Made by a program: the position numbers and the translations under genes. A stretch of 64,000 nucleotides of DNA from Sphingopyxis sp. OPL5 (GTDB lineage: Bacteria; Pseudomonadota; Alphaproteobacteria; Sphingomonadales; Sphingomonadaceae), in NCBI RefSeq assembly GCF_003797775.2, contig NZ_CP060725.1, positions 2,784,001-2,848,000 on the forward strand, given 5' to 3'. This document shows, in pieces, positions 1 through 64,000 of the stretch (positions are counted from its first letter, which is position 1; every line of letters starts with the position of its first letter). The notes below the pieces were generated by a model. It saw only the letters and a list, made by a program, of their open reading frames with translations. It searched no databases and was not told the DNA's origin.

Positions 1-305
1 GCGACACGCTGAAAGTCGGCGTCAAGGTGGTCGAAGGCGAACGCACCCGCGTCCAGAATTTCGAAGGCGTGTGCATCGCACGCTCGAACAAGGGCATGGG
101 CTCCAACTTCACCGTGCGCAAAATGTCGTTCGGCGAGGGTGTCGAGCGCGTGTTCCCGCTCTATTCGCCCAACATCGACAGCATTACCGTCATCCGCAAG
201 GGTGCCGTGCGTCGTGCGAAGCTTTACTATCTTCGTGGCCGCACCGGCAAATCGGCGCGTATTGCGGAGCGCCGCGATTACCGGCCGGAAGCCAGCGAGG
301 GCTAA
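1..305 (+). CDS. rplS: 50S ribosomal protein L19, C-terminal part (cut by window start)
   Basis: L19 lies at the interface of the two ribosomal subunits. The window opens inside the gene; about 100 codons are visible before the TAA, so only a short N-terminal piece is missing. Family-typical stretches are [19 protein letters not shown], a segment ending in [12 protein letters not shown], and [17 protein letters not shown] near the end. Bases 1-2 complete a codon begun outside the window. An intrinsic terminator follows at once, so this is the last gene of its transcription unit, which in related bacteria usually holds rpsP, rimM and trmD. Confidence 0.97.
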
Positions 306-342
306 GGGAGACTTTCCCAACCCCAAGCGAAAACAGCTTTCC

Positions 343-383
343 AAAACGACCGGTTCCGCCAAAGCGCAGAGCCGGTCGTTTTT
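343..383 (+). terminator. Rho-independent terminator after rplS
   Basis: The arm AACGACCGGTTC at 345-356 pairs with GAGCCGGTCGTT at 369-380 (one G-T pair), and TTTTT follows. It lies 40 bases after the rplS stop and before the start of the next gene, so it should close the ribosomal-protein unit. Confidence 0.85.
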
Positions 384-403
384 CATTTGGGCAACGCAAA
401 TTC

Positions 404-1021
404 ATGCAGCAGTCCGCGTCCTTTCAGCCTTCACGGCGCGCTCTTATCGGCGCGGGGCTGTGCTTTGGCGCTTTCGGACTGTCGGGCGGGGCGCTGGCGG
501 CGACCACCGCCGAGCGGCTGGTTGCTGCCGCCCGCAAGCAGGTTGGCGTGACGCTCGCCTATGACCCCGCTTACACCGTGCTGCCCTTCCCGAACGGCGA
601 CGTGGCGCGCGCCAAGGGCGTGTGCACCGACGTCCTGATCCGCGCCTATCGCGACGCGCTGGGGGTCGATCTGCAGGCCCTTGTAAACGCCGACATGAAG
701 GCCGACTTCGGGGCCTATCCGAAAAACTGGGGGCTGCGCCGTCCCGACCGCAACATCGACCACCGCCGCGTGCCGAACCTCGCGACCTTTTGGACGCGCC
801 AGCGCGCGCGGCTGCCCGTCTCGACCGATCCCGCCGGCTGGCGGCCGGGCGATATCTTTACCGCGATGACTGGCGGGCGCTTTCCGCACACCGGCGTCGT
901 TTCCGACCGAACTAACGCAGCGGGCCGCCCGCTGATCATCCACAATATCGGACGCGGCGCCCGCGAAGAGGATGCCTTGTTCGACCACCCGCTGACCGGC
1001 CATTTCCGCTGGAAGGTCTGA
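404..1021 (+). CDS. DUF1287 family secreted protein
   Basis: A 205-residue protein of the DUF1287 family, proteins of unknown role that resemble NlpC/P60-like cysteine hydrolases. Residues 11-32 (RRALIGAGLCFGAFGLSGGA followed by LA) form a twin-arginine-like signal peptide, so export is likely. The conserved cysteine is in GVCTD (about residue 74). The block PKNWGLRRPDRNIDHRRVPN and a C-terminal histidine in FPHTGVVSD fit the family. The ATG at 404 was chosen because the signal peptide starts there; longer readings run into the rplS terminator. The enzymatic role is inferred from the family only. Confidence 0.8.
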   Translation: MQQSASFQPSRRALIGAGLCFGAFGLSGGALAATTAERLVAAARKQVGVTLAYDPAYTVLPFPNGDVARAKGVCTDVLIRAYRDALGVDLQALVNADMKADFGAYPKNWGLRRPDRNIDHRRVPNLATFWTRQRARLPVSTDPAGWRPGDIFTAMTGGRFPHTGVVSDRTNAAGRPLIIHNIGRGAREEDALFDHPLTGHFRWKV

Positions 1022-1055
1022 CCATATTTCGAGTTTTACGCTGAGGAGTGTTTTC

Positions 1056-2081
1056 ATGGGTTATCGTATCGTTGTCGCGGGCGCGACGGGCAATGTCGGG
1101 CGTGAGGTGCTCGCCATCCTGTTCGAACGCGAATTCCCGATCGACGAACTGGCGCTGGTTGCCTCGTCGCGCAGTCAGGGCCTCGACATCGAACTTGGCG
1201 ATACCGGCAAGACCGCCAAATGCCAGAATATCGACAATTTCGACTGGGCCGGCTGGGACATGGCGATCTTCGCGATCGGCAGCGACGCGACCAAGGTCCA
1301 CGCGCCGAAGGCGGCGGCGGCGGGCTGCGTCGTGATCGACAACTCGTCGCTCTATCGCATGGACCCCGACGTGCCGCTGATCGTGCCCGAGGTGAATCCG
1401 GACGCGATCGACGGCTATACCAAGCGCAACATCATCGCGAACCCGAACTGCTCGACTGCGCAGATGGTCGTCGCGCTCAAGCCGCTCCACGATGCCGCCA
1501 CCATCAAGCGCGTCGTCGTCTCGACCTATCAATCGGTATCGGGCGCAGGCAAGGCGGGCATGGACGAACTGTGGAACCAGACGCGCCAGATCTTCGTCGG
1601 CGACGAAAAGGACATCCAGAAGTTCACCAAGCAGATCGCCTTCAACGTCATCCCGCACATCGACAGCTTCCTCGACGACGGCCAGACCAAGGAAGAGTGG
1701 AAGATGGTCGTCGAGACCAAGAAGATTCTCGATCCCAAGATCAAGGTGACGGCGACCTGCGTCCGCGTGCCGGTGTTCGTCGGCCACAGCGAGGCGATCA
1801 ACATCGAGATGGAGAATGAGCTGTCGGCCGAGGATGCCCAGCGCATCCTGCGCGAAGCCCCCGGCGTCGTCCTTCACGACAAGCGCGAGGACGGCGGCTA
1901 TATCACCCCCGTCGAATGCGTCGGCGACTTCGCGACCTTCGTCAGCCGCGTCCGCGATGATCCGACGTTGGATAACGGCCTGAATCTCTGGTGCGTCAGC
2001 GATAATTTGCGCAAGGGCGCCGCGCTGAACGCGGTGCAGATCGCCGAACTGCTCGGGCGCCGTCACCTGAAAAAGGGCTGA
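1056..2081 (+). CDS. asd: Aspartate-semialdehyde dehydrogenase
   Basis: Catalyses NADPH-dependent reduction of aspartyl phosphate to aspartate semialdehyde, the branch point to lysine/diaminopimelate, threonine and methionine. The 341-residue length is normal. The N-terminal dinucleotide-binding loop reads VVAGATGNVGREVL (residues 5-18). The catalytic cysteine is in NPNCSTAQM (C132), and the substrate-binding histidine is probably in VFVGHSEAIN. TGAGGAG lies just before the ATG as ribosome binding site. Stands alone; the next plus-strand gene follows after a palindromic repeat. Confidence 0.97.
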   Translation: MGYRIVVAGATGNVGREVLAILFEREFPIDELALVASSRSQGLDIELGDTGKTAKCQNIDNFDWAGWDMAIFAIGSDATKVHAPKAAAAGCVVIDNSSLYRMDPDVPLIVPEVNPDAIDGYTKRNIIANPNCSTAQMVVALKPLHDAATIKRVVVSTYQSVSGAGKAGMDELWNQTRQIFVGDEKDIQKFTKQIAFNVIPHIDSFLDDGQTKEEWKMVVETKKILDPKIKVTATCVRVPVFVGHSEAINIEMENELSAEDAQRILREAPGVVLHDKREDGGYITPVECVGDFATFVSRVRDDPTLDNGLNLWCVSDNLRKGAALNAVQIAELLGRRHLKKG

Positions 2082-2086
2082 GCCTA

Positions 2087-2232
2087 ATCCTCCCTGTCGC
2101 GAAGCGATGGGGAGGGGGACCGCCGCGAAGCGGTGGTGGAGGGGCCGAAACCTTGCACGACGCCTGACGGCGTCGGCCCCTCCGTCAGCGCTTCGCGCTG
2201 CCACCTCCCCATCGCTTCGCCACAGGGAGGAT
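2087..2232. repeat. Dispersed palindromic repeat, family A, copy 1
   Basis: A 146-bp imperfect palindrome beginning ATCCTCCCTGTCGCGAAGCG and ending with the complement CAGGGAGGAT. Nested pairs are GATGGGGAGG with CCTCCCCATC, and GGAGGGGCC with GGCCCCTCC around the centre. Three further copies lie at 24035, 34458 and 42719, all intergenic. It fills most of the gap between asd and ddaH. Confidence 0.9.
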
Positions 2233-2272
2233 CGCATTGCCGACCGCAAAGCGTTCGGGCTATGCCGCTGCC

Positions 2273-3049
2273 ATGACCACCCCTTATCGCTTCACCCACG
2301 CCATTGTCCGCACCCCCGCCCCCTCGGCGATCCACGGCATCCGTGCCGACGGCGGGCCCGACCCGGACTTTCCGGCGCTTGCTGCGGAACATGAAGCCTA
2401 TGTCGCGACGCTCCGGGATCTCGGCCTCGCCGTCACCATCCTGCCCGCGCTCGACGCCTTCCCCGATGCCCTGTTCGTCGAGGATGTCGCGCTGACCTTC
2501 CCCGAGGGCGCGATCCTGCTCCGCCCCGGTGCGGCCACCCGCGCGGGCGAGGTCGCGTTTATTGGCGACGCGCTCGCCGCGCATCATCCCCGACGCCTCT
2601 CCATGACCGCCGGTCATGTCGATGGCGGCGACGTGCTCCGCCTCGCCGACCGCGTCGTCATCGGCCTCTCGGCGCGCACCAACCGCGCGGGCGCCGAGGA
2701 ACTGGCGACGCTTCTCGCCGACCTCGGCTACAGCGCCGAAATCGCCGACACCCCGCCCGGCGTCCTGCATTTCAAGACCGGCTGCTCGCTGATCGACGCG
2801 GGTACCATCCTCGCCGTCCCCGCGCTCGCCGACTGCCCGCAATTCGCGGGACTGGAGGTCGTCGTGACCCCGCCGGGCGAGGAGGCGGCGGCGAACCTTC
2901 TCCGCATCAACGACACCATTCTCGTCGGCGATCGCTGGACCGCCACCCACGCGCTGCTCGCCGCGCGCGGTCACGCGATCCGTCCGCTTCCGACGACCCA
3001 GATCGCACGCATCGACGCGGGCCTCAGCTGCATGTCGCTGCGCTGGTGA
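2273..3049 (+). CDS. ddaH: Dimethylargininase-type amidinotransferase-fold hydrolase
   Basis: A 258-residue member of the amidinotransferase fold, best matching dimethylarginine dimethylaminohydrolase, which releases citrulline and dimethylamine from methylated arginine. Diagnostic segments are FVEDVAL near residue 70, GHVDGGDVLR with catalytic acidic residues, VLHFKTGC with the catalytic histidine, and the C-terminal nucleophile in LSCMSLRW (C253). The ATG at 2273 lies just after repeat copy A1; an upstream in-frame start would lie inside the repeat. Arginine deiminase is less likely because of the short length. Confidence 0.88.
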   Translation: MTTPYRFTHAIVRTPAPSAIHGIRADGGPDPDFPALAAEHEAYVATLRDLGLAVTILPALDAFPDALFVEDVALTFPEGAILLRPGAATRAGEVAFIGDALAAHHPRRLSMTAGHVDGGDVLRLADRVVIGLSARTNRAGAEELATLLADLGYSAEIADTPPGVLHFKTGCSLIDAGTILAVPALADCPQFAGLEVVVTPPGEEAAANLLRINDTILVGDRWTATHALLAARGHAIRPLPTTQIARIDAGLSCMSLRW

Positions 3050-3075
3050 TGGGGCCCAGGCCCACCCACCAGTTT

Positions 3076-3155
3076 CCGTTCGTGTCGAGCGAAGTCGAGA
3101 CACGCCGCAGGCGCGCACGAACGATGGGCATCTCGACTTCGCTCGATGCGAACGG
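3076..3155. repeat. Dispersed palindromic repeat, family B, copy 1
   Basis: Inverted arms of about 29 bases: left arm CCGTTCGTGTCGAGCGAAGT onward at 3076-3104, right arm ending TCGCTCGATGCGAACGG at 3126-3155. The core GAGCGAAGTCGAGA recurs in copy 2 at 22031. A possible start codon for the next gene (3146) lies inside the right arm. Confidence 0.85.
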
Positions 3156-3163
3156 ATAAGGGG

Positions 3164-3781
3164 ATGATCACTACCCTCCCGCGCGCCCAGAAACAGCTCC
3201 TGGCCCTTCTCGCCGCGCTGCTCCTCCTTGCCCAGATCGCGCAGCCCTATCCCGAGGTCGCGCTGCTCCAGCATATCCCGACGCTGGTCTTCCTGCTCGC
3301 CTCGCCCTCGCTGCTCCGCCGCTGGCCACTGTCGACCGCGGCGTTCGCCTGCATCATCGCCTTCCTCGCGCTCCACACCCTCGGCGGCCGCTATGCCTAC
3401 AGCAACGTCCCCTATGACGATTGGGCGCGCGCGCTCACCGGCACCACCCTGTCGGACGCCTTCGGCTGGACTCGCAACCATTATGACCGCCTCGTCCATT
3501 TCGCCTTCGGCGCGCTGTCGGTCGTCCCCGTCGCCGAGATCGCCCGCCGCTGGGGCGGACTGACCCCGCGCGGTGCCATCCTCGCCGTGCTTGGCTGGGT
3601 GCTCGCCATCTCGTGCCTCTACGAAATGTTCGAATGGCTGCTCACCATCGTCGCGGCGGGCGCGACCGCTGATCGATACAACGGGCAACAGGGCGACATC
3701 TGGGACGCGCAAAAGGATATGGCGCTCGCCACCCTCGGTGCGATACTGGTTCTCGTCACCCCCTCCCGCGGCAGGAATTGA
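3164..3781 (+). CDS. DUF2238 (YjdF-like) integral membrane protein
   Basis: A 205-residue inner-membrane protein of unknown function. About five to six hydrophobic segments are visible, starting with LLALLAALLLLAQIA at residues 12-26. Family hallmarks are the histidine segment NHYDRLVHFAFG, the CLYEMFEWLL motif in a membrane segment, and the C-terminal GQQGDIWDAQKDM. The ATG at 3164 follows AAGGGG and avoids the repeat; an in-frame ATG at 3146 would place the start inside repeat B1. Four bases separate it from the following lipoprotein gene, so the two are probably cotranscribed. Confidence 0.85.
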   Translation: MITTLPRAQKQLLALLAALLLLAQIAQPYPEVALLQHIPTLVFLLASPSLLRRWPLSTAAFACIIAFLALHTLGGRYAYSNVPYDDWARALTGTTLSDAFGWTRNHYDRLVHFAFGALSVVPVAEIARRWGGLTPRGAILAVLGWVLAISCLYEMFEWLLTIVAAGATADRYNGQQGDIWDAQKDMALATLGAILVLVTPSRGRN

Positions 3782-3784
3782 GCG

Positions 3785-4390
3785 ATGCGCAACGTCAGCA
3801 CCCTCGTCATGATCGGCATGCTCGCCGCGTGCAAGCCCGCCGCCGACAAGGCGCCGGTGGATGCCGACCCCGTCGCGCCTGCGGTCCCCGAGGCAAAGGC
3901 CGATGGGCCGAACGCTGCGACCACCGCGATCAGTCTCGATGGAGAGGGCCTGCGCTTCATCGACAAGAATAATGGCAAGACCAGCCTGCTCGCCTTCGGT
4001 GCGCCACGCGCGCAGGCCGAAGAAGCACTGGCGCGCGTCGCGGGTACCCTCGACGACCGCAGCACCAACGAGGAATGCGGCGCCGGCACGATGGAGTTCA
4101 CCCGCTACGACGCGATGACCCTCAATTTCCAGGACGGCAAGTTCGTCGGCTGGTTCCTCGGTAACGAACCCGGCGCCGACCTATATTCGACGATGAGCGG
4201 CATCGCCATCGGCACCACCCGCGCCAAGGCCGCAGAGTCGGTCAAGCTCGTCGCGATCGAGGACAGCACGCTTGGCGAGGAGTTCACCCTTGGCGAGGGT
4301 CAGGACAGCATTGGCGGTATGTTCGCCGCGCCCGGCGAAGCGGCGAAGATCGACGCGCTGTTCGCGGGGATGAACTGCTTCTTCCGCTAA
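3785..4390 (+). CDS. Putative lipoprotein of unknown function
   Basis: A 201-residue protein. A short signal segment ends in the lipobox LAAC (cysteine at about residue 16), so the mature protein should be lipid-anchored. A low-complexity Ala/Pro/Asp linker follows to about residue 45, then a soluble domain with two cysteines (NEECGAGTMEF and the penultimate MNCFFR). No family was recognised. It lies three bases after the DUF2238 gene. Confidence 0.7.
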   Translation: MRNVSTLVMIGMLAACKPAADKAPVDADPVAPAVPEAKADGPNAATTAISLDGEGLRFIDKNNGKTSLLAFGAPRAQAEEALARVAGTLDDRSTNEECGAGTMEFTRYDAMTLNFQDGKFVGWFLGNEPGADLYSTMSGIAIGTTRAKAAESVKLVAIEDSTLGEEFTLGEGQDSIGGMFAAPGEAAKIDALFAGMNCFFR

Positions 4391-4471
4391 CCTGCCTTGT
4401 GGAGCAAGCTGCGCCATCCTTTCCTCTGAAAGGCCGAGGGCAAGGTCCGCTTTCTGCTCCAAAGCCGACTG

Positions 4472-5242
4472 TCACGCATTGCGTGCCATCAGCCCGCCGT
4501 CGACCGGGATCACCGCGCCGGTGATGTAGCTGGCGGCGGGGAGGACGAGGCTGAGCGTCATATGCGCGACTTCCTCGGGGTCGCCGTACCGACGCAGCGC
4601 GGTGCGGCGTTTGGCGAAGACCAGCTTGTCGGCTTCGGCCACCGTGTCGGTCATGCCGGTGTGGATCGGGCCCGGGCAGATGCAGTTGACCGTGATGCCC
4701 TCCTTGCCAAGATCGACCGCGAGGCCGCGCGTCAGCCCGGTGACACCCGTCTTGGCGGCGACATAGGGCGTATCGCCGGGTGTCGCGCCCAGGCCCTCGG
4801 TCGAGGCGATGTTGACGATACGCGCGGCGTCGCTTTGGCGGAGGAAGGGCAGTGCGGCGCGAACCATGCGCTGGTGCGCGGTGAGCAGGATCGCCACGGC
4901 GCGGTGCCAGATACCGTCATAATCGTCGGCATCGAGCGGGCAGAAGGCCGAGATGCCGGCATTGTTGATGAGAATGTCGATGCCGCCGAAATGCGCGGCG
5001 ATGTCGGCGACGACGGTCCTGATCGCGTCGCCATTGGACACGTCGAGCGCGAAGGCTTTGGCGTTCCCGCCCGCCTCGGCCGCCACCGCCTCGCACGCGG
5101 CGAGATCGAGGTCGGTGACCGCGACCTTGGCGCCTTCGCTCGCGAGCAGCAGCGCGGTGGCGCGGCCCATACCGCTCGCGGCGCCGGTGACGATCGCGAC
5201 GCGGCCGGCGACCGAGCGTGAGCGGTTCGGCGCCGCGCTCAC
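4472..5242 (-). CDS. SDR-family NAD(P)-dependent oxidoreductase
   Basis: A classical short-chain dehydrogenase of 256 residues. It has the nucleotide motif TGAASGMG (about residues 19-26), the NNAG motif, the catalytic serine in NIASTEG and the YxxxK pair in YVAAK. The end EEVAHMTLSLVLPAASYITG and PVDGG are typical of FabG-like enzymes. The substrate cannot be read from sequence. The start is GTG at 5242, overlapping the amn stop by four bases, so it is translationally coupled to the AMP nucleosidase gene. Confidence 0.88.
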   Translation of the reverse strand: MSAAPNRSRSVAGRVAIVTGAASGMGRATALLLASEGAKVAVTDLDLAACEAVAAEAGGNAKAFALDVSNGDAIRTVVADIAAHFGGIDILINNAGISAFCPLDADDYDGIWHRAVAILLTAHQRMVRAALPFLRQSDAARIVNIASTEGLGATPGDTPYVAAKTGVTGLTRGLAVDLGKEGITVNCICPGPIHTGMTDTVAEADKLVFAKRRTALRRYGDPEEVAHMTLSLVLPAASYITGAVIPVDGGLMARNA

Positions 5243-6723
5243 CGGAAGGGCGGTTCGTTGAAGGCGCGGAGTTTGCGGCTGTGGAGCTTGGCGCCCTCGT
5301 CGCGCATCGTCTCGCAGGCGCGGATACCGATCTGGAGATGCGCGGCGATCGCTTCTTCATAGAAGCGGTTCGCCTGGCCGGGCAGCTTGAGCTCGCCGTG
5401 GAGCGGCTTGTCGCTGACGCAGAGCAGGGTGCCATAGGGGACGCGGAAGCGGTAGCCCTGCGCCGCGATCGTCGCGCTTTCCATGTCGATACCAATCGCG
5501 CGCGACTGCGAGAAGCGCAGCGCGCTGTCGGTGTAGCGCAGCTCCCAGTTGCGGTCGTCGGTGGTGACGACAGTGCCGGTGCGCATGCGTTTTTTCAGGT
5601 CGGCGCCGCTGGTGCCGGATACGGCTTCGGCGGCGCTGGCGAGCGCCTGTTGCACTTCGGCGATCGGCGGAATCGGGATTTCGGGGGGCAGGACCGCGTC
5701 GAGGATATGATCGTCGCGCAGATAGGCGTGGGCGAGGACATAGTCGCCGATGCGCTGGCTGGGGCGCAGCCCGCCGCAATGGCCGATCATCAGCCAGGCC
5801 TCGGGGCGCAGCACCGCGAGATGGTCGCAGATCGTCTTGGCGTTCGACGGGCCGACGCCGATGTTGACGAGGGTGATGCCGCCGCCGTCCGGGGCGATGA
5901 GATGATAGGCGGGCATCTGGTGCCGGCGCCAGGCGCTGTCGGCGACGAGCGCGCTCGCGTTGACCCCGGGCTGGTCGACATAGAGGCCCGCGGCGCCGGC
6001 GAGCGCGGTGTAGCGGCCCTGGCCGACCTGCGCCCCCGCCCAGGAGACGAACTCGTCGACATAGCGGTGGTAGTTGGTGAACAGGATGTAGCGCTGGAAA
6101 TGCTCGGGCGCGGTGCCGGTGTAATGGCGGAGGCGCGCGAGGGAGAAGTCGGTGCGCAGCGCGTCGAACAGCGCGAGCGCCTGCGGCGCCGCGGGGTCGC
6201 TGCCGAACAGCCCGTCGGCAAGCTCGTCGCCGATGTCGGCGAGCTCGGTGGTCGGGAAGTGACGTGCGAGTTCGAGCGGGGTGACGCGCCCCATGTCCGA
6301 CCCGTCGCTGGCGTCGAGCACATAGGGAAAGGGGATTTGCTGCCCGGTGCGCGTCACCGACAACTCTACGTCATAATGGCGGACGAGCAGGTTGAGCTGG
6401 TCGCGCAGATAATCGGCGAACAGGTCGGGGCGGGTGACCGTGGTGACGAACTCGCCCGCGCGCTCGAACTGGCCGAAGGCCAGATTATGCGCGGTCTGCC
6501 CCTCGCGCTGTTCGCCGGTCGTGACGAGGCGGAGCGCCGGATAGTCGAACAGCCCGGTCGCGGCGGCATCGGCCGGCGGCAGCGTGCCGTCGCGGACATA
6601 GGCGGCGATCGCCGATTTGAGATTGGAGACCGAGGTGCGGAACTTGTCCTGGAGCTCGGCGATGATCCCTTCGACGAGGGCGGCGGGATCGGCGATGTTC
6701 TGGTTTTGCGATGAGGATGTCAT
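5239..6723 (-). CDS. amn: AMP nucleosidase
   Basis: Hydrolyses AMP to adenine and ribose 5-phosphate, helping to set adenylate levels. The 494-residue length matches bacterial Amn. The N-terminal half is the Amn-specific domain; the C-terminal half is a nucleoside phosphorylase-like fold with the phosphate/nucleoside segment LVNIGVGPSNAKTICDHLAV and MIGHCGGLRPSQRIGDYVLA. MESATIAAQGYRFRVPYG supplies the glutamate that contacts ribose, and LCVSDKPLHGELKLPGQAN is typical of the family. It is the first gene of a two-gene unit with the SDR. Confidence 0.93.
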   Translation of the reverse strand: MTSSSQNQNIADPAALVEGIIAELQDKFRTSVSNLKSAIAAYVRDGTLPPADAAATGLFDYPALRLVTTGEQREGQTAHNLAFGQFERAGEFVTTVTRPDLFADYLRDQLNLLVRHYDVELSVTRTGQQIPFPYVLDASDGSDMGRVTPLELARHFPTTELADIGDELADGLFGSDPAAPQALALFDALRTDFSLARLRHYTGTAPEHFQRYILFTNYHRYVDEFVSWAGAQVGQGRYTALAGAAGLYVDQPGVNASALVADSAWRRHQMPAYHLIAPDGGGITLVNIGVGPSNAKTICDHLAVLRPEAWLMIGHCGGLRPSQRIGDYVLAHAYLRDDHILDAVLPPEIPIPPIAEVQQALASAAEAVSGTSGADLKKRMRTGTVVTTDDRNWELRYTDSALRFSQSRAIGIDMESATIAAQGYRFRVPYGTLLCVSDKPLHGELKLPGQANRFYEEAIAAHLQIGIRACETMRDEGAKLHSRKLRAFNEPPFR

Positions 6724-6749
6724 CGCGACGCTGTTGCACGAAAATGTGA

Positions 6750-6784
6750 CAAAAGGGAAGGGGCGGCCCGCGAACAGGCCGCCC
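6750..6784 (-). terminator. Intrinsic terminator after the peroxiredoxin gene
   Basis: Read on the minus strand, GGGCGGCC and GGCCGCCC (6777-6784 and 6761-6768) form a stem with an eight-base loop. CTTCCCTTTTG follows. It begins 13 bases beyond the peroxiredoxin stop and separates that gene from amn. Confidence 0.75.
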
Positions 6785-6796
6785 TCCCGTATTTTC

Positions 6797-7279
6797 TCAG
6801 AGCTGCTCGAGCATATGGTCGGCGCTCGACACCTTGAATTCGCCGGGGGCTTCGACGTTGAGCTGTTCGACGACGCCGTCGTTGACGATCATCGAGAAGC
6901 GCTGGCCGCGCTTGCCCATGCCAAAGGCCTGGCCGTCCATGGTGAGGCCGACCGCTTCGGCGAAATCGCCATTGCCGTCGGCGAGCATGGTGACCGAGCC
7001 GCCGGCGTCGCCATTCTTGCCCCAGGCGCCCATGACGAAGGCGTCGTTGACCGCGGTGCAGACGATCTCGTCGATGCCCTTGGCCTTCAGTTCCTCGGCC
7101 TTTTCGACGAAGCCCGGCAGGTGCTTGGCCGAACAGGTCGGGGTGAAGGCGCCGGGTACCGAGAAGAGCGCGACCTTGCGGCCCTTGAAATAATCGGCGG
7201 TGCTGACCCGTTCGGGTCCGCCTTCGGTCACCTTGACCAGCGTCGTTTCGGGCAGCTTGTCTCCGGTCTGGATCGTCAT
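6797..7279 (-). CDS. Peroxiredoxin, Prx5/glutaredoxin-dependent type
   Basis: A 160-residue thiol peroxidase that reduces hydrogen peroxide and alkyl hydroperoxides. The peroxidatic cysteine is in PGAFTPTCSAKHLPGF (C49), the signature of the Prx5/AhpE-like atypical group. The later FVMGAWGKN and LADGNGDFAEAVGL stretches also fit. There is no N-terminal export signal, so it should be cytoplasmic. Monocistronic, with its own terminator, and divergent from yqgE. Confidence 0.92.
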   Translation of the reverse strand: MTIQTGDKLPETTLVKVTEGGPERVSTADYFKGRKVALFSVPGAFTPTCSAKHLPGFVEKAEELKAKGIDEIVCTAVNDAFVMGAWGKNGDAGGSVTMLADGNGDFAEAVGLTMDGQAFGMGKRGQRFSMIVNDGVVEQLNVEAPGEFKVSSADHMLEQL

Positions 7280-7406
7280 GTTTTCGTCCTCTCAGCGGGG
7301 GGAATCGGGAGCGCAGACATTGGGTGGCGACCGGCCCGAGTCAAGCGCGGCGGATAAATTCACGCGCGCGCTGGACCGGGCCGACGCGGGCGGGCATGGT
7401 GCGGTC

Positions 7407-7973
7407 ATGGAAACGGCTCCCCCCTGGTTCACCGGCCAGCTGCTCCTCGCGCTGCCCGGCATCGGCGACCCCCGCTTCGAGCATATGGTGATCGCGATGA
7501 TCAGCCATGACGAAGAGGGCGCGATGGGTATCGGCATATCGGACCCGATCGCGGGCATGACGGTGGGCGCGGTGCTCGACCAGCTCGAGATCGCGCACGA
7601 TGGCGACCCGCTCGACCAGCCGGTGTTCCTCGGCGGCCCGGTGGAACAGTCGCGCGGTTTCGTTCTGCACAGCAAGGACTGGGGCGGCGAGGGCGCCATC
7701 GAGGTCGCGGGGCGCTGGACGATATCGAGCTCGCACGACATTTTGCGCGCGATCGGCGAAGGCCGCGGCCCGTCGCGCTGGCTGGTCGCGCTGGGCTATG
7801 CCGGATGGGCGGGCGGCCAGCTCGAGGACGAGATGGTGCGCCACGGCTGGCATGTGACGCCGGGCAGCGACGCCTTGCTGTTCGACACGCCGCCCGAAAA
7901 GCGCTGGCAGGCGGCCTTTGCGGAGGCCGGGATCGATGCGCGCCTGCTGACGACCGAGGGCGGCGAGGCGTAA
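7407..7973 (+). CDS. YqgE/AlgH family protein (DUF179)
   Basis: A 188-residue member of the widespread YqgE/AlgH family, whose biochemical role is unsettled. Family marks are the opening FTGQLLLALPGIGDPRFEHM, FLGGPVEQSRGFVLH, and the WLVALGYAGWAGGQLEDE block. The ATG at 7407 was preferred because the conserved family start begins within a few residues; longer readings lead back into the peroxiredoxin promoter region. The gene ends next to palindromic repeat D1, which may act as its terminator. Confidence 0.92.
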   Translation: METAPPWFTGQLLLALPGIGDPRFEHMVIAMISHDEEGAMGIGISDPIAGMTVGAVLDQLEIAHDGDPLDQPVFLGGPVEQSRGFVLHSKDWGGEGAIEVAGRWTISSSHDILRAIGEGRGPSRWLVALGYAGWAGGQLEDEMVRHGWHVTPGSDALLFDTPPEKRWQAAFAEAGIDARLLTTEGGEA

Positions 7974-7992
7974 GCGAGACGTTCCCAAAACG

Positions 7993-8070
7993 CGTCGCCC
8001 CCGCGAAGGCGGGGGCCGCTATCGGCATTGCACAAGGCTGCCAGCGGCCCCCGCCTTCGCGGGGGCGACG
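7993..8070. repeat. Dispersed palindromic pair, family D, copy 1 (empty)
   Basis: Two 28-base arms, 7993-8020 and 8043-8070, are perfect inverted copies of each other. Each arm is itself a palindrome with the core CCCCCGCGAAGGCGGGGG. The spacer is 22 bases. It lies between convergent genes, where it could terminate both transcripts. Related pairs are at 32184 and 36910, and the gene-carrying version is at 58071. Confidence 0.92.
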
Positions 8071-8078
8071 GATTTGTT

Positions 8079-8477
8079 TCAGCGTGCCAGCGCGAGCAGC
8101 GGGCGCCCTTCGTTGAGATTGGCGAGCGCGGTGCGGGCGGCCCAGCGCGAATCGACATAGCGGCCGTTGGCGAGTTCCAGATCGTAACGGATCGGGCTGT
8201 CGATCGCCGCGCTATAGGCGGTCGCGGCGTCTGCGGTGCGACCCAGACGAGCATAAGCGGTGCCAAGATTGATCAGCCGCGATGGGTCGCGCGCATCGAG
8301 CGTCGTTTCGCCGGTCAGCTTGGCGACCGCGGCGCGATTGTCGCCGGCCTTGAGTTCGGCATAGGCCACCGGCAGGATTTGCGAATCGGCCTGCGGGCCG
8401 GTGACGACGATGATCGACTGGGCGGTGGCAGGGGTCGCGAAAGCAAGAGCGACGAGCGGCAGCAGAATTTTTTTCAT
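8079..8477 (-). CDS. Secreted TPR-like protein
   Basis: A 132-residue protein. Residues 1-19 (MKKILLPLVALAFATPATA) form a clear signal peptide, so it should be periplasmic. The helical middle, with SRLINLGTAYARLGRTADAATAYSAA split over about residues 65-90, resembles one tetratricopeptide unit; no other domain is seen. The start at 8477 is fixed by GGGGAGAT eleven bases upstream and by the signal peptide; longer readings add a non-signal tail. Function unknown. Confidence 0.75.
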   Translation of the reverse strand: MKKILLPLVALAFATPATAQSIIVVTGPQADSQILPVAYAELKAGDNRAAVAKLTGETTLDARDPSRLINLGTAYARLGRTADAATAYSAAIDSPIRYDLELANGRYVDSRWAARTALANLNEGRPLLALAR

Positions 8478-8871
8478 CTTTATATCTCCCCGTAACTTGG
8501 GGTGATTTTCTGCCTGCTTCGCACAAAAGTCAATATTTTCAGCCATTTGTAACATAGCTGTCACAAAAGCAGATTAAGCTTATCGCGAGGCGCATTATAA
8601 GTCAGGATTTTCAGAATCTTGGGTGTTGCGACTCGCTGTCACACGAACGGCAGGCCGATTGTCACAATTGCGCCGGTCGAAATTTTTTTCGCGAGGCTGT
8701 GCGATTCCGCGCGTCCTGATTCGCGTCCGCACGTCGCCGGTGGATGGCCCCGGACTTGCGATATAAAGAAAAGTTTATATTTGATCCGGGCGGCGCTTTG
8801 GGCTAGGGCGCGCAACATAATTACGCGGTCGTTTGCGAGCGGGCGCACCCCATCTGACAGGAGAAATACCC
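8478..8871. other. Divergent intergenic region before ahcY
   Basis: 394 bases between the TPR-like gene and ahcY. It is visibly more AT-rich than the surroundings, for example GATATAAAGAAAAGTTTATA at about 8759-8778, and should hold both promoters. No SAH or SAM riboswitch core could be recognised. The only reading frame across it runs into ahcY and has no family features. Confidence 0.5.
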
Positions 8872-10287
8872 ATGGCCACTCTCGCCGCCGACACCCGTGA
8901 CTATGTGGTCGCCGACATCGAACTTGCCGATTTCGGGCGCAAGGAAATCAACATCGCCGAAACCGAAATGCCGGGCCTGATGGCGCTGCGCAGCGAATTC
9001 GGTGCGTCGCAGCCGCTGAAGGGTGCGAAAATCGTCGGGTCGCTGCACATGACGATCCAGACCGCAGTGCTGATCGAGACGCTGACCGCGCTCGGCGCCG
9101 AGGTCCGCTGGGCGACGTGCAACATCTTCTCGACCCAGGACCATGCCGCCGCCGCGATCGCCGCGTCGGGCGTGCCGGTGTTCGCGGTGAAAGGCGAAAG
9201 CCTCGCCGACTATTGGGACTATGTCGGCCGCATCTTCGACTGGGGCGTGGAAGACGGCACGACCTGCAATCTGATCCTCGACGATGGCGGCGACGCCACG
9301 ATGTTCGCGCTGTGGGGCGCGAAGCTCGAAGCCGGGCAGGCGATGCCGGCGCCGGAGAATGAAGAAGAGATTGAAATGCAGCGCGCGCTGAAGGCGTTCG
9401 TTGCCGCCAACCCGGGCTACCTGACGAAGACGGTCAAGGCGATCAAGGGCGTGTCGGAAGAAACGACGACCGGCGTCCACCGCCTGTACCACATCGCCAA
9501 GAAGGGCGAGCTGCCCTTCCCCGCGATCAACGTCAACGACAGCGTCACCAAGTCGAAGTTCGACAACCTCTATGGCTGCAAGGAATCGCTGGTCGACGCG
9601 ATCCGTCGCGGCACCGACGTGATGCTCGCGGGCAAGGTCGCCACCGTCGCCGGCTTCGGCGACGTCGGCAAGGGCTCGGCGCAGTCGCTCCGCAACGGCG
9701 GCGCGCGCGTCCTCGTCACCGAAATCGACCCGATCTGCGCGCTGCAGGCGGCGATGGAAGGTTTCGAGGTCGTGACGATGGACGAAGCCGTCAAGCGTTC
9801 GGACATCTTCGTCACCGCGACCGGCAACGCCGACGTCATCACCGCCGAGCATATGGCGGGCATGAAGAATATGGCGATCGTCTGCAACATCGGCCACTTC
9901 GACAGCGAGATCCAGATCGCGGCGCTCGCCAACTACAAGTGGACCGAAGTCAAGCCGCAGGTCGACCTCGTCGAATTCCCCGACGGCAAGCAGATCATCA
10001 TCCTGTCGAAGGGGCGCCTCGTGAACCTCGGCAATGCGACCGGCCACCCGTCGTTCGTGATGTCGGCGAGCTTCACCAACCAGACGCTGGCGCAGATCGA
10101 ACTGTGGACGCGCAGCGAGCAGTATAAGAACGACGTCTATGTCCTGCCCAAGCATCTCGACGAAAAGGTCGCGGCGCTGCACCTCGAAAAGCTGGGCGTG
10201 AAGCTCAGCCAGCTGAGCCAGAAGCAGGCCGACTATATCGGCGTGCCGGTCGAAGGTCCGTTCAAGCCCGATCATTATCGCTATTGA
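8872..10287 (+). CDS. ahcY: Adenosylhomocysteinase
   Basis: Reversibly hydrolyses S-adenosylhomocysteine to adenosine and homocysteine, relieving product inhibition of methyltransferases. It has 471 residues. Visible hallmarks are [16 protein letters not shown], the NAD-binding loop [14 protein letters not shown], the substrate segment [13 protein letters not shown] and the invariant C-terminus KPDHYRY. The ATG at 8872 is preceded by ACAGGAGAAATACCC, a strong ribosome binding site. Cytoplasmic and NAD-dependent. The long AT-richer upstream region suggests its own promoter. Confidence 0.98.
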
Positions 10288-10326
10288 TCGAAGACGGGGC
10301 ATGCGCCCTGCCGTTCGGGCAATCCT

Positions 10327-10412
10327 CGTCATTGCGAGGAGCCGGGGGCGACGCGGCAATCCAGAGTGGGCGGTAACCGCCCTGGATCGCTTCGCTCCGC
10401 TCGCAATGACGA
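10327..10412. repeat. Dispersed palindromic repeat, family C, copy 1
   Basis: Outer arms CGTCATTGCGAG and CTCGCAATGACG face each other; the inner parts carry GCAATCCAG and its complement. The centre is a small hairpin GGGCGGTAACCGCCC. The same design recurs at 15092 and 50265. It lies between ahcY and divL. Confidence 0.88.
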
Positions 10413-10435
10413 CGTGATGAGACGAAAACTGTGGA

Positions 10436-10466
10436 CGGCGCGCCCATCGGAAGGTGGGACGCGCCG
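10436..10466 (+). terminator. Stem-loop between ahcY and divL
   Basis: GGCGCGCCCAT pairs with GTGGG-ACGCGCC (one bulged A) around a short loop. No clear T-tract follows, so it may be a weak terminator or simply an RNA hairpin at the end of the ahcY transcript. Confidence 0.4.
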
Positions 10467-10565
10467 TTCCGCTGTGACATGCGATTGAAACATGCACCCA
10501 TCGCCTTTAGGGCTGGCTATCATGGCAAGGGCGTCGGTGGCGGAAAAGCGGGAGCGTGACGGAGG

Positions 10566-12929
10566 ATGAGCGGCGCGCTGTCCCCGACCCTGACGTTCGC
10601 GCTCGGCGGCTTCGCGGCGCTGTGGCTGCTGCTCGGCATCTGGGCGGCGGGGCGCGGGCTGGCGATGCAGCGGCGATCGGCCTTTGCCGCGGCGCAGACC
10701 GAGCGGCTGGCGAGCCTGATCGAAGCTTCACCCTATCTGCCCGTCGTCGTGCGCGGCGACTGGCGCATCGAGGCGAGCGAGCGGCTCGGCCGCTGGCTGG
10801 GGCTCGAACGCGGCCCCCGCAATTTCGACGAATTGTGCGGGCTGGGCGCGGGCCTCGAAACCCCCGACCATGACGCGCTGCGGCAGGCGATCCTCGGCGC
10901 GCAGCGCGGCGCCAAACCCTTCACGATGAGCCTGCGCCCGCAAGGCGGCTCGCGCACGATTCTGGTCCATGGCGGTCCGGCTCCGGCGGCGATCGGCGGG
11001 TCGGGCAGCGTGCTGCTGTGGCTCGATGATGCGACCGAAAGCCTGTCGTCGCAGATCGCGCTCAAGTCCGAACGCGACGAGGCGATGGCGGCCTTCGAGG
11101 CGCTGTCGGGGCTGATCGAGGTCGCGCCCTTTCCGATGTGGTTCCGCGACCCGCGGCTCGAACTGGCGCTGGTCAACCAGGCCTATGTGAATGCGGTCGA
11201 GGCGAAGAGCGCCGATGTCGTGATCGACCAGGGGATCGAACTGCTCGAACCCGTCGCCGGGGTAAGCGCGGGCGAAGCGGCGCAGGCGGCGCGTACCGCC
11301 GGGGCGGCGCAAATGCGCACCGTGCCGGTGACGATCGCGGGCGAGCGGCGGATCATGCGCGTCGTCGACGTGCCGCTGACCCCGGCGGGCGGCAAGCCGA
11401 TCGGGGTCGCGGGCTATGCGATCGACGTACAGGAACTGGAGAGCGAGCGCGGCGCGCACCGCCGCTTTGCCGAGACGCAGCGCGAATTGCTCGACCGGTT
11501 GTCGGCGGCGGTCGCGCAGTTCGGCCCCGACCAGGGCCTGATCTTCGCGAACCAGCCGTTCCGCCGCATGTTCGACCTCGACGCCGACGCGATCGCCGAA
11601 ACGCCGGCCCTCGCGCGGCTGCTCGACGCCTGGCGCGACGCCGGGCGGACCCCCGAGGTGCGCGATTATCCCGAATGGCGGCAGGCGCATGTCGACTGGT
11701 TCGCGCAGGCGGAGGCGAGTGAGGAGGAGTGGCTGCTGCGCGACGGGACGCATCTGCGCGTCGTCGCCCAGCCGACCCCCGACGGCGGGTTGTTGCTGAT
11801 CGCCGAGGACCGCACCGAGCAGGTCCAGCTCGCCGGGGCGCGTGACACCTTGCTGCGCGTGCGCACCGCGACCTTCGACAATCTGTTCGAGGCGGTGGCG
11901 GTGTTCGCCCCCGACGGGCGGCTGCACCTGTGGAACCAACGATTCCGCCGCCTGTGGGGGGTCGACGAGCCGACGCTGGCGGCGCATCCGCGCGTCGATA
12001 CGCTGATGGGCGGGCTCGCCGACCGGCTGGCCAAGCCGAACCAGATCAGCATCGTGCAGGAGGTGATCCGTGCCGCGACGCTGGAGCGGACGCAGCGCGT
12101 CGGTGAGATCCGGTTCAAGGACGGGCGCCATTTCGACTTCGCCGCGATCCCGCTGCCCGACGGCAATGCCTTGCTGATCATGCTCGACGTCAGCGACAAC
12201 CGGAAGATGGAATCGGCGCTGCGCGAACGCAATGAAGCGCTCGAGGCCGCCGACAAGGTCAAGACCGCCTTCCTGTCGCGGATGAGTTACGAGCTGCGCA
12301 CGCCGCTGACCTCGATCGGCGGCTTTGGCGAGATGTTGCAGGCGGGTTATGCCGGCAAGCTCGCCGAAGGGCAGCAGGCCTATGTCGATGCGATCATGGA
12401 ATCGGTTGGCGTTCTCGGGCGCCAGATCGACAATGTGCTCGACCTTGCGCAGGGCGAGGCGGGCACGCTCGCGGTCGAGCGCGCGCCGGTCGACGTCGCG
12501 GCGCTGCTCGGTGGGGCGCTGGCGGAGGCCAAACCCTTTGCCGCGGCCGAAGGGGTCGAACTGGTCGGCAATATCTCGGCGGCGCTCGGCAGCATCGAAG
12601 GCGACGCCGCGCGGCTGTCGCGGCTCGTCGCAGGGCTGCTCGACAACGCGGTCCGCTATACCGCGCCGAGCCGCAAGAAGGGCGGACGCGTGCTGCTCCA
12701 CGCCGACGGCGATGCCAGGGGCGTCGATATCATCGTGTCCGACAATGGCCCCGGCATGCCCGATGCGGTCGCCGCGGTGACCAAGGGCCAGCAGGCGGGG
12801 ACCCAGAGCGGCGGCATCGGCCTCGCGCTCGCCCGCCAACTCGTCGCCGCGCACGGCGGCACGATGGAGGTGGTGAGCGAAAAGGGCCAGGGGACGCTGG
12901 TCCGCGTAAGTCTGCCGCGCGGCGCATGA
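10566..12929 (+). CDS. divL: DivL-type PAS-domain kinase homologue with Tyr at the H-box
   Basis: A 787-residue membrane-bound member of the histidine-kinase superfamily. An N-terminal hydrophobic helix spans about residues 8-27; PAS-like regions fill roughly 35-540. The dimerisation box reads FLSRMSYELRTPLTSIGGF, so the usual phospho-acceptor His is Tyr575. An ATPase domain follows, with N-box DNAVRYTAPS, VSDNGPGMPD and SGGIGLALARQLVAAHGG. Tyrosine at this site is the signature of Caulobacter DivL, which senses DivK and controls CckA-CtrA; that role is inferred here. It overlaps tsaE by four bases, so the two are coupled. Confidence 0.87.
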   Translation: MSGALSPTLTFALGGFAALWLLLGIWAAGRGLAMQRRSAFAAAQTERLASLIEASPYLPVVVRGDWRIEASERLGRWLGLERGPRNFDELCGLGAGLETPDHDALRQAILGAQRGAKPFTMSLRPQGGSRTILVHGGPAPAAIGGSGSVLLWLDDATESLSSQIALKSERDEAMAAFEALSGLIEVAPFPMWFRDPRLELALVNQAYVNAVEAKSADVVIDQGIELLEPVAGVSAGEAAQAARTAGAAQMRTVPVTIAGERRIMRVVDVPLTPAGGKPIGVAGYAIDVQELESERGAHRRFAETQRELLDRLSAAVAQFGPDQGLIFANQPFRRMFDLDADAIAETPALARLLDAWRDAGRTPEVRDYPEWRQAHVDWFAQAEASEEEWLLRDGTHLRVVAQPTPDGGLLLIAEDRTEQVQLAGARDTLLRVRTATFDNLFEAVAVFAPDGRLHLWNQRFRRLWGVDEPTLAAHPRVDTLMGGLADRLAKPNQISIVQEVIRAATLERTQRVGEIRFKDGRHFDFAAIPLPDGNALLIMLDVSDNRKMESALRERNEALEAADKVKTAFLSRMSYELRTPLTSIGGFGEMLQAGYAGKLAEGQQAYVDAIMESVGVLGRQIDNVLDLAQGEAGTLAVERAPVDVAALLGGALAEAKPFAAAEGVELVGNISAALGSIEGDAARLSRLVAGLLDNAVRYTAPSRKKGGRVLLHADGDARGVDIIVSDNGPGMPDAVAAVTKGQQAGTQSGGIGLALARQLVAAHGGTMEVVSEKGQGTLVRVSLPRGA

Positions 12930-13375
12930 GCTTCCGTACCGACTACAGCCTCGCCGAAGCCGAGCGGATCGGTGCGGCGATCGGATTGGCGCTGATCCCC
13001 GGCGACGTCGTGCTGTTGTCGGGCGATCTCGGCGCGGGCAAGACGACGCTGGCGCGCGCGATGCTCAAGGCGCGCGGGCTGGCTGGCGAGGCGCCGAGCC
13101 CGACCTTTGCGATCGTCCAGCCCTATGCGCCGCCCGAGGTCGACTTGCCGATCGCGCATGTCGATCTCTACCGGATCGAGGACGAGGACGAGCTGATCGA
13201 ACTCGGCCTCGACGACTATGTTCATGACGGCGCGTTGCTGATCGAATGGCCCGACCGGCTGGGCCAAACGGGCTGGGCCGGTGCGCTGGCACTGACGATT
13301 TCCGGAAGCGGCGACGCGCGCGTCTTGACAGCCGCGGTGCCGACGTCTTGGGGGAGCCGATGGCCGCTCCGATGA
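12926..13375 (+). CDS. tsaE: tRNA threonylcarbamoyladenosine biosynthesis ATPase TsaE
   Basis: A 149-residue P-loop protein needed, with TsaB and TsaD, to make t6A37 in ANN-decoding tRNAs. Walker A reads SGDLGAGKTTLARAML (about residues 32-47), and SPTFAIVQPY and VDLYRIEDEDELIELGLDDY are family blocks. Its ATG overlaps the divL TGA (ATGA). Its own stop lies 16 bases inside the amgK reading frame, consistent with one operon. Confidence 0.95.
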   Translation: MSFRTDYSLAEAERIGAAIGLALIPGDVVLLSGDLGAGKTTLARAMLKARGLAGEAPSPTFAIVQPYAPPEVDLPIAHVDLYRIEDEDELIELGLDDYVHDGALLIEWPDRLGQTGWAGALALTISGSGDARVLTAAVPTSWGSRWPLR

Positions 13376-14355
13376 TTCCGCCCCCCCATGCGCCCGCCTT
13401 CCTCGCCGCGCATGGCTGGGGCGACGCGCAGATATTGCCGCTTGCTGGCGATGCGTCGTTCCGGCGCTATTTCCGCGTCGTCGGCGAAGGCCGTCAGGCG
13501 GTGCTGATGGACGCGCCGCCACAACAGGAAGACTCGCGCCCGTTCATCGCGATCGCCGAATATCTGTGTGAGCAGGGGTTGAATGCGCCGACGATCATCG
13601 CGCGCGATCTGGAGCAGGGATTGCTGCTGATCGAGGATTTCGGCGACGTCCGGCTGCGCGAGACGATCGACGCAGCGCCGCAGGACGAGATGGCGCATTA
13701 TGCCGGGGTGACCGATTTGCTCGTCCATTTGCACGCGCAACCGCCGATGGCGGGCCTGCCGGTGCATGGGCTCGATCAATGGATCGACGAGGTCATGCTG
13801 TTCGCCGACTGGTATTGTCCGGCGCTGGACATCGACGTCGATCGCGACGCGTTTCGCGCGGCGTGGGAAGCCGCGCTGCTGCCGGTCGAGAAGGACGGGC
13901 TGCCGCGCGTTACCGTGCTGCGCGATTTCCATGCCGAGAATATCATGCTCGTCGCCGGACAGACGGGCGTCGCGCATTACGGCCTGCTCGATTTCCAGGA
14001 CGCGCTGATCGGCCATCCGGCCTATGATCTGGCCTCGGTGCTCGAGGATGCGCGGCGCGACGTGACCCCGGCGGTCGAGGCGGCGATGCTCGCGCGCTAT
14101 CAAGGGGCGACCGGGACCGACATCGAGCATGGTTATTGGGCGCTCGCCGCGCAGCGCAACACGCGCATCCTGGGGGTGTTCGTGCGGCTGTGGAAACGCG
14201 ACGGCAAGCCGGGGTATCGCCAGTTCCAGCCGCGCATGTGGGGTCTGCTCGAACGCGACCTCGCGCACCCGGCGCTCGCCCCGGTGCGGGCATGGTTCGA
14301 CGAGAATATCCCCGCCGACAAGCGCGCGGCGGCGTGGGAAGAATTCGAGGCATGA
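13360..14355 (+). CDS. amgK: N-acetylmuramate/N-acetylglucosamine kinase
   Basis: An aminoglycoside-phosphotransferase-fold kinase of 331 residues that phosphorylates MurNAc and GlcNAc at the anomeric carbon in the MurNAc recycling route found in Pseudomonas and many alphaproteobacteria. The catalytic loop reads LRDFHAENIM and the metal-binding segment LLDFQDALIGHPAYDL. GDASFRRYFRV is the N-terminal phosphate loop. The start at 13360 follows GGGGAGCCG. The neighbouring MurU gene supports this assignment over a general phosphotransferase. Confidence 0.92.
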   Translation: MAAPMIPPPHAPAFLAAHGWGDAQILPLAGDASFRRYFRVVGEGRQAVLMDAPPQQEDSRPFIAIAEYLCEQGLNAPTIIARDLEQGLLLIEDFGDVRLRETIDAAPQDEMAHYAGVTDLLVHLHAQPPMAGLPVHGLDQWIDEVMLFADWYCPALDIDVDRDAFRAAWEAALLPVEKDGLPRVTVLRDFHAENIMLVAGQTGVAHYGLLDFQDALIGHPAYDLASVLEDARRDVTPAVEAAMLARYQGATGTDIEHGYWALAAQRNTRILGVFVRLWKRDGKPGYRQFQPRMWGLLERDLAHPALAPVRAWFDENIPADKRAAAWEEFEA

Positions 14356-15071
14356 CCACGAAAATCGAGAGCGCGATGGTGATGGCGGCGGGGCTGGGCA
14401 AACGCATGCGTCCGCTCACCGCCACCCGGCCCAAGCCGCTGGTCCGTGTCGCCGGCAAGCCGCTGATCGACCATAGCCTCGACCGGATCGAGGCCGCCGG
14501 GATTCCCCACGTAGTGGTCAACGTCCATTATCTAGCCGACGCCCTCGAAGCGCATCTCGCGGCGCAGAAGCGTCCCTTCACCATCGCGATTTCGAACGAG
14601 CGCGACCGGCTGCTCGAAACCGGCGGCGGCATGATGAAGGCGCTGCCGCAACTGACCGGCGACCCGATCCTGATCGTCAACAGCGACAATATCTGGACCG
14701 ACGGGCCGCAGGACAGCATCGCGCAGCTCGCGCGCCACTGGGACGAGGCGCGGATGGACGCGCTGTTGCTGGTGATCCCGCAGGCGAGCGCGACCGGGCA
14801 TGGCGGGCGCGGTGATTTCCATATGGACCCCAATGGCATGCTGTCGCGGCGCAGGCCGGCGCGGATTGCGCCCTTCGTCTATACCGGCATCCAACTGGTG
14901 TCGCGGCGGCTGCTCGTCGATGCGCCCGCGGGGCCGTTTTCGACCAACATCTTCTGGGACCGCGCGATCGCGGCGGGGCGGCTGTTCGGGCTGTCGCACA
15001 TGGGCCGATGGTTCGACGTCGGCACTCCGGCGAGCATCGCGCCGACCGAAGCCGCGCTGACGGAGGTTTGA
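14352..15071 (+). CDS. murU: N-acetylmuramate 1-phosphate uridylyltransferase
   Basis: A 239-residue sugar-phosphate nucleotidyltransferase that converts MurNAc-1-phosphate plus UTP to UDP-MurNAc, following AmgK and bypassing the fosfomycin-sensitive de novo steps. The nucleotide loop is MAAGLGKRMRPLTATRPKPL (residues 11-30) and the metal-binding aspartate is in IVNSDNIW. The C-terminal half is short, fitting MurU rather than GlmU or RmlA. Its ATG overlaps the amgK stop by four bases. Confidence 0.92.
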   Translation: MTTKIESAMVMAAGLGKRMRPLTATRPKPLVRVAGKPLIDHSLDRIEAAGIPHVVVNVHYLADALEAHLAAQKRPFTIAISNERDRLLETGGGMMKALPQLTGDPILIVNSDNIWTDGPQDSIAQLARHWDEARMDALLLVIPQASATGHGGRGDFHMDPNGMLSRRRPARIAPFVYTGIQLVSRRLLVDAPAGPFSTNIFWDRAIAAGRLFGLSHMGRWFDVGTPASIAPTEAALTEV

Positions 15072-15091
15072 CCACCGTCCGTTCCCGCTTT

Positions 15092-15167
15092 CGTCATAGC
15101 GCGCACGGCGAAGCAATCCAGAGTTGCATAAACCGCTCTGGATTGCTTCGCTGCGCGCGCAATGACG
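15092..15167. repeat. Dispersed palindromic repeat, family C, copy 2
   Basis: A 76-bp palindrome with outer CGTCATAGCGCGCA and GCGCGCAATGACG, and inner GAAGCAATCCAGAG paired with CTCTGGATTGCTTC around TTGCATAAACCG. It lies between murU and addB and interrupts the otherwise overlapping gene run. Confidence 0.9.
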
Positions 15168-15180
15168 GGTTTTGACTCTG

Positions 15181-18174
15181 ATGGCTGATGCCAAGCCCAC
15201 CATCTTCTCGATCCCGGTCCACCGGGCGTTCGCCGATGCGCTCGCCGCCGGGCTGATCGCGCGTTTCGCCGATGGAGCGCTGGGTCTCGCCGAGGGGTTG
15301 GTCCTGCTGCCGAGCAATCGCGCGCGCAGCGCGGTGCAGGCGGCGTTCGTGCGCGCGGGCGGGCAAGGCCTGCTGATGCCGCGGCTTGTCGTGATCGGCG
15401 ATGCCGACCTCGACGAAGAGGTTGCGCTGGCGCTCGACCCGATCGACGAGAGCGGGATCCTGCCGCCCGCGATCGACCCGCTGCGACGGCGACTGATGCT
15501 CGCGGCGCTGATCGAGAAGCACCAGCCGGCGGGCGAGGAGGCGATCACCGGCGCGGCGGCGTTCCAGCTCGCCGAAGGGCTGGGGCGGGTGATCGACCAG
15601 CTTCATTATGAGGAGGTCGCGCCTGCGCGGCTGGGCGAGATCGCGGCGGTGCTCGGCGACCTCGCGCAGCATTGGCAGGCGTCGTGGGCGCGGCTGCGGC
15701 TGCTCGTCGAGCATTGGCCCGCCGAACTCAAGCGCGCGGGGATGATCGACCGCGCCGAGCGGCGCAACCGCCTGCTCGACCGGGTCAGCCACGGCTGGCG
15801 CGTCGCGCTGCCGGCGCGCTTCGTCGTCGCGGCGGGGATCACCACCGCCGCGCCGGCGATCGTCCGGCTGCTCCGCACCGTCGCCGACATGGAGCGCGGC
15901 ATGGTCGTGCTGCCGGGGCTCGACCTCGGCATGGCGGAGGAAGAATGGGAAGCGCTGGGGCCGGTCGCCGCCGACCCCGACAATCCGGCGCGGCCGCTGG
16001 AGACGCATCCGCAATATCATCTGAAACTGCTGCTCGGGCGCATGGGCGTTGCGCGCGGCGAGGTGCGGACGTGGGAGGGCGTGTCGGCGTTCGACGGACC
16101 CGAGGCGCGCGCCGGTTTCGTGTCCTTGCTCTTCGCGCCCGCCGCCTACACCGCGCGCTGGCAGGACAAGACCGACCTTGGCGCCGAGATCGCTGGGCTG
16201 TCGGGCGCGGTGTTCGCCGACGACGGGCAGGAGGCACAGGGCATCGCGCTGATGATGCGCGCCGCGGTCGAGACGCCGGGGCGCACCGCGGCGCTGGTCA
16301 CCCCCGACCGCGCGCTGGCCGAACGCGTCGCGAGCGCGCTGGCGCGCTGGGACATTGCGGTCGACGACAGCGCGGGGCGGCCGCTGGCGAAGCTGCCGCC
16401 GGGAACCTTGCTGCTCGGGCTCGCCGAGCTGGCGGCGCGCTTCGACCCCGTGCGGCTGCTCACGGTGCTCGGCCACCCGCTGGTGCGCAAGGGCGAGGCG
16501 CGGCTGGCGTGGCTCGACCAGGTCCGGCGACTCGACCTGCTGCTGCGCGAGCCGGGGCTGACCCCGGGCTGGGACGGCGTGTCGCTACGCCTCGCGCTGC
16601 TCACCGCCGACAGCAAGGCGCGCGCCCATGGCGCGGCGGCGGCGTTGCACGACTGGTGGGGCGAGCTGGTCGCGGGGCTGGGCACGCATCTTGCGCCGCT
16701 CAGCGCCGGAACCGCGGTACCGCCGACGACCCTGCTCGCGGCGCTGCAGGCGGCGCTCGGCTGGCTGACCGGCGACGCGGTGTGGGCGGGTCCGGCGGGG
16801 CGGCAGCTTGCCGACCTGTTCGACCGTTGGGCACTGGCAAAGGGCGCCGGGCCGGCGCTCGTCATGCCGGGCGATTTTCCCGCGATGCTGGCCGACCTGC
16901 TCGGCGGCGAAAGCGTAAGGCCGCCTTATGGCGGGCATCCGCGGCTGTTCATCTGGGGGCTGCTTGAGGCGCGGTTGCAGCGCGCCGATGTGATGATCCT
17001 CGGCGGCCTCGACGAAGGGCGCTGGCCACAGGCGCTGAGCCCCGATCCCTGGCTCGCGCCGGGCATCCGCCGCCTGCTCGGCCTCGCGGCGCCCGAGCGG
17101 CAGCAGGGCATGGCGGCGCACGATTTCGCCGGGGCGCTGGCAGCGCGCAAGGTGGTGGTGACGCGGGCGCAGCGCAGCGGCGGCGACCCGGCGGTCGCCT
17201 CGCGCTTCTGGCTGCGGCTGAGCGCGCTCGCGGGCGAATTGCCCGCCGCGCAAATCGGCGGGCAAGTGGTGACGGCGCTGACCGCGCTGCTCGATGTCCC
17301 GCCGGGCGATCCGCACCCCGCGCCGCGCCCCGCGGTCGTGCCGCCGCCCGAGGCGCGGCCCGACAAGATCAGCGTCACCGGGGTCGACCAGCTCGCGCAC
17401 GATCCCTTCGCCTTTTACGCGGCGAAGATCCTGCGGCTGAGCGCGCTCGATCCGCTGAGCCAGGGCCCCGACGCCAAATGGTTCGGGACACGGGTGCACA
17501 AGCTGCTCGAGGATTGGCAGCGCGCCGGGATGACCGAGGCCGCGCTGGAGGCGGAGCTCGCGGCGCTCGCTGCCGACCCGGCGCTCGATGCGCTGGCGCG
17601 CGCCTTCTGGTTGCCGCGCATCCTGCCGTCGCTGCGCTGGGCGGCGGAGCGGGTGTGGGCCGAGCGAGAGGCGCGCTGGCCGGTCGCGAGCGAGGTCAAG
17701 GGCGCGATGGTCGTCGATGGCATCCGGCTGCACGGCAAGGCCGACCGCATCGACCAGCTCGCCGACGGCAGCCTCGCGATTGTCGATTATAAGAGCGGTT
17801 CGGCGCCGTCGGGCACCGCGGCGGCGGCGGGGCTCGACAACCAGCTCGGCCTGCTCGGGCTGATCGCCGAGGCGGGGCAGGCCGACGGACTCGACGCGGC
17901 GCCGGTCGGAGCCCTTGAATATTGGAGCCTGAAGCGCGACCGCGCGAAGGGCGAAGAGGGCAAGGTGTCGGCGACGCATGGTTCGCGGCGCGAGCTGAAG
18001 AGTGCCGAAGAAGCTGTCGAACGCGCGGCCGAAGCGCTCGCCGACCTGACGACACGCTTCCTGCTCGGCGCCGAACCCTTCGTTCCCGGCGATGCCGCGA
18101 AGCGGTACAGCGATTTCGATCAGCTGATGCGGCGCGACGAGTGGTTCGGGCGCGACGACGGGGGCGCGGCATGA
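15181..18174 (+). CDS. addB: Double-strand break repair protein AddB
   Basis: Subunit of the AddAB helicase-nuclease that resects double-strand breaks for RecA loading. It has 997 residues. The N-terminal part (GLVLLPSNRARSAVQAAFV) matches the alphaproteobacterial AddB type; no intact Walker A was seen, as expected for this subunit. The C-terminus holds a RecB-type PD-(D/E)xK nuclease with KADRIDQL and VDYKSGSAPSG. The ATG at 15181 was preferred to a TTG nine bases upstream. The stop overlaps the addA start (ATGA). Confidence 0.93.
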   Translation: MADAKPTIFSIPVHRAFADALAAGLIARFADGALGLAEGLVLLPSNRARSAVQAAFVRAGGQGLLMPRLVVIGDADLDEEVALALDPIDESGILPPAIDPLRRRLMLAALIEKHQPAGEEAITGAAAFQLAEGLGRVIDQLHYEEVAPARLGEIAAVLGDLAQHWQASWARLRLLVEHWPAELKRAGMIDRAERRNRLLDRVSHGWRVALPARFVVAAGITTAAPAIVRLLRTVADMERGMVVLPGLDLGMAEEEWEALGPVAADPDNPARPLETHPQYHLKLLLGRMGVARGEVRTWEGVSAFDGPEARAGFVSLLFAPAAYTARWQDKTDLGAEIAGLSGAVFADDGQEAQGIALMMRAAVETPGRTAALVTPDRALAERVASALARWDIAVDDSAGRPLAKLPPGTLLLGLAELAARFDPVRLLTVLGHPLVRKGEARLAWLDQVRRLDLLLREPGLTPGWDGVSLRLALLTADSKARAHGAAAALHDWWGELVAGLGTHLAPLSAGTAVPPTTLLAALQAALGWLTGDAVWAGPAGRQLADLFDRWALAKGAGPALVMPGDFPAMLADLLGGESVRPPYGGHPRLFIWGLLEARLQRADVMILGGLDEGRWPQALSPDPWLAPGIRRLLGLAAPERQQGMAAHDFAGALAARKVVVTRAQRSGGDPAVASRFWLRLSALAGELPAAQIGGQVVTALTALLDVPPGDPHPAPRPAVVPPPEARPDKISVTGVDQLAHDPFAFYAAKILRLSALDPLSQGPDAKWFGTRVHKLLEDWQRAGMTEAALEAELAALAADPALDALARAFWLPRILPSLRWAAERVWAEREARWPVASEVKGAMVVDGIRLHGKADRIDQLADGSLAIVDYKSGSAPSGTAAAAGLDNQLGLLGLIAEAGQADGLDAAPVGALEYWSLKRDRAKGEEGKVSATHGSRRELKSAEEAVERAAEALADLTTRFLLGAEPFVPGDAAKRYSDFDQLMRRDEWFGRDDGGAA

Positions 18175-21100
18175 CGCGGCTGTTCGATCTCGATCCCGGC
18201 CAGAGCGCCGCCGCGAACCCCGACGATCATGTCTGGCTCGGCGCCTCGGCGGGCACGGGCAAGACGCAGGTGCTGTCGGCGCGGGTGCTGCGGCTGATGC
18301 TTGGCGGCGTGTCGCCCGAGGCGATCCTGTGCATCACCTTCACCAAGGCGGGGGCCGCCGAAATGGCGCACCGCATCCACGAGCGGCTGGCCCTGTGGGT
18401 GCGCATGGACGACGGCGATTTGCGGCTCGACCTGCGCGCATTGGGCGCCGATTGGGACGCGGCGGGGATCATCGATCGCGCGCGCTCCTTGTTCGCAACG
18501 GTGATCGACAGCCCCGGCGGCGCGATCCGGGTCCAGACGATCCACAGTTTCTGCCAGACCCTGCTTGCGAACTTTCCATTGGAAGCGAAAGTCCTGCCGG
18601 GGTTCCGTCCGCTGGAGGATAGCGAGGCGAGCGCGTTGCAGCGCGAGGTGCTGGGCAAATTGCTCGGGCAGAAGGATGGCGATGGCGATGCGATGCGCGG
18701 CGTAGCGGCGATGCTGGCGCGGCGGATGGGCCAGGATGCCGCGATCGCTTTTCTGGTGCGCTGCGCGGGCAGTTTCGGTGCCGCCAACCAGCCGCGCCTG
18801 TCCCCGAAGGCGGGCGATGTGCGCGACGCGCTGGGGCTGCCGCAGGGCGATCCGGCGGCCTTTCAGATTGCGGCGCTCGAGCACGGGCTGGTTGCCGATG
18901 CCGATATCGCGGCGGTCGCCGCAAGCGGGCGGGGATGGGGCACCAAGACCGGCGAGGCGCGCGCCGAACTGATGGGCGACTGGTCGCGCGTCGATGTGGC
19001 GACGCGCGGCGCGATGCTTGTCGCGCTGCGCGGCTGCTTTGTCACCGGCACCGGCGACCTGCGCGCCGACTTCGCCAAGGAAACGGGCAAGATGCACGAT
19101 TGCCTCGGCGCCGCGACGCGGATCGTCGGGGCGGTCGATGCGCTGGTCGCGACTGCGGCGGCGATGGCGGTCGCCGACGACCTCACCGCGGCGTGGGATT
19201 TGGGGAGCCGCTTTGCCGAGGCCTATGCGCTCGCCAAGCGCGCAGCGGGGCTCGCCGATTTCGACGATCTGATCGGCATCGCGCTGCACCTGCTCGGGCG
19301 CGGCGATTTCGGCGACTGGGTGCGGTTCAAGCTCGACCAGCGTACCGACCATATTTTGGTCGACGAGGCGCAGGACACCAATGCGCGGCAGTGGGCGATC
19401 ATCCTGTCATTGGCCGAGGAATTTTTTGCCGGGCAGGGCGCGAAGGACGAACGAGTCCGCACGATGTTCACCGTCGGCGACCGCAAGCAGGCGATTTTTG
19501 GTTTCCAGGGCACCGAGCCCGCGGCGTTCGAGGCGGCGCGGCTGCGCTTCAGTCAGCGCGCGGCTGAGGGCGAGCGGCCCTTCAAAGGTGTTGATCTGGT
19601 CACCAATTACCGATCGAGTCCCGCCGTGCTCGACGTGGTGGACCAATGGATCGCAGCAGGCGCGACCGAATTGATGGGGCTCGACAGCGGTGAAAAACAG
19701 CCGCTGCCTTTCAAGAGTGCGCATCCGGGGCGGGTCGAGCTGTGGCAGCCGCTGCCGGTGGGCAAGGCGCTCGATATCGCCGACGAGGAGGAGGCGGTCG
19801 AGGCCGAGAGTGAGGACGGCGAAGGCGCGCCGAGCGCCGACAGCCTCGCCGCAGCGAGCGATCCCGCGAGCCTGCGGCTGTCGCGCGCGATCGCCGACGA
19901 GGTGCAGGACTGGATCGCCAACGGCAAGGACGGGCGCAGCGTCGCGCCGGGCGATGTGCTGATCCTCGTGCGGCGGCGCCGCGACCTTGCGGCGCGGATC
20001 GTCGCGCGGCTCCAGTCGCGCCATGTGCCGGTCGCGGGCGTCGACCGCTTCGCGCTGACCCAGCCGCTCGCCGTGCAGGACCTGCTCGCGGCGATGCGCT
20101 TTGCGGTACAGCCGCTCGACGACCTCAACCTTTCGGCTTTGCTCGTCTCGCCTTTGTTCGGCTGGTCGCAGGAGGCCTTGTTCGGTTTTGCCCATGGGCG
20201 GACGTCGTCTGTATGGGCGGCCTTGCGGGACCGCCGCGACGAGGTTCCGGCAGAAACGATGACGGCGCTTGGCGAGCTGCTCGGCATGGCCGATTTCACC
20301 ACGCCCTTCCGCTTCCTCGATCGCGTCCTGTCGGGGCCGATCGACGGGCGGCGCAAACTCTATGCGCGGCTGGGGCGCGAGGCGCGCGACCCGATCGACG
20401 AACTGCTCGCGCAGGCGCTGGCCTTTGAGCGGCTCGAGGTGCCGTCGCTGCTCGGCTTCCTGACGCGGATCGACGCGAGCACCGCCGACATCAAGCGGCA
20501 GACCGAGGCGCGCAGCGACGTCGTGCGCGTGATGACCGTCCACGGGTCGAAGGGGTTGCAGGCGCCGATCGTCATCCTTGCCGATGCGACCGACGATCCG
20601 GCGTCGAAACGGCTGAGCTTCGACCTGTCGCTGAACGGCTGGGACAAATTGCCGGCCTTCGCGCTCGGCAAGGAGGAGCGTTACGGCAAGGTCGCCGAGG
20701 CGCATGATGCGAAGGCGCGTGCCGAGCTGCAGGAGCATTGGCGGCTGCTCTATGTCGCGATGACGCGCGCTGAAGAATTGCTGGTCGTCACGGGCATCAC
20801 CAAGACCGCCGATCGGACGCTGCCCGATAACAATTGGCACGGCGCGGTCGATGCGGTGATGGAGGGCATGGGGCTCGGCTGGGAGGATGCCGGGCCGCGC
20901 TGGGGGCAGAAGCGCGTCCATGCGGTGCAGGCGAAGAAATGGGCGCGCCCGGCGAAGGCGAAGGGGCCGGTCGTCGCGCCGGTGGTCGTTCCCGACTGGG
21001 CGCAGCGACCCGCCCCCGATGAGGCGCGGCCGCCGCGACCGCTGGCGCCGTCGGCGCTGGGCGACGACGATGTCGCGGTGCCGCCGCAGGGGACGGCGCG

Positions 21101-21632
21101 CGCCGATGCTGTGTCGCGCGGGCTATTGCTCCATTCGCTGTTCGAGCGATTGCCGCCGGTCGCCCCGGCGCGGCGGCGCGCGGCGGCGCTGCACTGGCTG
21201 GGGGTGCAAGCGCCCGACCTCGATGCGGCGGCGCATGAGGCGCTGATCGACGAGGTGCTGGCGGTGATCGAGGATCCGGCGCATGCCGCGACCTTCGGCC
21301 CCGGGTCGCTCGCCGAAGTGCCGCTGTCGGCGGTGGTCGACGGAGCGGTGGTGGCGGGGATCGTCGACCGGCTGCTGGTGACGGGCGATCTGGTGACGGT
21401 GGTCGATTACAAGACCGGGCGGCATGTGCCGGCGTCGGCGGGCGAGGTCGCGCCGGCGTACCTTCGGCAGATGGCGGCCTATCGCGATGCGCTCGCGGTG
21501 ATCTTCCCTGGGCGGCGGGTTGCGGCGGCCTTGCTCTACACCGCGGGGCCGACGCTGATCTCGCTCGACGATGCGGTGCTGGCGCCACACAAGCCGGGCT
21601 TGCTGGCAACCAAGGCGAATTTGCCGGGTTGA
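18171..21632 (+). CDS. addA: Double-strand break repair helicase AddA
   Basis: The UvrD-like motor and nuclease subunit of AddAB, 1153 residues. Walker A is GASAGTGKTQVLSARVL (K31), with ITFTKAGAAEMAHRI as motif Ia. The Walker B/DEAQDT stretch is ILVDEAQDTNARQWAIILS, and VTNYRSSPAVLD and VMTVHGSKGLQAPIVI are later helicase motifs. The C-terminal nuclease carries VDYKTGRHVPA. It overlaps addB by four bases; the two should be made together in equal amounts. Confidence 0.95.
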   Translation: MTRLFDLDPGQSAAANPDDHVWLGASAGTGKTQVLSARVLRLMLGGVSPEAILCITFTKAGAAEMAHRIHERLALWVRMDDGDLRLDLRALGADWDAAGIIDRARSLFATVIDSPGGAIRVQTIHSFCQTLLANFPLEAKVLPGFRPLEDSEASALQREVLGKLLGQKDGDGDAMRGVAAMLARRMGQDAAIAFLVRCAGSFGAANQPRLSPKAGDVRDALGLPQGDPAAFQIAALEHGLVADADIAAVAASGRGWGTKTGEARAELMGDWSRVDVATRGAMLVALRGCFVTGTGDLRADFAKETGKMHDCLGAATRIVGAVDALVATAAAMAVADDLTAAWDLGSRFAEAYALAKRAAGLADFDDLIGIALHLLGRGDFGDWVRFKLDQRTDHILVDEAQDTNARQWAIILSLAEEFFAGQGAKDERVRTMFTVGDRKQAIFGFQGTEPAAFEAARLRFSQRAAEGERPFKGVDLVTNYRSSPAVLDVVDQWIAAGATELMGLDSGEKQPLPFKSAHPGRVELWQPLPVGKALDIADEEEAVEAESEDGEGAPSADSLAAASDPASLRLSRAIADEVQDWIANGKDGRSVAPGDVLILVRRRRDLAARIVARLQSRHVPVAGVDRFALTQPLAVQDLLAAMRFAVQPLDDLNLSALLVSPLFGWSQEALFGFAHGRTSSVWAALRDRRDEVPAETMTALGELLGMADFTTPFRFLDRVLSGPIDGRRKLYARLGREARDPIDELLAQALAFERLEVPSLLGFLTRIDASTADIKRQTEARSDVVRVMTVHGSKGLQAPIVILADATDDPASKRLSFDLSLNGWDKLPAFALGKEERYGKVAEAHDAKARAELQEHWRLLYVAMTRAEELLVVTGITKTADRTLPDNNWHGAVDAVMEGMGLGWEDAGPRWGQKRVHAVQAKKWARPAKAKGPVVAPVVVPDWAQRPAPDEARPPRPLAPSALGDDDVAVPPQGTARADAVSRGLLLHSLFERLPPVAPARRRAAALHWLGVQAPDLDAAAHEALIDEVLAVIEDPAHAATFGPGSLAEVPLSAVVDGAVVAGIVDRLLVTGDLVTVVDYKTGRHVPASAGEVAPAYLRQMAAYRDALAVIFPGRRVAAALLYTAGPTLISLDDAVLAPHKPGLLATKANLPG

Positions 21633-21636
21633 GGAC

Positions 21637-21665
21637 TTGAGCCGGACGCGCCGACTGCCTAGCTT
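21637..21665 (+). promoter_or_regulatory. Candidate promoter of trxA
   Basis: TTGAGC at 21637-21642 and TAGCTT at 21660-21665 are separated by 17 bases. They lie just after the addA stop and about 30 bases before the trxA ATG. A clear AGGAGA follows at about 21683. By sequence match only. Confidence 0.5.
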
Positions 21666-21695
21666 GGGACCAAGCAGATTTTCAGGAGACCTTAG

Positions 21696-22016
21696 ATGGG
21701 TACCAAAGCGATTACCGACGCGAGCTTCCAGGCCGACGTCCTCGACAGCGACACCCCCGTGCTCGTCGATTTCTGGGCCGAATGGTGCGGCCCGTGCAAG
21801 ATGATCGGCCCTTCGCTCGAAGAAATTTCGGACGAACTCGCGGGCAAGGTGGTGATCGCCAAGCTCAACATCGACGATCATCCCGATGCGCCGGGCAAAT
21901 ATGGCGTGCGCGGCATCCCGACGATGATCCTGTTCAAGAATGGCGAGATCGCCGACACGAAGGTCGGCGCGGCGCCGAAGAGCGCCCTCAAGGGCTGGCT
22001 CGAAAGCGCGCTGTAA
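21696..22016 (+). CDS. trxA: Thioredoxin
   Basis: The main cytoplasmic disulfide reductant, 106 residues. The active site is [14 protein letters not shown] (C31 and C34), and the cis-proline loop is [10 protein letters not shown]. No signal peptide. It lies 63 bases after addA and has its own candidate promoter, so it may be transcribed both with and apart from the repair genes. A family B palindrome follows. Confidence 0.97.
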
Positions 22017-22030
22017 GAGCGCAATCTTTC

Positions 22031-22117
22031 AACCCGTTCGCATCGAGCGAAGTCGAGATGCCCATCGGGGGCACACGTCCTCCCGACGTCTCGACTTCGC
22101 TCGATGCGAACGGGTTT
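22031..22117. repeat. Dispersed palindromic repeat, family B, copy 2
   Basis: Arms begin AACCCGTTCGCATCGAGCGA at 22031 and end TCGCTCGATGCGAACGGGTT near 22116. The core is again GAGCGAAGTCGAGA. It lies between the convergent trxA and GST genes, where the hairpin could end both transcripts. Confidence 0.92.
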
Positions 22118-22125
22118 ATTGATAT

Positions 22126-22737
22126 TCAGGTCAGCGGAATCATCACCTGTTCGGCATAGCCCGGGCGTTCCCTGATGCGCGCGTACCAGTCCTCGACATG
22201 CGGTAGCGAGGGCCGCTCGATGGCGAGCGAAAACCAGGTGTGGGTGTAGACGCCCATCGGAATGTCGCCGACGCCGAAGTCGTCGCCTGACAGCCAAGGC
22301 GACCGCGCCAGCGCATCCTCCAATATCGCCATCTGTTTCGCGCAGCGAGCGGCGCTTGCGGCAATGGCTGCGGCGTCACGCTCGACAGGCGTGCGGCGGA
22401 CAAGATTGAAGAAGGCGTCGCGCTGGGCGTCGGCATAGCCGATCTGCCAGTCCATCCATTTGTCGCCCACCGCGCGGGCGGCAGGATCGGCCGGCCAGAA
22501 GCGCGTCCCGCCATACTTTGCCGCGAGGTAGCGCAGGATCGCGTTCGATTCCCACAGGGTGACGTCGCCGTCTTCGATCGTCGGGATCAGGGCATTGGGG
22601 TTTTTGGCGCGATAGGCGGCATCCATGCCGAACTGCCCGCCAACATCATGGCGGATAAAGTCGATGCCGAGCTCGACCGCGAACCAGGCGACCTTCTTTA
22701 CATTGTGGGAGCTGAGGCGGCCCCAGATCGTCAGCAT
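22126..22737 (-). CDS. Glutathione S-transferase family protein
   Basis: A 203-residue cytosolic GST. The N-terminal thioredoxin-like half runs to about residue 80, with the cis-proline/glutathione segment NALIPTIEDGD and LWESNAILRYLAAKYG. The C-terminal half is all-helical with the usual GDIPMGVYTHTWF. A serine near residues 9-10 (LSSHNV) is the probable catalytic residue. The substrate is unknown. It begins four bases after the argJ stop, so it is probably cotranscribed with argJ. Confidence 0.9.
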   Translation of the reverse strand: MLTIWGRLSSHNVKKVAWFAVELGIDFIRHDVGGQFGMDAAYRAKNPNALIPTIEDGDVTLWESNAILRYLAAKYGGTRFWPADPAARAVGDKWMDWQIGYADAQRDAFFNLVRRTPVERDAAAIAASAARCAKQMAILEDALARSPWLSGDDFGVGDIPMGVYTHTWFSLAIERPSLPHVEDWYARIRERPGYAEQVMIPLT

Positions 22738-22741
22738 CGGC

Positions 22742-23968
22742 TCAGCTCCGGTAGTCGGCGTTGATGCTGATATAGCCGTGCGTCAGGTCGCAGGTCCATA
22801 CGGTCGCGCGGCCGTCGCCGAGGCCGAGGTCGGCGCCGATGCGGACTTCGAGGCCTTTGAGATGTGCCGCGACGGGCGCTTCGTCATAGCCGTCGACGGG
22901 CAGGCCCTGTTTCGCAACCCAATGGTCGCCGAAGCGGATCGCGAGCCGGTCGCGGTCGGCGGGTTCACCGGCCTTGCCCACCGCCATCACGACGCGGCCC
23001 CAGTTGGCGTCCTCGCCCGCGATCGCGGTCTTCACGAGCGGTGAGTTGGCGATGGCGAGCGCGACGCGCTTGGCGCTGTGATCGTCGACCGCGCCGCTGA
23101 CCTCGATCTCGATGAATTTCGATGCGCCCTCGCCGTCGCGCACGACCTGGTGCGCGAGGTCGAGTGAAACCTGTCGGATCGCCGCGTAGAGCGCGTCGGC
23201 GCCGGTGTCGTCCCACGATTCGAGCGGGGCGTTGCCCGCCTGGCCGGTGGCGAAGAGCAGCACGGTGTCGCTGGTCGAGGTGTCGCTGTCGACGGTGATG
23301 CTGTTGAAGCTGGGGCCGGTCGCCTCGCTCAGCATCGCCTGCAGCAGCGACGGCGCGACCGCGGCGTCGGTGAAGATGTAACCGAGCATCGTCGCCATGT
23401 CGGGGGCGATCATGCCTGATCCCTTGACGATACCCGCGACCTGCACGGTGCGCTCGCCGATCACCGCGCTCGCGGCCGATCCCTTGGCGAAGGTGTCGGT
23501 TGTGCCGATGGTCTCGGCGGCGTCTTCCCACGAACAGGGTTCGGCGGTGAGCGCGGCCGCGACCCCGGTGCGCGCCTTGTCCTTGGGGAGCGGGACGCCG
23601 ATGACGCCGGTCGAGCTGACGAAGACGTCGGTCGGTGCGCAGCCGAGATGGTCGGCGACTTGGCCCATGATCTGTTCAACCGCCTCGCGCCCGCGATAGC
23701 CGGTGAAGGCGTTGCTGTTGCCGGCGTTGACGATAAGGGCGCGGGCCGAACCATCCTTGACCTGTTCGCGGCCGAGTTCGACTTCGGACGAGCAGCAGAC
23801 ATTGCGCGTGAAGACGCCCGCGACGGTCGTGCCCGGCGTGAGTTCGACATAAGTGAGGTCGCAGCGGTCCCAATTCTTGTACTGCGCGCGCGCGACGCGA
23901 AGGGTGACGCCGGCGATGTCGGGGAGCGCGGGAAAGGCGGCGGGGGCGAGCGGAGAGCGGCTGGTCAT
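22742..23968 (-). CDS. argJ: Arginine biosynthesis bifunctional protein ArgJ
   Basis: Glutamate N-acetyltransferase/ornithine acetyltransferase of the cyclic arginine pathway, 408 residues. It is self-cleaved into two chains; the cleavage and nucleophile threonine is in PDMATMLGYIFTDA (A192-T193). Other family blocks are NAGNSNAFTG, SSTGVIGVPLP, and SDTSTSDTVLLFATGQAG in the beta chain. The C-terminus ending HGYISINADYRS is typical. Upstream gene of a two-gene unit with the GST. Confidence 0.96.
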   Translation of the reverse strand: MTSRSPLAPAAFPALPDIAGVTLRVARAQYKNWDRCDLTYVELTPGTTVAGVFTRNVCCSSEVELGREQVKDGSARALIVNAGNSNAFTGYRGREAVEQIMGQVADHLGCAPTDVFVSSTGVIGVPLPKDKARTGVAAALTAEPCSWEDAAETIGTTDTFAKGSAASAVIGERTVQVAGIVKGSGMIAPDMATMLGYIFTDAAVAPSLLQAMLSEATGPSFNSITVDSDTSTSDTVLLFATGQAGNAPLESWDDTGADALYAAIRQVSLDLAHQVVRDGEGASKFIEIEVSGAVDDHSAKRVALAIANSPLVKTAIAGEDANWGRVVMAVGKAGEPADRDRLAIRFGDHWVAKQGLPVDGYDEAPVAAHLKGLEVRIGADLGLGDGRATVWTCDLTHGYISINADYRS

Positions 23969-24002
23969 GATGGGGGTGCGTGTAGCTTTCCGGGAGGCAA
24001 AG

Positions 24003-24029
24003 AAAAACCCCTCCCTGACAGGGAGGGGT
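24003..24029 (-). terminator. Intrinsic terminator after the aldehyde dehydrogenase gene
   Basis: On the minus strand ACCCCTCCCT and AGGGAGGGGT form a ten-pair stem with a three-base loop, followed by TTTTTC. It lies beyond repeat A2 in the direction of transcription. It should stop read-through from the aldehyde dehydrogenase gene before argJ. Confidence 0.8.
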
Positions 24030-24034
24030 CTTCA

Positions 24035-24172
24035 ATCCTCCCTGTCGCGAAGCGATGGGGAGGTGGCAGTCGCGTAGCGGCTGACGGAGGGGCCTTGGCG
24101 CGGGCGTCGCTGGCCCCTCCACCACCGCTTCGCGGCGGTCCCCCCTCCCCACGGCTTCGCCGCAGGGAGGAT
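24035..24172. repeat. Dispersed palindromic repeat, family A, copy 2
   Basis: A 138-bp palindrome beginning ATCCTCCCTGTCGCGAAGCG and ending CGCAGGGAGGAT, with inner CTGACGGAGGGGCC opposite GGCCCCTCCACCACCGC. Six T bases follow on the plus strand. It lies between the aldehyde dehydrogenase and argJ genes. Confidence 0.92.
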
Positions 24173-24181
24173 TTTTTCGAC

Positions 24182-25618
24182 TTACGCCGGAATGCCGCTG
24201 ATCGCCTTGATTTCCATGAAATCCTTGAGGCCGAACAGCCCGCCTTCGCGGCCGTTGCCCGACGCCTTGTAACCGCCGAACGGCGCGCCCGGCGCGGGGC
24301 CCCAATTGTTCACCGCGACCATGCCGGCGCGCAGTTTCGGGGCGACGTCGGCGGCCTGCGCCGGGTCGCCCGAGATCACCGCGGACAGGCCATATTCGGT
24401 GTCGTTGGCGACCGCGATCGCTTCGTCGAGCGTGTCATAGGCCATGACGGTGGCGACGGGGCCGAACACTTCCTCGTTGGCGATGCGCATGTTCGGGGTG
24501 ACGCCCGAGAAGACGGTGGGCTTGATATAATAGCCGCGGTTGACGTTGGCGGGCAGGCCGGTGCCACCGGTTTCGAGCGTCGCGCCCTCGTCGATCGCCG
24601 ACTGGATCAGGCCCTGGATCTTGTCGAATTGCGCCTTGTTGACGACGGGGCCGATGTGACCGCCTTCGGTCATCGGATCGCCGACCGAGGTGCCGTCGAA
24701 CATCGCCTTGATGACCCCGATCGCTTCGGCCTCGCGCTCCTTCTGGACGAGGATGCGAGTCGGGGCGATGCAGCTCTGGCCGGTGTTGATCAGCACGCCC
24801 TGCACCGTCGGGGGCAGCACGGCGGCGAGGTCGGCGTCGGGCAGGACGAGGTTCGGCGACTTGCCGCCGAGTTCCTGATGGACGCGCTTGACCGTGTCGG
24901 CGGCTGCCTTCGCCACGAGGATGCCGGCGCGGGTCGAGCCGGTGAAGCTGACCATTTCGATGCCGGGGTGCGACGAGATCGCGTTGCCGACGGTCGGGCC
25001 GTCACCCTGCACGAGGTTGAACACGCCCGGGGGCACGCCCGCAGCGTCGAGGATTTCGGCGAAGATGGTCGCGTTGCCCGGGCATTCTTCCGAGGGCTTG
25101 AGCACCATGCAATTGCCGCCGGCGAGCGCGGGCGCGACCTTCAGCGCGATCTGGTTGAGCGGCCAGTTCCACGGCGTGATCATGCCGACGACGCCCATCG
25201 GTTCATAGACGACGGTGTTGGCGCCATGCTGTTCCTTGAACTGGAAGTCCTTGAGCGCCGCGATGGTGCCGAGGAAGCCGCCGAGCCCGGCGGGCGCCTG
25301 TGCGGCGGCGGCGAAGCTGACCGGCGCGCCCATTTCGGCGGCCATCGACTTGGCGAGATCGGGGATGCGCTTCTTATATTCCTCGACGATGCGGTTCAGC
25401 AGCTCGAGCCGTTCCTCGCGGCTGGTCTGCGAGAAGCTTACGAAGGCCTTTTTCGCAGCTTCGACCGCGGCGTCGACGTCGGCGGCGGTGCCGAGCACGA
25501 TCGTCGTCGTGGCTTCCTCGGTCGAAGGGCTGATGACCTGATGTTCCTTGCCGCCCTGGCTATCGACCCACTGGCCGCCGATGTAATTTTGTTTCAGGTG
25601 CGTTTCGAAGTTGCTCAT
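24182..25618 (-). CDS. NAD(P)-dependent aldehyde dehydrogenase
   Basis: A 478-residue aldehyde dehydrogenase superfamily member oxidising an aldehyde to its acid. The catalytic cysteine is in NTGQSCIAPTRI (C283), the general-base glutamate in HQELGGKSPN (E249), and the cofactor segment is MITPWNWPLNQ and FTGSTRAG. No signal peptide. It has its own terminator and a 10-bp perfect palindrome upstream. The substrate cannot be deduced; no dehydrogenase partner is adjacent. Confidence 0.93.
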   Translation of the reverse strand: MSNFETHLKQNYIGGQWVDSQGGKEHQVISPSTEEATTTIVLGTAADVDAAVEAAKKAFVSFSQTSREERLELLNRIVEEYKKRIPDLAKSMAAEMGAPVSFAAAAQAPAGLGGFLGTIAALKDFQFKEQHGANTVVYEPMGVVGMITPWNWPLNQIALKVAPALAGGNCMVLKPSEECPGNATIFAEILDAAGVPPGVFNLVQGDGPTVGNAISSHPGIEMVSFTGSTRAGILVAKAAADTVKRVHQELGGKSPNLVLPDADLAAVLPPTVQGVLINTGQSCIAPTRILVQKEREAEAIGVIKAMFDGTSVGDPMTEGGHIGPVVNKAQFDKIQGLIQSAIDEGATLETGGTGLPANVNRGYYIKPTVFSGVTPNMRIANEEVFGPVATVMAYDTLDEAIAVANDTEYGLSAVISGDPAQAADVAPKLRAGMVAVNNWGPAPGAPFGGYKASGNGREGGLFGLKDFMEIKAISGIPA

Positions 25619-25643
25619 TTTCTCTCTCCCATCGGCGGTTCCG

Positions 25644-25653
25644 GATACGTATC
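25644..25653 (-). promoter_or_regulatory. Palindrome GATACGTATC upstream of the aldehyde dehydrogenase gene
   Basis: A perfect 10-bp dyad centred about 30 bases upstream of the start codon. TTGATT further upstream, near 25686-25691, could be a -35 element. TetR-type repressors often use dyads of this kind, but no regulator gene is adjacent. Confidence 0.4.
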
Positions 25654-25716
25654 GGATTGCTACCTAATGACGGCGGCGAATGAATCAAGCGCGGTCTGGC
25701 GCTAAATTTGGCGCGG

Positions 25717-27027
25717 TCAGCGCTTTTCGGCGGCGAGGCGCGACATCAGGATCGCGGCGCGGGTCGCCTGCCGCTCGATGCTCGGCAGGTCGACCGCTTC
25801 GCCGGGGGCATGGTCGCCGGTCGAATAGGGGCCGAGGCCCGCGAGCCCATCGACATCGGCGGCGACGAAGCTGATGTCGCCGGCGCCGCGCTTCAGCGGA
25901 TCGAGCGCCGCCATTTCGGCGAGGCCGAGGTCGCGGTTCACCCCGTTGAGTTTGGTCAGCAGCGCGCGGTTGCCGTCGGTCGGCGCCATCGGCGGATAGC
26001 CGCCGGGGTCGAAGGCGAGCGTTGCGCCGGTGCCGGGGGCATGCTGCGCGACGATCGCCGCCATCTTCGCTTTCACCCGCGCCGCCTGTTCGCCCGACAG
26101 GGTGCGCAGGTCGCCGCGCGCGATGGCGATCGGCGCGATGATATTGGTCTTGCCGCTGACGGCGGCGCGAATGCCGCCCGCGTCGAGGGTCGCGTCCTGC
26201 CCGCCCGCGATCAAGCCGACGTTGAAAGTGAGGTTCGGTTCGGGAAGCTCGGTGCGGAAGCGTGCGATGATGCGCGTGAGTTCGTAGATGGCGCCGTCGC
26301 CCGCCGCGGCGCTGAAAATGCCCGAGCTGTGCGCCGACTTGCCGGTCGCGGTGACGGTCCAGCTTTCGGAAGAGCGCCGCGCGACCGAGCCCATGTCGGC
26401 GCCATTGTCGCGGACGAGGCCTTCGAAATCGAGCGCGACGTCGCTGCGCTTGCCCGCCTCGATCAGGTCGGCGCGCGCTTTCTCGATCGGGTCGCCGGCG
26501 TCTTCCTCGTCGCCGGTCATATGGATTTCGATATTGGCGTCCTTGAGTGTCCCCGCCGCCTTCATCGCGCGCAACGCCGCGACGATGACGACCATGCCGC
26601 CCTTGTCGTCGCCCGCGCCGGGGCCCTCGCCCATATCGCCCTTGTGGGTGAATTTCTGGAAGGGCGAATCGGGTTCGAACACGGTGTCGAGATGCGCGAT
26701 GAGCAGCAGGCGCTTGGCGTCGGGCTTGCCCTTGTGCACCGCGATAAGGTGGCCGGCGCGTTTGGTTTCCGGGGTCGGTTTCCAGACGACGGTGAAGCCC
26801 AAGGGTTCGAGCTCGGCGCGCATCATCACCGCGACCTTCTCGACCCCCTCGAGGTTCAACGAGCCGCTGTTCTGGTTGACGAGCTTTTCGAGCAACGTGA
26901 TCGAGCGTTCCTGCTCGGCGGTGACCGTCTTCGCCATGGCCGCTTCGGCCTTCGACAATTTCGCCTGTGCCGCAGGGGCGAGCACGAGCGACGCGGCGAG
27001 GAAGGCGGCAAGCGGCAAGGATTTCAT
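25717..27027 (-). CDS. Secreted M20 metallopeptidase, glutamate carboxypeptidase-like
   Basis: A 436-residue zinc exopeptidase. Residues 1-22 form a signal peptide (MKSLPLAAFLAASLVLAPAA then QAK), so it is exported. Metal and catalytic ligands are intact: LLIAHLDTVFEPD, GAGDDKGGMVVIVAAL, TGDEEDAGDP, and a C-terminal histidine near STGDHAPGEAVD. The middle dimerisation domain carries GKSAHSSGIFS. It resembles carboxypeptidase G2. It lies 63 bases downstream of a lipoprotein gene on the same strand. Confidence 0.9.
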   Translation of the reverse strand: MKSLPLAAFLAASLVLAPAAQAKLSKAEAAMAKTVTAEQERSITLLEKLVNQNSGSLNLEGVEKVAVMMRAELEPLGFTVVWKPTPETKRAGHLIAVHKGKPDAKRLLLIAHLDTVFEPDSPFQKFTHKGDMGEGPGAGDDKGGMVVIVAALRAMKAAGTLKDANIEIHMTGDEEDAGDPIEKARADLIEAGKRSDVALDFEGLVRDNGADMGSVARRSSESWTVTATGKSAHSSGIFSAAAGDGAIYELTRIIARFRTELPEPNLTFNVGLIAGGQDATLDAGGIRAAVSGKTNIIAPIAIARGDLRTLSGEQAARVKAKMAAIVAQHAPGTGATLAFDPGGYPPMAPTDGNRALLTKLNGVNRDLGLAEMAALDPLKRGAGDISFVAADVDGLAGLGPYSTGDHAPGEAVDLPSIERQATRAAILMSRLAAEKR

Positions 27028-27090
27028 GAAGGAGGCTCCTGAGGGGGGAGCCGCATAGTGGCGTGCGATGTCCCGCGCCGCAAGTCCGCG

Positions 27091-27606
27091 TCAGGCGGGC
27101 TCCTTGACCTCGTCGAAATCCTTGAGCTTTTTCAGCGCTTCATAGGCGATCGCGTGCAGCTTTGCGGTGTTGACCGCGAGGCCCTCGGTATCGTGGCCGG
27201 CGAGATCGTCGACGTGGAAGACGACGCGCGTCTTGTCGGGCGCCAGTTCCTCGAGGGTGAATTTGAGGCCGGTGGTCACGGCACCGTCGTCGATGCTGTA
27301 GATGATGTGCATTTCGCGTGGGATTTCCATCGCGACCGCATATTTGATCTTATAGGCGTCGGGGCGCTGCTTGGGGACGACCGCCGACCATTCGGGATCG
27401 CCCTTTTCGACCACCAGCTCGTAGAGCTTGGTCGAACCGCCATTGGTGACCAGCGGCAGCCCGGTGTTGGTGCCGTCGCCGAACATCTTCTTGAACACTT
27501 CTTCGCGCGGCGCCGCGACGACTCGCGTCTGATTGACCAGCTCGAGCGCCTTGCCGCAGCCCGCAAGCAGCAGCATCGCCGCGATCACCGTGAAATTCCG
27601 CATCAT
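27091..27606 (-). CDS. Putative lipoprotein
   Basis: A 171-residue protein. The signal segment MMRNFTVIAAMLLLAGC ends in a lipobox with the cysteine at residue 17. The remainder is a soluble alpha/beta domain with a beta-rich part around YKIKYAVAMEIPREMHIIY and KTRVVFHVDDLAG, loosely like ligand-binding helix-grip proteins; this likeness is weak. The function is unknown. First gene of a probable unit with the M20 peptidase. Confidence 0.7.
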   Translation of the reverse strand: MMRNFTVIAAMLLLAGCGKALELVNQTRVVAAPREEVFKKMFGDGTNTGLPLVTNGGSTKLYELVVEKGDPEWSAVVPKQRPDAYKIKYAVAMEIPREMHIIYSIDDGAVTTGLKFTLEELAPDKTRVVFHVDDLAGHDTEGLAVNTAKLHAIAYEALKKLKDFDEVKEPA

Positions 27607-27673
27607 GGACTGTGCCCCTGCCCCTCGTGCGCCCGCTGTAGCAGCCGCGGGTTAGGAAAGCGTAAGCGGAGCC

Positions 27674-27725
27674 TGTAAAGAGTATTTGACAGGTGGAGGT
27701 CTGCGACTGTAAAGAGCTCTTGACA
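27674..27725 (+). promoter_or_regulatory. Tandem operators overlapping the promoter of the HTH gene
   Basis: Two near-palindromes, TGTAAAGAGTATTTGACA at 27674-27691 and TGTAAAGAGCTCTTGACA at 27708-27725, start 34 bases apart. The end of the first is a consensus -35 (TTGACA, 27686-27691). Sixteen bases later the second opens with TGTAAA, usable as a -10. A dimeric regulator on both sites would cover the promoter, which suggests autorepression. Confidence 0.7.
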
Positions 27726-27741
27726 GGCGAGAGGATGGTCG

Positions 27742-27951
27742 TTGGAAAATCGGGTGCGCGATCATCGCGAAGCGGCGGGGTGGAGCCAGGGCGAGCTGGC
27801 ACGCCGGCTGCAGGTTTCGCGGCAGACGATCAACGCGGTCGAGACCGACAAATATGACCCCAGCCTGCCGCTCGCGCTGCGCATGGCGACCCTGTTCGGG
27901 GTCGAGGTGCGGGTGTTGTTTATCGATCACTGGACGCCGGAGAAGGAATGA
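27742..27951 (+). CDS. Small XRE-type helix-turn-helix regulator
   Basis: A 69-residue protein made almost entirely of a Cro/CI helix-turn-helix: WSQGELARRLQVSRQTINAV spans about residues 14-33, followed by LALRMATLFGVEVRVLF. The start is TTG at 27742, set by AGAGG seven bases upstream; no in-frame ATG exists nearby. Its last codons overlap the ATG of the next, membrane-protein gene. Two tandem dyads sit in its promoter, so autoregulation is likely. This compact regulator type is often paired with a membrane protein. Confidence 0.85.
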   Translation: MENRVRDHREAAGWSQGELARRLQVSRQTINAVETDKYDPSLPLALRMATLFGVEVRVLFIDHWTPEKE

Positions 27952-28613
27952 TGACGATGGCCCTGGCAAAGGATGGACGCGGCAAGTGGCGCAAGACGGC
28001 CATGAGCACGGCGATGGGCGCGCTGGTCGGCGCGGCGGCGATGTCGGGCGCGCTGGCGCTGGCTGGCACCGACCTGCTCGACGCGATGGGGCCGTCGCGA
28101 ATCGCGCTCGCCGGGGTCGGGCTCGTCTATTTGCTGATGGCGGCGATGGTGGGGTTCGGCGTCGCGGCGCCGCGCGCCGGGGCCAAAGTGCTCAATGTCG
28201 CCGATGCCGACGAGCTGCGCGACGATCGCACCAACCTGCTCTTTTCGACCATCGTCATGGCGCTGCTCGGCGCGACGCTGGTGCTGCTCGCGGTCGCCCG
28301 CGGCCCCGATTTCGCGGCCGGCCTCGTCCCCGCCGGCGTCGCCTTCGCGGTGCTGGCGCTGATGCTGGCGGGCGGCGCGCTGGTCAGCTGGCTGTGGCGC
28401 GACCGGTTCGACGAACTCGGCCGTCAACTCGGGCTCGAGGGTGCATCCTGGGCCTTTTATCTGAGCTGGATCGTCCTGTCGCTGTGGGGCGCCGCCGATT
28501 TCCTGGGTCTCGGCGTGCGGCTGACGTCGGTCGACGTGGTGACCATACCCGCCGCCGCGCTGTTGCTCGGATCGTTCGTCGCGATCGGGCGGCGGGGGAT
28601 GATGGTCCGATAG
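27948..28613 (+). CDS. Multi-pass membrane protein paired with the HTH regulator
   Basis: A 221-residue inner-membrane protein with about six hydrophobic helices: near residues 20-40 (MGALVGAAAMSGALALAG), 53-73, 97-116, 125-147, 166-186 and 196-214. The loop carrying NVADADELRDDRTNLLFS is the most hydrophilic part. It overlaps the regulator gene by four bases and is translationally coupled to it. No family name is assigned. It may be the target or the sensor of the regulator, which is inference from pairing alone. Confidence 0.75.
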   Translation: MMTMALAKDGRGKWRKTAMSTAMGALVGAAAMSGALALAGTDLLDAMGPSRIALAGVGLVYLLMAAMVGFGVAAPRAGAKVLNVADADELRDDRTNLLFSTIVMALLGATLVLLAVARGPDFAAGLVPAGVAFAVLALMLAGGALVSWLWRDRFDELGRQLGLEGASWAFYLSWIVLSLWGAADFLGLGVRLTSVDVVTIPAAALLLGSFVAIGRRGMMVR

Positions 28614-28618
28614 GCCGG

Positions 28619-31408
28619 TCAGGGCTTGATCCCGTAGCCCGCATATTCGGCATCGATCCGCCCATGCTGTAGCCGGGCCAGCGCGAGGTCGGCCTGCGCG
28701 CCTTCGCGGTCGTTATCCCGCAGCCGGACAATCGCGCGCATGAACAGCGAGGCGGGCAGGTCGGGGCTGATCTTGAGCGCGGCATCGAGGTCGGCGCGCG
28801 CCTCCTCCATCCGCCCGAGGCGATAGAAGACCATCGCACGGCTATCGAGCACCGATGCCGGCGTGTCGGTGAGTTCGATCGCACGTGTGCAATCCTTGAG
28901 CGCGGTGTCGAGCTGGATCGACCGCGTGCCCTTGAGCCAGCACATCTGGTTGAGCAGGCTCGAATCGCCGGGCCGGTCGGCGAGCGCGGCGGTGAGCAGC
29001 GATATCCCCTCTTCGGCGCGGCCCGCCTTGCCGAGCAGGTCGGCCTTGGTCGTCGTCCAGCCGCGCTTGTCCTTGGCGAGCGACATCTGATCATCGGCGA
29101 GCGCGATCGCTTCGTCAAAGCGCTCCATCTCCCCCAAAGTCGCCACCTTCCACCCCAGCGCGTCTTCGGACGCCGGGTCGAGTGCCAGCGCCTCGTCGAC
29201 GTCGACGAGCGCCTTTTCGAATTCGCCGAGCTGGAAATGAACGCTCGAGCGGCTGAGATAGGCACTCGCGTCGCCCTCGCGCCGGATCGCCTCGTCAAGG
29301 TCGGCCAGCGCGGCGCGCGGTTCGAAAATGTCGATGTTGAAGGTGGCGCGATTCAGATAGCCGGCGACCGCGTCGGGATCGTCGTCGATCGCCTTTTGAT
29401 AGGCGGCGAGCAGCGGCCCGAGGCGCTTGTCCTTCTTGGCGGCGGCGATTTCCTCGGCGGGCGAAGGGAAGCCTGCGGGGGCGCGGAGGATGAATTCGCG
29501 CTGCTTGGCGGCGGCGACCTGCGCGCGTGCGGCGGGCAATTGGTTCGCCGCGATCTCGGCACCGCTGTTCCAGATCGTCTCGGTCTGATCGAGCCGGTTG
29601 CCGGCCAGCTTCGCCTCGCGCCGCATGCCGATGCCGGCGATCGTCAGGTCGGCGGCGGTATCGCCTTCGATCGTATAGCCGGGGCGCGGCGGCAGCTTTA
29701 GCGTGAGTTTCTGCACGATGAGGCTCGGCGCGGCCCCGGCGAGCGGAATGTCGCGCCACGCGGCGCGGGTGCGGTCGGCCTTGATCTCGAAATCGGCGAT
29801 CAGCCCGTCGAGATTGACATAGGCGCGCGGCTCGTCGCGCGACCATGGCTGGCTGCCGATGCCCGACGCGCGGATGGTCGCGATCCCCCGTGCCTCGTCG
29901 AATTCGATCGACCGGGTATGGATCGTACCGCCCTCGATGAAGCTGCCGAGCGCCCGCCGGGTGAGGCCGCGCAGTTGTTCCGGCGTCGTCTGATCCTTCA
30001 TGCCGCCGATCCGCGCCGCGAGTTCGCCGCGCATCGTGAAGGAGAGGTCGAAAAGCGGCGGAAAGGCGAGGCCCGCCGACTGGTCATAGGTCAGGCTCAA
30101 CGAAAAATCGGGCCGCGCCGGTTTCCGCACAGGCAAGGGCAGCAGGTCGTGCCCCGCCGCCGCGACCGGCAGGACGTAGCCGAAGGGCGGCACGTCGGCG
30201 AGGTCGTCGATATGGATGCCCGCGGTCGTGCCGTCGAGCCAATAGTCGGTGCCGTCGATCCGCGCCTGCACGACGACATGGTCGAAGACGCCGAGCGCGG
30301 GCAGGCGGGTGGGCAGGAGGTTGCCGTGCTGCGAACTGACGAACGCGGGCTGCGCGTCGATGCCGAGCCGGTCGAGAACCGCGAGCAGGAGCAGCGTCTT
30401 GGCCTTGCAGTCGCCGTATCGCAGCGTCCAGGTCTGCTCGGGTGTCTGCGGCACATAATTGCCGTTGGCGAGGCCGTTGTAGAGATAGCGGATTTCGTTC
30501 TGGACGAAAGCGAGCGCGGCGGCGGTGCGCGCCTTCGGGTCGCGGTTCGCCCGGGCGATCTTGTCGATCTCGGCGGCGAGCGTGCCGCCCTCCTTGATCG
30601 TGCCCTTTGTCGCATAGAGCGGCGCGGTGGTACGCGACAGGTCGTTCCACGTTGCGAAGGTCGAAAATTCGAGGCCCGGCGGCCGCTTGAAGCGCAGCGG
30701 TGCATCCTCGGGCATCTCGTCCTGCTTGATCACCGGCTGCGTCTGGGTGAGGCTATGATAGCCGCCCTGGTCCTGTTCGACCGGGGCGATGCCCTTGCCG
30801 AACGCCTTCCATTTGATCGGCAGGCCCTGCGGCCACAGTACGCGCACCGACCCTTGCGCGATCGACGCCGGCTTCGCCTCGACGTCGACCATCGCCTCGC
30901 TGTTGCCGGCCAGCACGTCGCTGCGCTCGACGATCGTCGCCGAAAACCGGACGATGTCGCCGACGCGCAGATCCTCGATCGCCGCGGTGCCGGTGAGCAG
31001 CCCGTCGATCGTCTTCTGCTCGAAATCCTTTTCGCGGCGCAGCACAGTGAGCTTGAGGCCCTGCGCGAGCAGGTCGATCGTCGCGCCGCCACGCACGATC
31101 TGGAGCCTGTGGACGATCAGGTCGTCGCGGTCGGGGTGCCAGACGAACTGCAGGTCATTCCAGTTGCGCAGCGCGTCGGCCGACTGGATGCGAAAGGCAT
31201 GGTCGCTGAAGGTCGAGCGCTTGTCGGCCTCGATCAATATCTGTTGGTCGCTGAGCAGCCAGGGCGTCGCGGCATCGCCCGCGGGCAACGGTCCGCCGTT
31301 TTGCACCACCCATTCGGCGGGCGCCGAATAGAGCGGCGCGTCCGCCGCGAAAGCGGGCGCGGCGAGCGCCAGACAGGTCCCAGCAAGAAAAACGGCAATC
31401 GAACGCAC
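28619..31408 (-). CDS. DUF3857/transglutaminase-like protein with C-terminal TPRs
   Basis: A large exported protein of about 929 residues. The signal peptide is near FLAGTCLALAAPAFAADAP. A DUF3857 domain occupies roughly residues 60-240. A transglutaminase-like core follows, with the cysteine in TLRYGDCKAKTLLLLAVLDR, a histidine in LGVFDHVVVQARIDG, and an aspartate in YWLDGTTAG. The last 300 residues hold TPR-type helices. The start is GTG at 31408, eight bases after GGGGAG; a TTG six bases earlier is too close to that site. The role is unknown; it may process or bind peptides in the periplasm. Confidence 0.85.
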   Translation of the reverse strand: MRSIAVFLAGTCLALAAPAFAADAPLYSAPAEWVVQNGGPLPAGDAATPWLLSDQQILIEADKRSTFSDHAFRIQSADALRNWNDLQFVWHPDRDDLIVHRLQIVRGGATIDLLAQGLKLTVLRREKDFEQKTIDGLLTGTAAIEDLRVGDIVRFSATIVERSDVLAGNSEAMVDVEAKPASIAQGSVRVLWPQGLPIKWKAFGKGIAPVEQDQGGYHSLTQTQPVIKQDEMPEDAPLRFKRPPGLEFSTFATWNDLSRTTAPLYATKGTIKEGGTLAAEIDKIARANRDPKARTAAALAFVQNEIRYLYNGLANGNYVPQTPEQTWTLRYGDCKAKTLLLLAVLDRLGIDAQPAFVSSQHGNLLPTRLPALGVFDHVVVQARIDGTDYWLDGTTAGIHIDDLADVPPFGYVLPVAAAGHDLLPLPVRKPARPDFSLSLTYDQSAGLAFPPLFDLSFTMRGELAARIGGMKDQTTPEQLRGLTRRALGSFIEGGTIHTRSIEFDEARGIATIRASGIGSQPWSRDEPRAYVNLDGLIADFEIKADRTRAAWRDIPLAGAAPSLIVQKLTLKLPPRPGYTIEGDTAADLTIAGIGMRREAKLAGNRLDQTETIWNSGAEIAANQLPAARAQVAAAKQREFILRAPAGFPSPAEEIAAAKKDKRLGPLLAAYQKAIDDDPDAVAGYLNRATFNIDIFEPRAALADLDEAIRREGDASAYLSRSSVHFQLGEFEKALVDVDEALALDPASEDALGWKVATLGEMERFDEAIALADDQMSLAKDKRGWTTTKADLLGKAGRAEEGISLLTAALADRPGDSSLLNQMCWLKGTRSIQLDTALKDCTRAIELTDTPASVLDSRAMVFYRLGRMEEARADLDAALKISPDLPASLFMRAIVRLRDNDREGAQADLALARLQHGRIDAEYAGYGIKP

Positions 31409-31550
31409 GAACAATACTCCCCCTGATCGCGTTCATCTAGCTTGGATCATGGCGGTTACCAATGTCTTTGCAATGACGGGCGGCGGGAAAAGAAACGGCG
31501 GGATGAACTCTGCGCCTCCTTAAGGTCACAAAGGCCCCCGGTCGGCGGCT

Positions 31551-31979
31551 TCATTCTGTGCCCTTTGTGCCCTTAACGGGCGCGGCGGGTTCGCGCAGCG
31601 CGGCGTGGACGAGCGCCATGTCGGGGCCGCCGGTCACATCGACGGCGCCGCCGCGTAGGATGCGTACCGTGGTGATGCCGTTCAGCGCGCGGTCCATCGC
31701 ATAGTCGAACATCCGCCCGCGCCCGAGATCGAGCGCCTGGTCCCAGGCGTGCGCGAAGCCGTCGGCACCGTCGCGATCACGCAATTTATAGGCCGAACGG
31801 CGGCTCATCCCGACGGCTTTCGCGGCGGCGCCGATGGACCCCATCGCCTCGAGCGCGCGGATGAAGCGTTCCTGCGTCAGCGGGGTCCAGCCATCGGCGC
31901 GGCGCCGCTGCTGCGGCACGGGGGCGAAGGCGAGGATAGTGCCCTCGAGAATGGTGGTTGGGCGAGTCGGGTCGGTCAT
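31551..31979 (-). CDS. Putative helix-turn-helix protein
   Basis: A 142-residue protein. Residues about 36-70 (RFIRALEAMGSIGAAAKAVG followed by MSRRSAYKLRDRDG) form a helix-turn-helix like those of small terminase subunits or resolvase-type regulators. The remainder, with ALDLGRGRMFDYAMDRALNG, is of unknown type. No phage genes are nearby, so a terminase role is unlikely. Downstream lies glnA on the same strand, but a long gap with repeats separates them. Confidence 0.65.
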   Translation of the reverse strand: MTDPTRPTTILEGTILAFAPVPQQRRRADGWTPLTQERFIRALEAMGSIGAAAKAVGMSRRSAYKLRDRDGADGFAHAWDQALDLGRGRMFDYAMDRALNGITTVRILRGGAVDVTGGPDMALVHAALREPAAPVKGTKGTE

Positions 31980-32183
31980 CTGCCAGTTTGAAGCATGGCG
32001 GGGTAAATTAGGAAAGGGGGTAGGGCGGGTTGCGTGACGAAATAGGATTTCGGGGAGCGGGCGGCCGCGGGCCAGCCTCTTCGTGCCTTTGCGCCTTTAG
32101 GTGAACCAAATAAGGTCGGGGCTGTCGGCTTGGCCCTTTTGGAACGGTAGCGAGCGATCGATTGCTGCCTCATCTCGCACATT

Positions 32184-32260
32184 GTCATTCCCGCCAAAGC
32201 GGGAAGCCAGGGATGGGCCAGCTAACGGACGCTCTGGGTCCCCGCTTTCGCGGGGATGAC
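32184..32260. repeat. Dispersed palindromic pair, family D, copy 2 (degenerate)
   Basis: Left arm GTCATTCCCGCCAAAGCGGG at 32184 onward, right arm CCCCGCTTTCGCGGGGATGAC ending at 32260 (21 bases, the last G-A-T-G-A-C being the outer end). Arms are imperfect but keep the outer GTCA and inner CCAG signature. Spacer about 23 bases. Confidence 0.75.
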
Positions 32261-32333
32261 AAAGTAAGAAAGCTGCAATGTCCGCTTCCCACCCCAACGC
32301 CGACATTCTCCGTTGCGCCGCTCGCACCACGAA

Positions 32334-32369
32334 CAATAAGGGCGCCCGGTCCCCCCGAACCGGGCGCCC
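32334..32369 (-). terminator. Intrinsic terminator after glnA
   Basis: GGGCGCCCGGT at 32359-32369 (minus strand) pairs perfectly with ACCGGGCGCCC at 32340-32350 around an eight-base loop, followed on the minus strand by TTATTGTT. It lies 25 bases past the glnA stop. Confidence 0.88.
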
Positions 32370-32394
32370 CCCTTGGCAACGCTGATCGCGTGGA

Positions 32395-33807
32395 TCAGGC
32401 GCTGTAGTACATGTCGAACTCGACCGGGCTCGGGGTCTGTTCGACGCGATAGACCTCGTCCCACTTCAGTTCGACATAGGCTTCGATCTGGTCCTTGGTG
32501 AAGACGTCGCCCTTGAGCAGGAAGTCATGGTCGGCGAGCAGCGCGTCGAGCGCTTCGCGCAAGCTTCCGCAGACGGTCGGGACTTCGGCCAGTTCCTCGG
32601 GCGGCAGGTCGTACAGGTTCTTGTCCATCGGGTCGCCCGGGTGGATCTTGTTCTGGATGCCGTCGAGGCCCGCCATCAGCAGCGCCGAATAGCAGAGATA
32701 GGGGTTCGCCATCGCGTCGGGGAAGCGGAATTCGACGCGCTTCGACTTGGCGCCGGCACCATAGGGGATGCGGCACGAGGCCGAACGGTTGCGGCTCGAA
32801 TAAGCGAGCAGCACCGGGGCTTCGAAGCCGGGGACGAGGCGCTTGTAGCTGTTCGTCGTCGGGTTGGTGAAGGCGTTCAAGGCCTTGGCATGCTTGACGA
32901 CGCCGCCGATGAAATAGAGGCACATGTCGCTGAGGCCCGCATAGCCGTTGCCGGCGAAGAGCGGCTTGCCCTTTTCCCAGATCGAGATGTGGGTGTGCAT
33001 GCCGCTGCCGTTGTCGTCCTTGATCGGCTTGGGCATGAAGGTCGCGGTCTTGCCATAGGCATGGGCGACCTGGTGGACGACATATTTGTAAATCTGCATG
33101 CGGTCGGCGGTTTCGGTCAGCGTGCCGAAGGTCAGGCCGAGTTCGTGCTGCGCCGCGGCGACCTCATGGTGGTGCTTGTCGCACGGCAGGCCGAGTTCGA
33201 GCATGGTCGAGACCATCTCGGCGCGGATGTCGACGGCGCTGTCGACCGGCGCGACGGGGAAATAGCCGCCCTTGGCGCGCGGACGGTGGCCGAGGTTGCC
33301 GCCTTCATAGCTGCGGCCGGTGTTGGTCGGCAGTTCGATGTCGTCGATCTCGAAGCCCGACTTGTTGTAGCCGGTTTCGAAACGGACGTCGTCGAACATG
33401 AAGAATTCGGCTTCGGGGCCGACATAGACGGTGTCGCCGATGCCGGTCGAGGCGACATAGGCCTCGGCGCGCTTCGCGGTGGTGCGCGGGTCGCGGGCAT
33501 AGCCTTCGCCGGTCGACGGCTCGACGATGTCGCAGAAGATCACGAGCATCGGGGTCGCCGAAAAGGGATCGTCATAGACCGCGTCGAGGTCGGGCATCAG
33601 GATCATGTCGGATTCGTTGATCGCCTTCCAGCCTTCGATCGACGAGCCGTCGAACATCAGCCCGTCTTCGAGTTCGTCCTCGCCGAGGACCGAGGCGACC
33701 ATGGTGAGGTGCTGCCACTTGCCCTTGGGGTCGGTGAAGCGCAGGTCGACCCACTCGATGTCGTTTTCCTTGATCCGCGCGATGATATCCTTGGGCTTCG
33801 TAGCCAT
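32395..33807 (-). CDS. glnA: Glutamine synthetase type I
   Basis: Makes glutamine from glutamate, ammonia and ATP; the entry point of ammonia assimilation. The 470 residues match GSI-beta. Visible motifs are the latch segment [10 protein letters not shown], metal-binding [10 protein letters not shown], the ATP region [16 protein letters not shown] and the substrate loop [12 protein letters not shown]. The adenylylation tyrosine is in [11 protein letters not shown] (Y399), so control by GlnE is expected. It follows glnB on the same strand with a 72-base gap, the classic glnBA order, and has a strong terminator. Confidence 0.98.
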
Positions 33808-33879
33808 CGTCTATGCTTCCTTCTTGCGAAATGGTCCGGCGTGCCGGGGGTTTTCGGGTTTTCGAAAAGTGCGGAGAAT

Positions 33880-34269
<390 letters not shown>

Positions 34270-34328
34270 TCAGGTCGGCCTGTCCGGTTCGCCGTCGAGT
34301 CGGTGCGGTGTCCCGCCATCTTGCACCA

Positions 34329-34345
34329 ATCAAAAGCCGTGCCAA
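34329..34345 (-). promoter_or_regulatory. Sigma-54-like -24/-12 element upstream of glnB
   Basis: The minus strand reads TTGGCACGGCTTTTGAT: a good -24 box (TTGGCACG), but the -12 box has GA where GC is expected. Spacing is correct. It lies 111 bases before the glnB start. Nitrogen control of glnBA by NtrC and sigma-54 is known in many proteobacteria; here it is a candidate only. Confidence 0.35.
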
Positions 34346-34457
34346 TTGGCGAATCGCAGGGTTTCACCAAGAATTTTGAAAGCATATTGCGCCGCTGCCC
34401 AAGGGGTGGGCAGCGGCGCAATCTTGCTGCCTAAAAAAGCGGCAGATCTGCATTTTG

Positions 34458-34591
34458 ATCCTCCCCGTCGCGTAGCGATGGGGAGGTGGCAGTGGCGCAG
34501 CCGCTGACGGAGGGGCAATGACGCACCCGCGCCGCCCCTCCACCACCGCTTCGCGGCGGTCCCCCTCCCCATGGCTGCGCCACAGGGAGGA
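34458..34591. repeat. Dispersed palindromic repeat, family A, copy 3
   Basis: A 134-bp palindrome starting ATCCTCCCCGTCGCGTAGCG and ending CACAGGGAGG. The central spacer (about GCAATGACGCACCCGCG) differs from other copies while the arms are conserved. It sits next to the stop of the PQQ dehydrogenase gene. Confidence 0.9.
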
Positions 34592-34599
34592 ATGGTCTA

Positions 34600-36786
34600 T
34601 CAGCGTCCCATCGGCGCCGCGGTGTCGGCGATGTTGGCCTTGGTCCAGATCGAGCGGTCGACGACATAGGCGCGGATCGCCTCGGCATCTTGCGGCGTGA
34701 GCACCTTGGCGAAGCTGACCATGCCGTTGTCCTTGAGCGCCCCGTCGATGATCACGCCCTTCCAGGCATCGGCATTGCCCAGCAGGCCCGAGACGCGCAG
34801 GTCGGGGGTGAAGCCGTTGCCGATCGCGCTGTCGCCGTGGCAGACCATGCAATAGCGCCCGAAATGCGCCTTGCCCGCCGCGACCTGCGCCGCGGTGCCG
34901 AACTGCGCCGGCGGGTTCCAGGCGAGCGCCGCCGTTGCGGGCAGGGCGGGGAGCTTTGCGGTGCCGCCGATTTTCATGACGACGAGGCGCGGGATGTTCG
35001 GCACCTTGCGCGTGACGCCCCCGGCAACCCCGGCGACGAGCGGGAAGGCGCCGCCCTTGCTGGTCATGAACGCCACATATTGGACGCCGCCGACGCGGAA
35101 GGTCGAAGGCGCGCTGACGATCCCCGACTGCATGTCGAGGTCGAGCAACTGCTTGCCGGTGTCGGCGGTGTAGGCGCGGAAGCGGCCGGTGCTGGTGCCC
35201 TGGAAGACGAGGTTGCCCGCGGTGGTCATCGTGCCGCCGTTCCACGCCGCCGGATAATCGACCGCCCAGGCGACCTTGCCGGTGCGCGGGTCGAAGGCGA
35301 CGAGGCGGCCGGTGGTCGCGGCGATGGCGGCGCGGAAGGCGGCCTTGTCGTCGGGCAGCATCGTCTTGTTGAGCGAGGTGCCGACGTTGAAGCCGAGCAC
35401 CTTGCGCTTGTCGAGCTCGTCCATGTCCTGGAGATAGCCCTGCGGAATCTGCTGCGCCGGGATGTAGACGAGACCCGTCGCCGGGTTGTAGCTCATCGGG
35501 TGCCAGTTGTGCGCGCCGAGCGCCCCGGGGATCGCGATGAAGGGCTTGCCGGTCTTGTAGAAGCGCGCCTCGGGATTCTCGATCGGGCGGCCCGTCGCCA
35601 TGTCGTAGCCGGTCGCCCAGTTGATCCCGTCGACGAAAGGCTTGGCATCGATCAGTTTGCCGCTCGTGCGGTCGATGGTGAAGAAAAAGCCGTTCTTCGG
35701 CGCATGGTACAACACCTTGGTCGGCTTGCCGCCCACCGCCTGCTCGGCGAGGATGATCGGCTGGGTCGCGGTATAATCCCACGTCTCGGCCGGGGTTTCC
35801 TGATAATGCCATTTATATTTGCCGGTCGACGCGTCGAGCGCGACGACCGAGGACAGGAACCAGTTGTCGCCTTCGCCGTTCGAACGCTCGCCGTGGTTCC
35901 ATGGATTGCCGTTGCCGACGCCGAGGTAGATCTGGTCGAGATCCTTGTCGTAGACGATCGCGTCCCACACGGTGCCGCCGCCGCCCGACACCTTCCACTC
36001 GCCCTTGTCGGACCAGGTCGCGTTGGCCTTGCTCGCGAAAATGTCGTCGCTGACCGCGCCGTCCGCCTTCTTCTCGGGGTTCGGTGCGGTGTAGAAGCGC
36101 CAGCGTTCCTTGCCGGTGTCGGCGTCATAGGCGGTGACATAGCCGCGCACCCCGAATTCGGCGCCGCCGTTGCCGATCAGTACCATGTCCTTCACGACGC
36201 GAGGGGCGCCGGTGATGGTGTAAGGCTTTGACGTGTCGAAGGTCTGCGTCGACCATAGTTCCTTGCCGGTCTTGCGGTCGAGCGCGATCAGGCGGCCGTC
36301 GAGCGCGCCGACGAACAGCTTGTCGCCCCAGACGGCGACGCCGCGGTTGACGACGTCGCAGCAGGCCGAAACCGCGCGTTCGCCGGGAACCTTGGGGTCG
36401 AATTTCCACAGCAGCTTGCCGGTCGCGGCGTCCCATGCGCTGACCTTCGACCAGGCGTGGCTGACATAGAGGGTGCCGTCGACGACGACCGGGGTCGCCT
36501 CCTGCCCGCGCGCATCGTCGAGATCGGCGGTCCAGGCGACGCCGAGCTGGCCGACATTCTTGTCGTTGATGTCGGTGAGCGGGCTGAAGCGCTGTTCGTC
36601 GTAGCTGAAACCGATCGCGCCCCAGTCGTCGCCATTGCCGCCGGTCTTGAGCAGGGTCTCGCTGGCCTGTTCCGCCGCGTCGAGTGATCCGCCGCCGCTT
36701 GCGCTCTCATTCTTTGATGCGTTGCATGCCGCCAATGCCAGCAGCGCGCCGCCCAGCAGCGCGACCGAAAAGACCCGTTTTGCCAT
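34600..36786 (-). CDS. PQQ- and haem-containing alcohol dehydrogenase (type II-like)
   Basis: A periplasmic quinohaemoprotein of 728 residues that oxidises alcohols and passes electrons to a respiratory cytochrome. The signal ends in the lipobox LAAC (C21), so it may be lipid-anchored. The eight-bladed PQQ domain has the vicinal disulfide pair SACCD (C142-C143) and catalytic WDYTATQP (D337). The Thr two residues after D337 argues for calcium rather than lanthanide use. A C-terminal cytochrome c domain carries CMVCH (646-650) and probable axial Met689. The start at 36786 follows GGGAG. No PQQ biosynthesis genes are in the window. Confidence 0.92.
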   Translation of the reverse strand: MAKRVFSVALLGGALLALAACNASKNESASGGGSLDAAEQASETLLKTGGNGDDWGAIGFSYDEQRFSPLTDINDKNVGQLGVAWTADLDDARGQEATPVVVDGTLYVSHAWSKVSAWDAATGKLLWKFDPKVPGERAVSACCDVVNRGVAVWGDKLFVGALDGRLIALDRKTGKELWSTQTFDTSKPYTITGAPRVVKDMVLIGNGGAEFGVRGYVTAYDADTGKERWRFYTAPNPEKKADGAVSDDIFASKANATWSDKGEWKVSGGGGTVWDAIVYDKDLDQIYLGVGNGNPWNHGERSNGEGDNWFLSSVVALDASTGKYKWHYQETPAETWDYTATQPIILAEQAVGGKPTKVLYHAPKNGFFFTIDRTSGKLIDAKPFVDGINWATGYDMATGRPIENPEARFYKTGKPFIAIPGALGAHNWHPMSYNPATGLVYIPAQQIPQGYLQDMDELDKRKVLGFNVGTSLNKTMLPDDKAAFRAAIAATTGRLVAFDPRTGKVAWAVDYPAAWNGGTMTTAGNLVFQGTSTGRFRAYTADTGKQLLDLDMQSGIVSAPSTFRVGGVQYVAFMTSKGGAFPLVAGVAGGVTRKVPNIPRLVVMKIGGTAKLPALPATAALAWNPPAQFGTAAQVAAGKAHFGRYCMVCHGDSAIGNGFTPDLRVSGLLGNADAWKGVIIDGALKDNGMVSFAKVLTPQDAEAIRAYVVDRSIWTKANIADTAAPMGR

Positions 36787-36813
36787 CCCATGCTCTCCCG
36801 TTCGACGCCTATG

Positions 36814-36831
36814 CTTGACGTTAACGTCAAG
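36814..36831 (-). promoter_or_regulatory. Perfect 18-bp palindrome upstream of the PQQ dehydrogenase
   Basis: CTTGACGTTAACGTCAAG is fully self-complementary and ends 27 bases before the start codon. Seventeen of its bases directly precede a CATAGG that could serve as a -10 box, so it may lie in the promoter spacer as MerR-family sites do. It resembles MerR/LiuR-type operators; no regulator gene is adjacent. Confidence 0.6.
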
Positions 36832-36909
36832 ACTGCGCCCGAAGGGCGTAGCGTGCAAGCGGGAAAATGGGGGCGGAGGGGGTGGGGCAACTGAGCCGGT
36901 CGGGAGGGT

Positions 36910-36994
36910 GTTCCCCGGCGAAGGCCGGGGTCCAGAGCGAAATGGGGCCGGCGTTGCCTTGTAACGCTCTGGACCCCGGCCTTCGCCGGGGAAC
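36910..36994. repeat. Dispersed palindromic pair, family D, copy 3 (empty)
   Basis: Two 30-base perfect inverted arms at 36910-36939 and 36965-36994, outer end GTTCCCCGGCGAAGGCCGGGG and inner TCCAGAGCG, with a 25-base spacer. It lies between map and the PQQ dehydrogenase gene and could serve as the map terminator. Confidence 0.92.
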
Positions 36995-37005
36995 AGCTTA
37001 GCGGT

Positions 37006-37845
37006 TTACTGCCAAGGCGGGGCGTTGAGGCCCGTCGGACTCGCGGTGAAAATCTCGCACCCCGTCTCGGTGATGCCGATGCTATGTTCGAACTGCGCCG
37101 AAAGCGAGCGGTCGCGGGTCACCGCGGTCCAGCCGTCGGCGAGCATCTTGACCGCAAATTTGCCGGTGTTGATCATCGGTTCGATGGTGAAGAACATGCC
37201 GGGGCGCAGTTCCGGCCCGGTGCCGGGGCGGCCGGCGTGGACGACTTCGGGCGCGTCGTGGAACATCTGGCCGAGGCCATGGCCGCAGAAGTCGCGGACG
37301 ACCGAATAGCGGTGTTTCTCGGCGTGGGTCTGGATCGCATGCGCGACGTCGCCCATGCGGTTGCCGGGCTTCGCCTGCTCGATGCCGAGCATAAGGCATT
37401 CATAGGTGACCTCGACGAGGCGCTTGGCCTTGATCGGGACATCGCCGACCAGATACATGCGGCTGGTGTCGCCGTGCCAGCCGTCGATGATGCTGGTGAC
37501 GTCGATGTTGACGATGTCGCCATCGCGCACCGGCTTGTCGTCGGGGATGCCGTGACACACGACATGGTTGATGCTGGTGCAGCAGCTGTGGGTGAAGCCG
37601 CGGTATCCGAGCGTCGCCGGAATACCGCCACCGTCGAGCATCATCGTGCGAACGAGGTCGTCGATCTCGGCCGTGGTCACACCCGGCTGGACGAAGGGGA
37701 CGAGCGCGTCGAGGATTTCAGCCGACAGCCGCCCCGCCTTGCGCATCCCGTCGAAGCCCGCCGCGTCGTGCAGCTTGATCGTGCCGTCGCGCACCGGGGT
37801 GGGCGCGCCGGGCTCGCGGGTGGTCACGGAGACATAGTCGTACAT
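37006..37845 (-). CDS. map: Methionine aminopeptidase type I
   Basis: Removes the initiator methionine from nascent proteins; 279 residues. Metal ligands are in GDIVNIDVTSIIDGWHGDTS, CGHGLGQMFHDAPEV and FTIEPMIN, plus a final glutamate in SAQFEHSIGITETG. The N-terminal half also has HGIPDDKPV, the substrate-side loop. Monocistronic by spacing, with palindrome D3 downstream. Confidence 0.96.
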   Translation of the reverse strand: MYDYVSVTTREPGAPTPVRDGTIKLHDAAGFDGMRKAGRLSAEILDALVPFVQPGVTTAEIDDLVRTMMLDGGGIPATLGYRGFTHSCCTSINHVVCHGIPDDKPVRDGDIVNIDVTSIIDGWHGDTSRMYLVGDVPIKAKRLVEVTYECLMLGIEQAKPGNRMGDVAHAIQTHAEKHRYSVVRDFCGHGLGQMFHDAPEVVHAGRPGTGPELRPGMFFTIEPMINTGKFAVKMLADGWTAVTRDRSLSAQFEHSIGITETGCEIFTASPTGLNAPPWQ

Positions 37846-37893
37846 GAGGGTGATATAAGCGCGGAGGGCAGAAAAAGCGAGAGGGTGGACGGC

Positions 37894-38277
37894 TCAGGCT
37901 TTGACGAGATGGTCACGAAACCAGCCGACCAGCTCGTCCTCGGCAAGCTCGCCCGCAGCGAGCGCGAGAAACGTCACAACCAGCTCGGCGTCGGTGACAT
38001 CGAGCCAACCGCCGTTGCGTATCACAAAGGTTTCGCTGACGACTGCGGCCGTTCGCTTGTTGCCATCGACAAAAGGATGGTTTCGCGCAATTCCGAAGGC
38101 ATAGGCCGCGGCAAGGGCCGCCAAATCCGGTGTCTCATAGACGGCAAGATTTTGCGGCCTTGCCATGGCGCTTTCCAGCAGCGTCGCATCGCGGACCCCG
38201 ATGCCGCCGCCATGTTCGGCGATCTGTTCCTGGTGCGCCGCCAGAGCAGCCTCCAGCGACACCCACTTCCAGTTCAT
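37894..38277 (-). CDS. doc: Doc-type Fic-fold toxin
   Basis: A 127-residue death-on-curing toxin. Family members phosphorylate and inactivate EF-Tu. The complete Fic/Doc motif HPFVDGNKRTA is present (H67 to A77), with the Doc-type K/R pair rather than the AMP-transferring G-rich form. The N-terminus (SLEAALAAHQEQIAEHGG) matches Doc proteins. It begins nine bases after the antitoxin stop, so the two are one transcript. Confidence 0.9.
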   Translation of the reverse strand: MNWKWVSLEAALAAHQEQIAEHGGGIGVRDATLLESAMARPQNLAVYETPDLAALAAAYAFGIARNHPFVDGNKRTAAVVSETFVIRNGGWLDVTDAELVVTFLALAAGELAEDELVGWFRDHLVKA

Positions 38278-38286
38278 GGATCTCGC

Positions 38287-38514
38287 CTACTTTGCCAGTT
38301 CGCGTAGTGCACGCTTGCGGCGCGCCATGACTTCACGTGCCACCGCCATCTCTTCCTCGAAATCGACGTCGAAGGGTGCGAGTTCGATACCGCGTTCGGT
38401 ATCACGCACCGACAGCATGTCGCCCTGCGCTGCGCCCAGTCGAGCGAGTAGCTCCTTCGGCAGGATGACTGCGGCGCTGTTGCCGACCTTGGTAATTTTG
38501 AGCGGCGTGTTCAT
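38287..38514 (-). CDS. AbrB/MazE-type antitoxin
   Basis: A 75-residue protein with an N-terminal SpoVT/AbrB swapped-hairpin DNA-binding domain (LKITKVGNSAAVILPKELL, residues 5-23). Its acidic then basic helical tail (DFEEEMAVAREVMARRKRAL) should wrap the toxin. It precedes doc, the usual antitoxin-first order. The start codon lies immediately after a -10 box and a 14-bp dyad, so a leaderless, autoregulated transcript is likely. Classical Doc partners are Phd; AbrB-type partners also occur. Confidence 0.87.
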   Translation of the reverse strand: MNTPLKITKVGNSAAVILPKELLARLGAAQGDMLSVRDTERGIELAPFDVDFEEEMAVAREVMARRKRALRELAK

Positions 38515-38517
38515 ACG

Positions 38518-38549
38518 GTCGTTATAACAACGCGGCGCTGCGATTTCAA
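38518..38549 (-). promoter_or_regulatory. Promoter and operator of the toxin-antitoxin genes
   Basis: On the minus strand TTGAAA (38544-38549) and TATAAC (38521-38526) are 17 bases apart. The antitoxin ATG begins six bases after the -10, so transcription should start at or next to the A of ATG. The dyad GTTGTTATAACGAC (38518-38531, one mismatch) covers the -10 and is a good autorepression site. Confidence 0.65.
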
Positions 38550-38568
38550 GGTCCTTGCACGGAAGGCC

Positions 38569-39636
38569 TCAGGACGCCCGGCTGAACAGCCCGAACAGTC
38601 CGCCGCGCGGTGCTTCCGGAATTGCGATCGCGTCGGGGTCGTCGCCGATCTTTTCGGCGCGCTGGCGCTGCCAGGCATAGAGCAGCATCTCATATTCATG
38701 GTCCGACAGTTCGTGCGACGGGCGGCCGTCGCCGAGGCCGGTGATGCTGTGGAACACCGCGTCCTGCGCGATGCTGAGGTCGATGAACGCCTGCTGCTTG
38801 TCGGCGCGCAGCTGGCGGCGCGTGATCACGTTGCGACGGTCGCGCCATTCGGCGATTTTCATTTCGGTTTCGGCCTGGAAGCGCGCCCGGTTCGCCTCGT
38901 CGCGCGCGTCGAGGATCGAGGCGATCTTGTCGTTGCCGGCGTGCGCGGTTTCGCACCAATAGCCGGCTTCATACCAGGGATCGACGTCGTGCGCGCCGCC
39001 GAGCAGCACCATCGGGCGGGGCAGGCCCTCGTTCGTCGCGTCGCGGACGAGCGCCTGATGGAAGCGCAGGGTGATGAAATAGCGGCCGAGTCGGTCGGCG
39101 ACGACATCGACCGGCGCGGGTTCGCCGAAGGGGATGCGGCCGGGGGCATTGGCCGAGATCGCGCGATAGATGCGGCCGAGCCCGACGACGGTCAGGCTGT
39201 TGACGATGTCGCGAAACTCGCCCTGCCAGGGCGTGCTGGTGTCGGCGGCGGCGGCGTTGATGTCAGTAAGGTCGCCGTCGCCGAACGGAAAGGCCTCATC
39301 GTCGTAGAAATTGACTTCGAGCGGCCAGGCGTCGTCGTCGGGTTCGCAGTGCGCCGACAGGTCGACACCGATCGCGGTGACGGGGCCGGCGGCGGCGTGG
39401 CGTTCCTCGTCGCGCAGCACATCGGCGGCGAGTTCGTCCCAGCCGGTGACCCGCACCGCCGACAGCGGCCGCGCGAGGCAGAGCGAGGTGATCGGATGGA
39501 CATGCGCGAGCAGTTCTTCGGTCAGGAAGGCGTCGAGCTCGTCGAAATTGCCGCTGCGCATCACGCTGTCGAACCAGCGGTCGAATTCGCGGAGCATATT
39601 CGCTTCGCCCAGCCATTGCTGCAATTGTGTCGTCAT
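38569..39636 (-). CDS. Conserved-looking protein of unknown function
   Basis: A 355-residue soluble, acidic protein with no signal peptide and no membrane helix. Long helices fill the C-terminal third (about residues 245-330, rich in Arg, Gln and Glu); a glycine-rich tail GGLFGLFSRAS ends it. The middle contains PLEVNFYDDEAFPFGDGDL and ALVRDATNEGLPRPMVLLGG. I recognise no family. The start at 39636 has GGGGCAGACG upstream; an earlier in-frame ATG adds 13 residues. Neighbours give no clear pathway. Confidence 0.65.
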   Translation of the reverse strand: MTTQLQQWLGEANMLREFDRWFDSVMRSGNFDELDAFLTEELLAHVHPITSLCLARPLSAVRVTGWDELAADVLRDEERHAAAGPVTAIGVDLSAHCEPDDDAWPLEVNFYDDEAFPFGDGDLTDINAAAADTSTPWQGEFRDIVNSLTVVGLGRIYRAISANAPGRIPFGEPAPVDVVADRLGRYFITLRFHQALVRDATNEGLPRPMVLLGGAHDVDPWYEAGYWCETAHAGNDKIASILDARDEANRARFQAETEMKIAEWRDRRNVITRRQLRADKQQAFIDLSIAQDAVFHSITGLGDGRPSHELSDHEYEMLLYAWQRQRAEKIGDDPDAIAIPEAPRGGLFGLFSRAS

Positions 39637-39711
39637 CGTCTGCCCCGGTCCCCCATTGTCAGGAGCGGCGGGCATAGCAGCAGGGGGTTGCGATCCGTTT
39701 AACGCGCGTCG

Positions 39712-40203
39712 CTATCGCGCGGGCGAAGGGGAGCCGATTATCTGGGCGCAGTCCTTCGCGTGCTCATTTCGACGGATCAGGAAAGTTTCGTCTTCGCCAG
39801 AGGGGACAGCTGAAATAGCGGCTCCACAAACCGACCAGATGGCGCGAACTGCACGTGTGAAATCGGCCCGGGTAGTACCGGAAGCCATGCGAAACGGCGC
39901 GAAATAGCTGGGACCAATCGCGCCGCGAATTCCCGGTTCATAACGGACGACGTCTCGCGCGGTAATCGCCGTGCCCTTTGCCGAATAGAAACGACCGTCC
40001 TTATAGACCGGAATTTCCGTTGGTTCGCCGGTGAGCGTGCCATTGAAATCGAATTCCATCGACGTCAAAGCTTCTGTTTCGAAACGGAAATCGACGCCTG
40101 GCTCGCGCGGCCACAGCCACCACGCGGCCCATATTGTCGACAATAGCAGTCCTGCAAGCAGAACGGGGCGCCTGCGCTGCCGCACGCGCCCCGCTGCTAT
40201 CAT
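39712..40203 (-). CDS. Single-span membrane protein of unknown function
   Basis: A 163-residue protein. A basic N-terminus (RVRQRRRP) precedes one transmembrane helix (LLAGLLLSTIWAAWWLW, about residues 15-31), so the rest should be periplasmic. The outer part has two cysteines (SVCGAAIS, KDCAQIIG). Its ATG overlaps the clpA stop by four bases, so it is coupled to clpA. No family recognised and no known link with ClpA. Confidence 0.65.
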   Translation of the reverse strand: MIAAGRVRQRRRPVLLAGLLLSTIWAAWWLWPREPGVDFRFETEALTSMEFDFNGTLTGEPTEIPVYKDGRFYSAKGTAITARDVVRYEPGIRGAIGPSYFAPFRMASGTTRADFTRAVRAIWSVCGAAISAVPSGEDETFLIRRNEHAKDCAQIIGSPSPAR

Positions 40204-42548
40204 TCAGCCGTCTTTTTCGCAGCGTCGGCCTTGGGAGCCTTCGCCTTGCCCTTGCCCGCCTTGGGGGGCGCCGAGACGATTTCGAAGGTCAGCGGGTTGC
40301 CGACCTTGGCATCGTCGCCGGTCTTCATCTTCACCTTGACCTCGCCGCCATGGACGAGCTTGCCGAACAGCAATTCCTCGGCCAGCGGCTGCTTGATCTT
40401 TTCCTGGATCAGGCGGCCCATCGGGCGGGCGCCGTACAGCTTGTCATAGCCCTTGCCGGTCAGCCATTCGCGCGCGGCCTCGTCGAGCTGGATATGGACG
40501 TTGCGGTCGGCGAGCTGCATTTCGAGCTGGAGGATGAACTTGTCGACGACGCGCGCGACCACTTCGGGCGGCAGATAGCCGAACGGCACGATCGCATCGA
40601 GGCGGTTGCGGAATTCGGGGGTGAAGAGATTCTTCACCGCTTCCTCCTGCACATCCTCACGCGTGAACGCGCCGAAACCGATGCCCTCGCGCGCCATGTC
40701 GCTGGCCCCCGCATTGGTCGTCATGATCAGGATGACGTTGCGGAAGTCGACCGTCTTGCCGTGGTGGTCGGTCAGGCGGCCATGGTCCATCACCTGCAGC
40801 AAGATGTTGAACAGGTCGGGGTGCGCCTTTTCGATCTCGTCGAGCAGCAGCACGCAATGCGGATTCTGGTCGATCGCATCGGTGAGCAGCCCGCCCTGAT
40901 CATAACCGACATAGCCCGGAGGCGCACCGATCAGGCGGCTGACCGAATGGCGTTCCATATATTCGGACATGTCGAAACGCTGGAGCGGGATGCCCATGAT
41001 CGACGCAAGCTGCTTCGCGACCTCGGTCTTGCCGACGCCGGTCGGCCCCGAGAAGAGATAGTTGCCGATCGGCTTCTCGGGATCGCGCAGCCCCGCACGG
41101 CTGAGCTTGATCGCCGACGACAGCACTTCGATCGCGGTGTTCTGGCCGAACACGACGCGCTTCAGGTCGGTTTCGAGGCTGGCGAGCGTCGCCTTGTCGT
41201 CGGTCGACACCGACTTGGGCGGGATGCGCGCCATCGTCGCGATCACGGCCTCGATCTCCTTGGCGGTGATCGTTTTCTTGCGCTTCGACGGGGCGACGAG
41301 CATCTGCATCGCGCCCACCTCGTCGATCACGTCGATCGCCTTGTCGGGCAATTTGCGATCATTGATGTAGCGCGCCGACAGGTCGACCGCGGCGTTGATC
41401 GCATCCTGCGTATAGCGCACCTGATGATGCGTCTCGAACGCGCTGCGCAGACCGGCGAGGATTTTCTTGGTGTCCTCGAGGCTCGGCTCGATCACGTCGA
41501 TCTTCTGGAAGCGGCGCAGCAGCGCGCGATCCTTTTCGAAATGATTGCGGAATTCCTTGTAGGTCGTCGAGCCGATGCAGCGGATGACGCCACCCGACAG
41601 TGCGGGTTTCAAGAGGTTCGACGCATCCATCGCGCCACCGCTGGTCGCGCCGGCGCCGATCACCGTGTGGATCTCGTCGATGAACAGGATCGCGTGCGGC
41701 AGCCCTTCGAGTTCGGTCACGACCTGTTTCAGCCGTTCCTCGAAATCGCCGCGATAACGCGTGCCCGCGAGCAAGGCGCCCATGTCGAGCGAATAGATGA
41801 CCGCGGGCAGCAGCACCTCGGGCACGTCGCCTTCGATGATCTTGCGCGCGAGACCTTCGGCGATCGCGGTCTTGCCGACGCCGGGGTCACCCACATAAAG
41901 CGGGTTGTTCTTGCTGCGGCGGCAGAGGATCTGGATCGTGCGATCGACCTCGGCGGTGCGGCCGATCAGCGGATCGACCTTGCCGACCTTGGCCTTTTCG
42001 TTGAGGTTGACGGTGAACTGGTCGAGCGCGGTCTCTTTTTTGTTCTTGGCGTCGGCCTTGTCCTTCGTCTCTTCCTTTTCCTCGGGCTCGGCCTGCGGCG
42101 AGGGCTTGCCGCCCTTGCCGACGCCGTGGCTGAGGTAGGAGACCGCGTCGAGGCGCGTCAGGTCCTGCTGCTGCAGGAAATAGACGGCATAGCTTTCGCG
42201 TTCGGAGAAGAGCGCGACGAGGACGTTGGCGCCGGTCACCTCATCCTTGCCCGACGACTGGACGTGCAGGATCGCGCGCTGGACGACGCGCTGGAATCCG
42301 CTCGTCGGCGACGGGTCGCTGTGTCCTTCGACCTTCAGGCTGTCGAGTTCGGTGTCGAGATAATGGACGACCGCCGATTGCAGGTCGTCGAGCGCGACGC
42401 CGCAGGCGCGCATCACTTCGGCGGCATGATCGTCGTCGATCAGCGCGTAGAGCAGATGCTCGAGCGTCGCATATTCGTGATGGCGCTCGGAAGCCGCCTT
42501 CAGCGCATTGTGCAGGGTCTTTTCGAGGCTCTCCGAAAAGGACGGCAT
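40200..42548 (-). CDS. clpA: ATP-dependent Clp protease ATP-binding subunit ClpA
   Basis: An AAA+ unfoldase feeding substrates to ClpP; 782 residues. The N-domain (FSESLEKTLHNALKAA onward, residues 3-145) binds adaptors. The first ATPase has GDPGVGKTAIAEGLARK and the second SGPTGVGKTEVAKQLAS. The ClpP-docking loop is in EGIGFGAFTRED. The start at 42548 is set by GGAGATAAGCCT and the family N-terminus. No clpS lies upstream in the window, unlike the clpS-clpA order in many proteobacteria. Confidence 0.96.
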   Translation of the reverse strand: MPSFSESLEKTLHNALKAASERHHEYATLEHLLYALIDDDHAAEVMRACGVALDDLQSAVVHYLDTELDSLKVEGHSDPSPTSGFQRVVQRAILHVQSSGKDEVTGANVLVALFSERESYAVYFLQQQDLTRLDAVSYLSHGVGKGGKPSPQAEPEEKEETKDKADAKNKKETALDQFTVNLNEKAKVGKVDPLIGRTAEVDRTIQILCRRSKNNPLYVGDPGVGKTAIAEGLARKIIEGDVPEVLLPAVIYSLDMGALLAGTRYRGDFEERLKQVVTELEGLPHAILFIDEIHTVIGAGATSGGAMDASNLLKPALSGGVIRCIGSTTYKEFRNHFEKDRALLRRFQKIDVIEPSLEDTKKILAGLRSAFETHHQVRYTQDAINAAVDLSARYINDRKLPDKAIDVIDEVGAMQMLVAPSKRKKTITAKEIEAVIATMARIPPKSVSTDDKATLASLETDLKRVVFGQNTAIEVLSSAIKLSRAGLRDPEKPIGNYLFSGPTGVGKTEVAKQLASIMGIPLQRFDMSEYMERHSVSRLIGAPPGYVGYDQGGLLTDAIDQNPHCVLLLDEIEKAHPDLFNILLQVMDHGRLTDHHGKTVDFRNVILIMTTNAGASDMAREGIGFGAFTREDVQEEAVKNLFTPEFRNRLDAIVPFGYLPPEVVARVVDKFILQLEMQLADRNVHIQLDEAAREWLTGKGYDKLYGARPMGRLIQEKIKQPLAEELLFGKLVHGGEVKVKMKTGDDAKVGNPLTFEIVSAPPKAGKGKAKAPKADAAKKTAE

Positions 42549-42884
42549 AGGCTTATCTCCTTGGGGACAAGCCGGGGAGAGGCCCGCCCGATAGGCACAA
42601 GGTGGCGACGCCGCCGCCAGCCTGCAAGGGAAAAGCGGTCGGTGGCATGAATTTGCGCAGATCGGGGTTGGAATATGGTTAACGCGTTGGGGATTGGGGT
42701 GGGAAGCGGACCTTGCCGATCCTCCCTGTCGCGCAGCGATGGGGAGGTGGCAGCCCGAAGGGCTGACGGAGGGGCCGACGCCGTCAAAGACTGGCGCGCG
42801 GCCGCGGCCCCTCCACCACCAATTCGCGGCGGTCCCCCTCCCCACGGCTTCGCCGCAGGGAGGATTTATGCCCGCAACCGGTCG
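42549..42884. other. Gene-free region upstream of clpA
   Basis: 336 bases. The first ~170 hold the clpA ribosome binding site and presumed promoter, without a convincing -35/-10 pair. The rest is repeat A4 at 42719-42865. No small coding region was recognised. Confidence 0.55.
42719..42865. repeat. Dispersed palindromic repeat, family A, copy 4
   Basis: A 147-bp palindrome opening ATCCTCCCTGTCGCGCAGCG and closing CCGCAGGGAGGAT. Inner GGCTGACGGAGGGGCCGACG resembles the complement of the A1 right half, so half-elements are interchangeable between copies. Confidence 0.92.
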
Positions 42885-43151
42885 TCAGCCGTCATCCTCA
42901 CCCGCCCGGTCGACCATATCCATGAAATCGCGGGCCAGATCGCGCTCGGCCGCGTCCTTGAACGCGATATCGAGGTCGGGCGCGACGCCGAGCATGTGCA
43001 TCAACGCCCACAAGGCAAAGCGGCGGCCGGGGTTGGTTTCGAGGCCGAAATCGACGCGCATGCGTTCGGTGCCCGCGGCGAGCGCCTCGGGGTGGATCGC
43101 CGCAAGGTCGGCGGTGCCGAAATAGCGGGTCAGCTGGTCGTTGAAATCCAT
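42885..43151 (-). CDS. Small protein of unknown function
   Basis: An 88-residue soluble protein, beginning MDFNDQLTRYFGTADL and rich in helix-forming residues; the tail ARDFMDMVDRAGEDDG is acidic. RFALWALMHMLGVAPDLDIA is the best-defined helical block. No family recognised. The next gene on the same strand upstream, a DUF1192 protein, is 32 bases away, so the two may be cotranscribed. Confidence 0.6.
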   Translation of the reverse strand: MDFNDQLTRYFGTADLAAIHPEALAAGTERMRVDFGLETNPGRRFALWALMHMLGVAPDLDIAFKDAAERDLARDFMDMVDRAGEDDG

Positions 43152-43183
43152 GGCGCCTTATGGAGGGAGTCCGGGCCGCGCGG

Positions 43184-43381
43184 CTAGCTTTTCTTGAACA
43201 AGGCGTCGGCGCTCAGCTTGTGGCTCGTCGCAAAGCTGATCCGCGCGCGCGTCCGTTCGATCTCTTCCTGCAAGACGACGATGCGGTCGTTCAGTTCGTC
43301 GACCGACAAGGGGTCGAGCGGCTGCTTGGTCAGCGCCGCCAGCACATCGTCGCGGCGGCGGGGTTCGTTGTCGTCGTCCAT
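43184..43381 (-). CDS. DUF1192 family protein
   Basis: A 65-residue protein of the alphaproteobacterial DUF1192 family, function unknown. The core LDPLSVDELNDRIVVLQEEI spans about residues 22-41 and forms a short coiled coil. The start at 43381 gives the normal family length; a longer reading adds about 90 residues antisense to the next gene. Confidence 0.85.
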   Translation of the reverse strand: MDDDNEPRRRDDVLAALTKQPLDPLSVDELNDRIVVLQEEIERTRARISFATSHKLSADALFKKS

Positions 43382-43487
43382 CGCCCGGATCCTTTTGTCC
43401 TCATGCTGTTGATCGGCGGCGAAGTTGTTGACCCGCCGCCCCGCGCTGTCAATAAGGCGCGCCTGTGGGAAGCAGGGGGACCAAGAC

Positions 43488-44489
43488 GTGACCAGCGTGC
43501 CGGAAAGCATGACCGCCATCGCGATAAGCGCGCCGGGCGGCCCCGAAGTTTTGGTGCCCGAAACGCGCCCCGTGCCGCGACCGGGACCGGGCGAGGTGCT
43601 GATCCGCGTCGCCGCAGCGGGGGTCAACCGCCCCGACGTGCTGCAGCGCATGGGCTTTTATCCGCCGCCGCCGGGGGCATCGGACCTGCCGGGGCTGGAG
43701 GTCGCGGGGACGATCGTCGCGGTTGGGCCGGGGGGCGACCCTGAACAGCTGGGGCAGGCGGTGTGCGCGCTGATCGCGGGCGGCGGCTATGCCGAATATT
43801 GCACCGCGCCGGCGGGCAGCTGTTTGCCGGTGCCGAACGGCTTTTCGATGGCCGAGGCCGCGGCGCTGCCCGAAACGGTGTTCACCGTGTGGCACAATCT
43901 GTTCGAACGCGCCTGGGTGATGGAGGGCGAGACGGTGCTGGTCCATGGCGGCACCAGCGGCATCGGCACCACCGCGATCGGGCTGTGTAAATTGTTCGGC
44001 ATCAAGGTGATCGTGACCTGCGGCAGCGCCGACAAATGCGCCGCGGCGACCGCGCTCGGCGCGACCCTCGCGGTCGATTATTCGAACGACGACTATGTCG
44101 CGGCGGTCAAGGCATTCACCGACGGCAAGGGCGTCAACGCCGTGCTCGACATGGTCGGCGGCGACTATGTGCCGCGTAATCTCGAATGCCTCGCCGACGA
44201 CGGGCGCCATGTCACCATCGCTTTCCAGCGCGGGGCGAAGGTCGAGATCGACATCAGCCAGATGATGCGCCGCCGCCTGACGATGACCGGATCGACGCTG
44301 CGCGCGCGCAGCGCCGACTTCAAGGCGGCGCTGGCCGACGAAATCCACCGCACATTGTGGCCGCGCCTGGCGGAGGGCGCGTGGAAGCCCGCGATGGACC
44401 ACACCTTCCCGCTCACCGAAGCCGCCGCGGCGCACGCGCGGATGCAGGCGGGCGCGCATGTCGGGAAGATCGTGCTGACGGTCGAATGA
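43488..44489 (+). CDS. NAD(P)H:quinone oxidoreductase, medium-chain dehydrogenase family
   Basis: A 333-residue zinc-free medium-chain reductase. It has the quinone-reductase fold start TAIAISAPGGPEVL, the substrate motif NRPDVLQRMGFYPPPPG and the NADPH loop LVHGGTSGIGTTAIGL. No structural zinc cysteine cluster is seen. The GTG at 43488 lies seven bases after AGGGGGA; an ATG at 43509 is the alternative. Related enzymes reduce quinones or enoyl compounds. It starts a run of plus-strand metabolic genes. Confidence 0.9.
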   Translation: MTSVPESMTAIAISAPGGPEVLVPETRPVPRPGPGEVLIRVAAAGVNRPDVLQRMGFYPPPPGASDLPGLEVAGTIVAVGPGGDPEQLGQAVCALIAGGGYAEYCTAPAGSCLPVPNGFSMAEAAALPETVFTVWHNLFERAWVMEGETVLVHGGTSGIGTTAIGLCKLFGIKVIVTCGSADKCAAATALGATLAVDYSNDDYVAAVKAFTDGKGVNAVLDMVGGDYVPRNLECLADDGRHVTIAFQRGAKVEIDISQMMRRRLTMTGSTLRARSADFKAALADEIHRTLWPRLAEGAWKPAMDHTFPLTEAAAAHARMQAGAHVGKIVLTVE

Positions 44490-44573
44490 GGCCGCCGCGC
44501 CTGTGGTTGACATAGGCGACGAGAGCCATCACCGGGCGTTCCGGGTGCGGGGGCATCGGTTCCGGAGGTGATT

Positions 44574-45032
44574 TTGGCTGCGCATTCGCTCTTTCTCGAA
44601 GACCTTGAAATCGGGCAGGTCTGGACTGGCGGTCCGATCGAGATGACCGAGGCGGACATCATCCGCTTCGCCCGCGAATATGACCCGCAGCCGATGCATG
44701 TCGATGCCGAGGCAGCGGCCAGGGGACGCTTTGGCGGCCTGATCGCCAGCGGCTGGCATGTCGCTGCGGTCGTGATGCGCGAATTCGTCGATTCGGCGCC
44801 CTTCGGCGACACGCCGCTGCTCGGCCTCAAGGTCGACGACCTGCAGTGGCGGAGCGCGGTGCGGCCGGGCGATCTGCTGTCGATCCGGCGCGAAATCATC
44901 GATGTTCGCCGGTCCGACAGCAAACCCGATCGAGGGGTCCTGACCATGTTGATGACCGTGACCAACCAGCACGGCGCGGTGGCGATGTCCTTTGTCAACC
45001 TGATCCAGATACCGGCGCGCCAGGCCAGTTAG
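44574..45032 (+). CDS. MaoC family dehydratase
   Basis: A 152-residue hot-dog-fold protein, like R-specific enoyl-CoA hydratases. The catalytic block is FAREYDPQPMHVDAEAA (Asp and His, about residues 32-48), followed by GRFGGLIASGWH. The start is decided by the ribosome binding site: GGAGGTGAT at 44564-44572 is fully complementary to the 16S end, and TTG at 44574 follows at correct spacing. The earlier GTG (44568) lies inside that site. Adjacent GST and quinone reductase genes suggest general small-molecule metabolism. Confidence 0.88.
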   Translation: MAAHSLFLEDLEIGQVWTGGPIEMTEADIIRFAREYDPQPMHVDAEAAARGRFGGLIASGWHVAAVVMREFVDSAPFGDTPLLGLKVDDLQWRSAVRPGDLLSIRREIIDVRRSDSKPDRGVLTMLMTVTNQHGAVAMSFVNLIQIPARQAS

Positions 45033-45059
45033 CCGCGCGGAAAGAGCCTTGGGGGCATT

Positions 45060-45683
45060 ATGAGCGAGAGACCGATCCTTCACGAATATGCGGCGAGCGG
45101 CAATTGCTACAAGATCCGGCTGACCGCGGCGCTGCTCGCCTATCCGATCGAACGGCGCGAATATGACATCATCGCCGGCGAGACGCGGACGCCTGCGTTT
45201 CTCGCGAAGGTCAACCCGAACGGGCGCATCCCGGTGCTGCAGATCGGCGACAAATTCCTGCCCGAAAGCAATGCCGCCTGTTTCTGGCTCGCCGACGGCA
45301 CACATCTGGTGCCGCACGATCGCTTCGCGCGCGCCGACATGCTGCACTGGATGTTCTGGGAGCAATATAATCACGAGCCCAATGTCGCGACGCTGCGCTT
45401 CTGGATGAAATGGATCGGCGAAGCGAATTTGAGCGATGTGCAGCGGGCATTGGTGCCGGTGAAGCAGGAAGCGGGGGCGGCGGCGTTGGCGTTGATGGAC
45501 GAGTATCTGGCGGGGCGCGACTGGCTGGTTGGCGCGGGACTGACGCTCGCCGATATCGCGCTTTATGCCTACACCCATGTCGCAGAGGACAGCGGGTTTT
45601 TCGCACTGGCGGACTATCCGGGGGTGCAGGCGTGGATCGCGCGGGTCGAGGGCGAGCCGGGTTTCGTGGCGATGGGGGATTAG
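45060..45683 (+). CDS. Glutathione S-transferase family protein
   Basis: A 207-residue cytosolic GST. The thioredoxin-like half starts with YAASGNCYKIRLTAALL, placing a serine and cysteine at the active site; NPNGRIPVLQIGD holds the cis-proline and LPESNAACFWLADG the glutathione-binding Glu-Ser. The C-terminal helical domain includes GAGLTLADIALYAYTHVAED. It follows the MaoC gene by 27 bases on the same strand. Substrate unknown. Confidence 0.92.
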   Translation: MSERPILHEYAASGNCYKIRLTAALLAYPIERREYDIIAGETRTPAFLAKVNPNGRIPVLQIGDKFLPESNAACFWLADGTHLVPHDRFARADMLHWMFWEQYNHEPNVATLRFWMKWIGEANLSDVQRALVPVKQEAGAAALALMDEYLAGRDWLVGAGLTLADIALYAYTHVAEDSGFFALADYPGVQAWIARVEGEPGFVAMGD

Positions 45684-45717
45684 TGGGAAGGCCGTATCGG
45701 ACGGTTGCGGATAAATC

Positions 45718-45734
45718 CCGTTCGACACGAACGG
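45718..45734. repeat. Short inverted repeat, possible remnant of family B
   Basis: CCGTTCG-ACA-CGAACGG matches only the outermost seven bases of family B arms. It lies just after the GST gene, so it could be a collapsed copy or chance. Confidence 0.35.
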
Positions 45735-45794
45735 AAATGGAGAGTGGTCTGGAAACCGCTCCAAGTCCGACATCTGCCCCGCCAATCCCCGCAC

Positions 45795-45823
45795 TTGCCC
45801 CTTTTTCGAAACCGGCATATAGC
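45795..45823 (+). promoter_or_regulatory. Candidate promoter of the TrcR-like gene
   Basis: TTGCCC (45795-45800) and TATAGC (45818-45823) with a 17-base spacer. The predicted start near 45830 leaves a leader of about 59 bases holding a strong hairpin. Confidence 0.6.
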
Positions 45824-45837
45824 CGCTGCCAATGTCC

Positions 45838-45859
45838 GGCCGCCCCGCGAGGGGCGGCC
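45838..45859 (+). terminator. Terminator-like hairpin in the leader of the TrcR-like gene
   Basis: GGCCGCCCC and GGGGCGGCC form a nine-pair perfect stem with loop GCGA, followed by CTTATTATTTG. It lies between the candidate promoter and the ATG at 45889, with GGAGAG just before the start. It may be an attenuator, an mRNA-stabilising 5-prime hairpin, or a terminator for an upstream transcript. Confidence 0.65.
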
Positions 45860-45888
45860 CTTATTATTTGCGCTTTTGGAGAGCAGTC

Positions 45889-46575
45889 ATGGTCAACCCC
45901 GACGCCACCCCGTTGATGCCGCATGCGACCGCCGCCTGGCTGGTCGACAACACCGGCCTCACCTTCGTCCAGATCGCCGATTATTGCGGCATCCACATCC
46001 TCGAAGTGCAGGCGATCGCCGACGAGACCGCGGCGACCAAATATACCGGTCGCGATCCGGTTCGCGCGCACGAACTGTCGATGGACGAGATCGAAAAGGG
46101 TCAGAACGACCCGAACTACAAGCTCAAGATGAGCAAGCAGGCGCAGGACACGATCCGCCGCACCCGCGGCCCGCGCTACACCCCGGTCAGCAAGCGCCAG
46201 GACAAGCCCGACGGCATCGCGTGGATCCTGAAGAACCATCCCGAGGTTTCGGACGGCGCGATCGGCAAGCTGATCGGCACCACCCGCAACACGATCGGCG
46301 CGATCCGCGACCGCAGCCACTGGAACAGCGCGAACATCGTCGCCAAGGACCCGGTGACGCTCGGCCTCTGTTCGCAGCGTGAACTCGACGCGCTGGTCGC
46401 CAAGGCTGCGAAGAAGGCCGGTATCGCCGCGCCGACCGACAATCGTTTCGAGGGCGACCGCGAGGCGCTGCTCGAGGAACTGCGCGCCGAGCGCATCGCC
46501 GCGAACGAACTGCGCGCCGCCGAGGAAGCCAGCGAAGCCGCGCTTGCCGCCGCGAACGACGAAACGGCGGCATAA
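45889..46575 (+). CDS. trcR: DUF1013 family RNA-polymerase-associated regulator (TrcR-like)
   Basis: A 228-residue protein of the alphaproteobacteria-specific DUF1013 family; the Caulobacter member TrcR tracks with RNA polymerase and affects cell-cycle transcription. The family core spans about residues 1-170: AWLVDNTGLTFVQIADYCGI, the GPRYTPVSKRQDKPDGIAWI block, and a helix-turn-helix-like GAIGKLIGTTRNTIGAIRDR. The C-terminal 60 residues are Ala/Glu-rich helix. It has its own candidate promoter and a leader hairpin. The symbol rests on family assignment only. Confidence 0.88.
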   Translation: MVNPDATPLMPHATAAWLVDNTGLTFVQIADYCGIHILEVQAIADETAATKYTGRDPVRAHELSMDEIEKGQNDPNYKLKMSKQAQDTIRRTRGPRYTPVSKRQDKPDGIAWILKNHPEVSDGAIGKLIGTTRNTIGAIRDRSHWNSANIVAKDPVTLGLCSQRELDALVAKAAKKAGIAAPTDNRFEGDREALLEELRAERIAANELRAAEEASEAALAAANDETAA

Positions 46576-46578
46576 GGC

Positions 46579-47721
46579 GTGGCGTCGGTCAGTGACGAAG
46601 AGGGTATTCCGGCGGCCAGCGGTTCGCCGGATGCCTCGCTGACCCAGGACGACAGTTTCACCGCGACGAGCCGCGCCGGGTTGACCTATCCCTGGGGCGA
46701 CGCCGCACCGGGGGTGGGCGAGACGATCCGCATCGCGCCGGGAATCCGCTGGGCACGCATCCCGATGCCCGGCTCGCTCGGCCATATCAACAGCTGGCTG
46801 CTCGACGATGCTGCCAGTGACGGGGAGGATGGCGTCGCGGTGGTCGACACCGGCGTCTGCTTGACCATCTGTTCGGACGCGTGGAAGGCGCTTTATGCTG
46901 GCGCGCTTGCCGACACGCGGATCACCCGCGTTATCGGCACCCACCTGCACCCCGACCATATCGGCCTTGCCGGCTGGATCGCGAAGAAGAAGGGCGTCCA
47001 GCTGTGGATGACGCGCGGCGAAATGCTGACCGCGCGAATGATCGTTGGCGACACCAGCGACACGGCGCCCGACGAGGCGCTGGCGCAGTCGCGCGCCGCC
47101 GGTTGGGACGAGGCGGCGATCGAGCGGCAGAAGAGCGAGGGCTGGGGCCGCTTCGGCCTGATGGTCTATCCGCTGCCGCGCAGCTACCAGCGGATCAAGG
47201 ACGGCGATGTCCTCGACATGGGCGCACACCAGTGGCGCGTCGTTGTCGGGTCGGGGCATAGCCCCGAACATGCGTGCCTGTGGAACGAGCGCGAGGGCGT
47301 GCTGGTGTCGGGCGACCAGGTGCTGCCGCGGATCAGTTCGAACGTGTCGATCAATATCACCGAACCCGGTGCCGATCCGCTGGGCGAATGGCTCGATTCG
47401 ATCGACAAGCTGATCGCGACGGTGCCCGGCGACGTCCTGACCTGCCCCGCGCATGGCGAACCGTTCAAGGGATTGCACGTCCGGCTGATGGCGCTGCGCG
47501 ACGAGCATCGCATGCGGCTCTATAATCTGGCCGAGGCGATCGCGAAGGCGCCGATGCGCGCGGTGGAGTCCTTCCCGCTGCTGTTCAACCGCCCGATCGG
47601 CCCGGATCAGCTGGGCATGGCGACCGGCGAGGCGCTCGCGCATCTGAAGCGGCTCGAGGTCGAAGGGCGCGTCCGGCGTGAGGATCGCGACGGGGTGTGG
47701 TGGTACCACGGCGTCGCGTGA
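46579..47721 (+). CDS. Metallo-beta-lactamase-fold hydrolase
   Basis: A 380-residue hydrolase. The metal motif GTHLHPDHIGLAGW is complete (about residues 120-133), with a second histidine in GSGHSPEHACLW and an aspartate in LVSGDQVLPRIS. The C-terminal ~70 residues look like a winged helix (LKRLEVEGRVRREDRDGVWW), as in LACTB2-like members. The start is GTG at 46579, four bases after the TrcR-like gene stop. Substrate unknown; thioester or phosphodiester hydrolysis are family possibilities. Confidence 0.88.
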   Translation: MASVSDEEGIPAASGSPDASLTQDDSFTATSRAGLTYPWGDAAPGVGETIRIAPGIRWARIPMPGSLGHINSWLLDDAASDGEDGVAVVDTGVCLTICSDAWKALYAGALADTRITRVIGTHLHPDHIGLAGWIAKKKGVQLWMTRGEMLTARMIVGDTSDTAPDEALAQSRAAGWDEAAIERQKSEGWGRFGLMVYPLPRSYQRIKDGDVLDMGAHQWRVVVGSGHSPEHACLWNEREGVLVSGDQVLPRISSNVSINITEPGADPLGEWLDSIDKLIATVPGDVLTCPAHGEPFKGLHVRLMALRDEHRMRLYNLAEAIAKAPMRAVESFPLLFNRPIGPDQLGMATGEALAHLKRLEVEGRVRREDRDGVWWYHGVA

Positions 47722-48698
47722 CCGCGCGCGGCGTTCTGATCGCCGCGCTGCTGGCGGCGACGACGCCGCATGTAATGGCGACCGAGCCCGCCGCCGCCCC
47801 AACCGCGACAGGCGAAACCACCGACGAGATCGTCGTCACCGCGCGCCGGTCGGGCGCCCCGATGTGGACGATCAAGACGCCGACGGGCGCGGTGATCCTG
47901 GTCGGCGAAATCCGCAACGTGCCGAAAGCGACGCCATGGCGTCCCGAGCGACTGGAGGGCGCGACCGAGCGCGCGCAGCGGGTCATCCTGGGGACCAAGG
48001 CGAAGGTGTCGCCGGGCGACATATTGCGGCTGATCTTCAAGGGTGGCGGACTGACCAAATTGCCCAAGGATCGCGTCGCCGCAGACTATCTCGACGTGCA
48101 TCAGATCGCGCGGCTGCGGGCGCTCGAGGCGCGGTTCGATCAGGATTATGCGCAGAAGAATTTCCTGATGACCGCGTTCGATCTGCTCGCGAAGCGGCTC
48201 GCCTTCAACCGCGACACGGCCGACGACGCGTCCGATATCGTCCGCAAGGCGGCGAACCGCGCCGACATTCCGGCGCAGCCGGTGGGCGAGATGCGCGGCG
48301 AGGACATGCTCGACAATCTGTTCGCGGCGGCTCCCGAAACGCATATCCCCTGCCTCGACGCGGCGATGACGGCGACCGAGGCCGGCGGCGATATCGTCGC
48401 CGCGCGCGGGCAGGCGTGGACCGAGTTCGACGTGCCGGCGGTGATGGCCAACCCGCTCGAAAGGGCGCTCGGGCGCTGCTGGCCATGGACCAACGACGGC
48501 TTCGGCCCGGCGCTGCGCCAGCAGTGGGTCGGCGCGATCAATGATGCGGCGGCGAAGCCCGGCGTGACGCTGGCGGTGGTGCCGTTGCTGGTGCTCGCCG
48601 AACCCGACGGGGTGCTCGACCGGCTGCGGGCGCAGGGCCTGCCGATCGTCGGGCCGGCGTGGACCGCGCCTATTTCGGCCGGTGCATCACCCAGCTGA
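47718..48698 (+). CDS. TraB/GumN-like secreted protein, degenerate motif
   Basis: A 326-residue exported protein with a signal segment GVLIAALLAATTPHVMATEP. The overall layout (a beta strand TPTGAVILVGEIRNVPKATP, long helices, and a C-terminal LAVVPLLVLAEPDGVLDRL) resembles TraB/GumN proteins, but the family's GT/SxH near the start is GEIRN here, so the usual histidine is missing. The start is taken as GTG at 47718, overlapping the upstream stop by four bases; a GTG at 47697 is possible. Confidence 0.6.
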   Translation: MTARGVLIAALLAATTPHVMATEPAAAPTATGETTDEIVVTARRSGAPMWTIKTPTGAVILVGEIRNVPKATPWRPERLEGATERAQRVILGTKAKVSPGDILRLIFKGGGLTKLPKDRVAADYLDVHQIARLRALEARFDQDYAQKNFLMTAFDLLAKRLAFNRDTADDASDIVRKAANRADIPAQPVGEMRGEDMLDNLFAAAPETHIPCLDAAMTATEAGGDIVAARGQAWTEFDVPAVMANPLERALGRCWPWTNDGFGPALRQQWVGAINDAAAKPGVTLAVVPLLVLAEPDGVLDRLRAQGLPIVGPAWTAPISAGASPS

Positions 48699-48945
48699 AC
48701 GCCATCGCGTTGAAGATGGTGTAGAGGCCGTAGAGCAGAAGCCCGGTGAACCAGTTGCGCGTCGCGATCGCCATCGCGCCGACGAGCAGCAGGAACTCGA
48801 AGACATAGGTGATATTCGGGCCGACCTTGTCGGTGAACGGCCGGAGCATCTCCTGCACCAGCGGGTCGTCGCTTTCCATGAACGCGCGGTGCATCGCGAA
48901 ATTGCCGATGCCGGCGCCGAAAATGGCGATGATCGCGATCCACAT
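48670..48945 (-). CDS. Small membrane protein of unknown function
   Basis: A 91-residue protein with about three hydrophobic helices: residues 2-18 (WIAIIAIFGAGIGNFAM), 49-62 and 67-86. A polar loop with ESDDPLVQEMLRPFTDK connects the first two. The 3-prime end overlaps the convergent TraB/GumN-like gene by 29 bases. No family recognised; its composition suits a genuine membrane protein. Confidence 0.75.
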   Translation of the reverse strand: MWIAIIAIFGAGIGNFAMHRAFMESDDPLVQEMLRPFTDKVGPNITYVFEFLLLVGAMAIATRNWFTGLLLYGLYTIFNAMAFSWVMHRPK

Positions 48946-49077
48946 AGGTTTGCAAATGGGACAGCCGGGGTGGAAATGCCAGCGACTTTCGGGTTATAGG
49001 GCGCCATCGAACGTGCGCAGGCCCGCGCGATCGGTCGAACGAACCCGGCTTCTGCCCCCAAGCGAAGGACGTCTTCG

Positions 49078-50259
49078 GTGACCTCTCTCCCCCGACTGGC
49101 CGCGCTTTGCCTGCCGCTCGCCCTTGCGATTCCGCCCGCGCATGCGGCACAGGATCCCGCGATGCCGCTCCAGCCCGACCCGGCGCTCGCCGACCCGTTG
49201 CTGGTCGAACCGCTCCCGCTGATGCTCATGGACCCCGACCCGCCCTTGCCCGATGCGGTGCGCGCGATGATCGACGCCGCCTTCGCGAGCGGCGAGGACA
49301 GCGATGTCGAAGCGGTGGTCAGGCTCGCCCGCAGGACCAATCCGGGCAGCCGGGGCGAGATCGACGCGCTGATCGCCTATTACCGGAGCGCGAACCCCGC
49401 GGTGGTGCCGCCCGATCCGGTGAGCGACATGCTGACCGCGGCCATCGCGAGCGGCAAGGACGCCGATGTCGAAGCCGTCGCCAAGCTGGCGAAAGCGGCC
49501 AATCCCGACGACGCGGCGGAAATCGACGCGCGGGTCGTCGCCTATCGCGCCGAGCGGCAACGGCTGAAGGACGAAGCGGCGGCGGCGGTGCGCGCCAAAT
49601 TGGCGGCGGCGAAATTCTGGGAAAACTGGAAGGGCGAGGGGCAGATCGGCGGATCGCTGAGCACTGGCAACACCAAATCGGCGGGGCTGAGCGCGGGGCT
49701 GGCGCTGGCGCGCAAGGGGATCGACTGGACGCACAAATTGCGGTTGCAGGCCGATTATCAGCGCACCAACGGCCGAACCTCGATCGAACGTTATCTCGGC
49801 GAGGTCGAGCCGCAATATCGCCTGAGCGACCGCGGTTTCGTCTATGGGCTGGGGCGCTGGGAGAAGGATCGCATCCTCGGCTATGACAGCCGCTGGAACC
49901 TGTCGGGCGGGCTCGGTTACAAGCTGATCGACAGCAAGTCGGTGGCACTCAGCCTGAAGGGCGGGCCGGCATGGCGACGCACCGATTTCGTGCGCGGCGA
50001 CATCGACAATGAACTGACCGCGCTCGCCGGACTCGACTTCGGCTGGCAATTGTCACCGACGCTGCGGCTGACGCAGGTCGCCTCGACCGTCGTCGGCGAG
50101 GCAAACAGCTCGACCAGTTCGCTGACCTCGCTCAACGCCAAGCTGAGCGGAAAATTGTCGGCACGGATCGCCTATTCGGCACAGATCGATTCGAGCCCGC
50201 CGCCGGGGGTGGAGAGCGTCGATACGCAGACGCGATTCACGTTGGTGTACGGGTTTTAG
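49078..50259 (+). CDS. DUF481 outer-membrane protein with duplicated N-terminal module
   Basis: A 393-residue exported protein. The signal peptide ends near PPAHAA. Residues about 61-160 contain two copies of a helical module: IDAAFASGEDSDVEAVVRLA and LTAAIASGKDADVEAVAKLA, each followed by a NP-x-x-x-x-EIDA stretch. The C-terminal 210 residues are a DUF481 beta-barrel (QIGGSLSTGNTKSAGLSAGL to the terminal RFTLVYGF), ending in phenylalanine as outer-membrane proteins do. The start is GTG. Function unknown; related YdiY is salt-induced. Confidence 0.85.
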   Translation: MTSLPRLAALCLPLALAIPPAHAAQDPAMPLQPDPALADPLLVEPLPLMLMDPDPPLPDAVRAMIDAAFASGEDSDVEAVVRLARRTNPGSRGEIDALIAYYRSANPAVVPPDPVSDMLTAAIASGKDADVEAVAKLAKAANPDDAAEIDARVVAYRAERQRLKDEAAAAVRAKLAAAKFWENWKGEGQIGGSLSTGNTKSAGLSAGLALARKGIDWTHKLRLQADYQRTNGRTSIERYLGEVEPQYRLSDRGFVYGLGRWEKDRILGYDSRWNLSGGLGYKLIDSKSVALSLKGGPAWRRTDFVRGDIDNELTALAGLDFGWQLSPTLRLTQVASTVVGEANSSTSSLTSLNAKLSGKLSARIAYSAQIDSSPPPGVESVDTQTRFTLVYGF

Positions 50260-50264
50260 ATCAG

Positions 50265-50347
50265 CGTCATTGCGAGCGAAGCGAAGCAATCCAGGGCGGA
50301 TTCCGCCCACGCTGGATTGCCGCGTCGCTTTGCTCCTCGCAATGACG
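50265..50347. repeat. Dispersed palindromic repeat, family C, copy 3
   Basis: Outer CGTCATTGCGAGCGAAGCG with the facing CTCGCAATGACG, inner AAGCAATCCAG and CTGGATTGC, and a GGCGGATTCCGCC centre. It lies between the convergent DUF481 and VOC genes. Confidence 0.92.
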
Positions 50348-50365
50348 AAGAGCGAGAACGGCCAG

Positions 50366-50821
50366 CTAGTCGAACACCTCCGCCCCGCCGATCGTCTCGC
50401 CCTCCGCCAGCAACCCGACCCCCGGCACATGGTTGAACTCGATGCGGATGCCGTCGGGATCCTCGAACAGGATCGAATAATAGCCGGGCGCCCAGGGTTC
50501 CTCCTGCGGGCCGTGGACCAAGACGATGTCGCTGCGATTCTTGAGGAATTCATGGATCGCATCGACCGCGGCGCGGTCGCGCAGGCGGAAGCAGGCGTGG
50601 TGCAGCCCCGGTGCGCCCTGGTCGAAGCGCTTGCCGGCGTTCTCGGGGCTGCCGGTGCGGATGCCGATCGCGGTGCGCCCGCCGACGCCATAGAGCATCG
50701 CGTCGCTGTCGAGTACGATCTTGAGATCGAGATAGGTGATGACGTCGCGCCAGAAAGCCGTCGAGCGGGCGAAGTCGCCTGCGGTCAGGATGACGTGCGC
50801 GACGCCGTTGAGGTCGGTCAT
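50366..50821 (-). CDS. VOC (glyoxalase-fold) family protein
   Basis: A 151-residue vicinal-oxygen-chelate protein. Two beta-alpha-beta-beta-beta halves are seen: GVAHVILTAGDFARSTAFWR starts the first and GLHHACFRLRDRAAVDAIHE the second. Metal-ligand candidates are the histidines in AHVIL and LHHAC and the glutamate in IRIEFNHV. It begins ten bases after the M20-like gene start region on the same strand and ends by repeat C3. Substrate unknown. Confidence 0.85.
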   Translation of the reverse strand: MTDLNGVAHVILTAGDFARSTAFWRDVITYLDLKIVLDSDAMLYGVGGRTAIGIRTGSPENAGKRFDQGAPGLHHACFRLRDRAAVDAIHEFLKNRSDIVLVHGPQEEPWAPGYYSILFEDPDGIRIEFNHVPGVGLLAEGETIGGAEVFD

Positions 50822-50831
50822 TTGCCCCTCC

Positions 50832-52367
50832 CTATTTGATGGCGGCGAGGGTGTAGAGGAACTCGGCGAAGCCCATCGTCGCATCGACCAGCCCCGCGAC
50901 CTTGGGGTTGGTCGAATCGATCAGATAATATTCGTTCGGCGCGTGCGCGCCGCCACCGTGGCCGGTGCCGAAATGGCCCGCCGGGATCGACACCGGCGGC
51001 GCGGTGAAGGTCGCGCCGGGCCAGCTGCCCGCGAGCCGCGCGTTGATGTTGGTCGCGATGCCGAGTTTTTTGTAGGTCGCGAGCTCGGTGCGGATGAGGC
51101 GGCTGTCCTCGGCGACCTCGGTGGGGTCGTAACCGCCCGACACGTTCATCTCGACGTCGGTGAAGCCATGTTTGTCGAGATGCGCGCGCAGCTTCTTTTC
51201 GGCCTCGGCGCGCGTCTGGTTGGGGACGAGGCGCAGGTCGAGCTTGGCGACCGCGCGGCCGGGCAGCACGGTCTTGCCGCCGGGGCCGGTGTAACCCGCG
51301 ACCAGCCCCTCGATATTGACCGTCGGTTCCTGCGCTAGGCGGATCAGCGCGTCGTCATATTTGAGGTTGTCGATCCAGACATTGACCCCCAGCGCCTTTT
51401 TGTCGGCGGCTTCGTCGGCGGTCTTCGCGGCTTCGCGGATCAGCGTCTTTTCGCGGTCGGTGAGCGGGCGGACATTTTCGAACCAGCCTTCGATCGCGGG
51501 GGTGTTGCCGTCGGGAGTGACCAGCGTTTGCAGCGCCTGCACCAGCCGCCAGGCGGGCGAGTCGATCATCGCCTTGAGGCTGCTATGCACGTCGCCCTTC
51601 GGGCCGCGGCCCCATTTCTCGCCGCTCGCGACCAGTTCGAGTTCGATGATCCCCTTCGATCCCAGGTTGACGTCGACCGCGCCGGTCTTGTCCTGCGACG
51701 GGAAGGGGATGAAGATGCCGTCGCATTTCTTGAGCGCGGCAAGGACATTGGGCTTGGTCGCGACCTGGCGGAAATGCGGCGAGCCGATCTCTTCCTCGCC
51801 CTCGCAGATCAGCACGATGTTGACCGGCAGCGTCGCCTTGGCGGCGCGGATCGCGTGGAGCGCGGCGAGGAAGGCCGATTCCGGGCCCTTCTGGTTGGTC
51901 GCGCCGCGCCCGACGATCGCGGTTCCGAGGCCTTCCTTGGCGACGAACTTGCCCTCGAGCGGCGGCGACGACCATTCGGCGGGATCGAACTGTTTGACGT
52001 CATACATGAAATAGATGCCGAGGGTGCGTTTGGCGCCGACGTCGATCGTGCCGAAGACCCCGGGATGGCCGTCGGTGGGCACGATCTCGACATTGGTGAA
52101 GCCCGCGTCGCGCGCGAGCTCGGCCATATAGGCCGCGCCCTCGGGCATGTTGCGGTTCTCGGCGGCGATCGAGGGCAGCGCGATCCAGTCGCGCAGCCGC
52201 TTGATCGAGGCTTCCTTGCCCGCCTCCGCCGCCTTACGGATCTCGGCCATCGGGCCGGTCGCGGCGAGCGACGGCAGCGGGCGCATCAGCATGGCGCCGG
52301 CGCCGAGCATCGCGGTGCCGCGAATCACGTCGCGGCGGTTCAAGCGGTCGAAGGTGCGGAAATCCAT
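50832..52367 (-). CDS. M20-family metallopeptidase homologue with altered metal ligands
   Basis: A 511-residue exported protein with a twin-arginine signal NRRDVIRGTAMLGAGAMLM. It has the M20 peptidase layout, including CEGEEEIGSPHFRQ, a dimerisation insert, and GTGHGGGAHAPNEYYLI at the C-terminus. Two canonical metal ligands differ: the usual HxD reads FMYDVKQFDP (Met for His), and the bridging Asp segment reads GRGATNQKGP (Asn for Asp). It may be inactive, use one metal, or belong to a distinct clade. The VOC gene follows ten bases downstream. Confidence 0.83.
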   Translation of the reverse strand: MDFRTFDRLNRRDVIRGTAMLGAGAMLMRPLPSLAATGPMAEIRKAAEAGKEASIKRLRDWIALPSIAAENRNMPEGAAYMAELARDAGFTNVEIVPTDGHPGVFGTIDVGAKRTLGIYFMYDVKQFDPAEWSSPPLEGKFVAKEGLGTAIVGRGATNQKGPESAFLAALHAIRAAKATLPVNIVLICEGEEEIGSPHFRQVATKPNVLAALKKCDGIFIPFPSQDKTGAVDVNLGSKGIIELELVASGEKWGRGPKGDVHSSLKAMIDSPAWRLVQALQTLVTPDGNTPAIEGWFENVRPLTDREKTLIREAAKTADEAADKKALGVNVWIDNLKYDDALIRLAQEPTVNIEGLVAGYTGPGGKTVLPGRAVAKLDLRLVPNQTRAEAEKKLRAHLDKHGFTDVEMNVSGGYDPTEVAEDSRLIRTELATYKKLGIATNINARLAGSWPGATFTAPPVSIPAGHFGTGHGGGAHAPNEYYLIDSTNPKVAGLVDATMGFAEFLYTLAAIK

Positions 52368-52488
52368 GCTGCGTCCCCTATGCGGTTTGGCCCCGGGCAA
52401 GTCTGGACGAACTGGCGTGGAAGGCAAGCTGGCGATTGACGATCGGCGCGGGGCGAGCCTAGCCTGATCCGCAAGGGAGGGCCGAGCG

Positions 52489-53307
52489 ATGGATTTTGCT
52501 GGCAAATGCGTCGTGATCACCGGCGGCGCGACGGGGATCGGTTTTGCACTGGCGAAGCGGCTCGGGGTCACGGGGGCGAAGCTGATATTGTGCGAACCGC
52601 GCGAGGCGAAGCTGGCCGAGGCCGTGGCGGCGCTGGCGGCGCTCGGCATCGATGCGCGTGCCTTCGTCGGCGACGTGACCGATGCAGCTTCGGTCGAGGC
52701 GCTCGCCGACTTCGCCTGGGCGGCGCATGGCCGCGCCGATGCGATCATCGCCAACGCCGGGGTCGGCGGGCCGCGTGCATCGGTGATCGATTGCGATCCG
52801 GCGGCGGCGCGCGCCTTGTTCGAGGTCAATTTCTGGGGGGCGTGGAACTGTATCCGCAGCTTCGGGCGCCGTTTTCAGGCCGACGGGCTTCCGGCCGGGA
52901 TTTATGCCACCGCGTCAGAAAATGCGCTGTTCAACGCGGTGCGCGTGAAGGGCGGGGCCTATGTCGCGAGCAAGCATGCGGTGCTGGGGCTGATGGATAT
53001 GCTGCGGAACGAGGTGTCGTCCGCGATCGAGGTCGGCGTGATCATCCCCGGCTGGGTCAAGTCCGACATGACGCGCCATGCCGAGCCCGCGATGGAGGCC
53101 GATGCCTTTGCGGCGCGGATCGTGCCGCAGATGGAGGCGGGGCAATTCTATCTCGTTAGCCACCCCTATAATGTCGTGCGGATGGAGGAGCGCTGGGCCG
53201 AGGCCTATGCGGCGTTCGCCGATTATGCGCCGCGCGAGGAAGGCGACGAAGCGATGGACGTGCAAATGGTGATCGAAAGCGGCGCGGCAGTGAAGCGCCG
53301 CGACTAG
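52489..53307 (+). CDS. SDR-family oxidoreductase
   Basis: A 272-residue classical short-chain dehydrogenase. The cofactor loop is VVITGGATGIGFALAKRLG, followed by ADAIIANAGVGGP. The catalytic pair is YVASKHAVLGLMDML (YxxxK) with serine in YATASENALFN. The start at 52489 follows AGGGAGGGCCGAGCG. Its TAG overlaps the stop of the convergent next gene (shared CTAG at 53304-53307). Substrate unknown. Confidence 0.9.
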   Translation: MDFAGKCVVITGGATGIGFALAKRLGVTGAKLILCEPREAKLAEAVAALAALGIDARAFVGDVTDAASVEALADFAWAAHGRADAIIANAGVGGPRASVIDCDPAAARALFEVNFWGAWNCIRSFGRRFQADGLPAGIYATASENALFNAVRVKGGAYVASKHAVLGLMDMLRNEVSSAIEVGVIIPGWVKSDMTRHAEPAMEADAFAARIVPQMEAGQFYLVSHPYNVVRMEERWAEAYAAFADYAPREEGDEAMDVQMVIESGAAVKRRD

Positions 53308-54188
53308 GGCGCGGTGCCCGCCGCAAAGGGTTTGGCGTCGCTCACCCATTCCCAGACGCAGCGGCTCTGCGGTTTCAGCTTGAGCGCGGCATTGAGCTTG
53401 TCGACCGCGCCATCGGGCAGGGCCGCGATCCATGCGCCCTGATCGGTCCACAACCAGGCGAAGCGGCGGCCGACCTTGGCGGCATCGAGGTGCAGCGCGA
53501 GGGCGTGCTGGATGTGGCTGCTCGCATATTTGACGTCGCCGTCATAAGCGATGGTAAGCGGCGCGCCGTTCACGGTCAGGGCGATGCGGACGGGCATGAT
53601 CCTCTCGGCCGGCGGCCAGACGGCGTCGATGGCGACATCGGCGATTTGCAACGCGCCGCCCGCGAGCCGGTCGAGGTCGGCGATCTGTCCGCGCAGATAG
53701 GCTGAATCCTGCTCGGTCTTCGAATCGAGCATCGCGAGATTGGCCATGAAGCGCGCGGGGTCGGTGCCGGGATGATAATGGCCGAGCTCACCCAGCGCAG
53801 CGAGGATGGTGTCGGGCTTCACGCTCTCGTCCATGTCGGCGACGCCGGGAAAGAAGAGCGCGGGATCGGGCACCTCCGGAGCAAAGACGCCATGTTCGGC
53901 CAGGACCACCACGGTCTTGCGCACCGCCACCTTGCGCGCGGGCGAGAGGTCGGGCGGCGGCGCGCGCGGCACGATCGGCGGCTGCGGTGCAGCGCGGCGA
54001 CGGGCCAGGCCGGCGAGGTCGCGGAGGAATGACAGGATCACCGCCGCGCCGCCGGTGATGAGGCCGCCCATCAGAATCGAGAAAAACGCTCGCGCGCCGG
54101 TGCTGGTGCCGGGGCCGAAGGGTACGGCGAGGAAGAACAGCGCCGCGCCGCCGATGGCGACGGTGAACCAGATCGGGAAGCGGCTCAT
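53304..54188 (-). CDS. Membrane-anchored protein of unknown function
   Basis: A 294-residue protein with two transmembrane helices near the N-terminus (residues 5-25, WFTVAIGGAALFFLAV, and about 35-55, FFSILMGGLITGGAAVILSF). A proline/arginine-rich linker follows to about residue 85, and a soluble domain fills the rest. LAALGELGHYHPGTDPARFM and IALTVNGAPLTIAYDGDVKY are the clearest stretches. No family recognised. It is 12 bases after the fumarase gene on the same strand. Confidence 0.65.
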   Translation of the reverse strand: MSRFPIWFTVAIGGAALFFLAVPFGPGTSTGARAFFSILMGGLITGGAAVILSFLRDLAGLARRRAAPQPPIVPRAPPPDLSPARKVAVRKTVVVLAEHGVFAPEVPDPALFFPGVADMDESVKPDTILAALGELGHYHPGTDPARFMANLAMLDSKTEQDSAYLRGQIADLDRLAGGALQIADVAIDAVWPPAERIMPVRIALTVNGAPLTIAYDGDVKYASSHIQHALALHLDAAKVGRRFAWLWTDQGAWIAALPDGAVDKLNAALKLKPQSRCVWEWVSDAKPFAAGTAP

Positions 54189-54200
54189 GGCCGCTGGACC

Positions 54201-55724
54201 TTATGCCTTCTCCAGCAACCCTTCGTCCTTGATTCGCCTTTGCCACAGCGCCGGGGCGTTGACGTGGACGTTCTGGCCCTCGCTGTCGACCGCGACGGTG
54301 ACCGGGAAGTCCTGCACCTCGAATTCGTAGATCGCCTCCATGCCGAGGTCGGCGAAGCCGACGACCTTGCTGCCCTTGATCGCGCGCGCGACGAGATAGG
54401 CGGCGCCGCCGACCGCCATCAGATAGGCGCTCTTGTGCTTCGCGATCGCCTGCGTCGCGGCGGGGCCGCGTTCGGCCTTGCCGACGCAGGCGAGCAGGCC
54501 CTGATCGAGCATCATGTCCATGAACTTGTCCATGCGCGTCGCGGTGGTGGGACCTGCGGGGCCGACGATTTCCTCGCCGACCGGATCGACCGGGCCGACA
54601 TAATAGATGACGCGGTCCTTGAACGCGACGGGCAGCTCTTCGCCCTTGGCGAGCATCTCGGCGATGCGCTTGTGCGCGGCGTCGCGGCCGGTGAGCATCT
54701 TGCCGTTGAGGAGCAGGCGGTCGCCCTGCTTCCAGCTCGCGACGACTTCGGGCGTGAGATTGTCAAGGTCGACGCGGATCGCCGCCTGGTCGGGTTTCCA
54801 GTCGATCTGTGGATAATCGGCGAGCACCGGCTTTTCGAGATAGGCGGGGCCGCTGCCGTCGAGGGTGACGTGCGCGTGGCGCGTCGCGGCGCAGTTGGGG
54901 ATCATCGCCACCGGCTTCGACGCGGCGTGGGTCGGCCAGTCGGCGATCTTGACGTCGAGCACGGTGGCGAGGCCGCCGAGGCCCTGCGCGCCGATGCCGA
55001 GCGCATTGACCTTTTCATACAGCTCGATGCGCAGTTCCTCGGTCGGGTTCGACGGACCGCGCGCGAGCAGCTCGGTCATATCGATCGGGTCCATCAGCGA
55101 CTGCTTGGCGAGCAGCATCGCCTTTTCGGCGGTGCCGCCGATGCCGATGCCGAGCATGCCCGGCGGGCACCAGCCGGCGCCCATCTGGGGCACCATTTCG
55201 AGCACCCAGTCGACGATGCTGTCGGACGGGTTCAGCATCTTGAACTTGGACTTGTTCTCGCTGCCGCCGCCCTTCGCGGCGACGTCGATCACGACCTTGG
55301 CGCCGGGGACCATTTCGACATTGAGCACCGAGGGCGTGTTGTCCTTGGTGTTGACGCGGCTGAACGCCGGGTCGGCGAGGATCGAGGCGCGCAGCTTGTT
55401 TTCGGGGTGGAGATAGGCGCGGCGCACGCCCTCATCGACGACCTGCTGCAGGCTGCGGGGCGAGTCGAGGCGGCAGTCCATGCCCCATTTGATGAACACG
55501 GTGACGATGCCGGTGTCCTGGCAGATCGGCCGATGCCCTTCGGCGCACATGCGGCTGTTCGACAGGATCTGCGCCATCGCGTCCTTCGCGGCGGGCGAGA
55601 CCTCGCGCTCATAGGCGGCGCCCAATGCGCGGATATAGTCCATCGGGTGGAAATAGCTGATGTACTGGAGCGCGTCGGCGATGGTTTCGACGAGGTCGTC
55701 CTCGCGGATGATGACGGTGTTCAT
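54201..55724 (-). CDS. Fumarate hydratase class I
   Basis: An iron-sulfur fumarase converting fumarate and malate in the TCA cycle; 507 residues in one chain. Cluster cysteines are expected in RPICQDTGI, GAGWCPPGMLG and IPNCAATRHAH. The C-terminal part has VGPVDPVGEEIVGPAGPTTA and LGMEAIYEFEVQDFPV. Class I enzymes are oxygen-sensitive. The upstream region is occupied by a 266-bp MITE-like element, so its promoter lies either in the 76 bases next to the gene or within the element. Confidence 0.95.
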   Translation of the reverse strand: MNTVIIREDDLVETIADALQYISYFHPMDYIRALGAAYEREVSPAAKDAMAQILSNSRMCAEGHRPICQDTGIVTVFIKWGMDCRLDSPRSLQQVVDEGVRRAYLHPENKLRASILADPAFSRVNTKDNTPSVLNVEMVPGAKVVIDVAAKGGGSENKSKFKMLNPSDSIVDWVLEMVPQMGAGWCPPGMLGIGIGGTAEKAMLLAKQSLMDPIDMTELLARGPSNPTEELRIELYEKVNALGIGAQGLGGLATVLDVKIADWPTHAASKPVAMIPNCAATRHAHVTLDGSGPAYLEKPVLADYPQIDWKPDQAAIRVDLDNLTPEVVASWKQGDRLLLNGKMLTGRDAAHKRIAEMLAKGEELPVAFKDRVIYYVGPVDPVGEEIVGPAGPTTATRMDKFMDMMLDQGLLACVGKAERGPAATQAIAKHKSAYLMAVGGAAYLVARAIKGSKVVGFADLGMEAIYEFEVQDFPVTVAVDSEGQNVHVNAPALWQRRIKDEGLLEKA

Positions 55725-56064
55725 GGGTGCAGTCCCCTTTGCCCTGTGTCAGGATTCGCCCGTGTCCCTAGACCCGCCGCGCCGCGACGAAAAGAGGCTA
55801 AGGGTCCGTACTCCCTTACAGCACCGTCGAGGCGCCCAAATGGCGAACAGGTCGGACCGAAAGGTGCGCCGGGAAGGCTGGTTGCCTTTCCAAGCGGCTT
55901 TCGGTTCGAGATGGAAGCCATTTGGACGTCCCGAAGGGATTTGACCAAAATGGCCCATTGCTTCGTCGAGAAGTCTCGAAATATTGACATATGTCTTCGC
56001 CTTCTCTCCTCGCAGTGGGCCATTTTGCCTCAAACCTCGACGGTGCTGTAAGGGAGTACGGACC
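55725..56064. other. Gene-free region holding the MITE-like element
   Basis: 340 bases between fumarase and a membrane-protein gene, almost all of it the inverted-repeat element at 55801-56066. The 76 bases beside the fumarase start contain no evident promoter hexamer pair. Reading frames across the element lack family features. Confidence 0.7.
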
Positions 56065-56066
56065 CT
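55801..56066. mobile_element. MITE-like element with 32-bp perfect terminal inverted repeats
   Basis: Left end AGGGTCCGTACTCCCTTACA onward (55801-55832) and right end 56035-56066 are perfect inverted copies over 32 bases. Inside is a second inverted pair, CAAAATGGCCCATTGC at 55946-55961 and its near-complement at 56012-56027 (one mismatch), with GACATATGTC in its loop. No transposase gene. No clear target duplication: left flank AGAGGCTA, right flank AAATATCT. The right end supplies two bases of the stop codon of the adjacent membrane-protein gene. Confidence 0.85.
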
Positions 56067-56931
56067 AAATATCTTCCTTTCGGCGCCCGAAATGGCGGCG
56101 CTTGCCGGGCGCCAGCGAAATTTCGGGTTCGTCGCGATCGGCGGCGCGGCGGTGCGGGGTTTCGGGATCGAAATTGACCAGCGGCTCGCGGCGAACCAGC
56201 GCATACCACGCGCCGATCGCCGCCATGACGAGCAGCGCGAACCAGCCGGCGCCGATCACCGCGGTCAGCGTCCAGCCAAAGCCGGCGGGGGCGATCAGCG
56301 CCATGATCGTGGCGAGGCAGGGGATCAGGACAAGCGTGCCGGCGAACTGCCACCATCGCCCCATCTGCACCATGGCATAGCCGATCGCGACATTGGTCAG
56401 GGTGAGCGCGAGGAATTTGGCCGCGACCGGCCAGGGCAGGCTGGCCATGGCGGGCGAATAATCGCCCAGCGTGAAGGCCGCCTGGATGTCGAACAGCAGC
56501 CAATTCTCGTAAGCGTCGCAGAGCGCGGCGACGATCGGGAGTAGGGTCGCGGCGAGCAGCCAGCGCAGCCTGAGTTCGCGCCACAAGGCGAAGCAGCCGC
56601 AACCGAGGAAGGCGGCGTAGAGCAGCATGAACAGATAGTCCTGCTCGTTGCCCGCGCGCATCGCGGCGAGGCGGGCGACCTGCAACGGATCAGCGCTGGT
56701 GCCGAAGACCGCGAACAGATCGGCCTCGCCGCGTGCGAATTCGAAGGCGATGACCGGCGCGCCATAGCCGGGGTGGATCGCCGCGGCATCGGCCGGGAAG
56801 ACCCGCCCGAGGTGAAGGCCGAACAGGAGCATGGCGGCCCCCATCGCGACGGTCAGCACCCACCAGCGGGTCGGGGCGGGCGGGCGCGTGCGCTGCGCCT
56901 CGATCCAGCGATGGAGCCCCCCGCCAGCCAT
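56065..56931 (-). CDS. Multi-pass membrane protein, C-terminus ending at the MITE
   Basis: A 288-residue protein with about six hydrophobic helices, the first at residues 24-42 (VLTVAMGAAMLLFGLHLG) and others around 100-116, 122-140, 165-180, 190-212 and 216-245. The tail after residue 255 is charged and ends FGRRKEDI. The TAG is formed by one flanking base and the last two bases of the MITE, so the original C-terminus may have been different. It follows zur by 32 bases, making it a possible member of the same unit. No family recognised. Confidence 0.7.
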   Translation of the reverse strand: MAGGGLHRWIEAQRTRPPAPTRWWVLTVAMGAAMLLFGLHLGRVFPADAAAIHPGYGAPVIAFEFARGEADLFAVFGTSADPLQVARLAAMRAGNEQDYLFMLLYAAFLGCGCFALWRELRLRWLLAATLLPIVAALCDAYENWLLFDIQAAFTLGDYSPAMASLPWPVAAKFLALTLTNVAIGYAMVQMGRWWQFAGTLVLIPCLATIMALIAPAGFGWTLTAVIGAGWFALLVMAAIGAWYALVRREPLVNFDPETPHRRAADRDEPEISLAPGKRRHFGRRKEDI

Positions 56932-56963
56932 TTACGGGTCCGGCGGGGTGCGATCGGGGCGCC

Positions 56964-57428
56964 CTATTGGCACTCGGCGCATTTGCCGCGCACTTCGATC
57001 ACCGGGCGTTCGGCGGCAAAGCCGGTCGCGTCGGCGGCGGCGCGGACGCCGTCGGACAATTTGTCGTTGTCGATATGAACGGCGGACCCGCAGCTGTCGC
57101 AGATCAGGAAGATGCAGTCGTGGAGGCAACCGGGATGGCTGTTGGCGACAAAGGCATTGGCGCTTTCGACCCGGCGGACGAGGTTGTTCGCCACGAACAG
57201 GTCGAGGATGCGATAGACGCTGTTCGGCGCGACGCGCTTGCCGCGGTTCTTCGACACGATGTCGGCGATTTCATAGGCGCTGGCGGGCTTGCCGATCTCG
57301 GCGACGGCGTCAAAAATCTGCGCGCGCATGTCGGTCCAGGCTTCGCCCGCAGCCTCGAGCGCGGTCTGCGCGGCACTGGCGAGCGAGGCGCCACTGGCCT
57401 CGACGTGCGGATGATCATGCTTGCCCAT
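56964..57428 (-). CDS. zur: Fur-family zinc uptake regulator Zur
   Basis: A 154-residue Fur superfamily repressor. The winged helix contains RVAPNSVYRILDLFVANNLV, and VRRVESANAFV is the Zur-like segment. Structural zinc ligands are ICDSCG and GKCAEC at the end, and HPGCLHDC lies between. The start at 57428 opens with the His-rich MGKHDHPHVE; a longer reading adds 29 unlikely residues. The gene lies after a MerC-domain gene whose promoter carries a long dyad, consistent with zinc control. Confidence 0.85.
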   Translation of the reverse strand: MGKHDHPHVEASGASLASAAQTALEAAGEAWTDMRAQIFDAVAEIGKPASAYEIADIVSKNRGKRVAPNSVYRILDLFVANNLVRRVESANAFVANSHPGCLHDCIFLICDSCGSAVHIDNDKLSDGVRAAADATGFAAERPVIEVRGKCAECQ

Positions 57429-57541
57429 CGGCGTTTCCTTATGCGCGTGGCCGAAATGGCGCGCGCCAATCTGCCTAACTGGGCACAATGTAGGCTCTTT
57501 GCAGGGGTGCCGCAAGCGGCGGACCGGTCCGTTTCGGCGCG

Positions 57542-57976
57542 CTAGTGCCGCGCCCGCCGGTTGAGGTCGTGGCCGAGCGCGACGATCGCGACGCCGATCA
57601 TCGTCGCCAGCACTTCGCTGCCGTCATGCGGCCGCGACAGCGCGCCGCCCATCATGCCCAGCCCGAAACTGCCGACCGCGAAGGGCATCATATAGCCATG
57701 GCTGAGCACACCCGAGACGAGCGTGATCAGCGCGAAGCCGATCGCGACGACGAGGCCGACTTCGTGGAACAGGTGATTGTCGAACATCACCCCGCCGACC
57801 GAGGCGATCGAGGCGAAAAAGACCGTCGTCGCGAGGCAGTGGACGAGGCACAGCCCCGACAGGCCCATCGCCAGCTGGTCGCCCGACAGCGAGGTCAGCG
57901 GCTTCGAATCGCGCGCAGCCCGAACCAGCGCGCCGAGGCGCGTCGTGGCATGGTCGTGGCTGGCGACGTGGGTCAC
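57542..57976 (-). CDS. MerC-domain membrane protein
   Basis: A 144-residue inner-membrane protein with four predicted helices. The metal-binding motif is in LSGLCLVHCLATTVFF (cysteine-x-x-x-cysteine in the first helix), as in MerC-type transporters. The remaining helices run about 65-85, 90-110 and 120-137. Start codon GTG at 57976. No mer genes are nearby, so transport of zinc or a related metal, controlled by the adjacent Zur, is more likely than mercury. Confidence 0.85.
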   Translation of the reverse strand: MTHVASHDHATTRLGALVRAARDSKPLTSLSGDQLAMGLSGLCLVHCLATTVFFASIASVGGVMFDNHLFHEVGLVVAIGFALITLVSGVLSHGYMMPFAVGSFGLGMMGGALSRPHDGSEVLATMIGVAIVALGHDLNRRARH

Positions 57977-58029
57977 CCGATTCTCCGTTGGGGCAATTGC
58001 GATGGTGGATATGGCATATCATGACAAAG

Positions 58030-58050
58030 GTTACAATGTCTCATTGTCAC
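58030..58050 (-). promoter_or_regulatory. Zur-like dyad before the MerC gene
   Basis: Half-sites GTTACAATG and CATTGTCAC are separated by TCT; eight of nine positions match in inverted orientation. It lies 54-74 bases before the MerC start. On the minus strand TTGTAA inside it and CATATC 17 bases later form a possible promoter, so a bound repressor would block transcription. Confidence 0.6.
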
Positions 58051-58070
58051 AAGTCGCCGCTCGCCTCAAC

Positions 58071-58449
58071 TTCGTCACCCCCGCGAAGGCGGGGGTCCAG
58101 CTTTTTCAGCCGTTGAGGGTGTCGAACAGGTCGAGCCAATCTGGATTGCTTTCCTCGATGAGGCGAAACTTCCAGTCGCGATTCCATTTCTTCATCGCCT
58201 TCTCGCGCCGGATGGCATCACGGATGTCTTCGTGCCTTTCCATATAGACGAGCCGTTTCACGCCATAGAGACGACAATGTTCGGCACCTTTGTCGTCGCG
58301 ATGCTGCATAACGCGATGGGGAAGGTAAGCAGTGACACCGATATAGGTCGTACCGCGGTAGCGATTGGCCATGATGTAGACGTAACCACCTTTGGCCATT
58401 CGCGGGCTCCCTGAAGAAGCTGGACCCCCGCCTTCGCGGGGGTGACGAA
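58071..58449. mobile_element. Inverted-repeat unit carrying a GIY-YIG gene (family D, loaded form)
   Basis: Arms at 58071-58109 and 58411-58449 are 39 bases long and inverted, with one mismatch. Each contains the family D core CCCCCGCGAAGGCGGGGG and inner TCCAGCTT. Between them lie only a ribosome binding site (GGAG) and the GIY-YIG gene; its stop codon overlaps the left arm. Empty pairs of the same family elsewhere have spacers of 22-25 bases. Confidence 0.85.
58106..58399 (-). CDS. GIY-YIG nuclease domain protein
   Basis: A 97-residue single-domain protein. The GIY-YIG core is GYVYIMANRYRGTTYIGVT (residues 5-23), with the catalytic arginine in LPHRVMQHR and the metal-binding glutamate in AIRREKAMKKWNRDWK. 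No added DNA-binding domain. GGAG lies eight bases before the ATG, directly at the inner end of the right repeat arm, and the TGA overlaps the left arm. The gene is the whole cargo of a palindromic unit, which suggests that the nuclease acts on the repeats. Confidence 0.92.
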   Translation of the reverse strand: MAKGGYVYIMANRYRGTTYIGVTAYLPHRVMQHRDDKGAEHCRLYGVKRLVYMERHEDIRDAIRREKAMKKWNRDWKFRLIEESNPDWLDLFDTLNG

Positions 58450-58466
58450 GAAGAGGGAGAGCGAGA

Positions 58467-60134
58467 TCAGCCTCCCTCTTCCGCCCGCAAGGCCTTGCGA
58501 TCGAGCTTCCCGATCATCGTCTTGGGCAAATTCAGCCGCACCTCGACCGCGTTCACCCGCTCATGCTTGCCGAGCTGCGGGTTGAGCCAGGCGGCGAGCG
58601 CTTCGCCCGAGACGTCGAAGCCGTCCTCGAGCGTCACGAACGCCTTGGGCGCCTCGCCGCGATAGGCGTCGGGGACGCCGAGGACGATCGCTTCCTTGAC
58701 CGCGGGATGTTCATAGAGATGCGCCTCGATGACGCTGGGGTAGACCTTGAAGCCGCCGACCGCGATCATGTCCTTCAGTCGGTCGACGATCCGGACATAG
58801 CCGTCTTCGTCGATCACCGCGACGTCGCCGGTGCGCAGCCAGCCGTCTTCGGTGAAGCTGTCGCCATCGGCGTCGGCGCGGTTCCAATAGCCGCGCATGA
58901 TCTGCGGGCCCTTGACGACCAGTTCCCCCGGTTCGCCCGCCGGGGCGTCCTTCATAGGGTCTTCCTTGTCGACGAGACGGATGTGCGTCGCGGGCAGCGG
59001 CTGGCCGATCGTCCCCGCCTTGACCGGGCCGGCATAGGGGTTGGTCGAGACGACGCCCGAACTTTCGGTGAGGCCATAGCCCTCGACCAGCGAAGCGCCC
59101 GTGGCGGCGACGAATTTCTCGCGGAGCTCGGCGGGCATCGGCGCCCCCCCCGAAATGCAGACGCGCAGGCTGGAGAAGTCGGTCTTCGCGAGGTCGGGAT
59201 GGTCGAGCAGCGCCTGATACATCGTCGGCACGCCGGGCAGCGCGGTCGTTTTTGTGCGGGTGATCGCCTCCAGCGCCTGTTTGGCATCGAAACGCGGCAG
59301 CATCGCGATCATGCCGCCGTTGAGCACCGTGCGGTTGAGGACGCAGGTGTTGGCGAAGACATGGAAGAAGGGGAGGACGCCGAGGATGCGGTCGTCGGCG
59401 TCGTGATCGGGGTCGATGCTGTTGACCTGCCGCGCGTTGGCGGTGAGATTCTGGTGGGTCAGCATCGCGCCCTTCGGCGTGCCGGTGGTGCCGCCGGTGT
59501 ACTGGATCAGCGCGACGTCGGTTTCGGGATCGATCGTTGCGGGTTCGTAATGGCCGTCATTGGCGACCAGCGCCGAGAAGCGGGTGACGCGGCTGTCGTC
59601 GGGCAGCGCCGAGACCTCCTTGCGGCGCAGCATCCGGTAGAGCAGCGACTTGGCGCCGGGCAATCCGCCAGCGACCGACCCGACGATCAACTGTTTCAGG
59701 CTCGATCCGTCGAGCACCTTCAAGGCGGTCGGCAGCAGCGCGGTCGCGCTCATCGTAAAGAGGATTTCGGTACCCGAATCCTCGACCTGCGCCTCGAGTT
59801 CAGTCGCGGTGTAGAGCGGCGAGAAATTGACCACCGTCGCCCCGGCGGCGAGTGCGCCATAATAGGCCGCGACATAATGCGGGACGTTGGGGAGGAAGAG
59901 GCCGATGCGCGTGCCCTTGCCGATGCCGCGTTCCTGCAGGCCCCTGGCGACGCGGGCGACCCCGTGCGCGACCTCGTTGTAGCTGAAATGGCGTCCCATG
60001 AAATCGAGCATCGGCGCATCGCGGCGCTTCGCGATGCTTGCGGCGAGCATGTCGGGGAGCGAGAGCGGCGGGAAATCCTGGTCCCAGGGCGTGGGGTGGT
60101 TGTAATTCGTCGACCAGGAAAAACCGCTATCCAT
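58467..60134 (-). CDS. fadD: Long-chain acyl-CoA ligase (AMP-forming)
   Basis: A 555-residue adenylate-forming enzyme activating fatty acids with ATP and CoA. The AMP-binding motif is YTGGTTGTPKGAMLTHQN, followed by GYGLTESSGVVSTNPYAG and the hinge GWLRTGDVAVIDEDGYV. The fatty-acyl signature is RIVDRLKDMIAVGGFKVYPS, and the catalytic lysine is in TMIGKLDRKAL. The gene begins 17 bases beyond the GIY-YIG unit. No neighbouring beta-oxidation genes. Confidence 0.92.
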   Translation of the reverse strand: MDSGFSWSTNYNHPTPWDQDFPPLSLPDMLAASIAKRRDAPMLDFMGRHFSYNEVAHGVARVARGLQERGIGKGTRIGLFLPNVPHYVAAYYGALAAGATVVNFSPLYTATELEAQVEDSGTEILFTMSATALLPTALKVLDGSSLKQLIVGSVAGGLPGAKSLLYRMLRRKEVSALPDDSRVTRFSALVANDGHYEPATIDPETDVALIQYTGGTTGTPKGAMLTHQNLTANARQVNSIDPDHDADDRILGVLPFFHVFANTCVLNRTVLNGGMIAMLPRFDAKQALEAITRTKTTALPGVPTMYQALLDHPDLAKTDFSSLRVCISGGAPMPAELREKFVAATGASLVEGYGLTESSGVVSTNPYAGPVKAGTIGQPLPATHIRLVDKEDPMKDAPAGEPGELVVKGPQIMRGYWNRADADGDSFTEDGWLRTGDVAVIDEDGYVRIVDRLKDMIAVGGFKVYPSVIEAHLYEHPAVKEAIVLGVPDAYRGEAPKAFVTLEDGFDVSGEALAAWLNPQLGKHERVNAVEVRLNLPKTMIGKLDRKALRAEEGG

Positions 60135-60281
60135 CTCTATGCCAGATCCTTTTGCTCGGGGGGAAGCTTCCTGACACTAGGGTAAGCAAGCCAGTGTCGC
60201 AACAGGGCCAGCTTGCGGCGCGGCGGCGCGGCGGCTAGGCAGGGGCGATATCGTCCGCACGCCATATTTCAGGGGGTTTCG

Positions 60282-60818
60282 ATGCTGCATCCGTCTTTCC
60301 GGCTGATCGCGCCGCTCGCCATTATCGCGACCGTCATGGCGGTTCCGGCCGTCGCCAAGGACAAGGCGCCGCCGCCGCTTCCGACGCAGATTCAGGAACT
60401 TTACGCGTGCCGCGACATCGGCGACGCCGCCGCGCGCCTTGCCTGTTTCGACCGCGAGGTCGGCGAACTGTCGGCGGCCGACCAGGCGAAAGAAATCACC
60501 TTCACCGACCGCGAGACCGCCAAGAAGACGCGGCGCGGGCTGTTCGGCTTCTCCTTCCCCAAGCTCGGCGGGATTTTCGGCGGCGACGAGGACGAGATCA
60601 GGGAAGTCGAAACGACGATCCGTTCGGCGAGCATCGACCGGTCGGGCAAATATACGCTGGTGATGGAGGACGATGCGGTGTGGGTGCAGATCGACACCAC
60701 CAAGCTGCCGCGCCAGCCGAAGCCGGGGCAGAAGGTCAAGATCAAGACCGCGACGATGGGCAGCTATTTCGCGACGATCGATGGCGGCCGCACCATCCGC
60801 ATGAAGCGCGACCGCTGA
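60282..60818 (+). CDS. Secreted protein with a CRxI/RLACFD motif, unknown function
   Basis: A 178-residue exported protein, with a signal peptide in the first 25 residues (LAIIATVMAVPAVAK). The segment LYACRDIGDAAARLACFDRE (about residues 40-59) is a cysteine motif also seen in VasI-like and other periplasmic proteins. The rest is a beta-rich domain, with VWVQIDTTKLPRQPKPGQKV. The start at 60282 follows AGGGGG. No secretion-system genes are nearby. Confidence 0.7.
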   Translation: MLHPSFRLIAPLAIIATVMAVPAVAKDKAPPPLPTQIQELYACRDIGDAAARLACFDREVGELSAADQAKEITFTDRETAKKTRRGLFGFSFPKLGGIFGGDEDEIREVETTIRSASIDRSGKYTLVMEDDAVWVQIDTTKLPRQPKPGQKVKIKTATMGSYFATIDGGRTIRMKRDR

Positions 60819-60855
60819 TCGTGGCGGACGGCGGGGGCGACCCGCCGGGTCGGAG

Positions 60856-62703
60856 ATGACCGACGCCGCCGCCTTGCCGCTCCCCGGCCCGGGATGCGCG
60901 CCCTTCGTCCTGCTCGACGATGCGCGCGTCGAGGATGCCGTGGCGGCGCGGCTGTTCGCCGATCCGGTCGAGATTTTGCACGCCGACGGCGCCGCCGAAA
61001 TCCCCGCGCTGCTCGACGCGGTCGAGGCGGCGGCGGCGCGCGGTCTGCATGTCGCGGGCTATCTCGCCTATGAAGGCGGCAAGGGGCTGGCGCCGGCGTG
61101 GCGCGGCGGTGCGCCCGCAGGCGACGGCACGCCGCTCGGCTGGTTCGGCCTGTTCGAGCGGGTCGAGCGGATCGACGCCGATGCCGTGTCGGCGCGGTTG
61201 CCCGATCCGGCGGCGAGCTGGATCGGCGCGGTCGAACCGGGAATCGCGCGCGCCGGTTACGAGGCCGCGGTCGAAGCGGTGCTGGCCTATATCCGCGCCG
61301 GCGACATCTATCAGGCGAACCTGACCTTTCGGGCCGCGGTGCCGGTCATCGGCAATCCGCTCGCGGTCTATGCGCGGCTGCGGCGGACGGCACGGGCGGG
61401 CTATGGCGGCTTCATCTGGACCGGCGAACAGGCGATCGCGTCGCTGTCGCCCGAGCTGTTCTTCGGCTTGCGCGGACGCGAGGCGATCGCGCGGCCGATG
61501 AAGGGGACGGCGGCGCGGCTGGCCGATGCCGAGGCCGACGGGGCGGCGGCGCGACTGCTTGCCACCGATCCCAAGCAGCGCGCCGAAAACCTGATGATCG
61601 TCGACCTGATCCGCAACGACCTGTCGCGCGTCGCGCGGCCGGGGTCGGTCGCGGTGCCCGACCTGTTTCGCGTCGAAAGCTTTCCGACGATCCACCAATT
61701 GGTGTCCGACGTCACCGCGACCTTGCCCGCCGACAAGGGCGCGGTCGACGTGCTGCGCGCCGCCTTCCCGTGCGGATCGATCACGGGCGCGCCGAAGGTG
61801 CGCGCGATGGAGGTCATCGACGAACTGGAGGCGAGCCCGCGCGGGCTTTATACCGGCTCGATCGGCTTCATCGAGCCCGGCGGTGACGCGGCGTTCAACG
61901 TCGCGATCCGCACGCTTGTGTTTCCGGCCCCCTGTCTGCCGCTATCCGGCTTGCAGGATGGGCCGATTCGCGCCACGCTGGGACTGGGATCGGGCATCGT
62001 CGCCGACAGCCTGCCGTCGGAGGAATGGCGGGAGTGTCTGGCCAAGGGGGAATTTGTGGGGGCAGCGCGCGAAAGTTTCGACCTGATCGAAACGATGCTT
62101 TTCGATCCTGTCGAGGGGGTGCAGCGGCTTGAGGGGCATCTGGCGCGGATGAAAGCGAGCGCCGCCATGCTCGGTTTTACCTTCGACCGGCACGGCGCGC
62201 GCAACGTCCTGCAATCGGCGACTTTCCGCCTGCGCAGCGCGGCGCGAGTGCGGATGCGGCTGGCGCCGTCGGGCGCGCTCGCGGTCGAGGTGTCGCCGCT
62301 GCCGCGCCTCGCCGAACTGCCAGTCCCCGTCGCGGTGCGGCCGGCGCCGATGGCTGCCGACGATTTCCGCCTCGTCCACAAGACCAGCCTGCGCGCCGCC
62401 TTCGACGCCGCGCGCAGCGAGGCCGGAACGGCGGAAGTGGTATTCGTCGACGAACCTGGCTTCGTCACCGAGGGCAGCTGGAGCAGCATCTTCGTCGAGC
62501 GTGCCGGCCAACTGCTCACCCCGCCACTGTCGCTCGGGCTGTTGCCCGGGGTGCTGCGCGCTGAGCTGATCGAGAAAGGGCGCGCGGTCGAATCGCATCT
62601 GCGCCTCGCCGACCTCGCCGATGGTTTCTTCATCGGCAACAGCTTGCGCGGGCTGATCCCGGCGCGGCTCGCCGACGGGACTCAAACCCAGTCGCCGGGA
62701 TGA
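60856..62703 (+). CDS. pabB: PabB-PabC fusion: aminodeoxychorismate synthase component I with lyase domain
   Basis: A 615-residue fusion for p-aminobenzoate and folate. Residues 1 to about 405 are chorismate-binding PabB, with DIYQANLTFRA, RPMKGTAARLAD, NLMIVDLIRNDLSRVA and the signature CGSITGAPKVRAMEVIDELE. Residues about 415-615 form a class IV aminotransferase-type aminodeoxychorismate lyase; PLP binds the lysine in LVHKTSLRAAFDAA, and VTEGSWSSIFVERAGQLLTP is a family motif. Such fusions are known. The start at 60856 follows CGGAG. Confidence 0.93.
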   Translation: MTDAAALPLPGPGCAPFVLLDDARVEDAVAARLFADPVEILHADGAAEIPALLDAVEAAAARGLHVAGYLAYEGGKGLAPAWRGGAPAGDGTPLGWFGLFERVERIDADAVSARLPDPAASWIGAVEPGIARAGYEAAVEAVLAYIRAGDIYQANLTFRAAVPVIGNPLAVYARLRRTARAGYGGFIWTGEQAIASLSPELFFGLRGREAIARPMKGTAARLADAEADGAAARLLATDPKQRAENLMIVDLIRNDLSRVARPGSVAVPDLFRVESFPTIHQLVSDVTATLPADKGAVDVLRAAFPCGSITGAPKVRAMEVIDELEASPRGLYTGSIGFIEPGGDAAFNVAIRTLVFPAPCLPLSGLQDGPIRATLGLGSGIVADSLPSEEWRECLAKGEFVGAARESFDLIETMLFDPVEGVQRLEGHLARMKASAAMLGFTFDRHGARNVLQSATFRLRSAARVRMRLAPSGALAVEVSPLPRLAELPVPVAVRPAPMAADDFRLVHKTSLRAAFDAARSEAGTAEVVFVDEPGFVTEGSWSSIFVERAGQLLTPPLSLGLLPGVLRAELIEKGRAVESHLRLADLADGFFIGNSLRGLIPARLADGTQTQSPG

Positions 62704-62727
62704 CGGGCGCAGTTTAGGCCTGCATAG

Positions 62728-64000
<1,273 letters not shown>

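Follow-up and report, generated by a model that had tools for sequence, protein, structure and literature searches.

The DNA analysed here, referred to as the window, is a stretch of 64,000 nucleotides (positions 2784001-2848000) from the Sphingopyxis sp. OPL5 genome, which consists of a single contig of 4,676,975 bp. Between a gene encoding a MerC-domain protein (57542-57976) and a gene encoding an AMP-binding, acyl-CoA synthetase-like protein, here called fadD (58467-60134), the window contains a small nuclease gene enclosed by two inverted repeats, or arms. The parts of this unit are as follows.

58070-58109, plus strand: left arm, a CGTC REP, with tag and hairpin at 58073-58096
58106-58399, minus strand: gene for a 97-amino-acid GIY-YIG nuclease of subfamily A (Pfam PF01541, E value 2.8e-12)
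58400-58410, minus strand: 11-nt leader with GGGAG, resembling a ribosome-binding site, as read from the sequence
58411-58450, minus strand: right arm, an inverted CGTC REP, with tag and hairpin at 58424-58447

The two arms are inverted, differ by one mismatch, and have 301 nt between them. Each is 40 nt long, one base more per arm than the 39 given in a preliminary description of this DNA, which was otherwise accurate about their orientation and single mismatch. It was also correct in placing a 97-residue GIY-YIG gene between the arms: the stop codon falls within the left arm, and the start lies 11 nt from the right arm. The left arm is made up of a CGTC tag, a stem of ACCCCCGC/GCGGGGGT, a GAAG loop, and a CCAGC tail. 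Both arms (58073-58096 and 58424-58447) show the tag, an A-T first pair, an 8-bp stem, a 4-nt loop, and a CCA tail. In the portion of the text available, CGTC-tagged REPs are described with the same tag and first pair, an 8- to 9-bp stem, a 4- to 5-nt loop, and a CCA-like tail, and they are mostly paired (Di Nocera et al. 2013, PMC3733652). A search for the arm core at up to three mismatches found no match in any of 100 dinucleotide-preserving shuffles of the window and no further copy in the window itself, and a slightly longer arm pattern, with one mismatch allowed, was absent from the rest of the 4.68-Mb genome. The arm sub-type of the window unit is not dispersed in many copies, then, its two arms being the only ones in their own genome at that stringency. 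Other REP sub-types are dispersed in the same genome, type 2, for example, giving 15 matches. At two mismatches the arm pattern merges sub-types, and it was left out of the copy-number tests in that form.

The unit is one of several in this genome. A search of the genome gave eight matches representing seven GIY-YIG genes, two of the matches being halves of one split gene. All seven paralogues are enclosed by inverted arms with a gap of 301 to 331 nt, and the type of arm is different for each. The L006 arms match each other in two short segments. The tags of the units are CGTC or variants such as TGTC and TGTT, and not the GTAG of REPtrons. Two paralogues look degraded, L007/L008 (C1:4345519-4345802) by a split frame and L005 (C1:1468662-1468925) by an internal TAG; the L007 type also occurs in the window as a gene-less dimer. 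Four gene-less dimers in the window resemble arms of the paralogues:

7993-8070, no strand: CGTC-REP dimer, tags outward, no gene; best match, the arms of unit L007
15092-15167, no strand: dimer of the CGTCATTGCG..GCAATCCAGAG type; best, modest match, the arms of unit L006
32183-32261, no strand: REP heterodimer with TGTC tags, no gene; best match, the arms of unit L002
36909-36995, no strand: REP dimer with the TGTT tag variant, no gene; best match, the arms of unit L004

The dimer at 15092-15167 reaches 0.62 to 0.69 of the full score with the L006 arms, the next best match reaching 0.22. The pairs at 7993-8070, 32183-32261, and 36909-36995 had been described as carrying the same arms as the unit at 58070-58450, but they are of other sub-types. 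Their proposed origin as dependent derivatives of that unit had to be given up as well, their sequences matching other GIY-YIG units instead, namely, its paralogues L007, L002, and L004.

The window also contains repeats of other kinds. A third dispersed inverted element, ATCCTCCCTGTCGCGAAGCGATGGGGAGG .. AGGGAGGAT, of 133 to 147 bp, is present in four copies (2087-2232, 24034-24173, 34459-34591, and 42719-42865), and similar elements are inserted beside genes in relatives. A MITE-like sequence of 284 bp lies at 55792-56075; its inverted ends measure 41 nt and are 90% complementary, further inverted repeats are nested in it, and it had no Rfam match.

Enclosure by arms was compared with several controls. 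At an arm score of at least 20, 94 of 117 GIY-YIG entries were enclosed, versus 2 of 443 shifted positions along the same loci; the figure of 94 is slightly high because the entries include L007 and L008, which are halves of one gene, and L036, which was scored on an unrelated hairpin. With the same ungapped score and threshold, 137 of 167 full-length GIY-YIG genes were enclosed. The other predicted genes gave 8 of 1183, and the short ones among them 4 of 212 (Fisher 3e-146). At a score of at least 16, the counts were 148 of 167 and 15 of 1183. The 167 genes were obtained from 190 by removing those with a profile score below 35 and duplicates (leaving 182), partial matches (leaving 175), and genes with less than 220 nt on a side. 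The spacing of repeats gave a similar picture in 1.18 Mb of DNA from the genus, made up of regions selected around GIY-YIG genes. There, neighboring REPs with tags outward were most frequent at a distance of 10 to 30 nt (48 pairs, none with a gene), and in a second mode at 300 to 350 nt all 10 pairs held a GIY-YIG gene. An enzyme gene between inverted REPs, as counted in these comparisons, is the layout of REPtrons.

Weak GIY-YIG matches were considered as a single negative control, but they proved to be a mixture of two clades, B and C, and were hence split by profile. Only genes with distinct DNA, 200 nt of flank to either side, and 80% coverage of the profile were retained, and for every one of these the best of the three profiles led by at least 5 bits. 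At a score of at least 16, arms enclosed 213 of 260 genes of subfamily A, to which the window gene belongs by construction because it is one of the five seeds of profile A. The corresponding counts were 8 of 15 for clade B and 0 of 39 for the YhbQ-like clade C, with profiles whose seeds (7 and 6 sequences, respectively) had been picked after their flanks were seen. Without the profile seeds they were 5 of 8 and 0 of 33, and among loci fetched only after the split into clades had been noticed they were 3 of 5 and 0 of 29. The highest arm score in clade C was 11. We presume clade C to be YhbQ-like, in part from its similarity to 1zg2 and 1ywl. The association of GIY-YIG genes with arms is specific to the subfamily; a link of this kind had been anticipated in the preliminary description, and it is a strong one statistically for subfamily A. 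A passive association, in which common intergenic REPs flank small genes by chance or at insertion hot spots, might be suspected from the slots downstream of fadD and serB, which collect REPs of several types. That explanation was rejected on the shifted positions, on the control genes, short ones included, and on the YhbQ-like clade, and the matched arms and the covariation of arms with proteins also speak against it, so that we consider it highly improbable.

This covariation was measured with 199 units having an arm score of at least 18 and a spacing of 200 to 700 nt. Pairs with related flanking open reading frames, as judged from translated flanks, were left out to guard against inflation by orthologous sites. 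The arm sequence was common to 163 of 252 different-site pairs with at least 70% amino acid identity, to about 1% of those with less than 55% identity, and to 2% of different-site pairs within one genome (n = 150). The Mantel r was 0.259, with a permutation maximum of 0.054; when arms were permuted within genomes, the maximum was 0.187, and 0 of 999 permutations reached the observed value, with the reservation that the pairs are not independent and that named loci count as separate genomes even if they are in one record (L055/L061). One arm type is kept with proteins that are 70 to 79% identical in records from the genus of the window, Erythrobacter, and Stakelama. Judged by these comparisons, arm type follows protein type at unrelated sites.

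Dispersed REPs were more numerous in genomes carrying a gene of the matching type. The tests covered 60 genomes of the genus, and the one-sided Mann-Whitney statistics ignore phylogeny, carriers being typed from fetched loci only: the mean number of type-matched REPs was 2.4 in 5 carriers versus 0.29 in non-carriers for the first type (p = 1e-5), 8.9 in 10 carriers versus 1.92 for the second (p = 1.6e-4), and 3.4 in 8 carriers versus 0.69 for the third (p = 5.7e-5). A cross table of REP type and gene type gave ratios of 8.3, 4.6, and 4.9 on the diagonal and 2.0 to 4.8 off it, and one off-diagonal ratio (4.8) about equals its diagonal (4.9). The correlation is in part one of general REP richness. 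Two genomes, G052 and G058, have many type-2 REPs (20 and 23, respectively) without a cognate gene among those typed, again from fetched loci only.

The units are largely inherited in place. By flank similarity, 132 genes from 45 genomes of the genus fall into 29 sites, 19 of which are common to more than one gene copy; 123 of the 132 genes reach an arm score of 16, and none of the 29 sites is without an enclosed member. The genes counted in the controls above are accordingly not independent of one another. Because 132 genes occupy 29 sites, most of them shared, inheritance at fixed sites with patchy loss dominates, and movement is rare. This weakens the idea of an active, often-jumping autonomous element. 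Whole units also occur duplicated at unlinked sites. Two units of G024, separated by 1.1 Mb, have 99.0% identity over 416 bp and unrelated flanks; on one side the similarity stops at the tag, and on the other 17 nt past it. In a second genome, two units 45 kb apart are 95.4% identical over 415 bp, with similarity extending beyond one tag, and G014 has a pair on two contigs with 86% identity over 408 bp. Neighboring unit copies are found in G003 and L058. Comparison of these copies shows duplication of whole arm-gene-arm units, but the mostly shared sites do not fit the lively element that an autonomous one would be. The L058 locus (Sphingobium sp. DEHP117) has three near-identical GIY-YIG copies in tandem, 467 bp apart, which could be a real amplification or an effect of assembly.

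On the basis of these observations, we give a probability of roughly two-thirds (0.66) to the reading that the 379-bp unit is a REPtron-like element, in which a GIY-YIG nuclease is framed by its cognate CGTC REPs, processes them, and rarely moves them. The nuclease would most likely recognize the cognate CGTC hairpin as an extruded cruciform or an exposed single strand and would cut near the CGTC tag. Copying or re-insertion of the REP dimer would be left to host replication and repair, which on rare occasions would do the same for the whole arm-gene-arm unit. One genome can hold several units that differ in arm and protein type and are kept by selection, mostly at fixed sites, and the scattered gene-less REP dimers would then be their substrates. 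Recognition of cognate REPs, cleavage at the tag, and the role of the nuclease as the mover of DNA are, we infer, the functional parts of this scheme. The logic of REPs and their RAYT enzymes with an unrelated nuclease, as suggested in the preliminary description, is borne out by the link to arms, the cognate matching, the dispersed REPs, the slots without a unit, and the duplicated units.

Slots with and without a unit, their contents assigned by reading of the sequences, bear on the order of events. A simple REP detector misses dimers with a mismatched first pair, such as that of G052. The preliminary description had pointed to the fadD region of relatives as a place where sites without the unit might be seen, and both clean slots and slots with gene-less REPs were found there. 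The unit is beside fadD in at least 5 of 60 genomes, and the slot is clean in G026, G001, G008, and G025; the REP dimers that occupy it in G019, G054, and G018 are of other types. In the relative G027 (L119), it holds a perfect fused palindrome of the same type as the unit. The serB slot holds a unit in 1 of 30 loci (G024, downstream of serB), two of the 30 being cut by contig ends, and gene-less REP dimers in G052, G040, G046, G058, and G014. On Sphingobium chromids, the slot between fnrL and a response regulator gene has a unit in TomMM7A, TYG46, MM15, and TYG73, that of TYG73 being frameshifted. The same slot has a same-type fused palindrome in TYG64 (L259, perfect) and an altered one in TYG74. 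In TYG72 it is occupied by another repeat, and TYG65 and S. herbicidovorans lack a same-type repeat there. From their sequences, the fused palindromes are what would remain if a deletion joined 8-bp direct repeats that the two arms share, and those of G027 and TomTYG64 could be excision scars or target sites. Comparison of filled with empty sites revealed no consistent target-site duplication; there was one 8-bp near-duplication (L178 versus L192) and none in others such as L154 and L194, and additional bases beyond the tags are frequent in the inserted DNA.

Some of these slots would also suit a different history, in which the arms precede the gene. A gene resembling a homing endonuclease would have inserted between the arms of pre-existing REP dimers; its product would cut dimers or palindromes that are still intact, and the gene would spread when the break is repaired from a copy that already has it. 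GIY-YIG homing endonucleases such as I-TevI and I-BmoI tie GIY-YIG catalysis to gene mobility, and the possible insertion of a GIY-YIG gene into its own target would be a point in common. The gene-less dimers at 10 to 30 nt have the same outward-tag layout as the gene-holding pairs at 300 to 350 nt, and same-type palindromes occupy the site of the unit in the relatives G027 and TomTYG64/74. Moreover, the serB dimers of G040, G046, and G014 are near the arm type of the G024 unit (0.83 to 0.90 of the full score on one side), so that gene insertion into an existing dimer also fits. However, the duplicated units bring their own arms to unlinked sites, with the homology breaking off close to the tags. 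Other slots are clean, and the gene-less dimers read in the fadD slot (G019, G054, and G018) are of other types. The fused palindromes equally fit the deletion described above. The units differ from homing endonucleases, too, in their palindromic ends and in the model of a single-domain protein of 97 residues, and there was no Rfam match in the window and so no intron family was found there. We regard this homing history as unlikely, at about one chance in five in our estimation. Under the REPtron-like reading, movement of the unit as a whole, as opposed to entry of a gene into a dimer, is the order of events that we would infer.

In the protein, conservation among the 199 units is at least 98% for residues Y8, Y19, G21, R29, E66, and N85, which we take to be the catalytic residues of the GIY-YIG family, and a conserved C-terminal N-P-x-W-x-D stretch is found in subfamily A. 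The median dN/dS was 0.114 over 506 non-independent pairs, with one pair above 0.5, and on these values the GIY-YIG genes of the units are under purifying selection. The predicted structure is a GIY-YIG fold, a single domain of 97 residues with a pLDDT of 94. Its best Foldseek matches were the UPF0213 proteins 1zg2 and 1ywl, Slx1, and the GIY-YIG domain of UvrC, all weaker than an E value of 0.001. GIY-YIG (PF01541) was the sole Pfam domain found; domain searches gave no known transposase domain, the HUH Y1 domain of the IS200/IS605 type included, and PADLOC, PHROGs, and NCBIfam searches gave no match. The purifying selection, the inheritance at shared sites, and the resemblance of the predicted fold to Slx1 and UvrC N-domain structures would be expected of a domesticated maintenance nuclease that serves the host by trimming or resolving REP cruciforms once they are extruded, with slippage, gene conversion, or another transposase spreading the REPs. 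This explanation leaves the framing of the gene by cognate REPs and the whole-unit duplicates unaccounted for, and we consider it improbable.

The units share features with several known systems. Single-domain UPF0213/YhbQ-YazA proteins have the same Pfam domain, a similar length, and the nearest structures, but arms enclose none of the YhbQ-like genes, and the N-P-x-W-x-D stretch is a feature of subfamily A. Insertion sequences and MITEs likewise have a small gene between inverted ends and short gene-less relatives; here, in contrast, there is no known transposase domain and no consistent target duplication, and the ends of the unit are themselves hairpins. There is also a likeness to REPtrons, which consist of GTAG REPs and RAYT (TnpA-REP) tyrosine transposases. 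In both, an enzyme gene is framed by inverted, tetranucleotide-tagged hairpin repeats, gene-less dimers occur elsewhere, and a genome may have several enzyme/repeat pairs; the enzyme here is a GIY-YIG protein and not HUH Y1, and the tag is CGTC and not GTAG. RAYTs are described, in the part of the text available, as single-copy, vertically inherited, and domesticated (PMC8049555). Long vertical inheritance is thus common to both systems, but RAYTs are said there not to copy themselves, whereas whole GIY-YIG units are occasionally duplicated.

Subfamily A and its arms extend beyond the genus. Class and phylum searches gave matches in 70 of 144 and 123 of 199 genomes, respectively, with subfamilies mixed. 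Among 40 subfamily A loci from outside the genus, a non-random set hand-picked from the stronger rows of those lists, 21 reached an arm score of 16 and 24 had REP-like hairpins on both sides by table count; none of 20 weak-scoring loci had such hairpins on both sides. The link of arms and gene is weaker away from the genus. Enclosed loci include Pseudomonas, Lysobacter, and Nitrospira records and one Aeromonas caviae record. A Neisseria gonorrhoeae copy is flanked left and right by such repeats, though they do not form a neat enclosing pair, and there are no enclosing CGTC arms around the copies from Photobacterium, Rhizobium tumorigenes, and Planktothrix. The clade B proteins, which have the motif KGWSRAKK, are encoded between palindromes of a different family, CTCGAAGGATGA / GAGCTTGTCGAAGG, and their enclosure is higher by eye than the 8 of 15 scored. 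Dimers of the form CGTTCG..TCGAGCGAAGTCGAGA at 3075-3156 and 22024-22123 of the window resemble clade B arms of other genomes, but the genome of the window (G000) had no conspicuous clade B gene.

CGTC REPs are known from five phyla, with alphaproteobacteria predominating, and their superfamily takes in the dRS3 repeats of Neisseria and RPE-4/RPE-6 of Rickettsia, as stated in the accessible portion of the text (PMC3733652). That portion describes a dedicated transposase as apparently absent and reports no association with a transposase gene, in contrast to the GIY-YIG subfamily associated here. It also lists excinuclease ABC complex proteins among REP-decorated open reading frames, and some of these may well be GIY-YIG genes. 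A term look-up in the text available for PMC8266576, PMC12306157, and PMC6006769 gave no mention of GIY, and among the matches listed for open-licence full-text literature, none tied GIY-YIG or YhbQ genes to REPs, judged by titles, counts, and the first lines of abstracts. More broadly, and tentatively, with the odds somewhat short of even, GIY-YIG nucleases could be the missing mobilizing enzymes of the CGTC-REP superfamily, with a chemistry unrelated to that of known REP transposases; the second lineage would play the same part for a second palindrome superfamily, and the YhbQ-like branch would be a sister without a repeat partner.

A type-matched nuclease inside the repeat pair makes the question of the missing CGTC-REP enzyme a testable one. 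If the proposal is true, there would be a class of REP-mobilizing enzymes that is unrelated to tyrosine transposases and was reached independently. It would also provide a new account of small genes annotated as "GIY-YIG nuclease family protein" or "excinuclease ABC subunit C." Such GIY-YIG enzymes are good candidates for spreading repeats that have been thought to have no enzyme of their own.
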